A DNA stretch of 64,000 bases from Vicinamibacterales bacterium (GTDB taxonomy: Bacteria > Acidobacteriota > Vicinamibacteria > Vicinamibacterales > 2-12-FULL-66-21). Shown here in pieces: positions 1 to 64,000 of the stretch; within the stretch, counting starts at the first letter, position 1; every line of letters starts with the position of its first letter. The notes under the pieces were generated by a model. The model saw only the letters and a list, made by a program, of their open reading frames with translations. It was not told where the DNA came from and did not search any database. The DNA lies in NCBI GenBank assembly GCA_035699745.1, contig DASSPH010000005.1, positions 1 to 64,000 on the forward strand. Reading direction: 5' to 3'. The translations under genes and the position numbers were made by a program.

Positions 1-2
1 AT

Positions 3-269
3 TTCGGCGATGACTGGGACCACCGCGTTCTGGTCGAATCGATCGCCACCGCCGGCGCCGCCGCGCACCGCGCGTTGTGCCTCGACGGCGCGCGCGCCTG
101 CCCGCCCGAGGACTGCGGCGGACCGCACGCATACGCGGACCCCCTCGCCGCGCTGGGAGACCCGTCCGACGAGCGGCACGCAGATCTGACCGACTGGATT
201 GGTCAGTTCGACCCCGAGGCGTTCGACCTGGATATCGTGAACCGCAAGCTCGCGCGCCTGCGGGTGTGA
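3..269 (+). CDS. pRiA4b ORF-3-like protein, C-terminal part (cut by window start)
   Basis: The frame is open from the window edge to a TGA at 269, so only the last 88 residues are present and the true start lies outside. The visible part opens with FGDDWDHRV and ends with CPPEDCGG, GDPSDERHADL and FDPEAFDLDIVNRKLA, the conserved C-terminal signature of the plasmid pRiA4b ORF-3 family. Members of that family are usually small proteins of unknown biochemical function found in accessory DNA, sometimes near mobile elements. No transposase is seen here, so mobility is not supported. Its position just before the RecQ-PRTase/DprA cassette may only reflect a shared accessory region. Confidence 0.85.
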   Translation, partial: FGDDWDHRVLVESIATAGAAAHRALCLDGARACPPEDCGGPHAYADPLAALGDPSDERHADLTDWIGQFDPEAFDLDIVNRKLARLRV

Positions 270-463
270 GTTCGTTCATCGCGCACCCGCGTGGTCGCCA
301 GGTACGCTGATCTTTCCATCTTCCAAAGCCCCTCAGACGATGGCATCGTCGTCTTCGAGGTCCTCGAGTATTCGACTGAGGCGCCCTCCACCCGCGCGTC
401 CCATACGGCGCCGGAGAGAACGACTTCAACGCCGACTGCACTTCAGATGACGAATAGCGTTCG

Positions 464-2557
464 ATGAACATCGCCGAATCCACAGCGAGCCGCGCCGAAC
501 AACTGCTCCACGCGATGCTGGGCCCAGGTGCCGCGTTCCGCGAGGGCCAGCTCGAGGGCATCGTAACTACGGTAGACATGCGCGCCCGCACACTCGTCGT
601 GCAGCGCACGGGATGGGGCAAGAGCCTCGTCTACTTCATCGCCGCGAAGATCCTGCGGGAGCGCGGGCTCGGGCCGACCTTCCTGATCAGTCCTCTCCTG
701 TCGCTGATGCGCAACCAGGTTGAAGCGGCAGAGTGTATCGGAATCCGGGCGGTTCGCCTCGACAGCGAGAACGCAACCGCATGGAACGAGATCGACCAGC
801 AACTCGAGGCCGATGCGATCGACGTGCTGCTCGTCTCACCCGAGCGCCTGGCCAACCAGCGATTTCAAACCCGCACCATGCCGGCGATCGCCCGCGGCAT
901 CGGGATGCTGGTGGTGGACGAAGCGCATTGCATTTCAGACTGGGGACACGACTTCCGTCCTGACTACCGCCGCATCGTCCGGATCATCCAGGGGCTGCCG
1001 GCGACGGTGCCGGTGCTGGCGACCACCGCCACCGCGAATGACCGCGTCGTCAACGACATTCGCGCACAGCTTGGGCCGGAGCTGCGCGTGCTGCGCGGCT
1101 CCCTCACGCGCGAGACGCTTCACCTGCAGACAATCGAACTCGCGGGTCAGGCCGAACGCATGGCGTGGCTGGCCGAGCACCTGCCCGACCTTCCTGGCTC
1201 AGGCATCGTCTACTGCCTTACGACCACCGACTGCGAGCGCGTCGCGGAGTGGCTCCAGTCAAAGGGCGTGAACGCCGTCGCGTACCATGCGCAGCTGGGT
1301 GCTGGCGTCGACCGCGGGATCCTCGAGCAGCGACTGCTCCACAACGACGTCAAAGCCCTGGTCGCCAGTGTCGCGCTGGGGATGGGGTTCGACAAACCGG
1401 ATCTCGGGTTCGTGATCCATTTCCAGCGGCCAGGCTCGTTGATCGCCTACTACCAGCAGATCGGTCGCGCCGGACGGGCAGTGCCCGAGGCGTATGCCAT
1501 CCTGTTGAGCGGCCGGGAAGACGATGACATCCAGGACTACTTCATCCGATCCGCGTTCCCGCACGCGGGGGAACTGAAGGCAGTGCTGGAGGCTGTCGAA
1601 ACCGCCGACGCGGTGGGCGTCGGAGATCTGGAACGCCTGGTCAACATGCGACGCCGGCGCCTCGATCAGTCGCTCAAGCTGCTCGAGGTGGACGGCGCCA
1701 TCGGAAGGGAAGGGTCCCGCTACTTCCGAACGGTGAACCCGTGGCAGCCGGATGAAGAGCGTACGGCGCGCGTGACCGCCGCCAGGCGAGAGGAGCTGAA
1801 AGCGATCCAGGCATTCGTGACTTCGCGCGAATGCCTGATGCAATCAGTGGCGCGGTCGCTGGACGATCACCTGGCCGCTCCGTGCGGTCGGTGTTCGGTA
1901 TGCCGCGGCCCGCTGCTGCGCGTCGACGTGGCGCCGGGTCTCGTGCAGGAGGCGATTGCCTTCCTGCAACGTTCGCATCGCCCGATCGAGCCGAGAAAGC
2001 GATGGCCAGCCGACCGCGAGCTGCAACGCACCGGCGCGGTGCCCGAAGAAGACCGCGCGTCGGAGGGACGTGCCCTGAGCGTCTGGGGCGATGCGGGGTG
2101 GGCGGCTCTGGTCCGCCGCGGCAAATATGGGACGGGACGCTTCGACGACGGGCTGGTGCGGGCTGCGGCGGAGATGGTGCGCGAACACTGGCGGCCCCAA
2201 CCGGCGCCCGAGTGGGTGGCTGCCGTTCCATCCCGGCGGCGTCCCTCCCTGGTGCCCGAGGTCGCCGCGCGGCTCGCCGATGCGCTGGGGCTGCCATTCG
2301 TCGACGCGCTTCGTCGAGTTCGCGACTCGGAAGAGCAGCGGACGATGGAGAATAGTGCGCGGCAGATGGCGAACGTCGCGGGCGCGTTTGAAGCCGTGAC
2401 CGAGGTGGTGCGGGCCGGGCCGGTGCTGCTGGTCGACGACATGGTGGACTCACGGTGGACGTTCACGGAGTGCGCGATGATCCTGCGCCGAGCCGGCAGC
2501 GGACTCGTGTATCCGCTGGCGCTGGCAACGACATCAGGGACGGGAGACTCCGCGTGA
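464..2557 (+). CDS. RecQ-family helicase fused to a ComF-like phosphoribosyltransferase domain
   Basis: 697 residues. The helicase half has a Walker A variant (RTGWGKS, residues 48-54), a DEAH box (152-155, VVDEAHCISDWGHDFRPDYR), SALGMGFD-like and QQIGRAGR motifs (to about 338), and a RecQ-type zinc cluster (C457, C474, C477, C480). After about residue 560 the sequence stops resembling RecQ and becomes a type I phosphoribosyltransferase: AAVPSRRRP near 586 and the PRPP-binding loop VLLVDDMVDSRWT (654-666). Family knowledge: 3'-5' helicase unwinding and PRPP-dependent transfer; the ligand of such PRTase domains is unknown. The next gene, a DprA-family protein, overlaps its stop by 4 bp, so the two are translationally coupled. 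RecQ-PRTase beside DprA recalls the PRTase/DprA pairing of ShosTA-type toxin-antitoxin defence. Start ATG 464. Confidence 0.93.
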   Translation: MNIAESTASRAEQLLHAMLGPGAAFREGQLEGIVTTVDMRARTLVVQRTGWGKSLVYFIAAKILRERGLGPTFLISPLLSLMRNQVEAAECIGIRAVRLDSENATAWNEIDQQLEADAIDVLLVSPERLANQRFQTRTMPAIARGIGMLVVDEAHCISDWGHDFRPDYRRIVRIIQGLPATVPVLATTATANDRVVNDIRAQLGPELRVLRGSLTRETLHLQTIELAGQAERMAWLAEHLPDLPGSGIVYCLTTTDCERVAEWLQSKGVNAVAYHAQLGAGVDRGILEQRLLHNDVKALVASVALGMGFDKPDLGFVIHFQRPGSLIAYYQQIGRAGRAVPEAYAILLSGREDDDIQDYFIRSAFPHAGELKAVLEAVETADAVGVGDLERLVNMRRRRLDQSLKLLEVDGAIGREGSRYFRTVNPWQPDEERTARVTAARREELKAIQAFVTSRECLMQSVARSLDDHLAAPCGRCSVCRGPLLRVDVAPGLVQEAIAFLQRSHRPIEPRKRWPADRELQRTGAVPEEDRASEGRALSVWGDAGWAALVRRGKYGTGRFDDGLVRAAAEMVREHWRPQPAPEWVAAVPSRRRPSLVPEVAARLADALGLPFVDALRRVRDSEEQRTMENSARQMANVAGAFEAVTEVVRAGPVLLVDDMVDSRWTFTECAMILRRAGSGLVYPLALATTSGTGDSA

Positions 2558-3834
2558 AGAACGAGACCCTGACCCCGCTGACTCCGTTGAACAACGACGG
2601 GCAGGTGATCTTGTTGCTGTGTTCGACGCTGGCGCTGCCGCGATCGTCTGGCGGAGTGAAGCCGCTGTCAGGGCGAGAATGGAACGAGCTGGCCCGCGGG
2701 ATCAGCACCTCGCATTTCAGGCGGCCCGGCGCCTTGCTGGGCGCGGCGGCCGACGATATTCGTCGAGAATTGCGGCTCGACGCCAGCCTCGCCGAGCGTA
2801 TCGGGAAGCTCCTCGAGCGCGGCGGCCAGGTTGCCATCGAACGCTCCCGCCTCGAGGACCTCGGCATCTGGGTGCTGACCAGGGTCGATGCGAACTACCC
2901 GCCCCGGCTCAAGGAACGGCTGAGGGGACAGGCCCCTCCAGTGCTGTTTGGAGCGGGCCCTCAGCCAGCAATGAATGACACGGGGTTGGCCGTCGTCGGC
3001 TCGCGCGACGTGGACGACGCTGGAGCGGCGTTCGCGGCACTCCTCGGCGAACGATGCGCCGCCGAGGGGCTGGTGGTCTTTTCCGGCGGCGCGCGCGGCG
3101 TCGATCAACTCGCGGTCAAGGGATGCCTCGATCACGGGGGAGCAGGTGTCGCAGTGCTGGCCGACAGCCTCGAGCAGACTCTGAAGCGACGGGAGGTCGG
3201 CCGAAGTGTTCTCGAGTCTCGTCTGACGCTGATCACGCCGCTGCATCCCTCGACGCGATTCACCGTGGCGGGCGCAATGGGCCGGAACAAGCTCATTTAT
3301 GCGCTGGCGTCGTGGGCCGCCGTCGTATCCGCCGGCCTCGACAGCGGCGGCACATGGGCAGGCGCCATCGAGAATCTCCGCGCCGGGTGGGTACCGCTGT
3401 TCGTGCGCGCGGGCGAGAGCGTTCCGCCAGGCAACCGCGAACTGATAAACCGAGGCGGCATTCCGCTCGGAACCGCGGACGTCACTGAAGGCTTGCGCAC
3501 CTGGATCGAGCAACACGACATCGCTCGATCACGCCGCAGTGACCTGGCACTGATCCGGGAGGATTCGCCGACCTACCGGGCGCCATCGCGCCGCGCGGAA
3601 TCCACGGAAGCCGCTGACGTGTTCCCGATGGTCTGGCCGAGCATCGCTGCGTATCTGTCCACTCCCAGAAGCGAGACTGAAGTCGCGACCGCGTTCTCAC
3701 TGGAGCCGTCGCAGGTCAACGCCTGGCTGACGCGGGCGGTGCGCGAAGGCCTGGCCGAGCGGACGACGGACCCGGTGAAGTACAGCATCCCCGCGGCATC
3801 GCGGCAGGATCAGGAGCCGACTCTCTTCGACTGA
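2554..3834 (+). CDS. DprA/Smf-family DNA-processing protein
   Basis: 426 residues from the GTG at 2554, which overlaps the helicase stop (GTGA) and sits behind GGGAG at 2542-2546. The open frame extends further upstream inside the helicase gene, but that part is not DprA-like. The Rossmann core shows LGIWVLTRVDANYPPRLKE, VVGSRD (about residue 147) and FSGGARGVDQLAVKG (about 175-190), the GARGID-type signature of DprA. The C-terminus carries a winged-helix-like segment (about residues 350-410, YLSTPRSETEVATAF...). DprA proteins bind single-stranded DNA and load RecA during transformation. A copy coupled to a RecQ-PRTase is more likely a specialised paralogue, such as the DprA-like partner of a PRTase toxin, than the housekeeping gene. 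No competence genes are nearby. Confidence 0.92.
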   Translation: MKNETLTPLTPLNNDGQVILLLCSTLALPRSSGGVKPLSGREWNELARGISTSHFRRPGALLGAAADDIRRELRLDASLAERIGKLLERGGQVAIERSRLEDLGIWVLTRVDANYPPRLKERLRGQAPPVLFGAGPQPAMNDTGLAVVGSRDVDDAGAAFAALLGERCAAEGLVVFSGGARGVDQLAVKGCLDHGGAGVAVLADSLEQTLKRREVGRSVLESRLTLITPLHPSTRFTVAGAMGRNKLIYALASWAAVVSAGLDSGGTWAGAIENLRAGWVPLFVRAGESVPPGNRELINRGGIPLGTADVTEGLRTWIEQHDIARSRRSDLALIREDSPTYRAPSRRAESTEAADVFPMVWPSIAAYLSTPRSETEVATAFSLEPSQVNAWLTRAVREGLAERTTDPVKYSIPAASRQDQEPTLFD

Positions 3835-3876
3835 TCAGCGCACGTAGTCGGCGGCCGAACCTTGACCCCTCACGAG

Positions 3877-4896
3877 ATGGACGCCACCTACATCGACTTC
3901 GAAGCACTGCAGACTGAACCCGGCAGCCCGGCGCTCCTGGGAATCCTCGCTGTCGAAGGCGGCAAGGACCACTTCGAACAGGTCATTGTCGACTCTCGCC
4001 TGGCGCCCGGACGCGTGGCATCCAGCCACGTACGCGCGGCGACACTGGCGGACACGGTGAGGCACCTGCTCGCGGGTGGCCGACCGCTGGTGAGTTGGAG
4101 CATCTTCGACCGCGACGTGGTGGAGCAGTCGGATCTCGACGCCTCGTTGAAAGCCGAATGGCGTGCTCGGCACGTGAACGCGTTGACCACCGCGCGGAGA
4201 TGGCGCACCAAAGTGCATCCCGGCTTCAAGATCACGAAGGCCGACAGGCGCGCCGCCAAACACACGCTGGATCAGTACGCGGAGCTGGCCGGATACCGGC
4301 AGGTCGCGAAGTTGCGTGGCGGTGAGCCGGCGCGGTGGATCAAGCATCTGCGGGAGCAGCTGGCATCACGCACGCACTATCGCCGCGTGACGAAGCTGAC
4401 GAAGCGCCATTGGCATGCGCTGCTCGACTACAACCGTCACGACCTGTCCGCGCTCAGGCACGTCTACGAGCGCGCCACGTTCGAGCTGCAGAAGTGGCGG
4501 GAATACGAGAACACCGACTACTTCGTCTTCGAGCCGGAAGGGCAACCCATTCGCTTCCGGGTCGGAGGTCGCAAGCCGAGACTCGATGCCTTGCTCGCGC
4601 GTTACGGAGCGACGCGATGGGCCTTCATGACCGCCTGGAACCCAGCGTCCCGGGAGCTGGCTGCGGCGACAAATGACTCTCGGCAGGACGAGATGCTCAC
4701 CGAGCTGACCGCCAGAGGCTACCGTTGTCTCCGCGGCGAAGGCCGTGGGGCAGATCCGTCGTGGCCCGCCGAGGAAAGCGTTCTGGTCCTCGACATACCA
4801 CCTGCGATGGCCCGTACGATTGGCCGGCGCTTCGGTCAGCTCGCCATCGTCACCGGTCGCCGCGGCGCTTCGTCGAAACTCGTTGCTTGCTTGTGA
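3877..4896 (+). CDS. Predicted DEDD/RNase H-fold nuclease fused to DUF3293
   Basis: 339 residues from ATG 3877; an in-frame TTG at 3862 would add five residues. The N-terminal half opens with YIDFEAL (a DxE motif I), has WSIFDRDVV near residue 75 and YNRHDLSALRHVYERA near 185-200. This spacing matches DEDD-type 3'-5' exonuclease or YprB-like RNase H folds; catalytic assignment is inference. From about residue 245 the sequence is DUF3293: AFMTAWNPASREL, an N and R at conserved spots, then GADPSWPAEESVLVLDIP and FGQLAIVTG. It begins 42 bp after the DprA stop on the same strand, so it probably forms the third gene of the cassette. A nuclease with a helicase-PRTase and DprA suggests processing of foreign or damaged DNA. 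Confidence 0.75.
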   Translation: MDATYIDFEALQTEPGSPALLGILAVEGGKDHFEQVIVDSRLAPGRVASSHVRAATLADTVRHLLAGGRPLVSWSIFDRDVVEQSDLDASLKAEWRARHVNALTTARRWRTKVHPGFKITKADRRAAKHTLDQYAELAGYRQVAKLRGGEPARWIKHLREQLASRTHYRRVTKLTKRHWHALLDYNRHDLSALRHVYERATFELQKWREYENTDYFVFEPEGQPIRFRVGGRKPRLDALLARYGATRWAFMTAWNPASRELAAATNDSRQDEMLTELTARGYRCLRGEGRGADPSWPAEESVLVLDIPPAMARTIGRRFGQLAIVTGRRGASSKLVACL

Positions 4897-5220
4897 GCGG
4901 TGAGTCTCGACATTGTCCCTGCGCTTGGACATCCGCCGTCCACCGCAGACGACAGCAAGGCGCTCTGCACCGGCGCGTGCCCGTGCACTCAGCTGGCACA
5001 ATCTCTGCTACGCTCGCAGCAACCCAGGCAGCCCGCGTTCAGGCTGCCGGCATGAAGAAGACGGCGAGAGCCCCGGCTCGACGACCCGTCGCCACACCGT
5101 AATCCGGCGCGGAACTCCCCGCGCACACGGTGGCCCAGCCGGCCGGCATCCCCGGATGTCCGGAACCATGCGCGATTCGAACGCAGCTCCTCGCGGAGCA
5201 TCGTCGAAAGGATGCTGAAG
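4897..5220 (+). other. Intergenic stretch without a supportable gene
   Basis: About 320 bp between the nuclease gene and the next clear start. Short open frames occur on both strands but lack a ribosome binding site and recognisable sequence, and no strong hairpin with a T tract was seen. A promoter for the downstream pair may lie here, but no convincing -35/-10 pair could be picked out in this GC-rich DNA. Confidence 0.5.
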
Positions 5221-5883
5221 ATGGACATCGTCAATCTGTACGCGCCCATCGAGCGTGCGCTGCTGTCCGCGTACCTCGGCGTTCCCGACCCGAAACCCGC
5301 GGACATTGCCGGGGTCGACGTCACGAAGCCGGTGCCAGACGACTGGAACGAGACCCGGAACGGCACCGGTCCACGCGCGAGTGAACGTGGCAGCAATGCC
5401 CTGATGCTCGAGAACGCGGTCGCGCGTATCTGCCTCGAGTCCGCGCAACGCAGCCTGCCGCAATGGGCGGTGGTCCGCGACGGCACCGTCACACTGGGGC
5501 GGCGCCGACAGCGCACGGCTCGGCGTGAGCGCAAGCTGCGACCGATCCATCTGTTCACGATCAACTGGGGCGATTCCGGCCCAGGCTTCAGCTGGCCGGA
5601 GGCGTATTACGCGACGTGGCTGCCGGGATACGACGTCTCCGTCGTGACCGCATCCGCGGACTCGCCGGACACGCATGGCTACTCCGACTTTGCGATCGGG
5701 TGGTTTCGCGGTCCGGCAGATGCCCATGGTCGTGCGGCGGAGTGCGTCGCCGACCACTGGATCGTGCAGAAGGGCTACTGCCAAGAACGTTGGGCGTACC
5801 TGCTCGACGCGGGCGCGCTCGATGAACGAGCCGCGAACGCCCTCGCCGATGCGGTATGGCCCTCGAATGGAGAGGACCAGTGA
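5221..5883 (+). CDS. Hypothetical protein, 220 aa
   Basis: I do not recognise a family. ATG 5221 is chosen because AAAGGA at 5207-5212 sits 8 nt upstream; an ATG at 5212 would add three residues but overlaps that site. The protein is soluble, with no signal peptide or membrane segment. It is mixed in composition: an acidic-neutral start (MDIVNLYAPIERALLSAYLG), a basic stretch RRRQRTARRERKLR near residue 100, then an aromatic-rich region with HLFTINWGDSGPGFSWPEAY. It overlaps the next gene by 4 bp, so the two form an operon, and they follow the RecQ-PRTase cassette on the same strand. A link to that cassette is possible but not shown. Confidence 0.7.
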   Translation: MDIVNLYAPIERALLSAYLGVPDPKPADIAGVDVTKPVPDDWNETRNGTGPRASERGSNALMLENAVARICLESAQRSLPQWAVVRDGTVTLGRRRQRTARRERKLRPIHLFTINWGDSGPGFSWPEAYYATWLPGYDVSVVTASADSPDTHGYSDFAIGWFRGPADAHGRAAECVADHWIVQKGYCQERWAYLLDAGALDERAANALADAVWPSNGEDQ

Positions 5884-6458
5884 CCTCCGCCTTCATCGCC
5901 GAGGCGCACCGCCGCCGAACCCGCATGACAATACGGATCTGGGAACATGACTGCTGCGGTGACATGTACTGGTCGGCTGCGGCGCGATGCGATCGATGTG
6001 GCGAAATCGCCACCACGCTGGTCAGGAACCTGAGTATCGCGGAAGCGATGGCAGGACATCCATTGCTGCAGCTCGAAGTCCCACAGCCCCAGCCTGCGAA
6101 TCCGGTCGGCCCAGGACAACAGTCGAACAAGACGTACGAACCTACGACGATCCCGAAAGCTACCTCGGTTTCGTCAGCGCCCGCATTACTGACGCCACGA
6201 GAAGTAGGGTCCGAAACGGGATCGACCCGCCGTGACTCGCAGGACGAGGATCGTGCGGCAGTCCCGATCCTCTTCTGGTTTGGAGTCGGTGTGAGCGTGA
6301 TGCTGGGCATCTACGCTTCGGAGGAAGCCACTGGCGGGAACGACAATGCAGCCATCGCGCTGGCCATCGCGGCGGCTTTCACGCCGCTGGCTGTCCTATG
6401 CGGCCTGATCGACGGCCGACTCGTGCGAAGGGCAGGGCATCTGTTCCGCCGCTCGTGA
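5880..6458 (+). CDS. Hypothetical protein with zinc-ribbon-like start and two membrane segments
   Basis: 192 residues from the GTG at 5880, which overlaps the previous stop (GTGA) and has AGAGGA at 5871-5876. The N-terminal part contains HDCCGD and RCDRCGE within about 25 residues, a cysteine pattern that could bind zinc. A proline- and threonine-rich linker follows. The C-terminus holds two hydrophobic segments (about residues 130-150 and 155-180: FWFGVGVSVMLGIYA and AIALAIAAAFTPLAVLCGLI) and a basic tail. A soluble zinc-binding head on a small membrane anchor is the simplest reading. No family name is claimed. Confidence 0.65.
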   Translation: MTSAFIAEAHRRRTRMTIRIWEHDCCGDMYWSAAARCDRCGEIATTLVRNLSIAEAMAGHPLLQLEVPQPQPANPVGPGQQSNKTYEPTTIPKATSVSSAPALLTPREVGSETGSTRRDSQDEDRAAVPILFWFGVGVSVMLGIYASEEATGGNDNAAIALAIAAAFTPLAVLCGLIDGRLVRRAGHLFRRS

Positions 6459-6771
6459 CCACTCCTGTCACGCGTCCCGGTTAGCCTGAGGTGATGACCC
6501 GAACGCACTGGTGCGGCGAAGACGTCACCACGATCGACCCCACCCTCGCGCTGCTGCCCGACACGCTGCCGGTCTTCGTCCGACAACCCTTCGGGCGAAA
6601 CCAGCGGCGTGACGTCATCCTGCGCCCATCCATCGTCGGCGCCGAACCGATGCCCGTCGGGACCGTGTCCAGGCACCACGTGCTGCTGCAGCACGCGGAC
6701 CGATCCGCGCGGCGATGCGCAGGTCCGGAGGGCCGGGATCGACCCCGAGGACGCCGCGCCGGGTGAATGAA
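6459..6771 (+). other. Intergenic stretch, no gene supported
   Basis: About 310 bp between a plus-strand gene and the end of a minus-strand gene (convergent). A 91-codon plus-strand frame (6491-6766) has an ill-spaced GAGG and no recognisable sequence; its last third is the arginine-rich composition typical of chance frames in this DNA. It is not called a gene. Confidence 0.5.
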
Positions 6772-7314
6772 TCACTGTTTCTGATGGTCCTGCGCACCCT
6801 CGCAGGTTGATTCGCCGGGTCCCGTGACGTTCACGATGCCCTGCACTCCGGTGCCGGCGACGATGAACGGGCTGTAGCTGCGCCCGGGCGCGGCTTTGTC
6901 GGCGAATTCCGCGAGGATTCTGAAATGCTCGGTCGAAGACTTCAGCGTCAACAGGATCTTCTGTGCCGCGAAGCCGTCCGCCTTCAACGTCACGACCGAC
7001 GGCGTGATGGTCGCGCTCGGCGTGGCGTCGCCGAACGACGTCACGACCGAAAGCGTGACGCGGCCGGTGGCCACCGGCTTGCGCACGTCCGTGGCGGCCA
7101 CCGATCGGATCCAGACGGGAACGGCAACGCCGACCGGCACAATCCGGCCCGACGTGTTGCGGCGCTTCGGCAAGGCGCACCTGGGCGGCGTCCCCACGTC
7201 GACGATGACGTACCGCTCGAAGTAGTCCAGCGCTGGAATCCGATGCCGTGCGCGATAGCCGCAGCAGCCCGACGACAGCACGGCACACAACGCGACGATG
7301 AGCCCCCGCGCCAT
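6772..7314 (-). CDS. Predicted lipoprotein, unknown function
   Basis: 180 residues. The N-terminus ARGLIVALCAVLSSGCCGY is a signal peptide ending in a lipobox (LSSGC), so the protein is probably anchored to a membrane. The mature part is beta-rich, with VPVGVAVPVWIRS and SVVTLKADGFAAQKILLTLK resembling an immunoglobulin-like surface domain; this is a guess from pattern. It starts 5 bp after the stop of the larger secreted protein at 7320-8804, so the two are co-transcribed and may work together in the envelope. Confidence 0.75.
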   Translation of the reverse strand: MARGLIVALCAVLSSGCCGYRARHRIPALDYFERYVIVDVGTPPRCALPKRRNTSGRIVPVGVAVPVWIRSVAATDVRKPVATGRVTLSVVTSFGDATPSATITPSVVTLKADGFAAQKILLTLKSSTEHFRILAEFADKAAPGRSYSPFIVAGTGVQGIVNVTGPGESTCEGAQDHQKQ

Positions 7315-7319
7315 CGGCG

Positions 7320-8804
7320 TTACCTGGTCTTGCCGGACTTGACCTTCTTCGCCTCGGCTTGCGCCCAGGCGACGTCCTCGTCAAGCGTGGTGAGAGCGCT
7401 CACCGAGACGCCCTGGACCGCGGCGCTGACTGACGGCTGGCCAGGCGTCTCCAGCGCCTTGACGGTCGTACTGGTCATCAACATCGCCCCTTCCGTCTGC
7501 GATTCCGTCGTCCAGCGGCGGTAGAGCAGCTCGTATACCTGGGGCGTCACGGTCCCGTTCATCAACCGTGTCTCGAGATCCTGCAGCTTGCGGTTGACGA
7601 TCGCTTTCTCGTTCGCCAGCCGCTGCATCAGGCGATCGATCTTGCGTTGGACGATGCAGTTCTCTGACGTGTCGCGGAGGTCCTGGAACATGCTCCTGGT
7701 CGCCTGCGTGCACACGACGGCCATCGACGTGGAGGCTGAGATTGGATAGTTGAACCGGGTCGCGATCTCGACGGTCGTGTTCCAGGTGAGGTTCTGAGTG
7801 AAGTGGGCGGAGCTGTACCCGAGATTGACGCTGACGCTCCACGGCCAGATCGAACCCGAGGATCCCGCGGATACGGGCGGGGCTTCGGGGTTGGGCTCGA
7901 ACTTGAAGAACCCGGTGCCGCCCTGCGCCTCGCCGTTCAGGCGCTCGAAGATCCGCCGCGTCATTTCCAGCAACGGAAGCACGTTCTTGTCGCGATCGAT
8001 CAGGCTCCCCGGCGTTTCCTTGTAGCTGCAGGCGCCGGACTTCTCGAGGTCCTGGTTGATCCGCTTGTACTCGGCGCCCCCGAGGCGGAACCAGCCGAGC
8101 GACGCCGATACCCCGACCGAAGAACGGACCTGGTTCCACACCTGCTTGAGGTTGCAGCTCACTTCGACCTTCCACGGGTCGCCGACGAACTCGGCGACGC
8201 CGTTCAGTTCGACGGCGAAATGCGGGTTCGACCTCACACTCGCGAAGTCAGCGTTGTCCGACGTCGCCAGCAACTGCGCGAAAAGGTTGTCCTTGGCTCC
8301 GGCGCTGAGGCGGATCTCGCGCGCGAACTGCGGGTTGGAGGAGACGATCTGTCCCATCTGCGCCACGGACAAGGCGCCGTCGAGCAGGAGGGAGCGGACC
8401 TTCGCTTCCGAAATCGGCAGCGGCACGAGCCTGGGGTTCTGGACCTTGAAATCCTGCGTGATCTGCGCGATCAGACGCTTGCGCGTAGCATCGCTCAAGT
8501 CGATGACCGCGGTCGCCGACATCACGGCGCCGACCGAGCTTTCGATTTTTCCGGTGAGGGAATTCTGGACGTAGAACGGCTCGCCGACGCCGTAATACGA
8601 CACGCGGAACTCCTTCAGCCGCTCGCCGAGGATCGCCTCGGTCTCGGTGGGAATATAGAAGAACTGCGACGGGTCGCCTGCCGACTGATAGGCGATCGCG
8701 CCGCGGACGGACGTGGCGCGATAAAAGTGCGGCGCGCTCTGCGCCGACGCCGTGGTGACACAGCACAGAAGGGCGGCAGCGAACGTCAGAACTCGATGGG
8801 GCAT
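7320..8804 (-). CDS. Large secreted protein, unknown function
   Basis: 494 residues. ATG 8804 has AAAGGAG at 8812-8818, 7 nt upstream, which settles the start against longer open frames. A signal peptide (HRVLTFAAALLCCVTTASAQ) is followed by an all-soluble body with no family I can name. Features seen: two conserved-looking cysteines in ACSYKE and VVCTQ, a region near residue 310 that reads like beta strands (SVSVNLGYSSAHFTQNL), and a charged, probably helical segment near residues 385-425 (IVQRKIDRLMQRLANEKAI). It leads a two-gene operon with the downstream lipoprotein and is divergent from the chagasin gene, leaving an 86-bp promoter space. Confidence 0.8.
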   Translation of the reverse strand: MPHRVLTFAAALLCCVTTASAQSAPHFYRATSVRGAIAYQSAGDPSQFFYIPTETEAILGERLKEFRVSYYGVGEPFYVQNSLTGKIESSVGAVMSATAVIDLSDATRKRLIAQITQDFKVQNPRLVPLPISEAKVRSLLLDGALSVAQMGQIVSSNPQFAREIRLSAGAKDNLFAQLLATSDNADFASVRSNPHFAVELNGVAEFVGDPWKVEVSCNLKQVWNQVRSSVGVSASLGWFRLGGAEYKRINQDLEKSGACSYKETPGSLIDRDKNVLPLLEMTRRIFERLNGEAQGGTGFFKFEPNPEAPPVSAGSSGSIWPWSVSVNLGYSSAHFTQNLTWNTTVEIATRFNYPISASTSMAVVCTQATRSMFQDLRDTSENCIVQRKIDRLMQRLANEKAIVNRKLQDLETRLMNGTVTPQVYELLYRRWTTESQTEGAMLMTSTTVKALETPGQPSVSAAVQGVSVSALTTLDEDVAWAQAEAKKVKSGKTR

Positions 8805-8890
8805 GGCACAACTCCTTTGAGTCCATCGACGGACGCGGCCGACTTTTTCGCACGCTTGCGTGGCGCGCGGCCCGGGCGCAGAATGGTCGC

Positions 8891-9298
8891 ATGCGCCTCG
8901 TTCTGTTGGCCGCGGCAGCGGTGGCGACGTTGCCGGTGAGCGTGTGCGCACAGCCGCTGCGCCAGGACACCGGGAGAGAGATGGTCCTGACCGAAGAACA
9001 CAACGGGAAGGAGATCTCGATCAGTGTCACATCAACGCTGATCCTCAAGCTCCCGGCCCAGCTCGGCACGGGCTATTCGTGGCAGGTCGTGGATCCCCCC
9101 CCAGCGGTGCTCTCGCCCGGCGACAAGCCGCGAGTCGAAACGACCGACACCAAAGGAGCCGGCCGCCAGGAGCGCCAGGTGTTCACGTTCACGCCCGTGA
9201 AGAGCGGCAGCGCGGTGCTCAGGCTTCATTACGTTCGCCCGTGGGAGAAGGAGGCGAAGCCCCAGAAGACGTACTCGGTAAGGGTCACGGTGGAATAG
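8891..9298 (+). CDS. Chagasin-type (I42 family) cysteine protease inhibitor, secreted
   Basis: 135 residues with a signal peptide (RLVLLAAAAVATLPVSVCAQ). The mature part carries the three loops of chagasin: LGTGYSW (58-64, matching the NPTTGY-like loop), GAGRQERQVFTF (about 89-100) and the RPWE loop (116-119). This family is known to block papain-type (C1) proteases by inserting these loops into the active-site cleft. The gene lies only 63 bp before a papain-type protease on the same strand, so the inhibitor and its likely target are made from one locus. It probably protects the cell or times protease activity in the periplasm. Confidence 0.88.
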   Translation: MRLVLLAAAAVATLPVSVCAQPLRQDTGREMVLTEEHNGKEISISVTSTLILKLPAQLGTGYSWQVVDPPPAVLSPGDKPRVETTDTKGAGRQERQVFTFTPVKSGSAVLRLHYVRPWEKEAKPQKTYSVRVTVE

Positions 9299-9361
9299 AG
9301 GTCCCGGCGAATCTCCGCGGGACGTCCGTCTCAGAGAGCGAACCGCACTCTGGAGGCACGA

Positions 9362-10450
9362 ATGGATGTCCGTCAATGGCGAGCCCTGGCGCTCGTCCCA
9401 ATCGCCGCAGCCGGAATTCTCTCCGGCGTCGTCGTCGCCCGGCAGCAGGCGGCCGCGCCAGCCGCCCAAGCCGCCGTCTACGCCCAGCGGGAGGCCCAGG
9501 CGCCTGCCGCGATCCGCGACCGCCTCGCCGAGATCCGCAACCGGATCAGCGCCGACCGCCTGACGTTCGAGGTCGGCTACACCACCGCCCTCGATCAAAG
9601 CCTCGAAAGGTTGACCGGCGCGCGTCTGCCACCCGATCTCGCCGACCGTGCGCGCCGCCAGAACGACCTCGCGGAACGGCTGGTGTCGCTCGACGCGGCT
9701 GCGAAAGACGCCTACCTGAAGAAGGGCAACAAGCTTCCCGAAGTGCAGCAGGCCTGCGTCGCGACGCTTCCCGCGTTCGACTGGCGCAGTTCGAACAAGG
9801 TCACGCCGGTGCGCAACCAGAGGAGCTGCGGCAGCTGCTGGGCGTTCACCGCGCTCGGCGCGTACGAGGGCAGCCACGCGATCCGCAACGGGGTCTTGAT
9901 CGACGGCTCCGAGCAGAGCGCGCTCAGCTGCAGCGGCGGCGGATCGTGCGGCGGTGGATGGTGGGGTCCGGTGTTCGACTGGATGATGGCCAGCGGCGCG
10001 GCGACGGAGGCGTCCTATCCCTACTCCGCGACCGACACGGCGTGCCGCACCAACGTTCAGACACCGCACCGCGCCTCCGCCTGGGGTTACGTCAGCACCA
10101 ACGGCGGCATCCCTTCAGCTGCCGATATGAAGAAGGCATTGTGTCAGCACGGTCCTCTGGCCGTCGGCGTGTATGCGACTCCCGCGTTCCAGGCATACGT
10201 GAACGGCGTATTCAACGAGCGCGAGACGACGCAGCAGATCAACCACGGCGTCACGCTGATTGGCTGGGACGACGCCCGGCGCGCATGGCTGATCAAGAAC
10301 TCGTGGGACGTGACATGGGGTATGGCGGGCTACATGTGGATTGCCTACGACTCGAACAGCATTGGCATGGGTGCGGCGTGGGTCGACGCTCGCAGCGTGA
10401 GCTACACGCTGCCGCCCGAGTTCTTCAAGCTGATCACGAAGGACAAGTAA
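9362..10450 (+). CDS. Papain-family (C1A) cysteine protease, secreted
   Basis: 362 residues. ATG 9362 follows GGAGG at 9352-9356. A membrane-like signal segment (about residues 8-26) is followed by a helical proregion to about residue 130 and a mature domain starting at LPAFDWRSSNKVTPVRNQ. Catalytic residues are visible: oxyanion-hole Q153 and C159 in RNQRSCGSCWAF, H295 in INHGVTLIGWD, and N313 in IKNSWDVTWGMAGY. Cysteines in LSCSGGGSC suggest the usual C1A disulfides. All key residues are present, so it should be active. The preceding gene encodes its likely inhibitor. Role: degradation of extracellular protein; substrate unknown. Confidence 0.95.
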   Translation: MDVRQWRALALVPIAAAGILSGVVVARQQAAAPAAQAAVYAQREAQAPAAIRDRLAEIRNRISADRLTFEVGYTTALDQSLERLTGARLPPDLADRARRQNDLAERLVSLDAAAKDAYLKKGNKLPEVQQACVATLPAFDWRSSNKVTPVRNQRSCGSCWAFTALGAYEGSHAIRNGVLIDGSEQSALSCSGGGSCGGGWWGPVFDWMMASGAATEASYPYSATDTACRTNVQTPHRASAWGYVSTNGGIPSAADMKKALCQHGPLAVGVYATPAFQAYVNGVFNERETTQQINHGVTLIGWDDARRAWLIKNSWDVTWGMAGYMWIAYDSNSIGMGAAWVDARSVSYTLPPEFFKLITKDK

Positions 10451-10624
10451 TTGCGCGGCAGCCCGAGCCCCTGGGCGAATACGAGCAGCAGCTGCCCGCA
10501 AGAAGAAAGGAGGACGGCGGCCACGGCGGGTTAGCGGGCGCGACGCTCACCAGAATGTGCCTCCGCCGGCACGTCTTCCGGCGTGCGCGACAAGAGACGC
10601 GGCAAAGCGAATAATGATCGGGCG

Positions 10625-11968
10625 ATGACGCCGCCGACGCTACCGAAGACCGCCCGAGGCCGCTGCCCGCGGCGAGCCGCTCTCCTTCTTCTCGTCCTTG
10701 CCGCCCTTTGGGCGTGTTCCGGCGGCCGCACCGCCGTGCAGACTTCGCCGGCCGCCGCGCAGGGCAGCGGCGGCGTCAACCGGCCGGAACACGTCGACAA
10801 ACCGTACGTCGTGCTGATCTCGGTCGACGGCCTGCGCCACGACTACCTGGACACGCGCGAGCTGCCCAACCTGCGGCGCCTGATGCAGCGCGGCGCACGC
10901 GCCAAGGCGATGATCCCGGTGTTCCCGTCGCTGACGTTCCCGAACCACTACTCGCTGGTGACCGGCCTCTATCCCGAACACCACGGCATCGTCGCCAACA
11001 GCTTCTACGATCCGGCGCGCCGCCAGACCTACGCGCTCGGGAATCGCGACGCGGTGTCGGACGCCAGCTGGTACCGGGGCGAACCGATCTGGGTGACGGC
11101 GGAGACCCAGGGCATGGTCGCGGCGTGCTTCTTCTGGCCCGGATCGGAAGCGCCGATCAACGGTATCCGCCCGACGATCTGGAACGCCTACGATGCGACC
11201 ATTCCCAATGCCGATCGCGTCAAGACGGTCCTCGACTGGCTGCGCCTGCCGCCGGAGAAGCGGCCGCACCTCATCACGCTGTACTTCAGCGACGTCGACT
11301 CCGCGTCGCACGACCGCACGCTCGCTTCGCCGCGCGTCGACGCTGCGCTCCGAGCCGTCGACGCGTCCATCGGCATGCTCGCCGATGGGATCGACGCGCT
11401 GCCGATTCGCAGCCAGGTGTACGTGCTGGTCACGTCCGACCACGGCATGGTCGAAACCACCGCGAAGCAGGGAATCAGGCTCGACTCGCTCGTCGACATG
11501 GACGACATCGAACAGTCGTTCGGCGGGCCGGTCGCGATGCTGCACGTGCGCGGCGGCGAGCCGGCGCGCGCGGCGCGGGTGCGCGACGCGATCAACGCAA
11601 AGCTGCAGCACGGACGCGCCTACCTGCGCCACGAGGTGCCGGAGCGCCATCACTTCCGGGACGATCCGCGCATCGGCGACGTCGTCATCATCATGGACGA
11701 GGCCTGGACGATGGTCGTGATGCCGCGCCTCGCCGACGCGGCGAGCAGGATCGTCCGGCCGGACCGCTGGGGCGCGCACGGATGGGATCCCGCGTTTCCG
11801 TCGATGCACGCGATCTTCATCGCGTCCGGTCCTGGCATTCGCCCTGGCGCGACGATTCCCGCCGTGAACAACGTCGACGTGTATCCGTTGATGACGGCGC
11901 TGCTCGGGCTGCGGCCGGCGGCGGGGATCGACGGCAAGCCGGGACTGCGGGAGCAGCTGATGCGGTGA
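10625..11968 (+). CDS. Nucleotide pyrophosphatase/phosphodiesterase (NPP)-family lipoprotein
   Basis: 447 residues from ATG 10625, which gives a basic n-region, hydrophobic core and lipobox (LAALWACSG). An upstream in-frame start near 10583 would only lengthen the n-region. The body is of the alkaline phosphatase superfamily: metal-binding ISVDGLRHDYL, nucleophile T104 in PSLTFPNHYSLVTGLYP, FSDVDSASHD, TSDHGM and GAHGWDP/MHAIF. This is the full zinc-ligand set of ectonucleotide phosphodiesterases, which cleave nucleotide or phosphodiester bonds. It probably scavenges phosphate or nucleosides at the cell surface. The length fits the family. Confidence 0.92.
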   Translation: MTPPTLPKTARGRCPRRAALLLLVLAALWACSGGRTAVQTSPAAAQGSGGVNRPEHVDKPYVVLISVDGLRHDYLDTRELPNLRRLMQRGARAKAMIPVFPSLTFPNHYSLVTGLYPEHHGIVANSFYDPARRQTYALGNRDAVSDASWYRGEPIWVTAETQGMVAACFFWPGSEAPINGIRPTIWNAYDATIPNADRVKTVLDWLRLPPEKRPHLITLYFSDVDSASHDRTLASPRVDAALRAVDASIGMLADGIDALPIRSQVYVLVTSDHGMVETTAKQGIRLDSLVDMDDIEQSFGGPVAMLHVRGGEPARAARVRDAINAKLQHGRAYLRHEVPERHHFRDDPRIGDVVIIMDEAWTMVVMPRLADAASRIVRPDRWGAHGWDPAFPSMHAIFIASGPGIRPGATIPAVNNVDVYPLMTALLGLRPAAGIDGKPGLREQLMR

Positions 11969-12042
11969 TCGCCGGGCGACTGACGCAGATCCTCGCCCGG
12001 ATCGCGGGCGCGCCGTGGCGCGAGTCACCAGCCGGCCGATCG

Positions 12043-12387
12043 TCAGCCCTGCTTCTCGTAGACGAACACCGACGGCTCGTCAGCGCTGCCGGGCGCGCGC
12101 GTCGTGACGGTCATGGCGTTGCCGTCAGCCGACACGGTCATGACGATCTCCAGCGTGGGTTTCTCCGCCTGGAACGTCGTCCGGCGCAGACTTCGCGCGG
12201 CCAGTGCCTGGGCGGCAGTGGCCATGTCAGGAAGCGTGCCGCCGTCGCCGGACGTCCGGATGTACTCGATGATGCTGACGTCGTTTTCTCCGTTGGCGCG
12301 CACCGGCGTCGTTTCCTGTGTGAGATGCCTGCCCTCGTCGGAGAGAATCCCCGCCGGCGGGCATGCGTATGGTTGTGTGCCGACCAC
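12043..12387 (-). CDS. Hypothetical protein, possibly a 5'-truncated remnant
   Basis: 114 codons from a GTG at 12387 with no visible ribosome binding site. The C-terminal 40 residues (MTVSADGNAMTVTTRAPG... VFVYEKQ) resemble the end of a small secreted family common in acidobacteria, whose members are longer and start with a signal peptide. Here no signal peptide can be found and the next gene on the other strand begins 52 bp away. A decayed or shortened copy is therefore as likely as a working gene. Confidence 0.45.
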   Translation of the reverse strand: MVGTQPYACPPAGILSDEGRHLTQETTPVRANGENDVSIIEYIRTSGDGGTLPDMATAAQALAARSLRRTTFQAEKPTLEIVMTVSADGNAMTVTTRAPGSADEPSVFVYEKQG

Positions 12388-12438
12388 CGCACCAGGGACA
12401 TTACATCAGCCGCAGCAGCGACAGGTACAATCAACCTC

Positions 12439-12681
12439 ATGTCAGACGAAGATCTGAAAGCCGAGCTCGAGCGCCTCAAGGCGGAGAACGAGCAGCTGAA
12501 AACGCGCGCGGCGCGCGGCGGCGGCATCAAAGTCAGCGAGAAGGGGGGCGTGTCGGTCTACGGACTGGGGCGCTTTCCGGTCACGCTCTACAAGGAACAG
12601 TGGCTGAAGCTGCTCGGCATGGCCGACGAGATCAAAGCCTTCATCAAAGAGAACGAGCCGCGACTCAAAGCGAAGGAATAG
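12439..12681 (+). CDS. Small coiled-coil protein, 80 aa
   Basis: ATG 12439 opens SDEDLKAELERLKAENEQLK, a heptad coiled coil over residues 2-24, followed by a conserved-looking block GGVSVYGLGRFPVTLYKEQW and a charged helix to the end. Small proteins with this pairing occur in many bacteria and are uncharacterised, as far as I can tell. The coiled coil suggests dimerisation, and the GLGRFPVTLYKEQW block is probably the working part. It is cytosolic, with no signal. A likely intrinsic terminator follows about 30 bp after the stop. Confidence 0.85.
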   Translation: MSDEDLKAELERLKAENEQLKTRAARGGGIKVSEKGGVSVYGLGRFPVTLYKEQWLKLLGMADEIKAFIKENEPRLKAKE

Positions 12682-12713
12682 ACGGCGCGCCGCAAGCCGA
12701 TCCGTGGGTGCTC

Positions 12714-12739
12714 GCGCGAACCGGACGCGCCCCTTTTTT
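12714..12739 (+). terminator. Likely intrinsic terminator
   Basis: GCGCG (12714-12718), a 7-nt loop, CGCGC (12726-12730), then CCC and six Ts (12734-12739). A short GC stem plus T tract directly behind the 80-aa gene fits Rho-independent termination on the plus strand. The stem is only 5 bp, so it may be weak. Confidence 0.45.
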
Positions 12740-12790
12740 CGCGGCCCCACGGTCGGTGAATGCAGGCGCCGTCCTCGGGTCGGACTACGC

Positions 12791-12946
12791 CTAGCGCCCG
12801 GCCAGAATCAACACCCCCGCAAGCAACGCCAGGATCGCCATCAGCGGCCCCGGCAAGCCGAGCGCCACCAGCGCCGACAGCCCGTACAGAATCAGCCAGA
12901 TCGCCAGCAGCAGTTGCCCCAGGTTGCGTTGAATCCGGACAGCCAT
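12791..12946 (-). CDS. Very small membrane protein, 51 aa
   Basis: ATG at 12946 (minus strand) with GAGGTGAG starting 12 nt upstream, stop TAG at 12791. The sequence MAVRIQRNLGQLLLAIW... is basic at the start and then almost wholly hydrophobic, with two predicted membrane helices separated by LGLPGP. A clear ribosome binding site, a positive-inside N-terminus and correct hydrophobic lengths support a real gene despite its size. Small proteins of this type are common and mostly uncharacterised. Confidence 0.7.
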   Translation of the reverse strand: MAVRIQRNLGQLLLAIWLILYGLSALVALGLPGPLMAILALLAGVLILAGR

Positions 12947-13038
12947 CGCTCACCTCGTCGAGAAAACGGACGCCCAATCGGCGGCGTGCCGTTGGAGCCA
13001 CCCACCCTGCAACTGCCGCGCCGGGCGTAACATGCGGC

Positions 13039-13479
13039 GTGCCCTTCGCGCCCGGCGATCGCGTCCACATCCCCCGCCTCGGCACCGGCATCGTCCAGGC
13101 GGTGCGCAATGACGGTCGCTACGCCGTCGAGATCAAAGGACGGACGATGGTGGTCGATGATGCGCGGATGGAGCGCGCCGATGCGGGCGCGCCGCGGCGG
13201 AAAGAGACGCCATCCGGAGCATCCGGCGTGCGCGAGAGCGTCCCGCGGTCGGCCGCGTCGATCGACCTGCACGGCATGACGGTCGAGCAGGCGATCGAAG
13301 CGCTCGACGCCTGCATCAACGACGCGCTGCTCGCGTCCCACGCGGAGGTGCGCATCATCCACGGCCGCAGCGGGGGACGGATCAGACACGCCGTCCATCA
13401 CCGGCTGCGTGCCCTGGCGCCGGTGAAGTCATTCCGCATCGATCCCCGCAATGCCGGCGTGACGATCGTGTTGCTGTAA
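13039..13479 (+). CDS. Stand-alone Smr-domain protein (MutS2-tail-like)
   Basis: 146 residues from GTG 13039, the only plausible in-frame start close to the domain edge; no strong ribosome binding site is seen. The first 50 residues (FAPGDRVHIPRLGTGIVQAV... KGRTMVVDDARME) look like the KOW-type module found in MutS2. A linker follows, then an Smr domain with SIDLHGMTVEQAIEALD (about 75-92) and IIHGRSGGRIR (about 110-120), the DLHG and HGxG motifs of Smr nucleases. MutS2 Smr domains cut DNA or RNA. Here the ATPase and clamp parts are missing, so this is the detached tail. Its role is unknown. Confidence 0.85.
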   Translation: MPFAPGDRVHIPRLGTGIVQAVRNDGRYAVEIKGRTMVVDDARMERADAGAPRRKETPSGASGVRESVPRSAASIDLHGMTVEQAIEALDACINDALLASHAEVRIIHGRSGGRIRHAVHHRLRALAPVKSFRIDPRNAGVTIVLL

Positions 13480-13559
13480 TCACCCTGCGACTCAGCCGTA
13501 GGCCACGCATCGAGACATCGCTGCACTCACGAGACCATGCAGCACGTACACTTCCGTGT

Positions 13560-14516
13560 ATGACCCGTTGGTGCACTCGACTCAGCAGTATCGCCGCCGC
13601 CGCCGCGGCCGCGTCGATCTTTGCCTGCGGTGGTTCACCAACCGAGCCCGCGCGGGTGACCGCCGCCAGCGTCGAAGCGGTGGCGCAAGCGGGCACGTTC
13701 AAGGTCGCGACCTGGAACATCCGGTCGGGAATGGGCATCGCCGGCTTCAGCACCACCAACTGGACGAGCAACACGCCGAACTGCAACGACCGCGCGCAGC
13801 CGCTCAACGCGTGGGGCATGGCGCTGCCGCAGGCGGAGCTTGGCAAGGTCCGCGACGACCGGTCGATCGTCGCGTTCGCCGTGCAGGAAGCGTGGAACTG
13901 CGGGAATCCGTCGAACGTCAACAACGTCCTCGGGTTCAAGGACATCACCGGCGAGCGGAACGGTACCGCGCTCGCGGCGCGCTACGGATTCGCGGGGGCG
14001 CCGATCTACGTGAACCTCGGCGGCCAGGACTGGGTCGTCGGCGGGGCCGTCTGCCTCGACGCGGCGTGCTCGGCCAGCGTGCCGGTCTTCTCAACGCACT
14101 GGACGCCTCCGGGCGACGCGTTCGCTCCCGTCGCGCAGCGCACGATCGAAACCCTCAGCCACCAGGGCACGTCGCACGTGCTGCTCGGCGACCTGAACGT
14201 CTATCGCGTCGACGCCTGGAATCCGGAAGTGCCGTGCACGGGGTCGAATTCCCCGGCGCGCATCGACGCGATTGCCCGCATGGAAGCGGCAGGCTACGCG
14301 GACGCCTGGAAGTCGACGCAGAGCGGCGAAGGGTGGACCGGGATGGCGACGCGCAACGGCTGCGGCGTGCCGAACGGCAACCTGTACAAGCGCATCGACT
14401 ACGTGTACACGAAGAATCTGCGCGCCGTCGCGACGACGCGCCTCGCACGGGCGGCGCCGGGCGCGGATGCGCCGTCAGATCACGTGATGCTGGTCGCGGA
14501 GCTGGCCAGGCAATAG
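13560..14516 (+). CDS. Endonuclease/exonuclease/phosphatase (EEP)-fold lipoprotein
   Basis: 318 residues. Signal peptide with lipobox SIFACGG (C23). The body has the EEP landmarks in order: KVATWNIRSG (about 48), VQEAW (about 108), THW (about 180), GDLNVYR (about 210), RIDYVYTKN (about 280) and SDHVMLVAEL near the end. These supply the Asn, Glu, Asp-Asn and Asp-His set of the DNase I / sphingomyelinase fold. It is therefore a secreted phosphodiesterase or nuclease; substrate is not predictable. It stands alone, with no operon partner. Confidence 0.88.
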   Translation: MTRWCTRLSSIAAAAAAASIFACGGSPTEPARVTAASVEAVAQAGTFKVATWNIRSGMGIAGFSTTNWTSNTPNCNDRAQPLNAWGMALPQAELGKVRDDRSIVAFAVQEAWNCGNPSNVNNVLGFKDITGERNGTALAARYGFAGAPIYVNLGGQDWVVGGAVCLDAACSASVPVFSTHWTPPGDAFAPVAQRTIETLSHQGTSHVLLGDLNVYRVDAWNPEVPCTGSNSPARIDAIARMEAAGYADAWKSTQSGEGWTGMATRNGCGVPNGNLYKRIDYVYTKNLRAVATTRLARAAPGADAPSDHVMLVAELARQ

Positions 14517-14871
14517 CGCGTTCGCGTTGTGCGCGGGTCGGGCCAGCTCTTCCTCACCTCACGCCGCCGCACGCATGGCTGCATGCGGGTGGCGAGCGCG
14601 TCCCGGGCACACAGGCTCCCTGCACCGATGGCTACGAGCTGGCGCAGGTCCTCGCGTGGATCGCCGCGGGCCGGGGGCGACATCGCGCAACGGCTGGAGT
14701 GGCGCGCGCAGATTCGCCCGCTCATGTCGATGCTGACGCCGACGCCGTCGTGAACGGCTGCGTGGCTGGCCAGGGGCCTGGTGCGGCTCATCACTCCGCT
14801 GGGTACCAAAGCTCTATGCGTCCGCGCGCATCGCTTCTTCGCGAGAGTTCGGCGGGCGACGGTCTGTACAC
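14517..14871 (+). other. Intergenic stretch with possible gene debris
   Basis: About 355 bp. Scraps of plausible protein (for example YELAQVLAWIAAG and AQRLEWRAQIRPLM) occur in different plus-strand frames with no start or binding site, which looks like decayed coding DNA. No RNA gene or repeat was seen. Confidence 0.4.
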
Positions 14872-15207
14872 TTATGCGATGAACGGTGGCTTGTGGTTTC
14901 CCAGAAAGGCAATCACGCGCGGCACCGTCGAGGCAAATGATCGCGCCAAATCCGCATAAGGAGCATGCCCTACCACCACCAGCAGCGAGACACCATACAT
15001 CTGGATTGCGGCGAGCTCGTTCGGCTTATAGCGGATTCTGCGGTCGTGCGTGATCGCGACCCATCCTTGTGCGGCGACTTCGCGGAGCCAGTGCTCGTCG
15101 GTACAGTCAGGATCGAAGTGGTCGGCGTGGCGCTCGACGCGAAGTCCAGCGGCGCGAAGAATGGCGGGGAACTGCAGGCCGAGATCGCGGTCGGTAAAGA
15201 AGGTGAT
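14872..15207 (-). CDS. VapC45-type PIN-like toxin frame with no canonical start codon
   Basis: A clean 111-codon frame from an ATC at 15207 to TAA at 14872. It begins ITFFTDRDLGLQFPAIL and contains HFDPDCTDEHWLREVAAQGW, VAITHDRRIRYKP and GVSLLVVVGHAPY. This is the PIN-like fold of the VapC45 group, with acidic residues at D6, D8, the DE pair and D55 in the expected places. Family toxins are ribonucleases. The start is the problem: between the previous in-frame stop and the core there is no ATG, GTG or TTG, and the expected start position reads ATC. The frame begins right at the stop of the DUF433 antitoxin gene, as in normal pairs. Either AUC is used through coupling or the toxin is silenced. 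Confidence 0.6.
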   Translation of the reverse strand: MTFFTDRDLGLQFPAILRAAGLRVERHADHFDPDCTDEHWLREVAAQGWVAITHDRRIRYKPNELAAIQMYGVSLLVVVGHAPYADLARSFASTVPRVIAFLGNHKPPFIA

Positions 15208-15208
15208 G

Positions 15209-15826
15209 TCAGGCGGCGCGCTCGTACAGCACCGCCTGATCGATGTCGGCCTCCGTCAGCCCGTAGTCGAGCGCGACATCCGCAGGCCGCTCGCCAGCAT
15301 CAATCCGGTCGACGATGGCCGCTGTCGAAATGCGCTGCGAGAGCAGCACCGGTCGGCCGAACGCGAGCCGTGGATCGATGACGATCGGCATCGCGCCCGC
15401 ATGAGTATCGGCGGCCAGAAACGGGTGAAGGCGAACAGGAAATCGCGCCTCGTCCCAGGTAACGCGCGCGAGGTGGTTCTCGAGCACGTGCCGCATCGCG
15501 AGCTGACCGGAGGCGGAAAGGTTGATCAGCTGACCGTACCGCTCCAAAAACAATTGTCCCGCCTCGGACCGAAGTTCGGGACGCAGCAGCAATCGATCGA
15601 TCTGCAGCCGCTTTTCCGCGAACTCGACGGCTCGCCTCAGTTCTTTGATCGATACACCGTGCTCGGTGCGAAAGGCGCGCAGCACATGCGCCTCGATCAA
15701 ATTCCAGAAGGAGAGCGAGGTCGGATTCTTGCCGGCGGGGTGAATCAGCACGGGGAAGCGTCCAGGACCTCGGGTCGTGGGATACGCACGTCCCAACGTC
15801 CAGGTGCGCAGCGTCGCGGCCGGCAA
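15209..15826 (-). CDS. DUF433-domain antitoxin-like protein, N-terminus damaged
   Basis: 205 codons counted from a TTG at 15826. The C-terminal third (GRPVLLSQRISTAAIVDRID, YGLTEADIDQAVLYERA) is DUF433, the usual antitoxin of VapC-like or PIN-like toxins. Upstream of the TTG the same frame still encodes good protein (YALAEAARYLK, the start of a MerR-like DNA-binding helix). That frame runs into a TAG near 15913-15915 without any ATG, GTG or TTG. The likely natural N-terminus therefore has no normal start, and translation from TTG would lose part of the DNA-binding region. The toxin frame follows directly. Confidence 0.65.
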   Translation of the reverse strand: MPAATLRTWTLGRAYPTTRGPGRFPVLIHPAGKNPTSLSFWNLIEAHVLRAFRTEHGVSIKELRRAVEFAEKRLQIDRLLLRPELRSEAGQLFLERYGQLINLSASGQLAMRHVLENHLARVTWDEARFPVRLHPFLAADTHAGAMPIVIDPRLAFGRPVLLSQRISTAAIVDRIDAGERPADVALDYGLTEADIDQAVLYERAA

Positions 15827-15949
15827 CTTGAGGTAGCGTGCAGCTTCCGCGAGCGCATAGGCGGGCTGATTACGCGGGTCGGTGTTCGCGGCGGGCCTCC
15901 ATCCGCGATTCTAGCATCGTCGCCGAGACGCAGGGCGCCAGGGCCGCAC

Positions 15950-16302
15950 GCCAACAAATGTCAGGGCCTGGGCTTCCCGGGCTTTCGAGCGCGAGAATCC
16001 GGAGGTCGCGGTCGTTCAGCCGCTTCGTGAGCGTCTGGTGGTCCGCGGCGTTGCGCTTGCGTCTTCCCGCATCGCAATCACCGCGCCGAAGACCTGCCCG
16101 ACGTTCGTGTCGACTTCGTGTCGACTGCCTCGATCTTGACGCCGAGCTGCGCCCGCGTCTCGGCGAAACGCTGATCGATGCTCTCGAACGGCCGATCGAT
16201 GCTGGCAAACCGCTCATCGTGCGACTTGCTCAGCGCATCGATCTTCGCCGCGATCGTTTTCCAATGTCTCAGCACGGGATTCTCGCTCATCCTAGAGGAC
16301 AT
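15950..16302 (-). pseudogene. Frameshifted coiled-coil protein gene
   Basis: From ATG 16302 the frame reads MSSRMSENPVLRHWKTIAAK, then repeated DERFASIDRPFESIDQRFAE, a coiled coil. It breaks at a GTCGACACGAA duplication near 16105-16130. The neighbouring frame continues as VDTNVGQVFGAVIAMREDAS, and a second shift is needed to reach NAADHQTLTKRLNDRDLRIL. Joined together these three pieces make one coherent coiled-coil protein, so the gene appears to carry two small indels. Sequencing error cannot be ruled out. Confidence 0.55.
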
Positions 16303-16323
16303 CCCTCGATGAGTCGCTGAGCG

Positions 16324-18996
16324 CTACCGCTTCGCCCCCAGCGCCGCCAGCCAGTTCTGCACGACCGTCCACGATCCCGGACCGCTCCGCTCCGGCGCGA
16401 TCGCCAGGAACCGCTGCCGGTCCGGCGTGGCATCGACCGAGACGATGTTCGGGGGAAACGTGGCGATCCGGATCGGCGTGCCGATCTTCAGGCCGCGGCT
16501 CGTGTCCACGTCCACACGCCAGAGGCTGTGGAGGTCGTCCGCGACATAGAGCAGCTGCCGCCCGTCCCGCGTCCACCACGCCAGCAGCGCCCCCTGCTTC
16601 GAGACCTTCAGACGACCCGCCGGGTCGGGAAAGGCCTGCAGGTACAGCTCGAACCGCCCCGACTCGTCCGAAATGAAGGCCAGCCAATGGCCGTCGGGCG
16701 ACACCGCGGCGCCGCTATCGCGCGTGGGACCGCGCACGAGCAGCTTCAACTCTCCCTTGCCCGTGGCCGGCATCAGGAAAATATTCTGCGACGTGATCGG
16801 TTCGAGCTGCGTCATGACGATCGACGACCCGTCAGGCGTCCAGCTCAGAGGCCCTTTGAACGGAAGCTCCGATCGATAGAGCGGCTGTTCGGGCGACGCA
16901 TCGGCGATCGTCTTGATGAAGAGATCCTGCGGGCCGTCACGATCGGTCGCGAACACGATCCGCTTGCCGTCCGGCGACCAGAGAGGCTGGTCGTTGCGGC
17001 CGCGTCCCGAGGTGAGCGGCGAGGCGCTGTTGCGCTCCAGGTCCACCAGCCACAACGCGGATTCAGCGGGCGACGTCGATCGGACGGCGATCGCGTACTT
17101 ACCGTCAGGGGAGATGGTCGCGGTCTCGTAGTGTCCCGGCGGCAGCGTCACGTCGCCGGCATAACGGCCGAGCGCGTCGTACCACGAGGCGACGGTGTTG
17201 GTGGACGGCACGGAGAAGTACGCGAGCGTTCCCGTGTTCGATACCGTCGTCGACTTGCCGGCGGTGAACGAGGTGGCGGGATCGAGGATGCTGATCGGTT
17301 CGTCCGGCAGCAGCTGCGCCTCCCCGCTGATCTTCAGCGTCCGCGCATCGAAGCGCTGGGCCGCGAGCACCCCTTGCCGCGCGTAGAGCAGCCAGCCGGG
17401 CTCGGCGTAGACCGGCGCGCTGTCCATCGATCCCACCAGCGTGTGCGAGTCATCGTCGAGCGAGCCGGCGAGGATGTCGAATCGCCCCTCCTTCCCGGGC
17501 AGCGCGGCATAGATGAAATGCCGCCCATCGGGCAGGAACGTAGGAAACCGATGGCCGATTTCCTTGCGCGCCGTGTCCAGCGACGTCGCCGGCGCCGGCG
17601 TGCCGCCGCTCGCGGAGATCTTCATGAGCGGCCCGACGGCGTCGGGGGCAAAGACGATGATGCCGGAGGCGTTCCAGGTGCCGCCGCGCGGCCCGGGCGT
17701 GTCGGCCAGGACCTCCGCGCGTCCGCCGCTCGCGGCAATCGTCTTGAGCTTCGCGTTCGTAAAGAAACCGATCCGCGTGCTGTCCGGCGACCAGAACGGC
17801 AGCGTCGCGCCATCGCCCCCTTCGAGCCGGCGCGACGACAGCGAGTCGAGCGATCGGACCCACAGCTGACTTTCCGATCGGCTCACGTTGCCCACGATGA
17901 ACGCCAGCAGCTTGCCGTCAGGCGAGATGGCAACGCCCGTGGAATCGGGATACAGGCTCGCGCCGGGCGGCGCGACAACCGACAGGCGCGCCAGCGGGAG
18001 ATCCGGTGTCGATCGCGTCGAGACCCACGCGATCGCCCCGACAGCGGCGGTCAGAACAACGGCGGCGACGATCGGCCAGGCGCGTGACACGATCGAGGGT
18101 CGCCCCGGTGCGGCAGGCGAGGACGCCGCGGGCGGCCCCGCGTCGATGTCGTCCAGCTCCAGCCGCGCGTCGCCGATCGCGCTGAGACGCTTCCGAGGCT
18201 CCTTTTCGAGACAACGCCGCAGCAGACGGCGTATCGAGGCCGGCGTCTCCGCGGGAATCCGGCTCCAGTCCGGATCCGACTTCAACACCGACGCGAGCAC
18301 GTCGGAGATGTCGTCGCCGTCGAACGCGCGGCGCCCCGTCAGCATCTCGAAGACGACCACGCCGAAGGCCCAGATGTCGGCGCGCCTGTCGACGGCCTTG
18401 CCTCGCGCCTGCTCGGGCGCCATGTAAGCGGCGGTCCCGATGATCATGCCCAACTGCGTATTGCGGGCGGTGAACGTCGGAGACTGCATGGCGTCCGCAC
18501 CCGATTCCGCCTTGGCGTCGAACGCTTTCGCGAGTCCGAAGTCGAGCACTTTCACCGTGCCATCGCGCCGCACCTTCACATTCGCGGGTTTCAAATCCCG
18601 ATGGACGATGCCCTGCTCGTGCGCCGCTTCGAGGGCGTCGGCGATCTGCCGCGCGATCGGCAGGACGTCGGCGAGCGGCATCGGTCCGCGCGCGATCAGC
18701 GTGGACAGGTCGTCTCCCTCGACCAGTTCCATGACGAGCGCGCGCGTGGTGCCGGGCCCGGCCGCACCCTCGAGCCCGTAGATCTGCGCGATGTTGGGAT
18801 GGTTGAGGGCCGCCAGCGTCTGCGCCTCGCGAGTGAACCGGGCCAGGCGTTCGGCGTCCACCGCAAACAGCGGCGGCAGGACCTTGATCGCGACGTCGCG
18901 ATTGAGCAGGCTGTCGCGCGCGCGATAGACCTCGCCCATGCCCCCTTCGCCGAGCTTGCCGACGATGCGATAGGGACCGATGGTCGTGGCGATCAT
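16324..18996 (-). CDS. Ser/Thr protein kinase with TolB/WD40-like beta-propeller
   Basis: 890 residues from ATG 18996. The kinase domain (1-270) is complete: GEGGMG loop (16-21), AIKVL with K38, HRDLKPANV, DFGLAKAF, and a MAPEQARGK segment. One membrane helix (about 305-327, WPIVAAVVLTAAVGAIAWV) follows. Beyond it the rest is a repeated propeller with SPDGKLLAFI, WSPDSTRIGFF, SPDGKYAIAV, WSPDGKRIVFATDRDG and SPDGHWLAFISDESG. Topology predicts a cytosolic kinase and a periplasmic sensor propeller, a layout typical of acidobacteria. The ligand is unknown. The open frame extends far upstream, but the kinase start defines the real N-terminus. It is divergent from a beta-lactamase-fold gene. Confidence 0.93.
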   Translation of the reverse strand: MIATTIGPYRIVGKLGEGGMGEVYRARDSLLNRDVAIKVLPPLFAVDAERLARFTREAQTLAALNHPNIAQIYGLEGAAGPGTTRALVMELVEGDDLSTLIARGPMPLADVLPIARQIADALEAAHEQGIVHRDLKPANVKVRRDGTVKVLDFGLAKAFDAKAESGADAMQSPTFTARNTQLGMIIGTAAYMAPEQARGKAVDRRADIWAFGVVVFEMLTGRRAFDGDDISDVLASVLKSDPDWSRIPAETPASIRRLLRRCLEKEPRKRLSAIGDARLELDDIDAGPPAASSPAAPGRPSIVSRAWPIVAAVVLTAAVGAIAWVSTRSTPDLPLARLSVVAPPGASLYPDSTGVAISPDGKLLAFIVGNVSRSESQLWVRSLDSLSSRRLEGGDGATLPFWSPDSTRIGFFTNAKLKTIAASGGRAEVLADTPGPRGGTWNASGIIVFAPDAVGPLMKISASGGTPAPATSLDTARKEIGHRFPTFLPDGRHFIYAALPGKEGRFDILAGSLDDDSHTLVGSMDSAPVYAEPGWLLYARQGVLAAQRFDARTLKISGEAQLLPDEPISILDPATSFTAGKSTTVSNTGTLAYFSVPSTNTVASWYDALGRYAGDVTLPPGHYETATISPDGKYAIAVRSTSPAESALWLVDLERNSASPLTSGRGRNDQPLWSPDGKRIVFATDRDGPQDLFIKTIADASPEQPLYRSELPFKGPLSWTPDGSSIVMTQLEPITSQNIFLMPATGKGELKLLVRGPTRDSGAAVSPDGHWLAFISDESGRFELYLQAFPDPAGRLKVSKQGALLAWWTRDGRQLLYVADDLHSLWRVDVDTSRGLKIGTPIRIATFPPNIVSVDATPDRQRFLAIAPERSGPGSWTVVQNWLAALGAKR

Positions 18997-19104
18997 CCCC
19001 GGCGGACTGGCATTGGAGATCTCGATTATATAGGCGCGGTGGGGTGCGCGGGTGCGCGGGGCCGGAATCGAGGGCGTTGGCGATCGCGCTACCATACGCG
19101 CACC

Positions 19105-20562
19105 ATGACGAACTTCCGCACGGTCACACTCCTGACGATCCTGGCCGCGGCCACCCTCGCCGCACAGAGCGCCAGCGAGGAGCGGATCCGCCGCATCGAA
19201 GCGGGCCTGCTGCCGCCGGTCATCCTCAAAGGGCAGCCGCTCCGCACTTCCAGACTGGAAGACCGGATGCGGCAGCTGAAGATCCCAGGGGTCAGCGTGG
19301 CGGTGTTCGACAAAGGCACGATTGAGTGGACCCGCGCGTGGGGAGTCGCCGACGCGACGAGCGGGCAGAAGGTCGATCCGGACACGCTCTTCCAGGCCGC
19401 CTCGCTGAGCAAGCCGGTCGCGGCCGCCGCCGCGCTGGCCCTGGTTGCGAAAGGCCGGATGTCGCTCGACGCCGACATCAACACGTATCTCACGACGTGG
19501 AAGCTGCCGGACAACGAGTTCACCGCGAAGCAGAAAGTCACGCTGCGGCATCTGCTCTCGCATACCGGCGGCGTGACGGTGTCCGGGTTCCGCGGCTACG
19601 CGGCCAACGAAGCCATCCCGACGCCGCTGCAGTTGCTGGACGGCACGAAGCCGGCGAACTCCGCGGCGGTGCGCGTCGACATCCCGGTCGGCACCCGCTA
19701 TCGCTACGCCGGCGGCGGCTACTCGATCGTCCAGCTGGCGATTGAAGAGGTCACGAAGAAGTCCTTCGCCGATGCCGCGCGCGAGCTGGTGCTCGAACCG
19801 CTCGGGATGCGGCACAGCACCTACGCGCAGCCGCTGCCGGCGGAGCTGCACCGCAGCGCCGCGACCGGGCACCGGGCTTCCGGCGAGCCAGTCGCCGGAC
19901 GCTGGCACATCCATCCGGAACAGGCTGCCGCCGGCCTGTGGACGACGCCGGAAGATCTGGCGCGGTTCGCGATCGCGATCCAGCAGATGGCGGCGGGAAC
20001 GGCGAAGACGGGGATCATGTCGCGCGAGCTGGCGGCGGCCATGATGCAGCCGGTGATCGACGACTACGGTCTGGGCCTCGGCATCAGCGGAACCGGACGC
20101 GAGACGCGCTTCGGCCACGGCGGATCGAACGTCGGCTTCCGCTGCACGTTCATGGCCTTCAAAGACTCCGCCTCGGGGGTCGCCGTCATGACCAACGGCG
20201 ATCGCGGCGCCGAGATCCTGCAGGACATCGTCCGCGCCGTGGCGCGCGAGTACGGATGGCCGGGGCTGGCGCCGCTCGAGCGCACGCTCGGCTCGGCCGA
20301 CCCCGCCGCGTACAAGGACTTCGCCGGCAGGTACGAGATTCCGATCCGATCGCCGCCGGTGGTGATGGTGATCGAAACCGACGGCGGCAAGCTCTATCGC
20401 GGCAGCGGACCGTCACGCGTCGAGCTGCTCCCCGAGTCGTCGGCGACCTTTTTCGCGATGGACAGCGACATGCGCGTCGAGTTCATCCGCGACCCGAACG
20501 GCAAGGTCACCGAAGCGCGCGTGTGGCAGGGCGGCATCGAGCGGAAGGCGACGCGCCGGTAG
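19105..20562 (+). CDS. Serine hydrolase of the beta-lactamase / class C fold, secreted
   Basis: 485 residues. A signal peptide (FRTVTLLTILAAATLAAQ) is followed by the penicillin-binding-protein-like fold: SLSK with S100 and K103 as nucleophile and base, YAGGGYS in the place of the YxN motif, and FGHGGSNVGF in the place of KTG. After about residue 390 a small beta-rich C-terminal domain (YKDFAGRYEIPIRSPP...) resembles the tail of many acidobacterial members. Such proteins are esterases, D-aminopeptidases or beta-lactamase-like enzymes, and the sequence does not decide which. The start is close behind the divergent kinase gene. Confidence 0.9.
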   Translation: MTNFRTVTLLTILAAATLAAQSASEERIRRIEAGLLPPVILKGQPLRTSRLEDRMRQLKIPGVSVAVFDKGTIEWTRAWGVADATSGQKVDPDTLFQAASLSKPVAAAAALALVAKGRMSLDADINTYLTTWKLPDNEFTAKQKVTLRHLLSHTGGVTVSGFRGYAANEAIPTPLQLLDGTKPANSAAVRVDIPVGTRYRYAGGGYSIVQLAIEEVTKKSFADAARELVLEPLGMRHSTYAQPLPAELHRSAATGHRASGEPVAGRWHIHPEQAAAGLWTTPEDLARFAIAIQQMAAGTAKTGIMSRELAAAMMQPVIDDYGLGLGISGTGRETRFGHGGSNVGFRCTFMAFKDSASGVAVMTNGDRGAEILQDIVRAVAREYGWPGLAPLERTLGSADPAAYKDFAGRYEIPIRSPPVVMVIETDGGKLYRGSGPSRVELLPESSATFFAMDSDMRVEFIRDPNGKVTEARVWQGGIERKATRR

Positions 20563-20595
20563 ATCGGATCCGTCCGATGGAGATGCAGGCGCGCC

Positions 20596-20811
20596 TCAGA
20601 CTCTCCGTCGCCGCTTCGCGGCATACGGCAGCACGAACAGATACAGCCCGCTGAACAGCAGCAGCGCCAGCGGCAGCAGCGGCGAATAGGTGATCCACGG
20701 CGGCGGCATTCCGCTGCCTTGCGCGAGCGCGACGAAGTTGGCGATCACCGTGAGCGTGAACACGATCGACACCCAGCGGTGAATCTGCCGAATCCAGACG
20801 CTCCAGTTCAC
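20596..20811 (-). CDS. Small membrane protein, third gene of ArsR operon
   Basis: 71 residues from GTG 20811, which overlaps the SRPBCC stop (GTGA). The N-terminus WSVWIRQIHRWVSIVFTLTVIAN resembles the first helix of PepSY-like or cytochrome b561-like small membrane proteins, with HRW before the helix. A second helix (ITYSPLLPLALLLFSGLYLFV) and a KRRRRV tail follow. Coupling to the SRPBCC gene indicates a shared function, but none can be named. Confidence 0.75.
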   Translation of the reverse strand: MNWSVWIRQIHRWVSIVFTLTVIANFVALAQGSGMPPPWITYSPLLPLALLLFSGLYLFVLPYAAKRRRRV

Positions 20812-21392
20812 TGCGGCTTCCTTTCCGCCTGCGGCCCCTTCGCCGGCCACGACGGCGCGTCGACGCCGAACTGCCGCGCGTACTCGGCGTTCAGCCGCTG
20901 CCAGCCGCCGAACGCCATCGCGTCGGGACCGACGATGCGGCCGAGCGGCGCGCCGGCGAGGAGGTGATCCAGCACGTCGAGGCAGATGTGCCAGCCGGCC
21001 GCGCCCATCGAGATGTAGCGCCGATCGATGCTGGTCCACAGCGTGAGACGCGTGCCGCCGCCGCTGGCTTCGAGCTCCCACCGCATCTGGTAGCCGCCCC
21101 ACGTGTATTCGAGCAGCGTCGGCGCATCGGCGCGAGTCACCGTGGTGTCAGAGACATGCGGCGCGGGCGCTCCCACCGTCGTCAGCTTCACGGTCGCGCC
21201 CGCCTCGAGACGGCGGTCGGCGTCGAACGGCGCCCACTCGCGCAGCTGCCCGGGTTCGGTGAGCGCCTGCCAGACCTTCCTGGGCGGATGGCGCAGCTGC
21301 CGGACGAGAATCAACGTCCACTGCCGATCGCCGTCCTTGCGCACCTCCGCGCCGTCCGCCGGACCCGGCACGTACTGCTCGCGCGCCTTCAT
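20808..21392 (-). CDS. SRPBCC (AHSA1-like) protein
   Basis: 194 residues. ATG 21392 overlaps the ArsR stop (ATGA). The sequence has the AHSA1/START-like pattern: LVRQLRHPPRKVWQALTEP, LREWAPFDADRRLEAG and a glycine-broken strand before LLEYTW. An extra C-terminal helix follows, with HICLDVLDHLLAG and FGGWQRLNAEYARQFG. The fold forms a hydrophobic pocket for small ligands. ArsR-SRPBCC pairs are very common; the SRPBCC partner is usually a ligand-binding or stress-related protein of unknown substrate. Confidence 0.9.
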   Translation of the reverse strand: MKAREQYVPGPADGAEVRKDGDRQWTLILVRQLRHPPRKVWQALTEPGQLREWAPFDADRRLEAGATVKLTTVGAPAPHVSDTTVTRADAPTLLEYTWGGYQMRWELEASGGGTRLTLWTSIDRRYISMGAAGWHICLDVLDHLLAGAPLGRIVGPDAMAFGGWQRLNAEYARQFGVDAPSWPAKGPQAERKPQ

Positions 21393-21733
21393 CGCCGCCT
21401 CCTCGTCTTCCGCCTCGAACGCCGTGTCGCCTTCATGCGATCGAGGTGGCGCTCGAGCGCATCCATGTGTGAGGACCAGAACTGCCGGAAGGGCGCCAGC
21501 CAGGCGTCCACCTCCTGCAGCGGTTCGGGCCTGAGCCGGTAGACCCGCCGCTGCGCATCGACGGTGCAGTCGACGAACCCGGCCTCACGCAGCACGCGGA
21601 GGTGTTTCGAGACCGTCGGCTGCGGCATCCCGAGCTGACGCTCGAGATCCCCCACCGACTGCTCCGAGGCCACCAGCATGCCGAGGATCGCGCGGCGATT
21701 CGGTTCGGCGATGACCTCGAACACCGATTCCAT
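21389..21733 (-). CDS. ArsR-family transcriptional repressor
   Basis: 114 residues. The winged helix spans residues 1-80: VIAEPNRRAILGMLV, SVGDLERQLGMPQPTVSKHL (recognition helix) and LREAGFV. A highly basic tail (RRSRRKTRRRR) ends the protein. No cysteine cluster for metal is seen, so it belongs to the metal-independent group that pairs with SRPBCC genes. It leads a three-gene operon (ArsR, SRPBCC, small membrane protein) joined by 4-bp overlaps. It probably represses its own operon through the inverted repeat just upstream. Confidence 0.92.
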   Translation of the reverse strand: MESVFEVIAEPNRRAILGMLVASEQSVGDLERQLGMPQPTVSKHLRVLREAGFVDCTVDAQRRVYRLRPEPLQEVDAWLAPFRQFWSSHMDALERHLDRMKATRRSRRKTRRRR

Positions 21734-21740
21734 GGCTATT

Positions 21741-21770
21741 GATATACGCCTGACAGTATATGCGTGTCAA
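21741..21770 (-). promoter_or_regulatory. Promoter and likely operator of the ArsR operon
   Basis: Read on the minus strand: TTGACA (21770-21765), an 18-nt spacer, TATATC (21746-21741), then 7 nt to the ATG. This is close to the housekeeping sigma consensus and would start transcription at or next to the start codon, giving a leaderless message. TGACA and TGTCA (21751-21769) form a perfect inverted repeat covering the -35 box, a natural site for ArsR self-repression. Confidence 0.65.
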
Positions 21771-21791
21771 GGCATATGAGTGGCCGGCGAG

Positions 21792-21852
21792 GGGCGAAGG
21801 GCGAAGTGCGAGCTGAAAGCTGAAAGCTGATAGCTGTCAGCTGTCAGCTGTC
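21792..21852. repeat. Heptad DNA repeat array 1
   Basis: Six in-phase 7-bp units: AGCTGAA twice, AGCTGAT once, AGCTGTC three times (21811-21852). They are preceded by GGGCGAA GGGCGAA GTGCGAG from 21792. The array ends 2 bp before the stop codon of the kinase-FGE gene. It shares the 7-bp period with the arrays at 45474 and 60273, and its AGCTGNN unit is the complement type of array 2. Confidence 0.85.
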
Positions 21853-21854
21853 TA

Positions 21855-24683
21855 TCATCTCACCGCCCCCAGATACCGGTCGAACCACGCCAGCGCCTCC
21901 CCGTACCAGCGCCGCGAGTCGATCGGCACGTGGCCCCCTTCCAGCTCGATCAGCTGCTTGTGCGGCGGGGGAGTGCCGAGCAGCTCGAGGAACCGCCGGC
22001 GGTGATCCGCCGGCACCGCGAAGTCGTCCCTGCCGTTGATCAGCAGCACCGGCGACGTCACGCGCGGCATGAAGTTGGCCGTCTGGATCTCCGGCGCGGC
22101 GTTGAAGCGCAGGCCGCCGGCCGCGAACACCGACGCCTTGATCCGCGGCTCCAGCGCCACCGGGATGGGCCCGAAGAACGCGCCGAGGCTCAGGCTGTAG
22201 TAGCCGATGCGGCTCCGATCGATGTCGGGGCGCGACTCCAGATAGTCGACCGCGCGGAACACTTCCTTCGCCCACGTGATGTTGCGATCGCGGACGGCAC
22301 TGCTGCCGGGCGGGAGCGGCCGGATGCGTTCGTAGGTGCCCTCGTACACCGGATAGATCACCGCGCGTCCGCTGCGGACGATGAACTCGAACGTGACGAG
22401 ATCGAGCGACGCGCTCGACGGGATCTCGCGCGCGTAGGAGCTGGGGAAGAACACCACCGCCTGGAACGGCGGCTTGACGTTCTTCGGCGTGAACACGAAC
22501 GCCGGGATCCGGTACGCCGCCGTGGGTCCGGTGAAGCTGACCGTCTCCTTCCGCCAGTGCGGCGACCCGTCGTCCACGGCGTCGGTCCGCGCCTCGAGCG
22601 GCGCCCGATCGTAGCGGTAGAAGCCGCGGATCACCGCGAACTGCTCGTCCGACACCGGCACCAGCGTGGCGGGGTCGCCGGAAAGACGCGCGATCGGCGC
22701 CGAAACATCCGGCGCATCCTCTGCGGCGCTCATCAGACGCACGCCGAACGTCGCGTCGCGCTCCCAGGGATTCCGCCCTTCCGGCTCGAGGAACCGGTAG
22801 GCGGATTCGTTCCAGCCGCCGCCGACGAGGTAGCGCAGGCTGTTGTCGCCGGCCGCGCTGAGACACCACTCCTTGACGTTGCCCGCCATGTCGTGCGCGC
22901 CCCACGGGCCGACCGCCTCGCGCGAGCCGACCCTGACCGGGCCCTTCGCGTCGAAGTTGCTCAGGCGGAGCATGTCGGAATAGATCTCGTCGACGCCGGA
23001 CGCGTAGTACCAGTGGTAGAGCGTCATCAGCCGCTTGCGCTCGAACTGCGCGAACGCGTTGGCCTCGAACCAGCTGATCCCGCCGACCGGCAGATCGTCC
23101 TGCCCGTCGACGTAGCTCCCCAGCTCCCACGTCGAGGGACCAGGGCGTCCCGTCTGATCGCGGAAGCGCGCCATCGCTTCGTCGAACGTCAGCGCGCGCG
23201 CCCCGTCGCGGAACGGCTGCGTCCAGTACTTCGGATCGCGGTAGCCGCCGGCGTCGACGAATCGCTTGAACGCCTTGTTGGTCGCCTCGAACGTGTCGAG
23301 CCAGAACGGCTGCAGCGCCACGGCCGGCATGACGCCGAGCCCGACGCGTCCGCCGGGAACGTGCACCATGCCGGGCGGCGCGCTGCCGGTCGCGGCGAGC
23401 TGCACCGGCGGGCGGCCGGGAAGATAAGCGATGTCGCGCGGATCGTAGCCGCTCTTCGAGATGCGCAGCCGATACAGCCCCTGCGGCAGCGGATAGCTGC
23501 GCAGCGGCGTGGCGCCGAGCGGCTCCCACGGGCCGCCGGCGTCGAGATAGTTGCGGATCTGCACCTGCGCCGTGTCCGGATCGGTCGTGATGTCGAGGCG
23601 CAGCCACGCGTCGCGGGTGCGCGCGATCTCCGCCGGCGCGTAGCGCTCGGCGCTGCGTGCCAGACGCACCGCATCGAGCGAGCGCGTCGTCTTCTCCAGC
23701 CGCTCGATCTCGGGCACCGCGACTTCGCGCGCCCAGCGCCCGCGCTGGATCCTGATCGTCTGCCAGGCGCCGACGCCGACCGCCGCGACGAGCAGCAGCG
23801 CCGCCGGCGCCAGCACGCCGGCGCGCCGCCACCACGGCACGTGCGCCTGCGCCGTGCGCGCGAGCGCGGCGGCAAGCGCCGCGCGCAGCTCGCCGGCGTC
23901 GCGGTAGCGCGACGCCGGATCTTTGGCGAGCGCGCGATCGACGATGCGCGCGACGTCCGCCGGCACGGCCGGATTCACCGTCCGGATCGGCGGCGGATCG
24001 TCGCGCAGGATCGCCGCGACCAGCGCGAGATCCGACGTATGCGCGAACGGCCGCCGGCCGGTGAGCATCTCGTAGAGCACGGCGCCGAGCGAGAACACGT
24101 CCGAACGCGCATCGACGGGGCGTCCTTCCGCCTGCTCCGGCGACATGTAGGCCAGCGTGCCGACGACGGTGCCGGGCAGCGTGGCGAAACTGGCGGTCGC
24201 CTCGGATGCCGCCCGCGCGGTCAGCTTGGCGAGGCCGAAGTCGAGCACCTTGGCGCGGCTGTCGCGCGTGATCGCGACGTTCCCGGGCTTGATGTCGCGA
24301 TGCACGATGCCGCGCTCGTGCGCCGCCGCGAGCGCGGCCGCGACCTGCGCCGCGTATTCGAGCGCGGCCGGCAGCGGCAGCGGCCCGCGCGCAAGCACGC
24401 GGTCGAGCGGCTCGCCATCCACCAGCTCCATGGCGATGAACGCCGTCCCGTCGGCTTCGCCGACTTCATGGATGGTGACGATGTGGGGATGGTTGAGGGA
24501 GGATGCGGCGCGCGCCTCGCGCAGCAGGCGGCGGCGCTCGTCCGCGTCCGCGGTCAGCTCGCCCGGCAGCACTTTGATCGCGACCGGCCGCTGGAGCGTC
24601 ATGTCGGTCGCGCGGTAGACGACGCCCATCCCGCCGCGCCCGATCTCCTGCTCCAGTCGGTAATGTGCGATCCGGCGGTCCAT
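21855..24683 (-). CDS. Ser/Thr kinase - FGE/sulfatase-modifying-like domain - esterase fusion
   Basis: 942 residues. Kinase (1-270): GRGGMGVVY, AIKVL, HRDIKPGNVA, DFGLAKL. A membrane helix lies near 300-320. A PEGA-like strand region follows (about 355-410: PLPQGLYRLRISKSGYDPRD). Next is a formylglycine-generating-enzyme-like domain (about 410-660) with VPGGRVGLG, FEATNKAFKRFVDAGGY, GGISWFEANAF and AHDMAGNVKEWC. Last comes an alpha/beta hydrolase (about 690-940) with the nucleophile elbow SLSLG, acid NGRDDF and histidine EGGHVP. The kinase should be cytosolic and both other domains periplasmic. The triple fusion suggests a surface enzyme tied to signalling; the FGE-like part may only bind ligand. 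No partner sulfatase is nearby. Confidence 0.92.
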   Translation of the reverse strand: MDRRIAHYRLEQEIGRGGMGVVYRATDMTLQRPVAIKVLPGELTADADERRRLLREARAASSLNHPHIVTIHEVGEADGTAFIAMELVDGEPLDRVLARGPLPLPAALEYAAQVAAALAAAHERGIVHRDIKPGNVAITRDSRAKVLDFGLAKLTARAASEATASFATLPGTVVGTLAYMSPEQAEGRPVDARSDVFSLGAVLYEMLTGRRPFAHTSDLALVAAILRDDPPPIRTVNPAVPADVARIVDRALAKDPASRYRDAGELRAALAAALARTAQAHVPWWRRAGVLAPAALLLVAAVGVGAWQTIRIQRGRWAREVAVPEIERLEKTTRSLDAVRLARSAERYAPAEIARTRDAWLRLDITTDPDTAQVQIRNYLDAGGPWEPLGATPLRSYPLPQGLYRLRISKSGYDPRDIAYLPGRPPVQLAATGSAPPGMVHVPGGRVGLGVMPAVALQPFWLDTFEATNKAFKRFVDAGGYRDPKYWTQPFRDGARALTFDEAMARFRDQTGRPGPSTWELGSYVDGQDDLPVGGISWFEANAFAQFERKRLMTLYHWYYASGVDEIYSDMLRLSNFDAKGPVRVGSREAVGPWGAHDMAGNVKEWCLSAAGDNSLRYLVGGGWNESAYRFLEPEGRNPWERDATFGVRLMSAAEDAPDVSAPIARLSGDPATLVPVSDEQFAVIRGFYRYDRAPLEARTDAVDDGSPHWRKETVSFTGPTAAYRIPAFVFTPKNVKPPFQAVVFFPSSYAREIPSSASLDLVTFEFIVRSGRAVIYPVYEGTYERIRPLPPGSSAVRDRNITWAKEVFRAVDYLESRPDIDRSRIGYYSLSLGAFFGPIPVALEPRIKASVFAAGGLRFNAAPEIQTANFMPRVTSPVLLINGRDDFAVPADHRRRFLELLGTPPPHKQLIELEGGHVPIDSRRWYGEALAWFDRYLGAVR

Positions 24684-24818
24684 GGGGTGGCCGGATTATA
24701 CGGTGGCGGGCGTCGCAAGCTGTGCCGTCGTGTGCACGCGGACGGCGACCGCGCGTCGCGTGCCGGATGAGCTCGGTGCAGGTGCGGCCTTTGCAGCGGA
24801 CGACCCCGAGGACTGCAC

Positions 24819-25271
24819 ATGACGAAAACCATCTCGTCGCTGACCGCCCTGATGCTCGCGGCGCTGCTGGCGGCCCCGGTGACCGCCGCGGCCCAGGGGC
24901 GCGGCCGCGGACAGGCGAAGAAGCCCGCCAGGGTCGAAGCGAAGCAGAAGAACAACGCGAGGGGCCGCGACGTCGCCGTCGATCGCGACGGCCACGCGCG
25001 GATCATTCACGACTACGTTCGCGAAGGATCGCTGCCGCCGGGACTCGCCAAGCGGGAATCACTCCCGCCGGGGCTGGCGAAGCAGCTCCGCGAACGCGGC
25101 GAGCTGCCGCCCGGCCTCCAGAAGCGCCTCGTTCGCGTCCCGGACGCGTGGGAACGCCGGCTGCCGCCGGTGCCGCCGTACTATCGCCGTTACTTCGCGG
25201 GGGACGACCTCGTGATTGTCGACAGCCGCACGAACCGCATCGCGTACCTGATCCGCGACGTTCTGCGTTAG
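24819..25271 (+). CDS. Secreted basic protein with LPPGLAK repeats (RcnB-like)
   Basis: 150 residues with a signal peptide (TKTISSLTALMLAALLAAPV... AAAQ). The mature protein is basic, carries three copies of an LPPGL[AQ]K motif (REGSLPPGLAKR, ESLPPGLAKQ, GELPPGLQKR), then VPPYYRRYF and an end strand DDLVIVDSRTNRIAYLIRDVL. This pattern is shared by RcnB/CigR-like periplasmic proteins, for which metal-export and virulence-related roles are known in enterobacteria. The match is by pattern only. It stands alone behind a 135-bp upstream gap. Confidence 0.75.
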   Translation: MTKTISSLTALMLAALLAAPVTAAAQGRGRGQAKKPARVEAKQKNNARGRDVAVDRDGHARIIHDYVREGSLPPGLAKRESLPPGLAKQLRERGELPPGLQKRLVRVPDAWERRLPPVPPYYRRYFAGDDLVIVDSRTNRIAYLIRDVLR

Positions 25272-25324
25272 GGCATTCCGATGACGCGTTGCACCGGCAG
25301 CAACGCGCCCGGAGGCGATCGGTG

Positions 25325-25735
25325 CTACTGCAGGTTGGCGCAGTGCGAGTGCGCCGGGAAGTTCGGATCCGGAATCACCAGCGGACTGAGCACGAGGTCG
25401 ACACCCGGCCCGGCGCCGTCCGGAATCGTGAGGTCCTGTCCCGCGGACATGAACTTCGAATTCGGCACCGTCGGATCGAAGTTGAGCACGACCTTCGTCG
25501 GATCCGAGGTGTCGATCGAGGTCAGGAATCCGCTCGCCTGCAGCGCGCGCAGAAACGACGCGCTGCCGTCCATCTTGTTCTGGCCGCGCGGCGCGACCTC
25601 CTCGTCGACCGCCCGGCACAACGCGGCGATGATCTCGTGAATGCTCGCCTCCGCCTTCGCCGGGGCGGCGAGATTCACCAGCAGCACCATGCCTGCGGCG
25701 AGGATCGCCGCGACGCCAAGTCCCTTGCAGCGCAT
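25325..25735 (-). CDS. Secreted hypothetical protein
   Basis: 136 residues. ATG 25735 is preferred to an ATG 15 bp upstream because GGGAG lies just before it. A signal peptide (RCKGLGVAAILAAGMVLLVNLAAPAKA) is followed by a helical part (SIHEIIAALCRAVDEEVAPRG) and beta-like LNFDPTVPNSKFMSAGQDLTIP. Two or three cysteines may form disulfides. No family recognised; no operon partner, and the neighbours point away or towards it on the opposite strand. Confidence 0.65.
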   Translation of the reverse strand: MRCKGLGVAAILAAGMVLLVNLAAPAKAEASIHEIIAALCRAVDEEVAPRGQNKMDGSASFLRALQASGFLTSIDTSDPTKVVLNFDPTVPNSKFMSAGQDLTIPDGAGPGVDLVLSPLVIPDPNFPAHSHCANLQ

Positions 25736-25945
25736 ACGCTCTCCCTTCAATGGTCAACACCGTTCGCAGCGCGAACGCCGACGATACGCCCGCAGCGCCG
25801 GGATAGCAAGGACACAATTGCCCTGCCATTGTTTGGCACCCCCCACCGCGGTGCAGTACGATGCGCAGCCGCGCCAGCCGTGCGGCGGCGGACTGAACCA
25901 CGTCGAACGTTGTCCCTTGATGCGCCCATGGCGGGGGGAGGACCA

Positions 25946-26488
25946 ATGACAACCGTCGCGACGCTACTGCCCGAGGACTACGTCAGGAACGAGTATCAGC
26001 AGCGCGTCACCTACCTGAAAGACCACCTCACTCGAATGTGGACGCGCTTCAACTTCTTCCTGACGATCAACACCGGATTGCTGGCGGTCGCCTTCAACCT
26101 CACGGCGCCAGGGCCGCTGCTGCTGGCGGGCGCGTTCGGCCTGATCATGTGTCTGTGGTGGAATCACTTTGCCGCGACCGACAACTACCTGGTCGCGGTG
26201 TACCGATCGCAGATCGCGCATGCCCACTACCTGTTGACCGAGGCCCCGGCGTACTCCGCGCTCAGAGCGGCGCCGCTCCCGCCCGTTCTCTCGAGCTGGA
26301 CGCACACCGGCGTCGTCGTGGACCACTACTTCGATCCGGCGGATGCCACCGTCAAGCCGATTCCCAGGAACTTCTGGCAGCGCCACTCGTTCCGGATCAG
26401 CGTCACCGAGCTGGGGATCGTCGTGTCAGTGTTCTACGCGCTCGCCTGGCTCGCCTTGATGGCGCTGAAGGTGCGCTCACTCCCCTGA
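25946..26488 (+). CDS. Membrane protein, unknown function
   Basis: 180 residues from ATG 25946 behind a strong GGGGGGAGGA. An amphipathic start (EDYVRNEYQQRVTYLKDHLTRMW) leads into two close helices (FFLTINTGLLAVAFNL and LLLAGAFGLIMCLWW). A soluble loop of about 80 residues and a third helix near the C-terminus (LGIVVSVFYALAWLALMAL) follow. This pattern recalls small sensor or pore-type membrane proteins, but I cannot assign a family. Its 3' end overlaps the convergent RibD-like gene by 12 bp. Confidence 0.75.
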   Translation: MTTVATLLPEDYVRNEYQQRVTYLKDHLTRMWTRFNFFLTINTGLLAVAFNLTAPGPLLLAGAFGLIMCLWWNHFAATDNYLVAVYRSQIAHAHYLLTEAPAYSALRAAPLPPVLSSWTHTGVVVDHYFDPADATVKPIPRNFWQRHSFRISVTELGIVVSVFYALAWLALMALKVRSLP

Positions 26489-27130
26489 GCGTCTCGAGAC
26501 CACGACGTGCGTCGCGTGCGGCGTCGGCACGTGCTCCGTCACCTCGTACCCGAGCGCCGGCAGGTTGACGCCGGCCAGCAGCGGCTCGCCGCCGCCGAGC
26601 AGCACCGGCGACACGGCGAAATGCATCTCGTCGATCAACCGCGCGGCGAGGTACTGCCGGATCGTGCCGGCGCCGCCGCCAATACGGATGTCGCGGCCGC
26701 CCGCCGCCTCGCGGGCGCGCGCGAGCGCGGCTTCGATCCCGGCGGTGATGAAATGAAACACCGTTCCGCCCTTCATCTCGATCGGCGGACGCGCGTGGTG
26801 CGTGAGCACGAACACCGGCACGTGGTACGGCGGCGTCTCGCCCCACCAGCCGCGCCACGATTCGTCGGGCCACGGGCCGCGCACCGGACCGAACATGTTG
26901 CGTCCCATGATCCACGCGCCCACGTTCTCGAAGCCTCGCGCGGCGAAGTCATCGTCTGGTCCCGTGGTCCCGCCGCTCTTGCCGACGATCCGCTGAAACG
27001 TCCGCGTCGCCACGAGCCAGTCGTGAAGCGACTCGCCGTTCTTCCCGAGCGGCTCCTCGCGGGTCTGATCCGGCCCGGCGCCGTAGCCGTCCAGCGAGAT
27101 TGCAAAACTGTGTACCCGGAGCTTCGACAT
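26477..27130 (-). CDS. RibD C-terminal-domain / dihydrofolate reductase-like protein
   Basis: 217 residues. It begins LRVHSFAISLDGYGAGPDQ, has WIMGRNMFGP, then FHFITAGIEAALARAREAAGG and IGGGAGTIRQYLAARLIDEM, and SPVLLGGGEPLL. These are the nucleotide-binding and glycine-rich marks of the RibD_C/DHFR-like fold (YyaP type). Such stand-alone proteins are probably NADPH-dependent reductases of unknown substrate, not folate enzymes in most cases. It is not part of a riboflavin cluster here. Confidence 0.9.
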   Translation of the reverse strand: MSKLRVHSFAISLDGYGAGPDQTREEPLGKNGESLHDWLVATRTFQRIVGKSGGTTGPDDDFAARGFENVGAWIMGRNMFGPVRGPWPDESWRGWWGETPPYHVPVFVLTHHARPPIEMKGGTVFHFITAGIEAALARAREAAGGRDIRIGGGAGTIRQYLAARLIDEMHFAVSPVLLGGGEPLLAGVNLPALGYEVTEHVPTPHATHVVVSRRSGE

Positions 27131-27296
27131 GACGCTTCGATACTACAGGGCGGGTGACGTGTAAATCTTCCCGGATCGTCGGGCGTTCGATCGTGTCCCC
27201 GGTGCACACCCGCTGATTTCCTCGAAAAATCGCCGGCTCGACTGGCATGGCACTGGCACTGCCGGGCCTTCAGCCCCAGCGCGGAGGTTCGTCCGC

Positions 27297-29474
27297 ATGC
27301 TCAGAGCAGTGCCCCTGTCGATTCAGCTGCTCCTGACGTTCGTGGGGTTGCTGATCGGCATGGCCGCCGTGTTGACGACGTCGGCCTACACGTCGCTCGC
27401 CGCGAACCTGCGCGGCGAGGCGGTGCGGCGCGTCATCCTCGAGACCGATACGCGCGCGCAGGTGCTGTCGCGGCTGTTCCAGCAGCGGCAGCAGCACGCC
27501 GAGGCGTTCCTCGCCACGCTCGAATCGTTCTGCGCCGAATCGCCGCGGCCCGGACGGCTGTCGTGGGCGCCCGACTGCGTGCGCCCGATGCTGGACGACT
27601 TCCGCCGCGCCGAGCGCGCGCTCGGCGTGCTGCTCACCTACAAGAACCGCGCGGTGCGGCGCAGCGGCGAGCGCACCGCCGACGCCGCGCCGCCGCCCGG
27701 CGCGATGGCCGCCATCGTCCGCCAGCCGGACGGCGCGGTCGAATACCTGATGAAGGCACGACGCCGCGATCTCGCGCTGACGCTGCGATTCACCCACTAC
27801 GAGGTCGAACGCCTGTTCACCGGACGCTCGCCGGACGGGGGCGGCGCGGACGTGTTCCTGATCGACTCCGCCGGACAACTGCTCACGCCGAGCCGCACGG
27901 CATCCGATCGGCCGGCGCGCAACGCCGAACTGGTGGCGCGATGCCGCAGCGGCGCGACGCAGTTCCTCGACGTCGACGCTGCGCAGGCCAGGAGCTTCGT
28001 CAGCCTGCAGCCGCTCGCCGAACTCGGCGGCGCCTGCATCGCCGCCAGGCTCGGCTACGACGAGACGCTCGCGCCGGCGGAAAAGCTCCGCGAGGATCTC
28101 TTCCGCCGCGTCGCCTGGTTCGTCGGCGGCGGGATCGCGCTGTCGCTGATCGCCGCGCACTGGATCGCGGCGCCGATCCGGCGGCTGGCGCAGGCTGCAC
28201 GGCGCCTGCAGAGCGGACGCTTCGACGCGCGGCGCGTGTCGGGCGGTCCGTCCGAAGTCCGCGCGCTCGGCCGCGCCTTCCACGCGATGTCCCACGACCT
28301 CGAGGATCTGGTCGGCAAGGAGCAGGCGGCGCGCAGGGAAGCGGAGAAGGCCAACCGCGCCAAGGACGACTTCCTCGCCACCGTCTCGCACGAACTGCGC
28401 ACGCCGCTCAGCGCCGTGCTCGGCTGGGCGCGCCTGCTCCGCACCCACGAGGCCAAGCCCGACGAAGTGCGCCACGGACTCGCGGTGATCGAACGCAGCG
28501 CCCGCGCGCAGAACCGGCTGATCGACGATCTGCTCGACGTCTCGCGCATCGCCTCGAACAAGCTGCGCATGACGCGCGAAGCGGTCACCCTGGCGCGCGT
28601 CGTCGAATCCGCGATCGACCAAGTGCGGCCGCAGGCCGACCTCAAACAGGTCCGCCTGTCCGTCGATGTGGCGGACGCCTCGCTGGTCTACGCCGATCCG
28701 CGGCGCCTCGAGCAGGTGGTCTCGAACCTGGTGTGGAACGCGATCAAGTTCACCGAGAGCGGCGGCAGCGTGGACGTGCGCCTGCGCCGGGAGGATCGCA
28801 GCCTGGTGCTCACGGTCCGCGACACCGGCGTCGGCATCTCGGAGGCGTTCCTGCCGTACGTCTTCGAGTGGTTCCGGCAGGCCGATCCGCGCGCGCGCAG
28901 CCAGGCCGGCCTCGGCCTCGGCCTCGGCATCGTCCGCCACATCGTCCAGCTGCACGGGGGCACGGTGCGCGCCGAGAGCGCCGGCGAGGGGGAAGGCTCG
29001 ACGTTCACGGTGACGCTCCCGGTGTTCGAGCCGGCGGCCGGGGCGGCGCACGCGCCGCAGCCGCAGGACGCGCAGCCCGCGCCGATCGCGCAGCGGCTCG
29101 AATCGGCCCGCATCCTCGTCGTCGAGGATGACGACGAGGCCCGGGAGCTGCTGCGGCTGACACTCGAACGCGCCGGGGCGTGGGTCGAAACGGTGTCGTC
29201 GGCCGTCGACGCGCGCCGCGAGATGCAGAGCGATCCCCCCGACGTGCTGATCTCCGACATCCGCATGCCCGGCGAAGACGGTTACTCGTTGATCCGATCG
29301 CTGCGCAGCGCCGGGTGCGACACGCCGGCGATCGCGCTGACGGCGTTCGCCCGGCGCGAGGACGCGGACGAAGCGCGCGCCGCCGGCTTCCAGATCCACC
29401 TGCCGAAACCCATCGACGCCGGACTGCTGGTCGACGCGGTCGTGCAGCTCCTGCGAAACGATCCCGTGCACTAG
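27297..29474 (+). CDS. Hybrid sensor histidine kinase with receiver domain
   Basis: 725 residues. Helix 1 (8-30) and helix 2 (about 272-292) enclose a roughly 240-residue periplasmic sensor without a recognisable name. HAMP (about 292-345) is followed by HisKA with H365 in SHELRTPLSAVLGW. The ATPase part has NLVWNAIKFTESGGS, DTGVGISEAFLPYVFEWF and GLGLGLGIVRHIV. The C-terminal receiver carries VVEDDDEA and phospho-acceptor D654 in ISDIRMPGEDGY. The receiver ends the protein, so signal passes on to an unseen histidine phosphotransfer protein or is used for self-control. A STAS gene and sigma operon A follow on the same strand, a possible but unproven output. Confidence 0.93.
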   Translation: MLRAVPLSIQLLLTFVGLLIGMAAVLTTSAYTSLAANLRGEAVRRVILETDTRAQVLSRLFQQRQQHAEAFLATLESFCAESPRPGRLSWAPDCVRPMLDDFRRAERALGVLLTYKNRAVRRSGERTADAAPPPGAMAAIVRQPDGAVEYLMKARRRDLALTLRFTHYEVERLFTGRSPDGGGADVFLIDSAGQLLTPSRTASDRPARNAELVARCRSGATQFLDVDAAQARSFVSLQPLAELGGACIAARLGYDETLAPAEKLREDLFRRVAWFVGGGIALSLIAAHWIAAPIRRLAQAARRLQSGRFDARRVSGGPSEVRALGRAFHAMSHDLEDLVGKEQAARREAEKANRAKDDFLATVSHELRTPLSAVLGWARLLRTHEAKPDEVRHGLAVIERSARAQNRLIDDLLDVSRIASNKLRMTREAVTLARVVESAIDQVRPQADLKQVRLSVDVADASLVYADPRRLEQVVSNLVWNAIKFTESGGSVDVRLRREDRSLVLTVRDTGVGISEAFLPYVFEWFRQADPRARSQAGLGLGLGIVRHIVQLHGGTVRAESAGEGEGSTFTVTLPVFEPAAGAAHAPQPQDAQPAPIAQRLESARILVVEDDDEARELLRLTLERAGAWVETVSSAVDARREMQSDPPDVLISDIRMPGEDGYSLIRSLRSAGCDTPAIALTAFARREDADEARAAGFQIHLPKPIDAGLLVDAVVQLLRNDPVH

Positions 29475-29646
29475 GGACGCTTCGCTCGCCGCCGGGCAAC
29501 TGTTAGCTCAACTGTTTCGGTGACCTCGCCGCGTCGCCCCGCAGTGTTCCACTCCGTGACGCGCGGGGCCGCGGCGGTCTGCAGCGTCCCCTGCGGGCGT
29601 ATACTGCGCGAACACCCCGCCTGCGAGGTGCGAAAGAAGGTGCTGC

Positions 29647-30012
29647 ATGCTGGCGCCCCTGCGCATCAACGAACGGCCCGTCGGCGACACGCGGCTTCTC
29701 GAACTCTCCGGACATCTGGTGTTCGATGAAGGGGATCAGATCCTGCGCGATCGGGTTCACGCGCTGGTCGACGAAGGCTCGCGGCGTATTCTTCTCGATC
29801 TGCACGACGTCACCTACGTCGACAGCGGCGGCATCGGTGCCGTGGTGGAGATGTATCTGCATTTACAGCGCGTCGGCGGCCGGCTTGCGCTGATGCGGCC
29901 CGGCCCGTGCGCGCGGCGCGTGCTGCAGATCACGCACCTGGCATCCGCGCTGGACGTGTTCGAAGACGAGGAAAGCGCCATTCGCGGCATTCACATGCCT
30001 GCCACGCACTGA
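29647..30012 (+). CDS. STAS-domain anti-anti-sigma-like protein
   Basis: 121 residues; AAGAAGG precedes ATG 29647. The core is STAS: GDTRLLELSGHLVFDEG, RRILLDLHDVTYVDSGGIGAVV with S60 at the phosphorylation position, and RVLQITHLASALDVFEDEESA. Known members bind anti-sigma kinases and are switched by serine phosphorylation. It lies 95 bp before the sigma gene of locus A on the same strand. A second STAS gene lies next to locus B, so the pairing is repeated within the window. Confidence 0.92.
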   Translation: MLAPLRINERPVGDTRLLELSGHLVFDEGDQILRDRVHALVDEGSRRILLDLHDVTYVDSGGIGAVVEMYLHLQRVGGRLALMRPGPCARRVLQITHLASALDVFEDEESAIRGIHMPATH

Positions 30013-30106
30013 AGCCGCGGAACGCCCGTTCCGTCGCGCGGCATCGGGCGCCGACCGGCGCGCTTGCGTCCGGGTTGCGCCAACCAGATAATCTCCTGCC
30101 ATATCC

Positions 30107-30934
30107 GTGGATTACGAACGGCTCCTGGTCGACAACCTGCCGCTCGTGGACGGCGTCGTTCACACGATTGCCCGGCGCTACCGGCTCTCGGCCGACGAGG
30201 CAGACGACCTGTCGTCCTCCGTGCGGCTGAAGCTGCTCGAGAACGACTACGAGGTGCTGCGCAGGTTCGAAGGGCGCAGCCAGCTGCGCACCTACCTGAT
30301 TACCGTGGTGCAGCGCATGTTCCTGGACGAGCGCAACGCGCGGTGGGGCAAATGGCGGCCGTCCGCCCAGGCGAGCCGCCTCGGCCCGATCGCGATGCTG
30401 CTCGACCAGCTGACCACGCGCGACAACCTGACGTTCGACGAGGCGGTGGAATCGATCGCGGCGCGCTACGGCGACGCCGTCTCGCGCGCGCAGCTCGAGG
30501 GGATGCTGGCGCAGCTTCCGGCGCGCTGCGGTCGGCGGTTCGTCGGCGACGCCGCGCTGGAAGACATGGCGGCGCCTGCCGCGGGCCCGGACGCCGTCCT
30601 CGACGGAATCGATCGCGAGCGGTCGGGCGATCGCATCGAGCGCGCGTTGTCGGCCGTGATCGCGCCGCTCGGGGACGAAGACAAGGTGATCCTGAGACTC
30701 CGCTTCTGCCAGAACATGAAGCTGGCGCGGATCGCGGAGCTGCTGGCGCTGGCGCCGAAGCCCTTCTACAGACGGGTCGACGACCTGATGCGGATGCTGC
30801 GTAAAGCGCTGCAGGCGCAGGGCGTAAGCGAACGGGACATCGCCTCGCTGGTCGACAATCCCACGGTCGGGATTGAAGATATGCTCGGCGCCGCCGGGAC
30901 GGAAAAAACGGTGGAGCGTCCGTCCGTACCATGA
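30107..30934 (+). CDS. Sigma-70-family RNA polymerase sigma factor (locus A)
   Basis: 275 residues from GTG 30107. Region 2 is seen in LVDNLPLVDGVVHTIARRYR, EADDLSSSVRLKLL and FEGRSQLRTYLITVVQRMFLD. Region 4 lies near residues 185-240 (LGDEDKVILRLRF and MKLARIAELLALAPKPFYRR). It is longer than a typical ECF factor, with an 80-residue linker between regions 2 and 4 and a 35-residue tail, and it lacks region 1. The anti-sigma gene overlaps its stop (ATGA). It is predicted to direct transcription of this operon or of unlinked genes. No clear autoregulated promoter was identified. Confidence 0.88.
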   Translation: MDYERLLVDNLPLVDGVVHTIARRYRLSADEADDLSSSVRLKLLENDYEVLRRFEGRSQLRTYLITVVQRMFLDERNARWGKWRPSAQASRLGPIAMLLDQLTTRDNLTFDEAVESIAARYGDAVSRAQLEGMLAQLPARCGRRFVGDAALEDMAAPAAGPDAVLDGIDRERSGDRIERALSAVIAPLGDEDKVILRLRFCQNMKLARIAELLALAPKPFYRRVDDLMRMLRKALQAQGVSERDIASLVDNPTVGIEDMLGAAGTEKTVERPSVP

Positions 30935-31788
30935 AGATGCCCGCCTGCATGGACGTCGCCACGATCGCCGCGTTCGTGGACGGAACGTTGGACGCCCCGT
31001 CCCGCAGCCGGGTGGTCGCCCATCTCGCGACGTGTGCCGACTGCTCGGAGCTGGTGGCGGAAGTGGTCCGCACGGACGGCGAGCTGTCATCCGCGCCCCG
31101 AAGCGATGCCGGTCCGCGCCGCGACGCCGCAGCGCCCGCGAAGGTGCTGTGGATGCGCCGGCGCGGCCTCGCCGCGATGGGCGGGGTGCTTGCCGTGGCC
31201 GCGTCGATCGCGTTCCTGCTGCTGAACCGCGCGACCGTCGATCCACTGGTCGCGATGATCGGCAGCGAGCGGCCGACGCTGGCGCGGCCGACCGGCGGGT
31301 TCCGGCCCGGACCGGTGTCGTCGCCGCGGCGCGCGGAAGGGCGTTCGACGAATCTGCAGATCGAGGCCGAAGTGGCTCGCCGGCTCGAGCGCGCGCGCCT
31401 GACGAACTCGGCGGAGGATCTCCGGGCCGCAGGCGTTGCGCAGCTCGTGGCGCGCGACACCGCGGGCGCCGTGCAGTCGCTCGAAGCGGCGTCCCGCGGC
31501 AGTGGCGCGACGCCGCAGGTCTGGGCGGATCTCGGGGCGGCGCTGATGACGCGGTTCATCGAGCGCGGCGATCCGGACGATGCGACGCGAGCCCTCGCGG
31601 CGCTCGACGCGGCGCTCGCGCGGAACGCCTCGCTCGCCGAAGCCCGGTTCAACAAGGCGGTCCTGCTGGAGCACCTGCAGCGGCGCGACCAGGCGCTGTC
31701 CGCCTGGGGCAGATATCTCGAGCTGTCCGACGGCCAGGGGTGGCGGGACGAGGCGATCCGGCGGCGCGATGCCCTCCAGCGGCAGTAG
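30931..31788 (+). CDS. Zinc-finger anti-sigma factor with TM and TPR region (locus A)
   Basis: 285 residues. The N-terminus has the zinc anti-sigma signature H31-x3-C35-x2-C38 in AHLATCADCSEL. A membrane helix follows (about 75-95, LAAMGGVLAVAASIAFLLL). The outer part consists of TPR-like helices (LRAAGVAQLVARDTAGAVQS, NASLAEARFNKAVLLEHLQ, RDQALSAWGRYLELS). Anti-sigma factors of this kind hold the sigma factor at the membrane until cleaved or changed. The TPR part is clearly related to the N-terminal TPRs of the next gene product, the CHAT protease. It overlaps the sigma gene by 4 bp and the CHAT gene by 20 bp. Confidence 0.85.
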   Translation: MKMPACMDVATIAAFVDGTLDAPSRSRVVAHLATCADCSELVAEVVRTDGELSSAPRSDAGPRRDAAAPAKVLWMRRRGLAAMGGVLAVAASIAFLLLNRATVDPLVAMIGSERPTLARPTGGFRPGPVSSPRRAEGRSTNLQIEAEVARRLERARLTNSAEDLRAAGVAQLVARDTAGAVQSLEAASRGSGATPQVWADLGAALMTRFIERGDPDDATRALAALDAALARNASLAEARFNKAVLLEHLQRRDQALSAWGRYLELSDGQGWRDEAIRRRDALQRQ

Positions 31789-34700
31789 CCCCAATCCGCG
31801 GCGAACGGCGGCAATCGCCGGCGCGGCGTCAGCCGTTCTCGGCATCGCCGCCGGCACCGGCATCTGGCTGGCCGCCAGCATGCCCGCCTCTCCGCCGCAT
31901 CGCCTGTCCACCGCGGCGAGCGGCGGCCGCCGTGTAGATGGACGGCTCACCGGCGGTTTTTCCTACGCCCCGTTGTCTCGCACGCCCGCCGGCGGAGCCG
32001 ATGCGGCGCTGCTGGCCGTCGCGGGCGAGCTTCAGCGCGCGGCGGACGCCGATCCGACGCCGGCGAACCTCCAGGCCTACGGCGCCGCGCAGCTGCTCCT
32101 TGGCCGCCATGAGGCCGCGGTCGCCACGCTGCAGAACGCCGCGCTCGAGAGCGACGCCGCGGCCATTCACGCGGATCTCGGCGTCGCCCGGCTCGCGCTG
32201 GCGTCGACCGACAGGGCCGACGAACTGCCTCGCGCCGCCGAGGCGCTCGAACAGGCGCTGGCGGCCAACGCGAATCTTGCCGAAGCGTGGTTCACCAAGG
32301 CGATCGTCCTCGAGAAGCTGCGGATGCCCTCGCAGGCGCGGGAGGCGTGGCAGACCTACCTGAAGCTGGATCCGCGATCGCGCTGGAGCGAAGAAGCGCG
32401 CGCACGCCTCGCGGCGCTGGCGGCGCAGCAGACAACGCGATGGGAGGACATCGAGAAGGCGCTCCTCTCACCGTCCGGCGAGGATGACGGGCTCGAAGAG
32501 GCCGCCCTTCGGTATCCGGCGGACGTGCGCGACGCGATCGTCCGCAGCTATCTTCCGGCGTGGGCGGCGGCGCTGGATCCCGATGTCGAGCGCCATCACC
32601 GCCAGCGGCTCCAGCGCCTCGCCGACAAGCTCGAAGGGCAGCGGCAGGATCGTTTCTTCCGCACGGTGCTCGAGGAAATGGCCCGCATGCCGGCTGCGAC
32701 GATCGGCACGTTTCGATCGGCGGTCCTCGAGCTGGGTGAAGGGCTCGCGGCACAGGCCGCCGAACGTCCGAACGCCGAAGTCCGATCGCGCCTGGAGAGA
32801 GCCGCGGCCACGCTCCGTCGGCTCGGGTCGACGCTGGCGCTCTGGGCCGAGTTCACGGTGGCGCGGCTGGATGCGGTGACGCAGCAGCACGCGTCGCTGA
32901 TGCGCCGGGCGACCGGCGTGGTCGCGGAAGCGCGGCGGCGCGGCTTCGCCGCGCTCGAAGCGCGCGCCCGGCTGCAGCTCGGCATGACGGCGTTCACGCT
33001 CTCCCGGTGGTCCGACGCCGCCGAACACTACGACGAGGCGATCCGCCTGTGCGAGCAGACGGGGGAGGACGCGCTGGCGTCGAACGTCCATACCAACGCC
33101 GCCGTGCTCGCGCGCTTCCTGGGCAATCGCCTGGCGACGTGGCGGCATCGTGAGCAGGCGGGGCGGACGCTGCCGTTGCACCGCGCGCTGCAGGTGCACC
33201 TCTATCTCACGAGCGGCGCCGCCACCGCCGCGGTGGAAGCGCTGCCGCTCACCGCGCTCCTGTTTCAGAACGAAGTGGTCGGCAACGCGCGCACCCGGCT
33301 GCCGCCCGGTCCGCAGACCGAAGCCTTCATCGCGCGCGCGCGGATGCTCGCGCGGGTCGGACGCCACGACGCCGCGGAGCGCGACTTGAACGAGGCCTCG
33401 CGGCTGCTGAACGGGATCGCGTCGGAAGCGATGCGGCGCCGGTTCGAGCGCGCCTGGCTTCTCGGATCCGCCGAAGTGCGCGGCGCCACGGATCCGGCCA
33501 CCGCCGCGGCCGACGCCGAGCGCGCCGTTGGTCTGATCACCGCGACCAGCGAACCGGTTCGCCTCGCCGAGGCGTCGCTCCTGCAAAGCCGCGCGCTCTC
33601 CCGGCTCGGACGGCGCGACGCCGCGCGCGCCGCGGTCGAGCGCGGCCTCACGGAGTTCGAGGCGGCGCTCGGGTCGGTGGATCCGCGCGACCCATCGCGG
33701 CTCGCCGCGCTCGAGCCGGTGTGGGGCCTCTATGCGGAGGCGACGCGCCTGTCGCTGGCGCCGGGCCGCGAGGATCTGCCCGCGGCCTTCGAGATGTTCG
33801 AGCGCGGCCGCGCTCGCACGCATCTCGATCTCCGGAAGATGCAGCCGCTCGGCCTGCTCGAGGCGCGGCAGCGGCTGAAAGACGACGAAGGCATCCTGCT
33901 GCTGGATCAGTCCGCCGACGATCTCGTCACGTGGTGGATCGAGCGCGGCGCCGTGACGATCGGCCGCGCCCGGATCAGTCAGGCTGAACTCGACCAGCTC
34001 GTCACCGCACACCGGCGCAGCGTCGAGCAGAACCAGCGCCGCGCGCCGTCCTCGGCCAGGCTGTTCGAGCTCGCCATCCATCCGCACTGGCCGGCCATGC
34101 GGAAAAAGCGGGTGGCGGCCGTCATAGGAGACGGGGCCTGGAATCACGTCGCCTGGCCGGCGCTGTGGGACGCCGCGAGCGGAACCGAGATCGTCTCCGT
34201 CCTCTCGTTGATCAGCGCGCCGAGCGCCACCGTCGCGTTGAGCCGATCGGGAAAGCAGCTCGAACGCGGGACGGCGCTGATCGTCTCCGCCGCCGTAGCG
34301 GACGGCAGCCTTCCGCTGCCCGGCGCGCGCGCGGAAGCCCGGGAGATCGCCGCCGTCTACGCGCGTTCGGTGCTGCTCGATTCGGCGGCCGCAACGCCGG
34401 CGCGCGTCCTCGAGCTGGCGCCGCGGGCCGACGTGCTGCACGTGTCGAGCCACGCCAACAGCGTCGCGCCGTATCCGCAGCTCGCGCACCTGCTGCTGGC
34501 CGGGCCGTCGGGCGCCGACCGCCTGTTCGTCGGCGACATCACCGCCGTGGACCTCTCGTCCGTGCGGCTGGTCGTCCTCGCCGCGTGCGCCACCGCCGGC
34601 CGCAGCGCGGTCCGCGGCGAAGGCAGCGTCGGCGTGGCGTGGGCATTCCTGACCGCCGGCGCCGGATCCGTGATCGCGACGCTGCAGGACGTCGACGACG

Positions 34701-34852
34701 ATGCGGCGCGGCGGTTCTTTCCGGAGGTCCATCGGCGTATCGCGGCGGGGCGCTCGCCGGCGGAGGCGCTGCACGCGGTGCAGCGCGAATGGGCGCAGGG
34801 CGGACAGCCGCCGGGGATGTGGGCGAACGTTGCGGTTCTCGGGTCTCTATGA
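31769..34852 (+). CDS. Membrane-anchored TPR-CHAT caspase-like protease (locus A)
   Basis: 1027 residues from ATG 31769 inside the end of the anti-sigma gene. A membrane helix (about 11-36) is followed by TPRs (about 70-220 and 380-650) and a C-terminal CHAT domain from about 720. The catalytic dyad is present: H895 in VLHVSSHANS and C940 in VVLAACATAGRS, with GSVGVAWAFLTAGAGSVIATL behind it. CHAT proteases are caspase relatives; TPR-CHAT Csx29 of type III-E CRISPR cleaves Csx30, which restrains an ECF sigma factor. Here a TPR-CHAT protease is encoded directly beside a sigma factor and a TPR-bearing anti-sigma factor, so the anti-sigma protein is a natural candidate substrate (inference). Confidence 0.92.
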   Translation: MPSSGSSPNPRRTAAIAGAASAVLGIAAGTGIWLAASMPASPPHRLSTAASGGRRVDGRLTGGFSYAPLSRTPAGGADAALLAVAGELQRAADADPTPANLQAYGAAQLLLGRHEAAVATLQNAALESDAAAIHADLGVARLALASTDRADELPRAAEALEQALAANANLAEAWFTKAIVLEKLRMPSQAREAWQTYLKLDPRSRWSEEARARLAALAAQQTTRWEDIEKALLSPSGEDDGLEEAALRYPADVRDAIVRSYLPAWAAALDPDVERHHRQRLQRLADKLEGQRQDRFFRTVLEEMARMPAATIGTFRSAVLELGEGLAAQAAERPNAEVRSRLERAAATLRRLGSTLALWAEFTVARLDAVTQQHASLMRRATGVVAEARRRGFAALEARARLQLGMTAFTLSRWSDAAEHYDEAIRLCEQTGEDALASNVHTNAAVLARFLGNRLATWRHREQAGRTLPLHRALQVHLYLTSGAATAAVEALPLTALLFQNEVVGNARTRLPPGPQTEAFIARARMLARVGRHDAAERDLNEASRLLNGIASEAMRRRFERAWLLGSAEVRGATDPATAAADAERAVGLITATSEPVRLAEASLLQSRALSRLGRRDAARAAVERGLTEFEAALGSVDPRDPSRLAALEPVWGLYAEATRLSLAPGREDLPAAFEMFERGRARTHLDLRKMQPLGLLEARQRLKDDEGILLLDQSADDLVTWWIERGAVTIGRARISQAELDQLVTAHRRSVEQNQRRAPSSARLFELAIHPHWPAMRKKRVAAVIGDGAWNHVAWPALWDAASGTEIVSVLSLISAPSATVALSRSGKQLERGTALIVSAAVADGSLPLPGARAEAREIAAVYARSVLLDSAAATPARVLELAPRADVLHVSSHANSVAPYPQLAHLLLAGPSGADRLFVGDITAVDLSSVRLVVLAACATAGRSAVRGEGSVGVAWAFLTAGAGSVIATLQDVDDDAARRFFPEVHRRIAAGRSPAEALHAVQREWAQGGQPPGMWANVAVLGSL

Positions 34853-34865
34853 GCAGGAGTTGAGC

Positions 34866-35801
34866 ATGATCACGCGTCGAAAGTTCGTGCAAACGTCGGT
34901 CGCCGCATCAGCCGCGGCGCTTGCCGGCTGCTTCGAGGATCCGCCGCCGCCTGCGGCGGGACAGGCCGGCGACGCCGAGCTCCGGCTGTTCTTCGTCGGC
35001 GGCACGGTCTTCGTCCAGGACGGCAGCGGCCTCATCGGGCTGCAGTTGAGCGGCAAGGGGCTGTCGCACAACGGCCACCGGCTCGAGCACGCCAGCTATC
35101 TGGCAGGAAACACGGCGGAATTCAACGGCGGCACGCCGCTGCCCGCGCTGCGCGGCGCGGCAGCGCAACGTCTGCCGCTGACGGGGTTCAACGCGGTCTG
35201 CCTCGTCGGGAAGACGGTCACGGTCACCGGCAAGAACGACAAGGCGACCAACAAGTGCCAGCGGCTGGCCAACTACGGCAGGGTCGCCGCCGGCAAGTGG
35301 ACGCGGAAAGGAGACTGGGATCCATCGAAGAACCCGGCCATCAACTCGATCTTCAAACTGAAGGACGGCGATCTCACCGACGGGAAAGCCGTGAATCAGA
35401 CGGCCGAAAAGGTTCAGTGGTGGGTCGGCGGCGATTCGCGGAACAAGAAGGATCTGTCGGACGTCGCGGTGCTCGACGTGAAAGCGCCGACGATCACCAT
35501 CGCCGGCGCGACCGCCAGCCCCATCGTCGTCGGCCAGGGCAGGAAGCTGTCGCTATTCGTCTTCTCGGGACCGCTCGAGATGCATCCGCAGGGGCACAAG
35601 TACAAGACGATCACGCACGCCCTGCTGCTGAAGACCATCTACGACGTGAAGGACACGCCCGACGAGCACATCATGCCGACGACCGAGAGGGAGATCGACG
35701 GCGAGCTGGGTGAGCCGATGGACAATCCGTGCGACCGGAAGGTGCGGATCCGCGTGCCGCCGGATTCGGAGTATTGCCCGAACTACGACGAGCTGCCTTG
35801 A
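34866..35801 (+). CDS. Tat-type lipoprotein at end of CHAT operon
   Basis: 311 residues; AGGAG at 34855-34859 and a 13-bp gap after the CHAT stop place it in operon A. The N-terminus ITRRKFVQTSVAASAAALAG has a twin-arginine motif and ends in a lipobox (ALAGCF). The mature part reads LRLFFVGGTVFVQDGSGLIG, has WWVGGDSRNKKDLSDVAVLD, and ends with paired cysteines (NPCDRKVRIRV, YCPNY). No family recognised. Export in folded form suggests a cofactor or fast folding. As the last gene of a sigma/anti-sigma/protease operon it may be a sensor or a surface effector. Confidence 0.8.
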   Translation: MITRRKFVQTSVAASAAALAGCFEDPPPPAAGQAGDAELRLFFVGGTVFVQDGSGLIGLQLSGKGLSHNGHRLEHASYLAGNTAEFNGGTPLPALRGAAAQRLPLTGFNAVCLVGKTVTVTGKNDKATNKCQRLANYGRVAAGKWTRKGDWDPSKNPAINSIFKLKDGDLTDGKAVNQTAEKVQWWVGGDSRNKKDLSDVAVLDVKAPTITIAGATASPIVVGQGRKLSLFVFSGPLEMHPQGHKYKTITHALLLKTIYDVKDTPDEHIMPTTEREIDGELGEPMDNPCDRKVRIRVPPDSEYCPNYDELP

Positions 35802-35810
35802 TCTGCTGCG

Positions 35811-35846
35811 CGCGGCCGGGTCCCGAAACAATCAGGGCCGGCCGCG
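35811..35846. terminator. GC hairpin between convergent genes
   Basis: CGCGGCCGG (35811-35819) and CCGGCCGCG (35838-35846) form a perfect 9-bp stem with an 18-nt loop, just behind the stop of the Tat lipoprotein gene and facing the TonB receptor gene. No T tract follows on either strand, so it may stall or end transcription by another route. Function is inferred. Confidence 0.35.
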
Positions 35847-36027
35847 TCGCGCCGCGCAATGGTGAGACCGCGTGTTCGGAAAATCCTGAGCCGCGGCGAT
35901 GCGTGCGGCGAGACGCGACCGGCCCCGTAAGTGGTCCGGCGGCAGCTCGATATGTCCCTCCTTGTTGGAGTTCGATGCCACTATGCGCCTCTCGCGCGCG
36001 GAGATCAAGCGGACTTTTTGCGCGCCT

Positions 36028-38748
36028 CTACAGCTTCCACGCAACCCGGCCGTAAATCGTGCGCCCGTTCATGCCGAACGGTGAGTGGCTGGGAAACGTC
36101 TGAATGCCGTTGAACGAATTCACGGTGATGTTGCGATCCGGGAAGATGTTGAACAGGTTCTGCGCCCCCACGGCGAGCGTCAGCTCGCGGCCGATGCGAT
36201 ACGACGCTTCCAGATCGGTGAGCCACTTCGGGCTGTAGGTCTGATCGTCGGCCGGACGGGCGGTGAAGCTGCAGAACTCGCCGAACCGCGAGAACATGGC
36301 GTTCACCCCCCACCGATCGAGGCGCCAGTCGGCGTTGGCGCGGACGCTGTCGCGCGGCTGGCCGCACTCGATCCGCCGCCGCTCGATGCGATCGAACAGC
36401 ACCTGATCGAAGCCGGCGAGCTGCGGCGGCGTGGCGACGCTGCCGACGATCTCCGTCCTGGTGTGATTGAAGCCCCCCTGCAGCCGCAGCGCCCCCGCGG
36501 TCCCCAGCGCCACGCGATACGCCGCCGTGAGGTCGACGCCGTTGGTGCGGGTGTCGATCGCATTGGTGAAGAAGCGCCCGCTGTTGGCGCCGAACGGCGC
36601 CAGCAGCGCGTCGATCCGCGGGTCGTTGGTGAAATTGCCGGAAAGGACGATGCGGTCGTCGATCGCGACGCGATAGAAGTCGAGCGTGATGTCGAGTCCG
36701 GGGATCGGCGAGACCACGGCGCCGCCGCTGACGTGCGTGGACTGCTCCGGCTTGAGGTCCGCCGCGCCGAGCGCACGCGCCGGTGCGGAGGTCACCGGCA
36801 GGGTCAGCGATTCGACCGGCACCAGCCCCTGTCCGAGATTGACGAAGTTGGTCGCGGTGGACGAGAAGAACGACTGGCCGAGCGACGGCGCGCGGAAGCC
36901 GCTGCTCACGCTGCCGCGGACGACGAAGCGGCGATCGATCTCGAGGCGCGCGCTGACCTTGCCGTCGACGGTGCCGCCGAAGTCGCTGTAATGCTCGGTG
37001 CGTCCGGCGAATCCCAGCCGCAGCCGGTTGACGACCTCCCCTTCGACGTCGACGTAGGCCGCCTGGCTGTGCCGTGATTCGTTCACTTCGTTCGACGGAC
37101 GGAAGCCCGGGAACACCTGCGCGCCGATCGCGGCGATGCCGCCGGCGCGGTTGCGCACGCCGCCGTTGTTGTAGGAATTGGGCTCGCCGGCCTCGATTTC
37201 ATACTGCTCGCGGCGCACTTCGGCGCCGAACGCGACGTTGAGCGGGCCGGCGAGGCTGCCCACCTTGAATCCGCGGCTGATGTCGACGTTGCCGACCACC
37301 TGTCCGAGCCGCAGCGTGCCGGCATCGAACTCGGTCTGGTTCGGCGGGATCGCCGGCCCGAGCGACACGTTCAGCGAGTTGCCGATGGTGAACTCGAAGC
37401 TGTTGCGCCCGAACGACCCGCTGGCATCCCACGCCCAGTTGTTCCACGCGCCGCGCACCCCTCCGGCGACCGACGCGTCGATCACCGTCGGCCGGATCTC
37501 CGGCAGGAAGCCGAGCGGATAGATCTGCGGCCAGTTGCGGACGTCGTTGGCCCGGCGATAGAAGCCGGCGCTGTTGGCCTCGCGGCGGCTGAACCCGCCG
37601 AACGCGTAGAAGAACCGCGTCTGCCGCCCGTTGAGCGGCACCTGGGCGTTGACGAACGTCATCGTGTCGCGGGTGTCCGGATCCCCCCAGCGATGGTTCG
37701 GCTGGGGCACGCTGTTGTTGCCGGCGTCGCCGGCGACCACCTGGTCGCGCGGATCGAACGACGCGCGGTTGGTGCGATTGTGCCGGCGGTACTCCGCCGC
37801 GATCGTCAGGCTGCCCTGGCCGAGGCGCAGCCCCCACGATCCGCCGGCGTCGAACAGCTCGCCGTCCGAGAAGTCGATGGTCGATCCCTCCTGACAGCTG
37901 GTCCCGCCCGCGTTGCAGCTGTTGCCGACGAAGCTGCCCGTCGACAGCCCGAACTTGCTCGTGACTTCAGGCGCCGATACCCCGCCCTTGAGGACGATGT
38001 TGATCACGCCGGCGATCGCGTCCGACCCGTACTGCGCCGCGGCGCCGTCGCGCAGCACTTCGATCCGCTCGATCGCCGACACCGGAATGGCGTTGAGATC
38101 GACACCCGTCGATCCCCGCCCGATGCTGCCGTTCAGGTGCACCAGCGCGCTCTGATGGCGCCGCTTGCCGTTCACCAGCACCAGCACCTGATCGGGACCG
38201 AGGCCGCGCAGCGTCGCCGGGCGGACGGTATCGGTGCCGTCGGTGATCGTCGGCCTCGGGAAGTTGAAGGACGGCGCGATCGCCTGGATCACCTGCGCGG
38301 TTTCCGCATACCCGGTGGACGCGATCTGCTCGGAGGTGATCACGTCGACGGGCACCGCCTTGTGCGCCTCGGCGCCGATCACGCGCGAGCCGACGGTGAT
38401 CGATTCCTCGAACCCGAGACTCAACGCCACGTCCTGCGTCGTCGCCGCCGCCGCCGTGTTCAGCGTGACGTCGATGATCCGCGACGGCAGGCCGAGCGCG
38501 TCAATCTTGATCTGCACCTTGCCGGCGCGGACGAACGCGGGCGGCAGCTCGATCGTGTAGCGGCCGTCGTTGCCGGTGGTGACGGTGACATCGGAGCCGA
38601 CCAGGGCCACCGCCGCGCCCGGCACGGGCAGTCCGTCCGCTTTCGTGGTCACGACGCCGGTGATCGTGGACGGGGCCTGCGCGGCGGCAGTGCCGCCGAT
38701 CGCGGCAAAGAGAACGAGCATCGTGAGAAAACGGCCGGCAGTGCGCAT
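36028..38748 (-). CDS. TonB-dependent outer-membrane receptor with N-terminal carboxypeptidase-regulatory-like domain
   Basis: 906 residues. AGGAGG lies directly before two ATGs (38751 and 38748); the second has the better spacing. After a signal peptide (RFLTMLVLFAAIGGTAAAQ) comes a CarboxypepD-regulatory-like beta sandwich (about 27-105, ITGVVTTKADGLPVPGAAV). The plug follows (about 125-235) with VIQAIAPSFNFPRP, VRPATLRGLGPDQVLVLVNG and IERIEVLRDGAAAQYGSDAIAGVINIVLK. The rest is a 22-strand-type barrel ending in YGRVAWKL. It imports an unknown ligand using TonB energy. No TonB, ExbB or substrate-binding genes adjoin it. Confidence 0.93.
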   Translation of the reverse strand: MRTAGRFLTMLVLFAAIGGTAAAQAPSTITGVVTTKADGLPVPGAAVALVGSDVTVTTGNDGRYTIELPPAFVRAGKVQIKIDALGLPSRIIDVTLNTAAAATTQDVALSLGFEESITVGSRVIGAEAHKAVPVDVITSEQIASTGYAETAQVIQAIAPSFNFPRPTITDGTDTVRPATLRGLGPDQVLVLVNGKRRHQSALVHLNGSIGRGSTGVDLNAIPVSAIERIEVLRDGAAAQYGSDAIAGVINIVLKGGVSAPEVTSKFGLSTGSFVGNSCNAGGTSCQEGSTIDFSDGELFDAGGSWGLRLGQGSLTIAAEYRRHNRTNRASFDPRDQVVAGDAGNNSVPQPNHRWGDPDTRDTMTFVNAQVPLNGRQTRFFYAFGGFSRREANSAGFYRRANDVRNWPQIYPLGFLPEIRPTVIDASVAGGVRGAWNNWAWDASGSFGRNSFEFTIGNSLNVSLGPAIPPNQTEFDAGTLRLGQVVGNVDISRGFKVGSLAGPLNVAFGAEVRREQYEIEAGEPNSYNNGGVRNRAGGIAAIGAQVFPGFRPSNEVNESRHSQAAYVDVEGEVVNRLRLGFAGRTEHYSDFGGTVDGKVSARLEIDRRFVVRGSVSSGFRAPSLGQSFFSSTATNFVNLGQGLVPVESLTLPVTSAPARALGAADLKPEQSTHVSGGAVVSPIPGLDITLDFYRVAIDDRIVLSGNFTNDPRIDALLAPFGANSGRFFTNAIDTRTNGVDLTAAYRVALGTAGALRLQGGFNHTRTEIVGSVATPPQLAGFDQVLFDRIERRRIECGQPRDSVRANADWRLDRWGVNAMFSRFGEFCSFTARPADDQTYSPKWLTDLEASYRIGRELTLAVGAQNLFNIFPDRNITVNSFNGIQTFPSHSPFGMNGRTIYGRVAWKL

Positions 38749-38809
38749 CATGCCTCCTGGACGGGTGTCCGACGATCCTAATCCACAACGGTTGCGACAT
38801 AATGCGGCC

Positions 38810-39334
38810 ATGAAAACACTCATCACCGCCACGCTGATGGCCGTCACGCTCGCCGCGGCGCAGCCGCCCCAGGTCACCAGACCGACCGTGACCGGCGTCA
38901 CCAACTTCGCCAGGCTCGATTCCACGATCGCGTGCGCCGGCGCGACGACGCTCGACGGCATCCAGGAAGTCGCCAAGCTCGGCTATAAGTCGATCATCAA
39001 CCTGCGTGAGGCGTCGGAAGCCGGCGCCCAGGTGCAGGAATCGGCCGCGGCGGCGCGCGGCGCCGGGATCAAGTACGTCCACATCCCGATGAACCGCAAC
39101 ACGCCGGACCCGGCGGTCGCCGACCGCTTCCTCGAGGCGATCGTCGATCCGCAGGCGCAGCCCGTGTTCGTCCACTGCGGCAGCGGCAATCGCGCCGCGG
39201 CGATGTGGATGATCAAGCGCATGGTCGTGGACAAGTGGGACGCCGAGAAGGCCGGCACCGAAGCGGCGGCGCTCGGGTTGACCAACGCGCAGCTCAAACA
39301 GTTCGCGATCGATTACGCCGCGAAGAAGAAATGA
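38810..39334 (+). CDS. Secreted DUF442 / BLH-type phosphatase-like protein
   Basis: 174 residues. A short signal peptide (KTLITATLMAVTLAAAQ) is followed by VTNFARLDSTIACAGATT, LGYKSIINLREASEAG and VFVHCGSGNRAAAMW with C123. The family (DUF442, related to dual-specificity phosphatases) is usually cytosolic and uses a Cys loop with an Arg. The loop here is C-x4-R, one residue shorter than the classic C-x5-R, as in DUF442 relatives. Export is unusual for this fold. Divergent from the TonB receptor across about 60 bp. Confidence 0.82.
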   Translation: MKTLITATLMAVTLAAAQPPQVTRPTVTGVTNFARLDSTIACAGATTLDGIQEVAKLGYKSIINLREASEAGAQVQESAAAARGAGIKYVHIPMNRNTPDPAVADRFLEAIVDPQAQPVFVHCGSGNRAAAMWMIKRMVVDKWDAEKAGTEAAALGLTNAQLKQFAIDYAAKKK

Positions 39335-39335
39335 G

Positions 39336-40355
39336 CTAGCCGCCGGTTCGCGACGAGGCCTCCGCCGCCAGCAGGTAGCGGTGCCAGCGATCGCGATCGG
39401 ACGAGACCTGGAGCGGGTTCAGCGCCAGGAGCCCGGTGCGCCCGATCGACGCCTGCAGCGAGCGCAGCTCCTGCAGGCTGGCGTGCAGATCGGGCGTGAC
39501 CGGGATCGCCAGTCCCGCGTCGCGCGCCAGCAGCATCGCCTTGGCCTGCACCGCCAGCTCCAGCTCGAGCCGCAGCAGGCAGAACATGTCCGCGACCACG
39601 ATCCCGCCGAACCGCGCCCGCAGCTCCTGGAGATACGCGCCGAAGCGCGTGGCCGCGAACAGCTCGGACTTGATCAGATCGAGCAGCTCGATGTCGAGAT
39701 CGAGGCCCGCACCCACCCACTCGCGCGTGGCGCGCTCGCTGCGCTGAAACGCGGCAATCATCAGCCACGGCATCACCATCAGCACCAGCAGCGTCAGCGC
39801 CAGCGGCGGCAGCGGCAGGTGATTGAACGCGGCATGGATGCCGATCACCAGGGCGAGACCCGGCGCCGCGGCGATCCACAGCCGCCGTTCGCCGCGGTCC
39901 ATCATCGTCTTCACGCCGATGGCGAACAGCGCCGTCAGCGTGCCGTGCAGGGTCGCCGTGCCCAGGCCCCGCGCGAACCACAGCAGCAGCGGCGCGTTCG
40001 CGAGATGCGACAGGTAGTCGATGTTCTCGACGATGGCGAAGCCGGTGCCGACGGCGAAACCATGGACGGCCCCGTCGACGAGGAAGCCGATCCGCCGGCG
40101 CCACAACAGCATGATGACGACGAGCCCCTTCAACGTCTCCTCGGTCAGCGGCGCGACGTAGCGGGTCAGCGTCGTCAGACGCATGCCGGTGGCGTCGAGC
40201 AGCCAGTCGTGCAGCGGCAGGCAGAACAGGGCGACGAGCGCCCCGGCGGCGATCGTCGCGAGCACCGCGGTCAGCCGCACCAGCTTGAACGTGTCCATGA
40301 GCTGCAGCAGCGCGAGCAGGATCAGCACCGGGACGATGGCGAGCGCGACGTTCAT
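39336..40355 (-). CDS. PrsW-family glutamic intramembrane protease (locus B)
   Basis: 339 residues; ATG 40355 overlaps the stop of the upstream gene (ATGA). Seven or so membrane helices fill residues 1-225. Family motifs are visible: TEETLKG (E72, E73), GFAIVENIDY (E110), H137 in TLHGTL, and GIHAAFNH. A soluble C-terminal helical domain of about 110 residues follows (from SERATREWVGAGLDLD). PrsW of Bacillus subtilis makes the first cut in the anti-sigma factor RsiW. Here the gene closes an operon that starts with an ECF sigma factor and a membrane protein in the anti-sigma position, so the same job is likely. Confidence 0.9.
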   Translation of the reverse strand: MNVALAIVPVLILLALLQLMDTFKLVRLTAVLATIAAGALVALFCLPLHDWLLDATGMRLTTLTRYVAPLTEETLKGLVVIMLLWRRRIGFLVDGAVHGFAVGTGFAIVENIDYLSHLANAPLLLWFARGLGTATLHGTLTALFAIGVKTMMDRGERRLWIAAAPGLALVIGIHAAFNHLPLPPLALTLLVLMVMPWLMIAAFQRSERATREWVGAGLDLDIELLDLIKSELFAATRFGAYLQELRARFGGIVVADMFCLLRLELELAVQAKAMLLARDAGLAIPVTPDLHASLQELRSLQASIGRTGLLALNPLQVSSDRDRWHRYLLAAEASSRTGG

Positions 40356-43348
40356 CGCAGGATCTTGAAGGAGAGCATCAGCTCGCCGGCGGGACGCCGG
40401 CCGTCCGCGATCGCGACGGCGCCGCCGAACGACAGCGTCATGTCCTGGTTGGAGAGCACCGTCAGCCGCAGATCGACCTGGCCGCCGATGCTGGCCACGC
40501 GCCGTCCCGCGGCGCGCTCGTCGAGGTTGGTCGCCAGGCCGGTGGCGAACACCGCCGGGCGGAGCCACGTCGCGTGCAGGCCGGGCGTGCCCAGACGGCG
40601 GAACCGCCATGGCGGCAGGTTCCATTCGACGCTCGCCTTGGCGAAGTTGCGCGCCGGGATCTCGTTCAGCTCGACGCCCGGCAGGCTCTCGACGTGGCGG
40701 TAGCGCTTCTCGTCGCCGCGGTCGACGTAGTTGTTGCCGAAGCCGCCGAAGTAGAAGTTGGCGAACGGGTCGTCGCGATCGCGCGGCGAGAATCCGCCGG
40801 CCGTGCGCAGCCAGATCGACGAGTGGCCGAGCGGCAGGCCGCGGCCGCGGTCGAACGTGCCGTGCAGCCGCGGAAAGAGCGTCCCATTGACGACGTCGCC
40901 GCGCAGCTCGAGCGACCACTTGCGCCCGGTCTCTTCGTCGACGTAGCCGAGCGAGTTGCGGACGTCGGTGAAGGTGAGCGCCGATCGCAGCGTCACCAGC
41001 CGGTCGACGTCGACGGCCACGTTCTGGAACTCGGGCAGCCGATCGAGGTTGCCGGACACCGCGGCGCTGACATCGAGGTCGAGCCGGCGCGGCTCGTCGA
41101 AGACGAGCGCGCTGCGGCGGCCGGCGAGGAACCGGTATCCCTTGCGTCCGACCTTCGTCGGTCCGAAGAGATCGTAGAAGTCGGCGCGATTCCACGACGC
41201 GCTCGCGCGCCAGTCGTAGCGCTCGTAGTCCGCGGAGAGGTGGACGCGCTCGCCGGCGGAGACGTTCGCGGCCGGCGAGACGGACGCGGTCAGGCGCAGG
41301 CGGTTGAACATCAGCGGGTCCGACAGGTTGAGCGCCACGCCGCCGGCGGCGGTGTCCTTGTAACCCTGCACGATCGGATAGAACGACTCGCGCTGGAGAC
41401 CGCCGCCCAGCCGGTAGGTGCCGGTGCGCTTCTCGATCGTGTCATACGGCACGGCGGCGGGGGACCCGAGCATCCACGTCTTCAGCACCGGCCGCTCCTC
41501 GATGAGACGCTCGCCGAGGAACGTGATCGGGCTGACGTCCTCGAGCGGCTTCGGATCGATCCGCGCCGGCACGAATCCCTGTCCGGTATAGCGGAACACG
41601 ATCAGCCCGCCGTCAGGCAGCGGCACCGGACGGAAGAACCCCGAGTCGGTGTTGCTGACGGCATCCAGCTTCTTCGTCGCCAGATCGAACCGGAAGATGT
41701 TGGAGACGCCGGTGTAGTACGAGCTGCCGAACAGGTAGCGGGCGTCCGGCGAGAACACGAAGCCGTTCGGCGTCGCGGTGCCGAAGTCGAAGCGCGCCAC
41801 CGGCGCGGTCTCGCCGCCGAGCAGCGCCGCGATGTCCAGCACCCGGACGTCCTGCTTCCCCGAGATTTCCCCGAACGATCCGGAGATCCGCGAGCCATCG
41901 GGCGAGATGTCGATGTCGTACATCGACGTCCCGTACGGCCAGGTGATGATGCGCTCCCAGTCGGCGTACGGCGGCTTCATGCGCACCAGCGTCGACAGGC
42001 CGTTGAGGTGCCGGATGCCCCAGATCGATCGATCCGCGGCGTTGTAGGCGAGGTCGCCGATACGGGCATCCTTCTGGAGGACGCGGGTGCGCCGCGTCGC
42101 CGGATCGAGCTGCACGAGATCGCGGTGCGATCCGTTGTCGGTCGTGTAGTAGATCCGGCGATCCGACGGATTCCACACCAGCGACGTCACCGTGTAGATC
42201 AACGGCCCCTTGATGTCGACCAGGCGCTCGAGCGTGCCGGCCGCCGTGGCGATGCGCGAGACGTGCGCGACGGCGCCGGGATAGTTGAGCCCCGCATAGA
42301 GGGACGCGGTGGCCGCATCGAAGTAGGCGCGCGACACCGAGCCGAGCGGGCGCGACGTGATGTCGCGAAACGGCGTCAGCGGATACTGCCGCACCTGCGC
42401 CAGGTTCTGCTGCTGGAACGCATGCTCGTCCGCCACCCACGCCTGCCACGCGGACTCGAGCGAGACGCCGAACACCTTCCGGAACTGCGAGGCGTAGTAG
42501 CCGCGGCTGCCGGGCCCGCGCGACACCCACTCGATCAGCTTCTCCGGCGTATGGCGGCGCGCCAGCCAGGTCATGAACCGCGTGCCGTAGAGATACGAAT
42601 TCACCTGCGTCTGGAAGTCGATCTTGGTCCCTTCCGACAGCAGCCCGAGCGGGTCGTAGAACTGGACGTTGTCGCGCACCATCGCGCGGAACACCATCTC
42701 GTCGTAGCCGCCCTGCGCGCGGCCGAGGCCGCCGGCCATCCAGGTGTCGACGAAGACGGCAATTCCCTCGTGGTACCAGCGCGGCGCGGCGACGCGCGGC
42801 GTGGTCAGATACCAGTAGAGCAGCGACTCCGGGTGCTCGGCGAGCGGCAGCACCTTGCCGCCGAACAGCCGCCGGAACGTCCGATCGGCCCCGGCCGCCT
42901 GATCCATCGTCAGGATGTGGACCAGTTCGTGGTTGGTCAGCGTCGACATCCGCTCGTTGGCCGCCATCGTCTCGAAGGCGAAGTTGAGCGGCGCAATCTG
43001 GACCGAGATCACGTTCCGCGGCACCACGCCGGCGGCGGCGTTGCCGGCGTCCGCGAGATCGACGAGCAGCATCGTCATCCGCTCGCGCGAGTCGAAGCCG
43101 AACAGCCGCCGTTCGAACGCCAGCGCGTTCAGGAACACGCGCGCCGCGTGGGGCACCAGGTACGACTCGGTGCCATCGAAATAGACGATGCGGACTTCGG
43201 GGATTTCGACGGTGGTGAGCTGCGCGCGGACGGACCGGCTGCAGGCGAGCAGGACCGTGACGGTCAGGACGATCCGAACGAGGGCCCGGCGGACCATGCG
43301 AGGGGCAGCGTACAGCACGAGCCGGCCGCACGGGGCGGCCGGCTGCAT
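40352..43348 (-). CDS. Outer-membrane HExxH peptidase with propeller and beta-barrel (locus B)
   Basis: 998 residues from ATG 43348, preferred because GGAGG lies 8 nt upstream; ATG 43297 lacks a site. After a signal-like helix (about 19-42) the N-terminal domain has HELVH (140-144) and a downstream glutamate E194 in WYHEGIAVF, the gluzincin pattern of MA-type peptidases. Residues 330-620 form a propeller (WNPSDRRIYYTTD, SPDGSRISGSFG, SPDARYLFGSSY). The last 350 are beta-barrel-like (VHLSADYERYDWRASASWNR, ... ELMLSFKIL). It resembles large acidobacterial outer-membrane 'peptidase-barrel' proteins. It sits 18 bp behind the repeat-protein gene and overlaps the PrsW gene. Confidence 0.88.
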   Translation of the reverse strand: MQPAAPCGRLVLYAAPRMVRRALVRIVLTVTVLLACSRSVRAQLTTVEIPEVRIVYFDGTESYLVPHAARVFLNALAFERRLFGFDSRERMTMLLVDLADAGNAAAGVVPRNVISVQIAPLNFAFETMAANERMSTLTNHELVHILTMDQAAGADRTFRRLFGGKVLPLAEHPESLLYWYLTTPRVAAPRWYHEGIAVFVDTWMAGGLGRAQGGYDEMVFRAMVRDNVQFYDPLGLLSEGTKIDFQTQVNSYLYGTRFMTWLARRHTPEKLIEWVSRGPGSRGYYASQFRKVFGVSLESAWQAWVADEHAFQQQNLAQVRQYPLTPFRDITSRPLGSVSRAYFDAATASLYAGLNYPGAVAHVSRIATAAGTLERLVDIKGPLIYTVTSLVWNPSDRRIYYTTDNGSHRDLVQLDPATRRTRVLQKDARIGDLAYNAADRSIWGIRHLNGLSTLVRMKPPYADWERIITWPYGTSMYDIDISPDGSRISGSFGEISGKQDVRVLDIAALLGGETAPVARFDFGTATPNGFVFSPDARYLFGSSYYTGVSNIFRFDLATKKLDAVSNTDSGFFRPVPLPDGGLIVFRYTGQGFVPARIDPKPLEDVSPITFLGERLIEERPVLKTWMLGSPAAVPYDTIEKRTGTYRLGGGLQRESFYPIVQGYKDTAAGGVALNLSDPLMFNRLRLTASVSPAANVSAGERVHLSADYERYDWRASASWNRADFYDLFGPTKVGRKGYRFLAGRRSALVFDEPRRLDLDVSAAVSGNLDRLPEFQNVAVDVDRLVTLRSALTFTDVRNSLGYVDEETGRKWSLELRGDVVNGTLFPRLHGTFDRGRGLPLGHSSIWLRTAGGFSPRDRDDPFANFYFGGFGNNYVDRGDEKRYRHVESLPGVELNEIPARNFAKASVEWNLPPWRFRRLGTPGLHATWLRPAVFATGLATNLDERAAGRRVASIGGQVDLRLTVLSNQDMTLSFGGAVAIADGRRPAGELMLSFKILR

Positions 43349-43366
43349 GCTGTCGTCCTCCGGGCG

Positions 43367-44482
43367 TTACCGCGCGACGGCCAGGGCTCTGGCGCCGAGG
43401 GCGTCGACGAAGGCGCGGCTGGAGAGCGCGTCGGCGAACGCCTGGGTCCGCATCGCTTCGGCGATGGCGGCGTTCTCCATGGCCCGGCCCAGCGCGCCGC
43501 GGCCGATGGCGTCGGCGATGGCGCTGCTCTCGAGCGCCTGGGCGATGGCGCCGGATTCGATGGCCCGCGCCAGCGCGGCCTGATCGAGGGCCCGCGCCAG
43601 CAGACCGCTCTCGGCGGCGCGTCCGAGCGCGCCGCTCTCGAGCGCGCGCAGCACTGCGTCGTAGCGGAGCGCTTCGGCCATGGCGCCGGTCTTCAGCGCC
43701 TCGGCGAACGCCTCCACCTTGAGCGCCCGCACGAGCGCCTCGTTCTCGCGCGCCAGGCGGACGGCTTCGCGGCTGCCGGCGGCGTAGTTCTTCGCGACCA
43801 GCTCGACGACCCGCGCGTTCCTCAGCGCCTCGAGCACCTGCGCGCTGGCGAGCGCTTCCCGCACCTGGGCGTTCATCAGCGCCTCGCGAACGTGCGCGTT
43901 CGCCAGGGCCTCGCGCGTCTGGGCATTGGCCAGCACTTCACGCATCCGCGCGTTGCGGAGCGCTTCGCGCATCTGCGCGTTCATGAGCGCTTCGCGGACC
44001 TGCGCGTTGCGGAGGGCGTCACGAACCTGCGCGTTCGCCAGCGCATCGCGCACCGCGGCGTCGGCCATCAGCGACCGCGCTTCGGGGTCCTTCATCAGGC
44101 GCGCCACGACGTCGCTCTGAAGGACCTCCTGAATGGACGCGTCGCCGAGCTTCACGTCCGACGCGGTCAACTGCTGCGCCTGCTGGCGCTTGGCGGCGCC
44201 GATCGCCCCTTCGGTGCCCCTGTCGACCAGCGGCCAGCCGGTGGTGGTGAAAACAGCGATGAACACCGCGGCGGCCGCGGATAGCCCGATTAACACCTTT
44301 TTCGCCATGAACGTGTCCTTTCCTCCGTAAGATGCACGTGTGCGGCCTGCCCGCACGGAAGCCATCACGTCCCGCACCAGGTTCGGAGGCGGCGGGTCGC
44401 CGTCGTCGAGTTCGTCCAGCAGCGCGTTCACGCGATCCATCGCCGGACTGCGGAACGGCTCGTCGCGTTCAGTTCGATCCAT
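43367..44482 (-). CDS. Membrane protein in anti-sigma position, built of nonapeptide repeats (locus B)
   Basis: 371 residues. ATG 44482 overlaps the sigma stop by one base (TGATG). A 58-residue cytosolic start (NALLDELDDGDPPPPNLVRD) has no zinc motif. One membrane helix follows (about 59-82, KVLIGLSAAAAVFIAVFTT). The outer part is nearly all nine-residue repeats: first block AQVREALMN-type (10 units), second block GAIAQALES-type (about 12 units). An internal ATG at 44308 (MAKKVLIG) has its own GGAGGAAAGGA and could give a short form lacking the cytosolic part. Position between an ECF sigma and two proteases argues for an anti-sigma factor whose outer repeats sense or bind something. No known family name is claimed. 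Confidence 0.8.
   Translation of the reverse strand: MDRTERDEPFRSPAMDRVNALLDELDDGDPPPPNLVRDVMASVRAGRTRASYGGKDTFMAKKVLIGLSAAAAVFIAVFTTTGWPLVDRGTEGAIGAAKRQQAQQLTASDVKLGDASIQEVLQSDVVARLMKDPEARSLMADAAVRDALANAQVRDALRNAQVREALMNAQMREALRNARMREVLANAQTREALANAHVREALMNAQVREALASAQVLEALRNARVVELVAKNYAAGSREAVRLARENEALVRALKVEAFAEALKTGAMAEALRYDAVLRALESGALGRAAESGLLARALDQAALARAIESGAIAQALESSAIADAIGRGALGRAMENAAIAEAMRTQAFADALSSRAFVDALGARALAVAR
43370..44062 (-). repeat. 27-bp coding repeats encoding nonapeptides
   Basis: Two blocks of in-frame 27-bp units. Block 1 (about 43788-44062) encodes [AS][QRH][VMT][RL][ED][AV]L[RMA]N, 10 copies, very uniform. Block 2 (about 43370-43725) encodes [GAS]A[ILM][AGL][RQED]A[LIM]xx, about 12 copies, more divergent. 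The shared A and L positions suggest both arose from one unit by duplication. Confidence 0.85.
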
Positions 44483-45024
44483 CAGCTCATCTCTCCCAGC
44501 AGCATTTCCGCGAGCCGCTGACGCGCCGAATAGAGCCGCGACTTCACGACCTTGGCGGGAATCTCGAGCGTCGCCGCGATGTCGTCGTACGAAAGGTCGG
44601 CGAAATGCCGCAGCACGATCACCTGCCGGTATTCGTCGGTGAGTGCCAGTAACGCTTTCTGCACGCGCTGCCTCCGCTCGCTCCGCTCCAGCGCGTCGAG
44701 CGGCGTCCCGTTTCCCGCCAGCTCGAACGCCGCTTCCTCCTGCTCGTGCCGCCGCCGCCCGCGCCGCGCGTTCAGGCATTCGTTCAGCAGAATCCGATAC
44801 ATCCAGCTGAAGAACCGGAACCGCGGGTCGAAACTCCGGAGGTTCTGGAACGCCTTCACGAAGGCCGCCTGGGTGGCGTCGCTCGCGTCCGCGGGGTCGC
44901 CCAGCATCCGCAGCGCCACCTTGAACAGCACCCGCTGATGGCGGGTCACCAGCACCTCGAACGCCTCGACGTCGCCCGCCACCGCCCGCTGCGCCAGCGC
45001 TCCGTCGTCGTCAGGGTTCTGCAT
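44482..45024 (-). CDS. ECF sigma factor (locus B)
   Basis: 180 residues from ATG 45024 (MQNPDDDGALAQRAVAGDVE). An ATG at 45096 would add 24 residues unlike any sigma factor. Region 2: FEVLVTRHQRVLFKVALRML, DASDATQAAFVKAFQNL and FRFFSWMYRILLNECLNARR. Region 4: ALLALTDEYRQVIVLRHFAD, LSYDDIAATLEIPAKVVKSRLYSARQRL. This is a standard ECF factor. It heads a four-gene operon with the repeat membrane protein, the HExxH barrel protein and PrsW. It is divergent from a STAS gene, with 77 bp between the two starts that should hold both promoters. Confidence 0.95.
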   Translation of the reverse strand: MQNPDDDGALAQRAVAGDVEAFEVLVTRHQRVLFKVALRMLGDPADASDATQAAFVKAFQNLRSFDPRFRFFSWMYRILLNECLNARRGRRRHEQEEAAFELAGNGTPLDALERSERRQRVQKALLALTDEYRQVIVLRHFADLSYDDIAATLEIPAKVVKSRLYSARQRLAEMLLGEMS

Positions 45025-45101
45025 TGAAATACACTCGCCGTTACGAAAAGTTGGCGCCGTGGGGCGGGCTGAGTCTATAGCGGGACCAACGGTCAAACTC
45101 G

Positions 45102-45473
45102 ATGAAATCGGTATGGCGGCTCGAAATCGACCGGGAGATTCAGGACGGCGTCCTGGTCCTGCGGCTGGGCGGCAGGCTCGGCACGGCCTCGTCCGGCGCG
45201 CTGATAGACGCGGTAATTCAAGGACTCGCCGAGGGTTATCGCGCCGTCATGCTCGATCTGCAGGAGATCGACTACATGAGCAGCGCCGGGCTGATGGCTG
45301 TCGACGCGTCGGCAGGGCGCGCGCGGAGCCAGGGGGGCGCACTGGTGCTCTGCGCCGCCTGCGACGCGGTGCGGCTGGTGCTGGAGTTCGGCGGGCTGCT
45401 GGCCGACGTCCCGCTGGAGCCGTCCCGCGCCGCCGGACTCGAGCGCCTGCGCCGGGAAAGCGGCCCTGAATAG
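45102..45473 (+). CDS. STAS-domain anti-anti-sigma-like protein next to locus B
   Basis: 123 residues. STAS core: DGVLVLRLGGRLGTASSGAL, AVMLDLQEIDYMSSAGLMAV (S60/S61 at the switch serine) and LVLCAACDAVRLVLEFGG. It is cytosolic. Known STAS antagonists release sigma factors from anti-sigma kinases. No such kinase is seen here, so its partner may be one of the other kinases of the cell. It shares its upstream region with the ECF sigma gene. Confidence 0.9.
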   Translation: MKSVWRLEIDREIQDGVLVLRLGGRLGTASSGALIDAVIQGLAEGYRAVMLDLQEIDYMSSAGLMAVDASAGRARSQGGALVLCAACDAVRLVLEFGGLLADVPLEPSRAAGLERLRRESGPE

Positions 45474-45564
45474 AGCTGGCCGCTTCCGGCTTCCAGCTGT
45501 CGGCTTCCAGCTTCCGGCTGCCGGCTTCCAGCTTTCGGCTTCCAGCTTCCGGCTGCCGGCTTCT
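45474..45564. repeat. Heptad DNA repeat array 2, fills a convergent gap
   Basis: Thirteen in-phase 7-bp units of the type GGCTTCC, AGCTTCC, GGCTGCC, AGCTGTC (consensus RGCTKYC). The first unit begins with the base right after the TAG of the STAS gene; the last ends one base before the stop codon of the M20 gene. There is no other intergenic DNA. The complement (AGCYGRM) resembles array 1. Confidence 0.9.
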
Positions 45565-45565
45565 G

Positions 45566-46894
45566 TCACAGGGTCAGGCGATCGACCTCCAGCACGGTCC
45601 GGAGCAGCACGTCGGCGCCGCGGGCGCAGTCGTCCCACTCGGTCCGTTCCTTCGGCGAATGGCTGATGCCGCCGATGCTCGGCACGAAGATCATGCCCAT
45701 GGGCCCGAGCGTGGCCGCCATCTGGGCGTCGTGGCCGGCGCCGCTGGGCAGCCGCGTGTGGGTGAAGCCGAGGCCCGCCGCGGCGCGCTCGATCGCGGAC
45801 TGCACCGACGGCGTCGCCAGCGCCGGTCCGTAATGGCCGGTCGGCGCGATCTCGATCGTCGTCTTCGTCGCTGACGCAATCGCACGCGCGCGGGACGCGA
45901 TCGCGTCCGCGATCGACGCCAGCTTCGCTTCCGACAGGTCGCGCAGCTCGATCGTCAGCTCCGCCCTGCCGGGGATGACATTCGCGGCATTCGGCGTGAC
46001 GTCGAGGCGCCCGACGGTGCCGACCTGCGGTCCCTGCACGCGCGTCACCTCTTCGCGGACCGCAAGCACGACCTGCGACGCCGCGATCAGCGCATCCTGC
46101 CGATCCGCCATCATCGTCGTGCCCGCGTGATTGGCGAAACCGCTCACCGTCGCCCGGTACCGCGAGATCGAGACAATTCCTTCGACGACGCCGATCTGGA
46201 CGCGCCGCCGATCGAGCGTGCCGCCCTGTTCGATGTGCAGCTCGAGATAGCAGTGAATCGTGCCCGGCTGCCGGCGCGCGCCGGCGATCCGATCGGGATC
46301 CCCGCCGATGCGGCGAATGCCGTCTGCCTTGCGCAGGCCCTGATGGATCTGATCCATCTCTCCGGCGACGAGCTGCCCGGCGGCGGCGCGGCTGCCATTC
46401 AGGCCGTTGGGGAACGTCCCGCCTTCTTCGTGCGCCCAGATGACGACTTCGAGCGGATGCCGCGTGACGATGCGTGCGGCGTCGAGGGCGCGGATGGTCT
46501 CAATCGCCGCGAGCGACCCGAGGTCGCCGTCGAAGTTGCCGCCCTGCGGGACCGAATCGATGTGGGAACCGAAGAGAATCGGGCGCAGTGTCGCGTCCTG
46601 CCCGGCGCGCACGGCAAAGATGTTCCCGGCCGGATCGATGCGCGGATTCAGTCCGGCGCCGCGCATCAGGCCGATCGCATACGCGCGTCCCTGGATATCC
46701 GCGTCCGAGTACGCCGTCCGGCTGACGCCGTCGGCGAAGCTGCCGCCGGCGGGCCGCCCGAACGCGCTGAGCGCCTCGATCTCCTGGCGGAGCCTGGCGG
46801 CATCGATTCGGGGCGCGGTGGATTGGGCGCGCAACGGCGCCGCCGCCGCCACCGCCGCCGAGGCCATCGTGTGCAGGAAATCACGCCGCTTCAT
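45566..46894 (-). CDS. M20-family amidohydrolase (N-carbamoyl amino acid / allantoate amidohydrolase type), exported
   Basis: 442 residues. The start KRRDFLHTMASAAVAAAAPL is a twin-arginine-like signal, so it acts outside the cytoplasm, unlike most relatives. Metal ligands are visible: GSHIDSVPQGGNFDGDLG (H and D), HEEGGTFPNG (E-E), LELHIEQGGTLD (H), and GAGHDAQ in the last third. The lid domain has GFANHAGTTMM. This is the Zn-dependent amidase group that removes carbamoyl or similar groups from amino acids or ureides. No pyrimidine or purine catabolic genes flank it, so the substrate stays open. Confidence 0.92.
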   Translation of the reverse strand: MKRRDFLHTMASAAVAAAAPLRAQSTAPRIDAARLRQEIEALSAFGRPAGGSFADGVSRTAYSDADIQGRAYAIGLMRGAGLNPRIDPAGNIFAVRAGQDATLRPILFGSHIDSVPQGGNFDGDLGSLAAIETIRALDAARIVTRHPLEVVIWAHEEGGTFPNGLNGSRAAAGQLVAGEMDQIHQGLRKADGIRRIGGDPDRIAGARRQPGTIHCYLELHIEQGGTLDRRRVQIGVVEGIVSISRYRATVSGFANHAGTTMMADRQDALIAASQVVLAVREEVTRVQGPQVGTVGRLDVTPNAANVIPGRAELTIELRDLSEAKLASIADAIASRARAIASATKTTIEIAPTGHYGPALATPSVQSAIERAAAGLGFTHTRLPSGAGHDAQMAATLGPMGMIFVPSIGGISHSPKERTEWDDCARGADVLLRTVLEVDRLTL

Positions 46895-46915
46895 GCGGCG
46901 GCCATTATCGACTGT

Positions 46916-47368
46916 TTACCGGTCGTCCTTCACGGGGGGGCGTGACGCCTCGACGAAGGCCAGCTCGCGGGCGACCTCTTCCCGGATCTTCCGCTCCCGG
47001 CGCTCCGCCAGCGCGCGATCGATGGTGCCGACGAGCGCACCGAGATCAAGACCGCAGCACCTGCCGGCATACGCCGCATACTGCCGCTGGAAATCAGTGA
47101 GCGTGAAGGTCTCGCGCAGGTGCTCCTCCAGCGTCGGCACCCAGGGGCGGCCGGTGACGTGGGTGCGGAACGTGGGCCGGAGCTGGACCGGCTCCTTCGG
47201 CGCGAGACGGGTGGCGGCAGGCTTGTTCAGGCGCTGCTTGATGCGCGACAACGACGGCGCGGGCGGATCTCCGGGGTCCTGCGGCGCGGCGCCGAGGCCG
47301 GTCTGCCCGTACACCGCAATCGCGGCGCAGCACAGCACACGGATACACCCCTGCCGGAAGATACCCAC
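46916..47368 (-). CDS. Secreted hypothetical protein
   Basis: 150 residues with a signal peptide (FRQGCIRVLCCAAIAVYGQT). The mature part has a proline-rich start, RPTFRTHVTGRPWVPTLEEH, a CC pair in YAGRCCGLDLG and a charged C-terminal helix (TIDRALAERRERKIREEVAR). No family is recognised. It lies 21 bp upstream of the M20 gene on the same strand (stop 46916, start 46894), so the two may be co-transcribed. Confidence 0.7.
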   Translation of the reverse strand: MGIFRQGCIRVLCCAAIAVYGQTGLGAAPQDPGDPPAPSLSRIKQRLNKPAATRLAPKEPVQLRPTFRTHVTGRPWVPTLEEHLRETFTLTDFQRQYAAYAGRCCGLDLGALVGTIDRALAERRERKIREEVARELAFVEASRPPVKDDR

Positions 47369-47429
47369 GATTACAGCTTAGACGACAACGAGTGCAGTCC
47401 GGCCGTGAGCGGCAAGACCCTGCCGGCGG

Positions 47430-47981
47430 CTAGGGACCGACCCGGGCGCGCAGCTCCGATGTGTGCGTCCGTCCGCGATCGTCGTCTGTGTCGATGAAGA
47501 TCACGAGCGTGCCCTCGGACGCGACGCCGCAGTCGAACGCCAGGAAGAACGGGAGCGACTGCAGAGTCCCGGGAATCGGAATCGGTCCCGTCGACGGCAG
47601 CGGAGCGATGCCGGGGATCGGAATCGGCAGCGTGGGCAGCGTCGAGACTGGAGCGGTCAGCGGCGACGCGCTGGGTATCGGCATCACGCGCGGCAGGGAC
47701 GTGACGCCGAGCATGTCGGTGAACCTGAACCGCAGGCCGCGCAGCGTCACGTCGCCGCCGCGGATCACGATGATGATCCGGGTGCCGAACAGCGGTCCGG
47801 GCCCGCACCGGCCGGGAAGAAACTCCGGCCTGAGCGTCGCGGGTTCGAAGCCGAAGGTCGAGCTGGTCACGCTGGCGGTGAGCGCGGTAGGCGCGTTGGT
47901 GACCGACACGTCCGTCCGGTCGCAGGCGACGAGGACAAAAAGCAGCAACAGTCCGCCGTACATCGGCAAGCGCATGGACAT
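47430..47981 (-). CDS. Predicted lipoprotein
   Basis: 183 residues. Signal with lipobox (LLLLFVLVACDRT). The mature part starts with a beta-type segment (LTASVTSSTFGFEPATLRP), then RIIIVIRGGDVTLRGLRFRF. An unusual low-complexity run of Pro, Ile and Leu (PTLPIPIPGIAPLPS, GPIPIPG) follows, and it ends with a strand TLVIFIDTDDD. The Pro-Ile run may be a flexible linker. Function unknown. The strand order (two secreted genes and then this one) does not prove an operon; gaps are 60 bp or more. Confidence 0.7.
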   Translation of the reverse strand: MSMRLPMYGGLLLLFVLVACDRTDVSVTNAPTALTASVTSSTFGFEPATLRPEFLPGRCGPGPLFGTRIIIVIRGGDVTLRGLRFRFTDMLGVTSLPRVMPIPSASPLTAPVSTLPTLPIPIPGIAPLPSTGPIPIPGTLQSLPFFLAFDCGVASEGTLVIFIDTDDDRGRTHTSELRARVGP

Positions 47982-48044
47982 CGCACACCTCGTGCGAGTG
48001 CCTGTAGCAACCGTCGTGCTCGCCGCGCCGTCTCGGCGGTGGCA

Positions 48045-48536
48045 TCACCGGCCGCGGAACGTGCACGTGCCTCGGTACACAAACGTGGGATTGCCGTCGG
48101 CGTTGACGCCTGTGCCGGTCACGTCGAGCGCGCAGCGCACCTTCGGCCCAGCCAGGTGATTGAACAGGAACACGCGGCCGAACTCCGATCCGGTCTTCAG
48201 ATCGACCTCGAAGCGGAACTGGTCGTCGTGAATCAGCACCGGCTCGGATCCGGCGATGGTGCCGGAGTAGACCTGCTCGCCGGTATTCACCAGCGTGCCG
48301 TTCACGAAGTCGAACACCGACGTGACGTGATAGAGCACCCGTCCGCGCAGGTCGCCGGACAGCTCGACGGTTTCCGTGCTCCGCTGGATCTTGCCGTTCG
48401 CGGTGGCCTGCTCGGCGTGGACGATCGCGCCATTCAGCAGGTCCACCCCGGTGCCGGTCACGTCGATGGTGGCCGATGAATCGGAGCCAAGCAGCAGGCA
48501 GGCGACGGCGGCAAACGATGCGAGATGGGCGCCCAT
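48045..48536 (-). CDS. Secreted beta-rich hypothetical protein
   Basis: 163 residues; GGAGG stands 6 nt before ATG 48536. A short signal (GAHLASFAAVACLLLG) precedes a mature part that begins and ends with the same phrase, DVTGTGVDLLNG and DVTGTGVNADGNPTFVY, which suggests a closed beta barrel or sandwich. The end CTFRGR holds a cysteine that may pair with VRCALD. No family recognised. Confidence 0.7.
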   Translation of the reverse strand: MGAHLASFAAVACLLLGSDSSATIDVTGTGVDLLNGAIVHAEQATANGKIQRSTETVELSGDLRGRVLYHVTSVFDFVNGTLVNTGEQVYSGTIAGSEPVLIHDDQFRFEVDLKTGSEFGRVFLFNHLAGPKVRCALDVTGTGVNADGNPTFVYRGTCTFRGR

Positions 48537-48656
48537 GAGAACCTCCAGCGCCACCCTACGCTCCGGGCGGGGCAGCGCCAACATCGCAAAGACGGCCACG
48601 CGCCGATGGCCCGCTTTGGCCCGCCGCCGGACGTCGCGGCACTAGAATGAGCCGCG

Positions 48657-50273
48657 GTGACCGAACACCCCGGCGATCGGCTCGACTCGTGGAAGGAGAT
48701 CGCGCGCTACATGGACCGCGGCGTTCGCACCGTGCGCCGCTGGGAGCACGACGAGGGCATGCCCGTGCATCGTCACCTACACGGCACGCTCGGCAGCGTC
48801 TACGCGTTCAAGTCCGAGCTGGACGCCTGGCGGCGCGCCGGATCGAGCGCACCGCGAGGCGCCGCGCCGGCCGGTCATCCGGCGATCGCGGTCCTGCCGT
48901 TTGCCAACCTGAGCACGGATCCGGAGAACGCCTACCTGGCTGACGGGTTGAGCGAGGAGATCACCGCCGACCTGGCCGGGGTGCGGGCGCTGCGCGTCGT
49001 CTCCAGGCGCTCGGCGGCGCGAATCTCCTCGACGGCGAAGGACGCGCAGGCCGTTGCCGCACAACTCGGGGTGCGGTACCTGGTCGAAGGCAGCGTGCGC
49101 CGCGCCGGCGATCAGCTGCGCATCACCGCACGGCTGGTCGACGCGCCGGCGGACGAGACGGTGTGGGCCGGCAAGTACAGCGGACCGGTAGACGACGTGT
49201 TCGAGATGCAGGAGCGGCTGGCCCGCACGATCGTTCGCGCCCTCGCCTTACAGCTGACGCCGGAGGAAGACCGCCGGCTGGCCACGCGGCCGATCGATCA
49301 CCTGCGCGCGTACGAGTGCTACCTGCAGGCGCGGCAGGACGTGTGGCGCTGGCGCAAGGACTCGCTCGATCACGCCGTGCGCCTGCTGCGTGCGGCGCTG
49401 GACATGATCGGTGACAATGCCACCCTCTATGCAGCTCTCGGATTCGCCGAGCTGCAGTACCGCGAGGCGGGGATCGATACGACGGATGGTCCGCTGCACG
49501 CGGCCGAACGGTGCGCGGACCGCGTCTCGGCGCTGGAACCGTCGTCGGCCGCGAGCCGGCAGCTGCGGGGCTGGATCGATTACGCGCGCGGACGGATCCA
49601 GGACGCCGTGCGGCAGCTGAAAGCGGCGCTCGACGCGGACCCGAACAACGCCGACACGCTGCTGCTCCTCAGCAACTGTTACTTGATCTCCGGCCGCGTC
49701 CATGAGGCGCGGCCGCTGCTGGATCGTCTGCTGACGATCGATCCGCTCACGCCGCTGAACCGGTGCATGCCGGCGTTCGCCGATCTCCTGGAGGGGCGTG
49801 CATCCGCGGCGCTCGCACCGTACCGCCAGATGCTGGCGATGGATCCGGCCAATCCGATGGCGCGCCTGTTCTACGTGTGGGTGCTCGTGCTCAACGCGAG
49901 AGCGGACGAAGCCGGCGCCGTGATCCGCGAATTCCCGTCCCAGGCAGCAGACTCGGTTCCGGCGCGCCTCGCGGCGTTTCTCCACCGTTGTGCGGCGGGC
50001 GAGGGCGCGGCGGCGGCGGCGCTGATCTCTCCGCAGGTCGCTGCCGCAACCGCGGTCAGCGATGTCTTTCCTCGTTTCCTCGCCGAAGGGTGCGCGGTCG
50101 CCGGCATGCTCGACGAGGCGGTGACGTGGCTGCAGCGAGCCGTGGACCGCGGCTTCATCAATCATCCGTTCCTGGCGCACCACGATCCGCTGCTCGCGCC
50201 GCTTCGCGGCCACCCGCGGTTCGCCGAGATCCTGGAGCAGGTGCGGCGCCGGTGGGAGCAGTTCGAGGCCTGA
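48657..50273 (+). CDS. wHTH regulator with 'IAVLPF' module and TPRs
   Basis: 538 residues from GTG 48657. The start (LDSWKEIARYMDRGVRTVRR, WEHDEGMPVHRH, VYAFKSELDAW) is a MerR/excisionase-like DNA-binding head common in acidobacteria. Next is the module AIAVLPFANLSTDPENAYLA, DGLSEEITADLAGV, VRYLVEGSVRRAGDQLRITA (about 75-190), known from TPR-bearing adenylate-cyclase-like and FlgO/TolB-like proteins. TPR repeats follow to the end. No membrane helix is seen, so it is a cytosolic transcription factor with a sensing tail. The next gene repeats the module and TPRs with a kinase instead of the DNA-binding head. Confidence 0.85.
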   Translation: MTEHPGDRLDSWKEIARYMDRGVRTVRRWEHDEGMPVHRHLHGTLGSVYAFKSELDAWRRAGSSAPRGAAPAGHPAIAVLPFANLSTDPENAYLADGLSEEITADLAGVRALRVVSRRSAARISSTAKDAQAVAAQLGVRYLVEGSVRRAGDQLRITARLVDAPADETVWAGKYSGPVDDVFEMQERLARTIVRALALQLTPEEDRRLATRPIDHLRAYECYLQARQDVWRWRKDSLDHAVRLLRAALDMIGDNATLYAALGFAELQYREAGIDTTDGPLHAAERCADRVSALEPSSAASRQLRGWIDYARGRIQDAVRQLKAALDADPNNADTLLLLSNCYLISGRVHEARPLLDRLLTIDPLTPLNRCMPAFADLLEGRASAALAPYRQMLAMDPANPMARLFYVWVLVLNARADEAGAVIREFPSQAADSVPARLAAFLHRCAAGEGAAAAALISPQVAAATAVSDVFPRFLAEGCAVAGMLDEAVTWLQRAVDRGFINHPFLAHHDPLLAPLRGHPRFAEILEQVRRRWEQFEA

Positions 50274-50307
50274 CCTCAGGCTCGTCCTCGCATACAATCC
50301 GGCGCAC

Positions 50308-52857
<2,550 letters not shown>

Positions 52858-52876
52858 CCGGCACGCGCCGCCCTGG

Positions 52877-53164
52877 TCAGCGCGTCCCCAGCGTCTTCAC
52901 GAGCTTGTTGTACATCCCCGTCATCAGCAGCGGTCCGGGCCACATGCCGACGAAATGACTGGCGCGGCGGCGGCCGGCGAGTTCGAGGCCCAGCGACGCC
53001 GCCATGGCGGCCAGCGCGCCGAACAGAAACCAGTGCGAGGGAATCTTTGCCGTCTGCTGTTCGATCAGCCGCGCCAGGTCCCCCTCGGCATGCTCCGGCC
53101 GGACCACCGGGGCGGCGGCGCTGGACAGCGATTCGGTGGCGGCGGGATTCACGTCGATACTCAT
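52877..53164 (-). CDS. Small membrane protein, 95 aa
   Basis: An acidic soluble start (EHAEGDLARLIEQQTAKIPSH) leads to one sure helix (WFLFGALAAMAASLGLELAG) and a second, weaker one (HFVGMWPGPLLMTGMYNKL). Similar short proteins are common in acidobacteria and have no assigned role. It is convergent with the kinase gene. Confidence 0.75.
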   Translation of the reverse strand: MSIDVNPAATESLSSAAAPVVRPEHAEGDLARLIEQQTAKIPSHWFLFGALAAMAASLGLELAGRRRASHFVGMWPGPLLMTGMYNKLVKTLGTR

Positions 53165-53212
53165 GCCGGAGCTGCAGGCAAATCCGGCACCAAGGTTGCC
53201 ACTTCGGACCGC

Positions 53213-53785
53213 GTGTCAGATGACCTGCTGCCCGCGACCCGCGGCGCCGGACCTCTGCTGCAGCGCGACTACTGGGCGGTGCTCGCCGGGTCTCCGCTGT
53301 CGCCGGTCGAGCTGATCGCGAAGGTCAAAGAGCGCTTCTGCGTGCTGCCGCCAGCGTCGCTCGTCGGGTTCACCGCCGAACAGGGCATCGCCCGTGGCGC
53401 GCGGCTCGACATCGTCATCACGCCCGGCCAGCGCTGCGCCGTCACCGTCATCCACGAGGATGAGCAGAGCCTTACACTGGGCACGCTGGCAGGGCATCCC
53501 GAGGCCGGCCGGATCACGTTCGGCGCCTACCGGAACCCCGCCGCGGACGTCATCTTCCACATCCGCAGCCGCGCGCGATCGACGACGACGCTGAAGCGGA
53601 TCGGGTTCCTCGCCATCGGCGACGCGATGCAGACGAATACGTGGACCGATTTCATTCGCAACGTCGCGGCGCTCGCCGGCGCCTCGATTGCCGGCGCGAT
53701 TCACGCCGACACCGAAACGGTCGAGGAGGGGCCGGAAGACGACGAGCCGCTTCACGCGCCGACGTTCCGCGCCGTCGGCGGCTGA
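53213..53785 (+). CDS. DUF1990-like protein
   Basis: 190 residues from GTG 53213. The middle and end (QRCAVTVIHEDEQSLTLGTL, GHPEAGRITFGAYRNPAADV, FHIRSRARSTTTLKRIGFLA) match the pattern of DUF1990, a SRPBCC-like fold. The following gene, DUF1990 as well, overlaps by one base (TGATG), and a DUF4126 gene overlaps that one. It is cytosolic. Role unknown. Confidence 0.75.
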   Translation: MSDDLLPATRGAGPLLQRDYWAVLAGSPLSPVELIAKVKERFCVLPPASLVGFTAEQGIARGARLDIVITPGQRCAVTVIHEDEQSLTLGTLAGHPEAGRITFGAYRNPAADVIFHIRSRARSTTTLKRIGFLAIGDAMQTNTWTDFIRNVAALAGASIAGAIHADTETVEEGPEDDEPLHAPTFRAVGG

Positions 53786-54474
53786 TGGCCGAGTGGCGGC
53801 TGTTCTCCGGCTGGACCAGTGACGAGTTGCGCGAGCGCGTCGAGCGCCTGTCGGCGGCGGAGCTGAATTTCGTCGGCACCGAAGATGAGCTGACCGGGGA
53901 GCTGGGATGGCATCACTATCATTCCGACGCGGTGATCGCGCGCGAGAAGCCGGACGAGGACGCCTGCTTCGAACGCGCCCGGGTCGCGCTGGCCAACTAC
54001 CAGTTCTCCGATCCGCGGATCGTCGTCGCGCACTTCGACCCCAAGGGGCCGCTGCTCGGCCGGCGGATCCTGCTGGAGATCAAGGTGTGGGGGCTGCGCT
54101 ATCTGTGTCCCGCGCTGGTGACGCACGTGCGCAACGAGCCGGGCGTGTACGGGTTCCGCTACGACACGCTGCACGGCCACATCGAGCGGGGCATGGAATG
54201 GTTCCTGCTCGAGAAGGACGCGGAGGGGGCGATCCGCTTCCGCATCGAGGCGCGCTGGCAGCGCGGCGAGATGCCGAACTGGTGGAGCCGCGTCGGGTTC
54301 GCGGCGCTCTCCGGCTACTACCAGCGCACGTGGCATCGGCGGGCGCACAATCTGCTGTCGCTGCTCGCGCAGTACGGATCGACCAGGCGGCCGCCGCGTG
54401 ACGCGGCGGGCCTCACGCATCAGGGCGTGGACGTGACGTTCACCTATCACACGAAACGGAAATGGATGCAATGA
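53785..54474 (+). CDS. DUF1990-family protein
   Basis: 229 residues. It contains LNFVGTEDELTGELGWHHYH, FERARVALANYQFSDPRIV, HVRNEPGVYGFRYDTLHGHI and MEWFLLEKDAEGAIRFRIEA. It is a clearer DUF1990 member than its upstream neighbour, from which it may have arisen by duplication. Coupled on both sides (1-bp and 4-bp overlaps). DUF1990 proteins have a lipid- or ligand-binding type fold, and their function is not known. Confidence 0.88.
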   Translation: MAEWRLFSGWTSDELRERVERLSAAELNFVGTEDELTGELGWHHYHSDAVIAREKPDEDACFERARVALANYQFSDPRIVVAHFDPKGPLLGRRILLEIKVWGLRYLCPALVTHVRNEPGVYGFRYDTLHGHIERGMEWFLLEKDAEGAIRFRIEARWQRGEMPNWWSRVGFAALSGYYQRTWHRRAHNLLSLLAQYGSTRRPPRDAAGLTHQGVDVTFTYHTKRKWMQ

Positions 54475-54872
54475 ACAGGACGGCGCTCGTGAGAACGTTG
54501 GCGGCCGGGGCGCTCACCGGCATGCGCAGCATGGCCGGACCAATGGCGCTGGCGCGGTCGCGCGGCGGCAATGCCGCGCGGGCGATCGCGGTGTTCGGCG
54601 GCGCGGAGATGATCGCCGACAAGACCCGCTTCGTCGGCAACCGGATCGATGCGGCGCCGCTGGCCGGCCGGGCCGTCATCGGCGCGGTGGTCGGCGGCTT
54701 CGTCGCGCACGAATACCGCGAGAACATCGCCATCGGCGCGCTGCTGGGCGCATCGGCGGCGGTGGCCGCCGCGCATCTCGCGTACTACGTTCGCCGGCGC
54801 CTGCCCGTCTCGAACGTCGTCGGCGGCGCGCTCGAGGACGCGGTCGTCATCGGGCTGATGCAGCAGATCTAG
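54471..54872 (+). CDS. DUF4126-family membrane protein
   Basis: 133 residues from ATG 54471, overlapping the previous stop by 4 bp; an ATG at 54462 lies inside the upstream gene. It has TLAAGALTGMRSMAGPMALA near the start, a middle helix (AVIGAVVGGFVAHEY), GALLGASAAVAAAHLAYYVR and GGALEDAVVIGLM at the end. Glycine-rich helices fit DUF4126, a family of small membrane proteins of unknown role. It closes the three-gene operon. Confidence 0.88.
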   Translation: MNRTALVRTLAAGALTGMRSMAGPMALARSRGGNAARAIAVFGGAEMIADKTRFVGNRIDAAPLAGRAVIGAVVGGFVAHEYRENIAIGALLGASAAVAAAHLAYYVRRRLPVSNVVGGALEDAVVIGLMQQI

Positions 54873-54894
54873 CGGCGTCCGCCGCGCCGCGGGA

Positions 54895-56601
54895 TCAATA
54901 GAGCTTCTTCAGTTCGATTCCGCGGTAATACTTCTTCAGGATCTCGTCGAACGTGGCGCCCTCGAGCGCCATCCCGTACGCGCCCACCTGGCACATCCCG
55001 ACGCCGTGCCCCCAGCCGCGTCCGAAGAACGTCGCCCCGACGACGGCGCCGGCGGCGTTGCGTTCGATGTCGTATGACATCAGGCTGTCGCGCAGCGCGA
55101 GCAGCGTGCGCAGGCGGAGCGCGGGCACGGCGGCCCGGCCGCTCGTGCCGATGACGTCGGTACTGATCGGACGCTCGGACGCGCCGCGCTGCACGACCCG
55201 CATGTCCGTGAACTCCCCGATGTTGAGCGGCCGGAACGCCGCGTCGAGTTCCGCCTTGGTCTTTCTCACCTGCCAGATCGCCAGCCGGGAGAAGCGGTCC
55301 GCCGCCGGGTTGGCGAAGTTGATGCGGTAGACCAGCATCGGGATCGCGCTCCCTTCGGCGCGGAAGTCGATCAGCTCCCCCCCGATCCACGATCCCTCGC
55401 GCAGGCCGATCCGCTCGTCTCCGATCCGCTGGTAGATCAGCGCATCCGGATTCAGCGTGAACTCCTTCGGCTGCCCGGCCACCATCAGCGTCATCGTCCT
55501 GCCGTCGAACGAGACGAGCACCCCCTGCTGCCACTCGAACGCGTTCTTCCGATCGACGATGCGGAAGAGCAGCTCCTGGGCGGTGATCGAGGTGCCGGCC
55601 GGCAGCAGCCCCTGTTCGTTGACGAACGCGAGGTCGGAGGCCGTGATCACGGTGGGATAGAACGTCTGGCGGACGAACGCGGCCAGCGCGGCGGGCTCCG
55701 TCGCCGCCGGCTCGCCGCGTTCGGGCAGGCCGACGAAGCGCGCCGCGTCGGTGAAGTTGTTCACCCTCGCCACCGCGAGCACGCCGTCCTTCCAGTTCGC
55801 AATCGATCGCGACGTCGTGAAGAGCTGCGGCTTCGGATGCTTGTACTCGCACGGAGTCGACACGAGATACGGCACGCGCTCGTTGAAGATGTGCTCGGCG
55901 TCCTCGGTGCGGCCGCCGCAGGTCGAGCTGTAGAGCGCGTTGATCGGCTTGCCGTCGAAGGTCGCGACCACGCCGCGGGTGTCGTTCACCGCCTGCGTCG
56001 CCAGCGCGTCCTCGGTCTTGACGCCGAAGTACACCTGGCACGCGTCGGTCGCGCAGATGTCGTAGCCCTCCTTGCTGTACTGGCCGAGGTTCCGCTGGAT
56101 GTAGGTCCGCGCCGCGACCGCCTGCGCCTTGAGCGCTTCGGGCTGGCCGAACGTCGTCGGGTTCAGCTCGTTCGGCACCACGCCGCGCAGGTACTCCTCC
56201 AGCGGCAGTTCGTTGACCACCGTCAGCGTCCGTCGCGCATTGGCGAACACTTCCATCGCGCCGCGGTAGGCGCGCGCGTCGATCTCGAGCGGCGCGGCGG
56301 GCGGCTCGACGCGGACCCGCGCGCCCGGCGCCAGGACGAGGACCTCGCCGCCGTCCGTCTCGACGGTCATCCGGTACTGCAGGTCCCCCTTCCTGATCGC
56401 GCCCGACGCGGCGGGATCGAGCGCCAGCGCCGACGCGAAGGTGGCGGCGCGCGTCCGGCGCCCCTCGACGGTGAAGTCGCCCGCCGACCTGAGGGTCACG
56501 CTCGCGGCGTTCTGGGTGAGTCCGATGCGGACGAGGGGCTCGGAGGCCGGCTGCGGCGCGCCCGCCAGCAGCAGCAGCGCGGCGAGGAGGATCTGGCGCA
56601 T
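54895..56601 (-). CDS. SpoIID/LytB-domain protein, exported
   Basis: 568 residues with a signal peptide (RQILLAALLLLAGAPQPA). The SpoIID core is clear: LPLEEYLRGVVPNELNP, EALKAQAVAARTYIQRN, DICATDACQVYFG, INALYSSTCGGRTEDAEHIF, and near the C-terminus GRGWGHGVGMCQVGAYGMA. SpoIID is a lytic transglycosylase acting on peptidoglycan glycan strands stripped of peptide. Non-sporulating Gram-negative bacteria carry relatives of unknown role, probably in cell-wall turnover. A 200-residue insertion between the CGG motif and the end is longer than in SpoIID itself. Confidence 0.92.
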   Translation of the reverse strand: MRQILLAALLLLAGAPQPASEPLVRIGLTQNAASVTLRSAGDFTVEGRRTRAATFASALALDPAASGAIRKGDLQYRMTVETDGGEVLVLAPGARVRVEPPAAPLEIDARAYRGAMEVFANARRTLTVVNELPLEEYLRGVVPNELNPTTFGQPEALKAQAVAARTYIQRNLGQYSKEGYDICATDACQVYFGVKTEDALATQAVNDTRGVVATFDGKPINALYSSTCGGRTEDAEHIFNERVPYLVSTPCEYKHPKPQLFTTSRSIANWKDGVLAVARVNNFTDAARFVGLPERGEPAATEPAALAAFVRQTFYPTVITASDLAFVNEQGLLPAGTSITAQELLFRIVDRKNAFEWQQGVLVSFDGRTMTLMVAGQPKEFTLNPDALIYQRIGDERIGLREGSWIGGELIDFRAEGSAIPMLVYRINFANPAADRFSRLAIWQVRKTKAELDAAFRPLNIGEFTDMRVVQRGASERPISTDVIGTSGRAAVPALRLRTLLALRDSLMSYDIERNAAGAVVGATFFGRGWGHGVGMCQVGAYGMALEGATFDEILKKYYRGIELKKLY

Positions 56602-56717
56602 GGCTCATGGTGGCACAGCCGGGTACCTCGTGGCGGCGCGCGGACCCGTCGGAAGACGCCGTCCGGGTCACGGTCGCCTGCGGCGCCCGGTTCCCCACCG
56701 GTGGTCGGCGAGGCGGT

Positions 56718-57617
56718 ATGATCGCCAGCGCCATGACCATCACCCACTGGATTGCCCTCGCGGCGGTGACCTGGGCCGCGGCCACGCTGCCGGGCGCGGG
56801 ACAGCGGGGGACCGCCACCGCCAAGCCCGACCCCAATCGGCAGGACTGGATTCAGTTGTTCAACGGCCGCGATCTCGACGGCTGGACGCCGAAGTTCTCC
56901 AAGCACGACCTCGGCGAGAACTTCAACGACACCTTCCGCGTCGAGAACGGCATGCTCGCCGTGCGCTACGACAAATGGACGAAGTTCGACGGCGAGTTCG
57001 GCCATCTCTTCTACAAGGATCCGTTCTCCTATTACCGCCTTGCCGCCGAGTACCGCTTCGTCGGCGAGCAGGTCGCCGGCGGCCCGGGATGGGCGCGGCG
57101 CAACAACGGCCTGATGCTCCACAGCCCTCACCCGAAGACGATGCTGAAGGATCAGGACTTCCCGATCTCGATCGAGGTCCAGCTGCTCGGCGGCTTCGGC
57201 GACGGCAAGCCGCGCACCACCATGAACCTCTGCACGCCCGGCTCGAACGTCGTCCTCAACGGCAAGCTCCACACGCCGCACTGCACCAATTCGACGTCGA
57301 AGACCTACGACGGCGACCAGTGGGTGCGCGTCGAGGTCGAGGTGCGCGGCGACGAGCTGGTGAAGCACATTGTCGACGGACAGACGGTCCTCGAATACAC
57401 CAAGCCGCAGATCGGCGGCGGCAGCGTCGCACCGGTGGATCCGGCGGTGAAGGTGGACGGGACGCCGATGACCGGCGGCTACATTTCGATCCAGGCGGAG
57501 ACCGCGCCGATCGATTTCCGCAAGATCGAGCTGCTGAATCTCGAAGGGTGCATGGACCCGAAGTCGCCCGGCTACAAGGCGTATTTCGTGAAGGCCAACC
57601 CGCAAGCGTGCCGTTAG
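56718..57617 (+). CDS. DUF1080 (3-keto-disaccharide hydrolase-like) secreted protein
   Basis: 299 residues from ATG 56718 behind GAGG; ATG 56733 is a possible alternative. A signal peptide (to about residue 29) precedes WIQLFNGRDLDGWTPKFSKH, LFYKDPFSYYRLAAEYRFV, GGPGWARRNNGLMLHSPHP and GGYISIQAETAPIDFRKIEL. These are the DUF1080 landmarks of a concanavalin-like beta sandwich. Some members hydrolyse 3-keto-glycosides; others only bind sugar. It lies just before the protease-like gene, which may be co-transcribed (22-bp gap). Confidence 0.9.
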   Translation: MIASAMTITHWIALAAVTWAAATLPGAGQRGTATAKPDPNRQDWIQLFNGRDLDGWTPKFSKHDLGENFNDTFRVENGMLAVRYDKWTKFDGEFGHLFYKDPFSYYRLAAEYRFVGEQVAGGPGWARRNNGLMLHSPHPKTMLKDQDFPISIEVQLLGGFGDGKPRTTMNLCTPGSNVVLNGKLHTPHCTNSTSKTYDGDQWVRVEVEVRGDELVKHIVDGQTVLEYTKPQIGGGSVAPVDPAVKVDGTPMTGGYISIQAETAPIDFRKIELLNLEGCMDPKSPGYKAYFVKANPQACR

Positions 57618-57639
57618 GCGGGATCGGCGGGGTGTGGGG

Positions 57640-59280
57640 ATGAAGACCTGGCTCGCCGCCGTCCTTCTCGCGTTCGGGGCGCTGGCGCCGCAGACCGGAA
57701 CGATCCGCGTCCGCGTCGCCATCCAGACGGAGCAGCAGGTGCGGCCGGTGCCGCGGCACGCGCTGCTGATCAGCGAGAATCCCACGTCGGCGGCGCCGCA
57801 GCGAGCGGTCACCAGTTCCGACGGCACCGCGGAGATCCGCGTGCGGCCCGGCAATTACACCGTCGAATCCGACGAGCCGCTGCTGTTCCAGGGGAAGTCG
57901 TACGAGTGGCGGCACACCGTCGACGTGCCGCCGGGACAGACCGTCACGATCGACTTCAACGCGGCGAACGCCGAAGTCGCGGACGCCGCGGCGTCGCCGT
58001 CCGCGCCGGCAAGCGCGTCGGGACTGCTGCTGGACTGGCAGAACAGCGTGGTGGAAATCTGGACGCCGCTCAGGCGCGGCGCCGGATTCCTGGTCGATCG
58101 ACGCGGCGTGATTGCCACCAACCAGCGGCTGATCGGGCGCGAACGCTCGGTCGAGGTGCAGGTGTCGCGCAGCGTGAAGGTCGCGGCCCGCGTCCTCGCC
58201 GCGGACGCCGGCGCCAACCTCGCGCTGTTGTGGATCGATCCGCAGGTCCTCGCCCCGGCACGGCCGGTCCGGCTGGGCTCCGCCGACGCGCCGCCGCCGG
58301 CGCCGGGGGACAGGATCTTCGCGATCAACGTCCCGATGGAGGACGACAAGAACCTGGTCGGCGGCAGCGTCCGCCGCATCAGTTCCTCCGGCATCCTCTC
58401 CGACATTCCGATCGCCGACGAGAGCCTCGGCGCGCCGGTGTTCAACGCGTCCGGCGTCGTGTTCGCGGTCACCACGGCGCACGACGACGGGGGGCCTCTC
58501 AATTCCGCCGACTCGCTCGCGGTGCGCATCGACGGCATTCGCCCGCTGCTGGCGGCGGCCGAGAAGACGCTGACGCAGGAGACGCCCCCTTCCGGCACGC
58601 GGCTGCCGGTGGAAGGAGAGGCGCTCTTCCCGGACGATCCGCTGCGCGAGGCGGCCGCGAAGCGGAAGGGACCGCTCGGTCCGTACCGCATCAGCGCCGA
58701 GAACTTCGACGTCAGCGTGATCACGCCGCTGCTGACGTTCGCGGCGCGTCATCAGGGCGGCGAACGGGCGCCGGCGCGCGGCGGCGCCATGGAATCGCGC
58801 GATCTCGCCGAGCTGGAAGCCAGGCGCCGGGCGCTGCAGGAGTTCGGCAACTGGTGGGACTACGTGCGGCGCGATCCGCCGGTGCTGATGATCCGCGCCA
58901 CGCCGAAGATGGTCGAACCCTTCTGGAAAACGGTGCTGCGCGGCGCCGCGCAGTCGCAAGGGATGTCGCTCCCGCCGATCAAGCAGATCAAGGCCGGCTT
59001 CGCCCGGATGCGGCTCGCCTGCGGCGGCGCCGAGGTGACGCCGATCCATCCGTTCAAGATCGAGCACCGTCTCGGTGAGAGCGAAGCCGTGTACGAGGGC
59101 TTCTACGTCTACGATCCCGCGGCGATCGGGCCGCAGTGCGGAACGGTGACGCTGACGCTGTACTCGGACAAGGCGCCGGACAAAGGGGACGCGCGGCCGG
59201 TCGACGCGAAGATCCTGGGACAGATCCACGAGGACTTCGCGCCGTACCGGGCCGCGGCGAAGGCCGGAAGGATTCCGTGA
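57640..59280 (+). CDS. Trypsin-fold protein with replaced catalytic triad (likely pseudoprotease), exported
   Basis: 546 residues; GGGG runs up to ATG 57640. A signal peptide and a beta-sandwich-like domain (about 25-110, carrying VRPGNYTVESDEP) precede a HtrA/trypsin-like fold: GAGFLVDRRGVIATNQRLIG, ANLALLWIDP, GDRIFAINVP and ADESLGAPVFNASGVVFAVT. In active relatives these read TNxHV, YDLALL and GNSGGP. Here His is Arg, Asp is Asn and the serine position is Leu, so the triad seems to be lost. The C-terminal 200 residues are unassigned. It overlaps the transporter gene by 4 bp, so it is probably a binding or regulatory partner of that membrane protein. Confidence 0.8.
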   Translation: MKTWLAAVLLAFGALAPQTGTIRVRVAIQTEQQVRPVPRHALLISENPTSAAPQRAVTSSDGTAEIRVRPGNYTVESDEPLLFQGKSYEWRHTVDVPPGQTVTIDFNAANAEVADAAASPSAPASASGLLLDWQNSVVEIWTPLRRGAGFLVDRRGVIATNQRLIGRERSVEVQVSRSVKVAARVLAADAGANLALLWIDPQVLAPARPVRLGSADAPPPAPGDRIFAINVPMEDDKNLVGGSVRRISSSGILSDIPIADESLGAPVFNASGVVFAVTTAHDDGGPLNSADSLAVRIDGIRPLLAAAEKTLTQETPPSGTRLPVEGEALFPDDPLREAAAKRKGPLGPYRISAENFDVSVITPLLTFAARHQGGERAPARGGAMESRDLAELEARRRALQEFGNWWDYVRRDPPVLMIRATPKMVEPFWKTVLRGAAQSQGMSLPPIKQIKAGFARMRLACGGAEVTPIHPFKIEHRLGESEAVYEGFYVYDPAAIGPQCGTVTLTLYSDKAPDKGDARPVDAKILGQIHEDFAPYRAAAKAGRIP

Positions 59281-60269
59281 TTCTGCGACTGGTCGAGGGA
59301 ACCGGCGTCCTCCTGCTGCTGTCGGTGTTCCTCGCCTACGTGCTGGCGCCCGCGCTGCCGCCGATCCGGCGCCGCATCCGCATCGGCCGCCGCCGCCGTC
59401 CGATCTCCGACGCCGCCGCGATCCTGGTCGTCTACTTCGCGGTCCTGCTGCCCGGCGCGCTGGTCTGGCGCAAGGCGGAGCCGGCGCTCAGGCACTGGAT
59501 CGACGTCACCGCGCCGACGACGGTGGATCGCCTGTTCGCGGGGGATTCGGTCGGACCGATCGAACGGGCATTCGCGCCGCTGCCGCGGCCGCTGCGGACG
59601 AGGCTGACGCGGGCCGGCGTCGCGGTCGCGGATGCGATCGAGCACAGCGCGCGCGGCACGCTCGCCGAGCTGATCACCGCGGCGCGCTACGCCGCATGGC
59701 TCGGCGTCACGCCGGTGGTGGCGTTCCTGCTGCTCACCGGCGCGCCGGTGTTCCAGCGCTCGGCGCTGCGCGTGCTGCCGCACGGCCACCTGCAGTGGCG
59801 GTTCGAGGAATACCTCCGCGACGTGAACAGCGCGCTGGCCGGCTACGTCCGCGCCCAGGCCGGCGCCGGCATCATCGTCGGGGCGATGTGCGTGCTCGGA
59901 TTCCTGCTGCTGGGAACGCCATCGGCGGTCTCGCTCGGCGTGCTCGCCGGCATCCTCGAGCTGGTGCCGGCCATCGGTCCGCTGACGGTGCTGCTCATCG
60001 CCGCGTCACAGGCCGACCGCGTGCTTCCCGTGGTCCTGTTCCTCGGCGTGCTGCGCGTCGCGCAGGACTACGTGGTGTATCCGCGCCTGATCCGCCACGG
60101 CATGCACCTCTCGACGATCGTCGTCATCGTGACGGTGTGGACCGGCGCCGTGCTGGCCGGGGCCGCCGGCGTGGTGATCGCCATCCCCGCCGCGGGGTTC
60201 CTCTCCGTGAGCCTGCGCCATTGGCGGGAATACCGGGAGATCGAGCGGCTGGTAGCCACGGTCAAGTAA
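59277..60269 (+). CDS. AI-2E family transporter-like membrane protein
   Basis: 330 residues from GTG 59277, overlapping the previous stop (GTGA). Helices at both ends and a middle soluble loop (residues 70-130) match the AI-2E/TqsA/PerM family. Seen are LLLLSVFLAYVLAPALPP, ILVVYFAVLLPGALVW, GVLAGILELVPAIGPLTVLL and YVVYPRLIRHGMHLSTIVVI. Family members export varied small molecules or act as Na+/H+ antiporters. Autoinducer-2 export is known for only a few, so the name does not give the substrate. Its gene is coupled to the triad-less protease-like gene. Confidence 0.9.
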   Translation: MILRLVEGTGVLLLLSVFLAYVLAPALPPIRRRIRIGRRRRPISDAAAILVVYFAVLLPGALVWRKAEPALRHWIDVTAPTTVDRLFAGDSVGPIERAFAPLPRPLRTRLTRAGVAVADAIEHSARGTLAELITAARYAAWLGVTPVVAFLLLTGAPVFQRSALRVLPHGHLQWRFEEYLRDVNSALAGYVRAQAGAGIIVGAMCVLGFLLLGTPSAVSLGVLAGILELVPAIGPLTVLLIAASQADRVLPVVLFLGVLRVAQDYVVYPRLIRHGMHLSTIVVIVTVWTGAVLAGAAGVVIAIPAAGFLSVSLRHWREYREIERLVATVK

Positions 60270-60272
60270 GCA

Positions 60273-60384
60273 GTGCGCAGTGCGCGGTGCGCGGTGCGCG
60301 GTGCGCGGTGCGCGGTGCGCGGTGCGTAGTGCGTAGTGCGTAGTGCGTAGTGGGTAGTGGGTAGTGCGTAGTGGGTAGTGCTGC
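60273..60384. repeat. Heptad DNA repeat array 3, fills a convergent gap
   Basis: Sixteen in-phase 7-bp units: GTGCGCA once, GTGCGCG six times, GTGCGTA four times, GTGGGTA twice, GTGCGTA, GTGGGTA and GTGCTGC. It spans from 3 bp behind the TAA of the transporter gene to the base before the stop of the deaminase gene. Both genes end in TAAGCAG, so an inverted GTAAGCAG/CTGCTTAC pair brackets the array. The graded change of the units shows stepwise expansion. Confidence 0.92.
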
Positions 60385-61890
60385 TTACGTCAAGAAACGC
60401 CGGTACGCGTCGTTGTTTTCGTCCAGGCGGTAGCGATAGCCGAGGCCTGACAGGAACGACTCGAAGGCGGCGTGTTCCGCGGCGGGGACTTCGAACGCGG
60501 CGAGGACGCGGCCGAAGTCGGCGCCGTGGTTGCGGTAGTGGAACAGGCTGATGTTCCAGCGGCCGCCCAGCGCGTCGAGGAACTGCAGCAGGGCGCCGGG
60601 ACGCTCGGGGAACTCGAACCGGCAGACGCGCTCCGCGGCGACGTCGGGGGCGCGGCCGCCCACCATGTGGCGGACGTGCAGCTTCGCCATCTCGTTGCCC
60701 GAGAGATCCGCCGTCTCGTACCCGAGCTCGCGCAGGCGCGCCGCCAGGGCTTCACCCTCGCCGTGCGATCGCGTCGCCACGCCCACGAAGATCTCCGCGC
60801 GCTGGCGTCCGCTCAGGCGGTAGTTGAACTCGGTGACGACGCGGGCCCCGAGCGCGGCGCAGAACGCGCGGAACGCCCCCGGCCGCTCGGGAATCGTCAC
60901 CGCGAGCAGCGCCTCCCGGCCTTCGCCCAGCTCGGCCCGCTCGGCGACGAAGCGCAGGCGATCGAAATTCATGTTCGCGCCGCTGAGCACGGCGCAGAAG
61001 CGGCGGCCGCGCACCTGGCTGGATTCGATGTAGGACTTCAGCCCCGCCACCGCCAGCGCCCCCGCCGGCTCGACGATCGTGCGCGTGTCGTCGAACACGT
61101 CCTTGATCGCCGCGCAGATCTCGTCGTTGTCGACCCGGACGATCGTGCGCACCGCGTCGCGGACGATCGGGAACGTCGCCGCGCCGACCTGCTGCACCGC
61201 CACCCCGTCCGCGAACAGCCCGACGTCGTCCAGCCGCACGCGGGAGCCGCTGGCCAGCGACTGCGCCATGGCGTCGGCGTCCACCGGCTCGACGCCGATC
61301 ACGTCCACCTCGGGGCGGACCGCCTTCACGTACGCGGCAATGCCGGCAATCAGACCGCCGCCGCCGACCGGGACGAACACCGCGTTCAGGTCGGGCTCCT
61401 GCCGCAGCAGCTCGAGCCCCACCGTGCCCTGCCCGGCGATCACGATCGGATCGTCGAACGGATGAATGAACACGAGACCCTGCCCCGCGGCGAGCGATTC
61501 GGCGTGCTGCTGCGCCTCCGAGTAGCGATCCCCGGCGAGCACCACTTCGGCGCCCAGCGCCTTCACCGCATCGACCTTGATCTCGGGGGTCGTGCGCGGC
61601 ATCACGATCACCGCGCGGATGCCGAGCCGGCCGGCCGAATAGGCGACCCCCTGTGCGTGATTGCCGGCGCTGGCGGCGATCACGCCGCGGCTGCGCTCGT
61701 CGGGCGACAGCCGCGCCATGCGGTTGTAGGCGCCGCGGATCTTGAAGCTGAAGATCGGCTGCAGATCCTCGCGCTTCAGCAGCACCTCGTTGCCGAACCG
61801 GCGCGACAGCCGCGGCGCCGGATCGAGCGGCGTTTCCCTCGCCACGTCATAGACGCGGCTCGTCAGGATGTCGCGCAGCAGCGTGTCCAT
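60385..61890 (-). CDS. ilvA: Threonine ammonia-lyase (threonine deaminase), biosynthetic type
   Basis: 501 residues. PLP-binding K50 in FSFKIRGAYNRMA, ASAGNHAQGVAYSA, and the glycine loop VPVGGGGLIAGI mark the fold-type II enzyme. The C-terminal third (about 325-500) has two ACT-like regulatory domains (ALLAVTIPERPGAFRAFCAA and VCRFEFPERPGALLQFLDAL), as in IlvA of Escherichia coli. It turns threonine to 2-oxobutanoate, the first step to isoleucine, and is expected to be inhibited by isoleucine. It begins 10 bp after the YCII gene and seems to be the last gene of an operon with DoxX and YCII genes, an odd partnership for an amino acid enzyme. Confidence 0.96.
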   Translation of the reverse strand: MDTLLRDILTSRVYDVARETPLDPAPRLSRRFGNEVLLKREDLQPIFSFKIRGAYNRMARLSPDERSRGVIAASAGNHAQGVAYSAGRLGIRAVIVMPRTTPEIKVDAVKALGAEVVLAGDRYSEAQQHAESLAAGQGLVFIHPFDDPIVIAGQGTVGLELLRQEPDLNAVFVPVGGGGLIAGIAAYVKAVRPEVDVIGVEPVDADAMAQSLASGSRVRLDDVGLFADGVAVQQVGAATFPIVRDAVRTIVRVDNDEICAAIKDVFDDTRTIVEPAGALAVAGLKSYIESSQVRGRRFCAVLSGANMNFDRLRFVAERAELGEGREALLAVTIPERPGAFRAFCAALGARVVTEFNYRLSGRQRAEIFVGVATRSHGEGEALAARLRELGYETADLSGNEMAKLHVRHMVGGRAPDVAAERVCRFEFPERPGALLQFLDALGGRWNISLFHYRNHGADFGRVLAAFEVPAAEHAAFESFLSGLGYRYRLDENNDAYRRFLT

Positions 61891-61900
61891 CGAAGGCGTC

Positions 61901-62641
61901 CTACTCCGGCTCCCGGATGTCGATCTCGTGCGTGTCCGCGGCCCGGATGTAGCGATCCGCCCAGCCCGCCGCTTCGTCGATCGACGCCGCCAGCACGACG
62001 ACGTAGCCGCCGATCAGCTCTTTCGTCTCGGCGAACGGGCCGTCCACCATCACGACGCCGTTGCGGGTGTTGGTGAGGCGGCGGCCGCGTCGGCTCGGCT
62101 TCAGCGTCTCGCTCGCCAGGTGAACCCCGCTGCGCGAAGCCCCGTCGATCAGCCGCGACAGGCGCGAGCGCTGATCCGCGGTCGGCGCGAGGCCCGCCTC
62201 GGTCTCCGGCGTGGCCTTGCGCAGGATCATGTAGCGGCGCGTCTCGATCGCCGCAGGACGCTCGGCCATGCCGATATCCCACGGTTCGGTCACCGGCCGG
62301 ATGTCGACCTCGCCGTCGCCGAGGATCGCCGCCTGTTCGGCCGCGAAGTCGATGGCGGCGTCGATCGACGGCGTGCGCAGGATGCTGAATCCCGCCGGAA
62401 GCTCGTTGGTGCCGGGGACGAACGGCCCTGGCGCGATCGTCCGCTCGCCGCCGCGGAAGGTGACCCGCACCCCCTCGGCGCTCGAGCGAAGCCCCTCGCC
62501 CGCCAGCATCGCGTTCTTCGCCATCAGGTCGACGATCATCGATCCGACGCGCCCGACCAGCTCCGGGCTGGGAAGACCGCCGCCTTCGTAATAGGCGTTC
62601 GTCTTGTGCATGAGGATGTAGCGCGTGCGCGTGCCGCTCAT
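61901..62641 (-). CDS. Protein with two YCII-related domains
   Basis: 246 residues; GGAGGGG lies 4 nt before ATG 62641, which overlaps the DoxX stop (ATGA). Each half reads like a YCII/DGPF domain. The first has YILMHKTNAYYEGGGLPSPE, RVTFRGGERTIAPGPFVPGT and SILRTPSIDAAIDFAAEQAA, then VDIRPVTEPWD. The second has YMILRKATPETEAGL, GVVMVDGPFAETKELIGGYV and DRYIRAADTHEIDIREP. These small alpha/beta folds are often linked to ECF sigma factors, but no such factor is adjacent. Tandem copies probably came from duplication. Confidence 0.88.
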   Translation of the reverse strand: MSGTRTRYILMHKTNAYYEGGGLPSPELVGRVGSMIVDLMAKNAMLAGEGLRSSAEGVRVTFRGGERTIAPGPFVPGTNELPAGFSILRTPSIDAAIDFAAEQAAILGDGEVDIRPVTEPWDIGMAERPAAIETRRYMILRKATPETEAGLAPTADQRSRLSRLIDGASRSGVHLASETLKPSRRGRRLTNTRNGVVMVDGPFAETKELIGGYVVVLAASIDEAAGWADRYIRAADTHEIDIREPE

Positions 62642-63030
62642 TCGCCCCTCCGCAGCGGCAGGAAGGCGCGCAGCCGCGCATCGCGCAGAATCAGTCCGCC
62701 CCACAGCATCGCCGCGACGTAGGTCGGGAACAGCGCGTGCGAGAACAGCGGGTGGGCGACACGGACGTGCGTCGCGACCGCGCCGCCGAGATAGCCGGTC
62801 AGCAGCAGCGCGCCGAGCACCGCCGTTCGCGGCACGAGATATACGAGCACACAGGTGAGCAGGGTCACGCCGAGCGGAAAGATGACGCTCACAGGGTATC
62901 CCAGGCTGACCGTCCCTTCGATGACCGGCTGCACCCGCAGCAGCTTGCCAATGCTGTCGACGATGAGAAACGCCACCGCCAACCCGCTGATCACCCGCCC
63001 CGTCCAGATTCCGGCTTTGCTTGTCTGCAT
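62638..63030 (-). CDS. DoxX-like membrane protein
   Basis: 130 residues; GGAGG before ATG 63030. Four helices: IWTGRVISGLAVAFLIVDSI, YPVSVIFPLGVTLLTCVLVY, VLGALLLTGYLGGAVATH and FPTYVAAMLWGGLIL. This fits the DoxX-like/SURF4-type family of small oxidoreductase-associated membrane proteins. It heads the operon DoxX - YCII - ilvA, with a 4-bp overlap to the YCII gene. Precise role unknown. Confidence 0.88.
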   Translation of the reverse strand: MQTSKAGIWTGRVISGLAVAFLIVDSIGKLLRVQPVIEGTVSLGYPVSVIFPLGVTLLTCVLVYLVPRTAVLGALLLTGYLGGAVATHVRVAHPLFSHALFPTYVAAMLWGGLILRDARLRAFLPLRRGE

Positions 63031-63133
63031 ATCGAACCTCCACCCGCTGGTCGAGCGGGCGGAAACTCGATCGACAAATTCCGAAATGATTGGAACAAAA
63101 GCGCTTAGTCCGTGCAGTCCGCGGCCCGTGGCC

Positions 63134-63643
63134 TCAGAACCGCTGGTCGTCCGCGGACGGTCCGTAAATCGACGGCACCTTGATGTCGTTCAGGCGCAGA
63201 TAGACGGTGAGCTGGCCGCGGTGATGCGACAGGTGCATCAGCGAGTCGCGCAGCACCACGTGGCGCGGCGCCTCCATCACGACCTTGCCGGCCGCCTTGA
63301 GCCGCCACGGCGTCATCAGGTGCGCGTCGGTCGTGTTCTGCAGCGCCCGGCGCGCGCCGGCGAAGCCCTCGTCCATTGCCTTGACCAGCGCGTCGGCGGT
63401 GTCGAACGTCTGCGCGAACTTCGACGGCGTGCCGGACGGGGGCTGCAGGTCGAACTCGTCCTGCTCGATCGTCATCGTCAGCCACGAGGGCATCATGGCG
63501 ACGAGCGACGACAGGTAGCCGAGCGGCATCGACTTGGGATGCGGCTTCCAGTCGCCGCGCCCTTCGGGGACCGCCGCGAGCGCGCGCCGGGTCAGCGGCG
63601 CCTCGCGATCGATGTCGGCGATGAACAGGTCGGTCAGCGTCAC
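63134..63643 (-). CDS. DinB-family protein
   Basis: 169 residues from GTG 63643, which has GGAGG 6 nt upstream; the longer open frame beyond it is not used. It starts TLTDLFIADIDREAPLTRRA and contains ALAAVPEGRGDWKPHPKSMP, then a helix, and LMHLSHHRGQLTVYLRLNDI near the end. DinB proteins are four-helix bundles that bind metal through three histidines. The last two (LSHHRGQ) are present. The first, normally in the helix after KPHPKSM (LAxHLAxxPxW), is replaced here (LSSLVAMMPSW), so metal binding may be altered. Confidence 0.9.
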   Translation of the reverse strand: MTLTDLFIADIDREAPLTRRALAAVPEGRGDWKPHPKSMPLGYLSSLVAMMPSWLTMTIEQDEFDLQPPSGTPSKFAQTFDTADALVKAMDEGFAGARRALQNTTDAHLMTPWRLKAAGKVVMEAPRHVVLRDSLMHLSHHRGQLTVYLRLNDIKVPSIYGPSADDQRF

Positions 63644-63771
63644 TCCAGCCTCCGTCCGAAAACCCGCAGCGAGGACACGTTGTCCTTCCGGCTGCCGCGC
63701 GTATGCCCATCCCTGGAGTCTGCGCCGCCCCCGCAAGAGGTGTCAACGTCGTCCGTCGGCGGACCGATCCG

Positions 63772-63999
63772 TCAGAACCGGACCGCGAGTCTGACGCCGC
63801 GCTCACGCCGTGCGATCGCGGGGACGACGGCCACTTTCTGCCGCGAGCCGCCGCGGGCCCGATCGATCAGGTATCCCACGGCCGCGCCTCCCGCGGCGCC
63901 AATACCCGCCGCCGCGTACGGCGCCCACGCCTCGAGGTCGTTTTCACAGCCGGCGCCGCAGCGACCCGAGAGGATTGCGAAAAGGGTCCCCATGCCGGC
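63772..63999 (-). CDS. C-terminal part of a secreted glycine-zipper protein (cut by window end)
   Basis: The frame is open through the window edge; an internal ATG at 63993 is probably not the start. Residues seen: LFAILSGRCGAGCENDLEAW, a glycine-alanine membrane-like zipper (AAAGIGAAGGAAVGYLID) and an end strand GVRLAVRF. This matches the tail of acidobacterial envelope proteins that end in a VRVxVRF-type beta strand. The rest and the function lie outside the window. Confidence 0.6.
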   Translation of the reverse strand, partial: AGMGTLFAILSGRCGAGCENDLEAWAPYAAAGIGAAGGAAVGYLIDRARGGSRQKVAVVPAIARRERGVRLAVRF

Positions 64000-64000
64000 C

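Follow-up and report, generated by a model that had tools for sequence, protein, structure and literature searches.

Four adjacent genes probably encode a self-amplifying ECF sigma factor circuit of the RsiW/PrsW kind, in which the anti-sigma factor is fused to a repeat protein and a STAS protein may provide an input. The genes lie on the minus strand of the window, which is the whole 64,000-nucleotide stretch of Vicinamibacterales DNA analysed here. The first gene (45024-44482) encodes a sigma factor of 180 aa, which matches Sigma70_r2 (PF04542, 62.7 bits), Sigma70_r4_2 (PF08281, 50.8 bits) and TIGR02937, all above cut-off. Regions 2 and 4 are present and no region 3 model is among its seven family matches, as expected of an ECF sigma factor. 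The second gene (44482-43367) encodes a repeat membrane protein of 371 aa, its ATG overlapping the sigma stop codon. The third (43348-40352) begins 18 nt past the repeat gene and encodes a 998 aa HExxH protein, and the fourth (40355-39336) encodes a PrsW protein of 339 aa and shares an ATGA overlap with the HExxH gene. The coordinates, common strand, overlaps and 18 nt gap bear out the sequence-only reading, in which all four genes were coupled or at most 18 bp apart.

The four genes are part of a larger conserved locus that includes a STAS gene. In the window this gene is on the plus strand (45102-45473), divergent from the sigma gene, and encodes an RsbV-like protein with an SSAGL motif (PF01740, 55 bits against a cut-off of 22.6). 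No kinase or phosphatase gene lies beside it, the STAS gene standing alone; several HATPase_c_2 genes occur elsewhere in the genome, as does an M50 protease (E = 2e-70). At the other end of the operon a phosphatase-like gene (38642-39334, plus strand) converges on PrsW. The STAS, kinase and phosphatase neighbours, the fusion, the internal start and the promoter-like motif described below were absent from the earlier reading.

PrsW proteins of this type have a patchy distribution, being found in 15 of 162 genomes of the order at E <= 1e-3 (11 of them below 1e-70) and in 24 of 396 genomes of the window's phylum (E 1e-30). The peptidase is found in 11 genomes of the order at E < 1e-60, all 11 of which have a repeat-protein match; at 1e-3 the peptidase matches 46 of 161 genomes and the repeat protein 13 of 161. 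PrsW is present in genomes G018 and G053, neither of which has a strong peptidase match. A contig scan outside the phylum returned 19 loci, of which 11 contain full-length PrsW relatives and the other eight are short, weak matches. The 11 loci carry the taxon labels of their metagenome bins, which are Balneolia, Balneolaceae, Balneolales, Rhodothermaceae, Burkholderiales, Proteobacteria, Krumholzibacteriia, or bacterium alone.

We surveyed 42 PrsW loci, of which 22, the window's among them, make up alignment A1 and the remaining 20 come from the phylum. The peptidase gene is present in 36 of these, on the same strand and adjacent in 34; in L161 and L162 it sits across a divergent PrsW. It is missing from L025, L026, L027, L044, L045 and L169, and L026 shows only about 150 nt upstream. 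For the upstream genes, contigs ending less than 3 kb upstream were excluded; the 22 loci with at least 3 kb contain ECF sigma in 18 cases, STAS in 20, an RsbW-like HATPase in 13 (tblastn also flagged HATPase in L161 and L162, which are left out of the 13) and a SpoIIE phosphatase in 10. The sigma factor of L172 is 27% identical. Because several loci are closely related (L019/L020, L021/L024 and L176/L177), the counts are not those of independent loci. In L176 and L177 PrsW is split in two or incomplete, and the L040 peptidase is in two frames, perhaps through sequencing errors. The four-gene order, whose conservation was named as a check when the genes were first read, is kept across families of the order and beyond the phylum. 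As the gene set recurs in further families and in bins assigned to different phyla, we reject chance adjacency, and recurrence in such distant bacteria makes the cluster look like a real signalling system. Literature word searches found no description of this locus, although an unnamed locus could escape such searches.

The window PrsW matches PF13367 with 76.9 bits against a cut-off of 23.5, and all 22 homologues match this family at E <= 0.1. The core residues E72, E73, K76, E110, N111, H137, H174 and N178 are invariant in 22 of 22 proteins; we take the invariant acidic and histidine residues to be the PrsW catalytic motifs. The NF033739 equivalog model gives 39.3 bits against a cut-off of 225, and on these scores the protein is a member of the same family and not an NF033739 equivalog. 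Merging hydrophobic stretches gives seven helices, where most PrsW proteins are described as having eight (PMC3482391). After the last helix there is a conserved soluble C-terminal domain (about residues 205-339), for which Pfam gave no family common to the members. This domain is probably cytosolic, because basic residues cluster in the loops on the side of the C-terminus. The PrsW profile had no match at E <= 1 among solved structures.

A full set of STAS, kinase and PP2C genes is present in L024, L045, L158, L167, L169, L172, L176 and L177, and also on the PrsW-less contigs L102 and L103. In three loci (L024, L158 and L167) the genes for SpoIIE, HATPase, STAS, sigma, anti-sigma and repeat, peptidase and PrsW are collinear. 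PrsW occurs without a sigma gene nearby in L159, L169 and L175, of which L159 is also without STAS and L175 has it. Genomes G018 (L044/L105) and G019 carry sigma and anti-sigma on a different contig (L105 and L101, respectively).

The collinear loci are what would be expected if the STAS, kinase and phosphatase module acted directly on the sigma factor, as RsbW does on sigma-B, so that the sigma factor had two independent anti-sigma inputs. Classical partner switching (PMC4598750) provides a precedent for this arrangement. However, STAS stays next to PrsW where no sigma gene is seen, in L025 and L027 (2.0-2.6 kb visible upstream), L044 and L169, and direct action on sigma is possible rather than probable. 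In the RsiW/PrsW circuit that we prefer, a STAS-based partner switch would feed in from the cytosol, its most likely target being the cytosolic C-terminal domain of PrsW.

The window's repeat protein begins with a cytosolic N-terminus of 58 aa (44309..44482, minus strand; EAPADFTANVMAKL), which appears to be a shortened anti-sigma domain. It retains a PPxxLxxxVMAxV segment that is RsiW-like by eye. A profile of ten fused N-termini matches RsiW at E = 1.2e-10, followed by an uncharacterised protein (0.0044), BAG1 and RseA (0.03) and 3hug_B (0.089). A profile of six separate anti-sigma proteins likewise matches RsiW, at E 8.2e-8. The profile of the window's own N-terminal group (window, L039, L101, L102, L104 and L105) gave no anti-sigma match; compared with the profile of the longer N-termini it overlaps over 26 columns with a probability of 72.5. 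Of the RsiW-type domain the window N-terminus has just the final part and lacks the first, and its 58 residues include none of the Cys/His zinc ligands of a ZAS domain. CnrY, a short two-helix anti-sigma factor, has been likened to alpha3-alpha4 of RsiW (PMC5358783), whereas another account compares it with the first and fourth helices of class I domains (PMC7406223).

There are 23 sigma loci (18 of the 22, together with L101-L105). A fusion of cytosolic N-terminus, one membrane helix and ectodomain lies directly after the sigma gene in 16 of them. Six others (L045, L158, L166, L167, L176 and L177) encode a separate membrane anti-sigma, accompanied in all except L045 by a separate repeat protein that does not have that N-terminus. 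L172 has neither form, and the two occur together in no sigma locus (n=23). Because the split lineages encode the RsiW-like anti-sigma and the repeat protein in two genes, the window protein is a fusion. The earlier proposal that the repeat protein is the anti-sigma factor is likely for the N-terminus, through the RsiW match of its relatives, and does not extend to the repeat region itself, which is a separate gene in L158, L166, L167, L176 and L177. No other evidence speaks as strongly for an anti-sigma role as the RsiW homology of the relatives. RsiW is a known PrsW substrate (PMC5358783), which makes it likely that PrsW is the protease of this anti-sigma, as was also proposed; the cleavage itself we infer.

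The fusion gene appears to yield a second product, the repeat protein alone. A putative internal start at the ATG at 44308 would give a protein of 313 aa (43367..44308, minus strand) that comprises the membrane anchor, the juxtamembrane box and the repeats. It is preceded by a Shine-Dalgarno-like GGAGG/AAGGA (44316..44326, minus strand). The repeat-only form is a gene of its own in L158, L159, L165, L166, L167, L172, L175, L176 and L177, and the internal start codon of the fusions is at the position where these separate proteins begin. A start codon, chosen by eye as the codon ahead of the helix, lies just ahead of the membrane helix in 15 of 15 tested fusions (14 ATG, one GTG); L105 was left out of the test, no Met being seen before its helix. 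The controls were 1023 in-frame ATG or GTG codons inside the same and neighbouring genes, with TTG codons excluded. A Shine-Dalgarno-like match of at least four bases, 3-12 nt ahead, is found at 15/15 internal starts and at 157/1023 controls. For at least five bases the figures are 10/15 and 36/1023, and for at least six they are 3/15 and 2/1023.

A promoter-like motif, CCAACTT-N13-GTGTA, is located 5 nt before the sigma ATG (45030..45054, minus strand). The exact motif with the same spacing is found ahead of the sigma or anti-sigma gene of this operon at ten loci. It precedes sigma in the window, L039, L103, L104 and L024, as well as on the short contigs of G005 and G007, and it precedes the anti-sigma in L101, L018, L019, L020 and L022. 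The motif is altered in L041, where the -10-like part is changed, and in L102 and L105, which have one extra spacer base; L045 is masked at this position. In the rest of the window's phylum the exact motif is present in one of 12 loci with enough upstream sequence (L166), and L171 has a near form.

Across 161 genomes of the order there are 18 exact matches. Seven are at this operon, corresponding to seven of the 11 genomes with the peptidase. The remaining 11 resemble background, as the reversed pattern matches about 29 times. Five genomes of other phyla have 1, 1, 2, 1 and 1 exact matches, each with one at the operon, against 0, 3, 0, 0 and 0 for the control; no gene is seen reading from the second exact match, in G518. 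In the window's genome the exact motif occurs once and, because the reversed pattern also occurs once there, it is only the place of the match that marks the motif. Allowing up to one mismatch gives eight matches in this genome (one exact, seven others) against 11 for the reversed pattern, and neither a large regulon nor another clear site emerged; the sigma factor may have further, weaker promoters in the genome. Start codons in the window's order are only a few bases behind the motif, which is odd for an ordinary promoter, and the messages would therefore need to be leaderless or nearly so. We read the motif as the promoter by which the sigma factor drives its own expression in those lineages where it occurs. 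L171 has a near-match to the motif, and L102 a match with one extra spacer base, within the gene and about 50-75 nt ahead of the internal start, the position that a promoter dedicated to the short product would have.

The transmembrane helix of the repeat protein (residues 61-83; 44234..44302, minus strand; KKVLIGLSAAAAVFIAVFTTTGW) is predicted from the hydropathy of homologues. It is followed by the juxtamembrane box (44153..44209, minus strand; GAIGAAKRQQAQQLTASDV), and the remaining ectodomain (43367..44152, minus strand) consists of 9-residue repeats. At lags of 9, 18 and 27 the window repeats score 2.03, 1.73 and 1.47 against a median of -0.63, and there is a 27-bp tandem array at 43809-44054. 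The box pattern G-(T/A)-(I/M/V)...(R/K)(Y/H/F/Q/K)...Q...D(V/I/A), which was derived from the very proteins counted, is present after the helix in 22 of the 25 repeat proteins compared, which come from 24 loci; L103, L104 and L171 have variants. It is found in none of seven anti-sigma or TM proteins whose loci are split or lack the peptidase, although L105 keeps part of it and, with the pattern relaxed, L105 and the L158 anti-sigma were also hit. The box is kept despite differing repeats, which are mostly of 9 residues, of 8 in L024 and of 18 in L166a and L172; they are weak in L166b and none are clear in L158, L159 and L167. By this pattern the box accompanies the peptidase and not the anti-sigma, and it therefore need not be the PrsW site; it may serve for docking or for cutting.

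Family searches with the repeat protein gave no family above cut-off. The STI1/HOP_DP domain matches the window repeats at E 0.0033, which is below cut-off; among eight proteins it is above cut-off on the repeats of L161 only, below it in L018 and L019, and without a match in five. An AF2 fold of the repeat protein, made up entirely of short helices, was set aside (pLDDT 47). BLAST matches among repeat regions were rejected as evidence of homology, as low-complexity repeats match each other; the repeat match in G082 is probably such a case.

The HExxH protein contains a peptidase-like domain (residues about 62-320), a TolB-like propeller (about 337-600) and barrel-like strands (about 650-996). 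H140, E141 and H144 of the HExxH motif and a downstream glutamate, E194, are invariant in 15 of 15 homologues, and on this gluzincin-like pattern the protein is a predicted peptidase. It has a signal-like N-terminus, by eye, and is probably exported. The predicted model (pLDDT 60, pTM 0.50) has three parts, of which one is helical, one is a propeller and one is made of successive long strands. The propeller aligns with TolB (4pwz) over 241 residues with Z 21.4 and rmsd 2.9, and unrelated propellers are among the rows within 1 of this match. Neither a barrel nor a metallopeptidase is among the best 50 rows of either fold search, which are mainly propellers hardly reaching past the propeller. 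Pfam searches at E <= 0.1 match PD40 in 9/15 homologues, Peptidase_MA_2 (PF13485) in 1/15 at 0.0059 and Omp85_2 (PF19143) in 7/15, with a best E of 4.8e-4. The window's protein has no Omp85_2 match, and family searches gave weak propeller matches alone for it. An outer-membrane location is likely because of the strands in the model and the Pfam matches of the homologues.

The peptidase and the box (strict or variant) co-occur wherever the N-terminus of the neighbouring repeat protein is readable. This, the invariant HExxH and the joining of the ectodomain to the anti-sigma in fusions are consistent with the barrel peptidase being the sensor, which on an envelope signal would cut or pull the repeat ectodomain and so license PrsW. 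However, PrsW, sigma and anti-sigma exist without the peptidase and without the strict box (L045; G018, which is L044/L105), and the L023 contig has a repeat-like ORF ahead of its peptidase in which no box was found. The promoter-like motif suggests that the circuit itself makes the peptidase, which could as well be an output, and we consider a sensor role rather unlikely. It is equally doubtful that the substrate of PrsW is the repeat protein as such, for processing or release, with the anti-sigma fusion merely coupling regulation to it in some lineages: a repeat protein without an anti-sigma domain lies near PrsW in L159, L165, L172 and L175, and PrsW domains have also been proposed to process exported toxins (PMC3482391), but L045 has PrsW with an RsiW-like anti-sigma and no repeat protein, and L025 and L027 have PrsW and STAS with no sigma or peptidase gene in the 2.0-2.6 kb seen upstream.

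The RsiW/PrsW circuit accommodates these observations as follows. From the genes, their order and conservation, the RsiW homology of the relatives, the fused and split forms, the internal start signal and the promoter-like motif, we infer a course of binding, cleavage, signalling and STAS gating, and the size of the regulon. The anti-sigma domain, fused here to the membrane-anchored repeat protein, would hold the sigma factor at the inner membrane. PrsW would make the first cut of the fusion, in or near the membrane, and the M50 protease encoded elsewhere in the genome would make a second, freeing the sigma factor. The freed sigma would chiefly transcribe its own operon, so that the output would be the repeat protein and the exported propeller/barrel peptidase. 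The repeat protein would also be produced alone from the internal start, and the periplasmic partner of the peptidase would probably be the juxtamembrane box. The best-supported part of this scheme is the anti-sigma nature of the relatives' N-termini and the least-supported step is the target of the STAS switch. A fuller version is speculative and, taken as a whole, improbable; in it a SpoIIE/RsbW-like/STAS switch would gate PrsW via its C-terminal domain, so that the RsiW-like anti-sigma would be cut only with consent from the cytosol, and the sigma factor would serve one operon. The anti-sigma gene would give two proteins from two starts, the anti-sigma fused to a periplasmic repeat rod and the rod by itself, and the rod by itself would pair with the outer-membrane peptidase barrel via the box.

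To our knowledge, PrsW proteases are widespread, and what switches them on is known only in a few Bacillota. The added, apparently cytosolic domain of this PrsW subfamily and the subfamily's association with STAS over several phyla offer a hypothesis for cytosolic gating of an intramembrane protease. The locus links an RsiW-type sigma switch with a peptidase that is likely to be in the outer membrane. It is also a likely example of a single gene from which both the anti-sigma fusion and the ectodomain by itself are made. With its candidate promoter, the system is easy to reconstitute in a laboratory strain.

FecA, FecR and FecI form a system in which an outer-membrane protein signals to a membrane anti-sigma and an ECF sigma factor. 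The idea is akin to that considered here; unlike that system, the window's four proteins have no TonB-receptor or STN match. The RsbU-RsbV-RsbW system resembles several of the loci, in which a SpoIIE phosphatase, STAS and HATPase_c_2 kinase are near each other. It differs in that the neighbours here include an intramembrane protease and an ECF sigma factor that has a membrane anti-sigma of its own, and the window has the STAS gene only. We know of no PrsW in the CnrY/CnrH system of Cupriavidus metallidurans. A short two-helix N-terminus can bind the sigma factor there (PMC5358783, PMC7406223), a point of likeness to the short N-terminus of the window.

The closest likeness is to the SigW-RsiW-PrsW-RasP system of Bacillus subtilis, which shares an ECF sigma factor, a PrsW-family protease and an M50 protease (PMC3498285, PMC5358783, PMC10202637). 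The relatives of the window protein include single-span anti-sigma proteins with an RsiW-type domain, as in B. subtilis RsiW. Unlike RsiW, the anti-sigma here is fused to a repeat ectodomain with its own putative internal start, and the window N-terminus is without Cys or His. Unlike the SigW system, the window PrsW is in the same operon and has an extra conserved C-terminal domain, a probably exported propeller/barrel peptidase and a STAS partner switch are present, and the promoter-like motif is seen only at its own operon in the window's genome. A review that covers both PrsW and partner switching deals with them in separate sections (PMC4598750). The circuit is therefore of a known kind, that of SigW-RsiW-PrsW; what is new, as far as the literature searches show, is an operon with a probably exported peptidase, the fusion with its internal start, the PrsW C-terminal domain and the association with STAS.

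The fusion gene of the window operon, which encodes a shortened, putative anti-sigma N-terminus, a membrane helix and a repeat ectodomain, contains an in-frame ATG with a Shine-Dalgarno-like sequence at 44308, and this internal start is kept in all 15 homologous fusions tested. In one compared locus, L102, the promoter-like motif (CCAACTT-N13-GTGTA in the window) occurs a second time, within the fusion gene at 3409-3434 on the reverse strand, about 60 nt upstream of the internal start.

The GTGTA element of this motif is only a few bases from the sigma start codon in the window (45024-45054) and in loci L108, L116-L120 and L131. In three genomes (G002, G005 and G006; L116-L118) the sigma frame reads through the GTG of the element, with no ATG immediately following. 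This closeness may reflect leaderless messages, or the element may be used otherwise.

A STAS gene with an SSAGL motif (45102-45473, forward strand) is divergent from the sigma gene. STAS also adjoins PrsW in four loci without a visible sigma gene (L025, L027, L044 and L169). Three HATPase_c_2 matches (L182, L184 and L186) are clustered on another contig of the window's genome, C74, a possible source of the kinase missing from the window locus. At the other end of the operon a DSP/BLH-type phosphatase gene (38642-39334, forward strand; PF04273 50.4 bits, PF22741 48.2 bits) converges on PrsW.

In L169 a 166-residue membrane protein lacking an anti-sigma domain (2864-3364) is encoded between STAS and PrsW, its ectodomain resembles, as judged by eye only, that of the separate anti-sigmas. 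In L176 and L177 PrsW, split over two frames or partial, is upstream of sigma and a separate anti-sigma.

In L166 two repeat proteins (2084-3163 and 4428-5279) flank a separate anti-sigma, one before and one after; the first contains 18-residue repeats of the GEAGxKxMVPVDSGKLI type. A repeat-like ORF of the SPVWEQPEGLEILEK type (L023, 417-2342) is found upstream of a peptidase gene, and neither the helix nor the juxtamembrane box was found for it on the L023 contig. The repeat proteins of L161 (4871-7666) and L162 (4663-7782) exceed 900 residues, and that of L161 matches STI1/HOP_DP at 73.7 bits, above the Pfam cut-off of 29.1.
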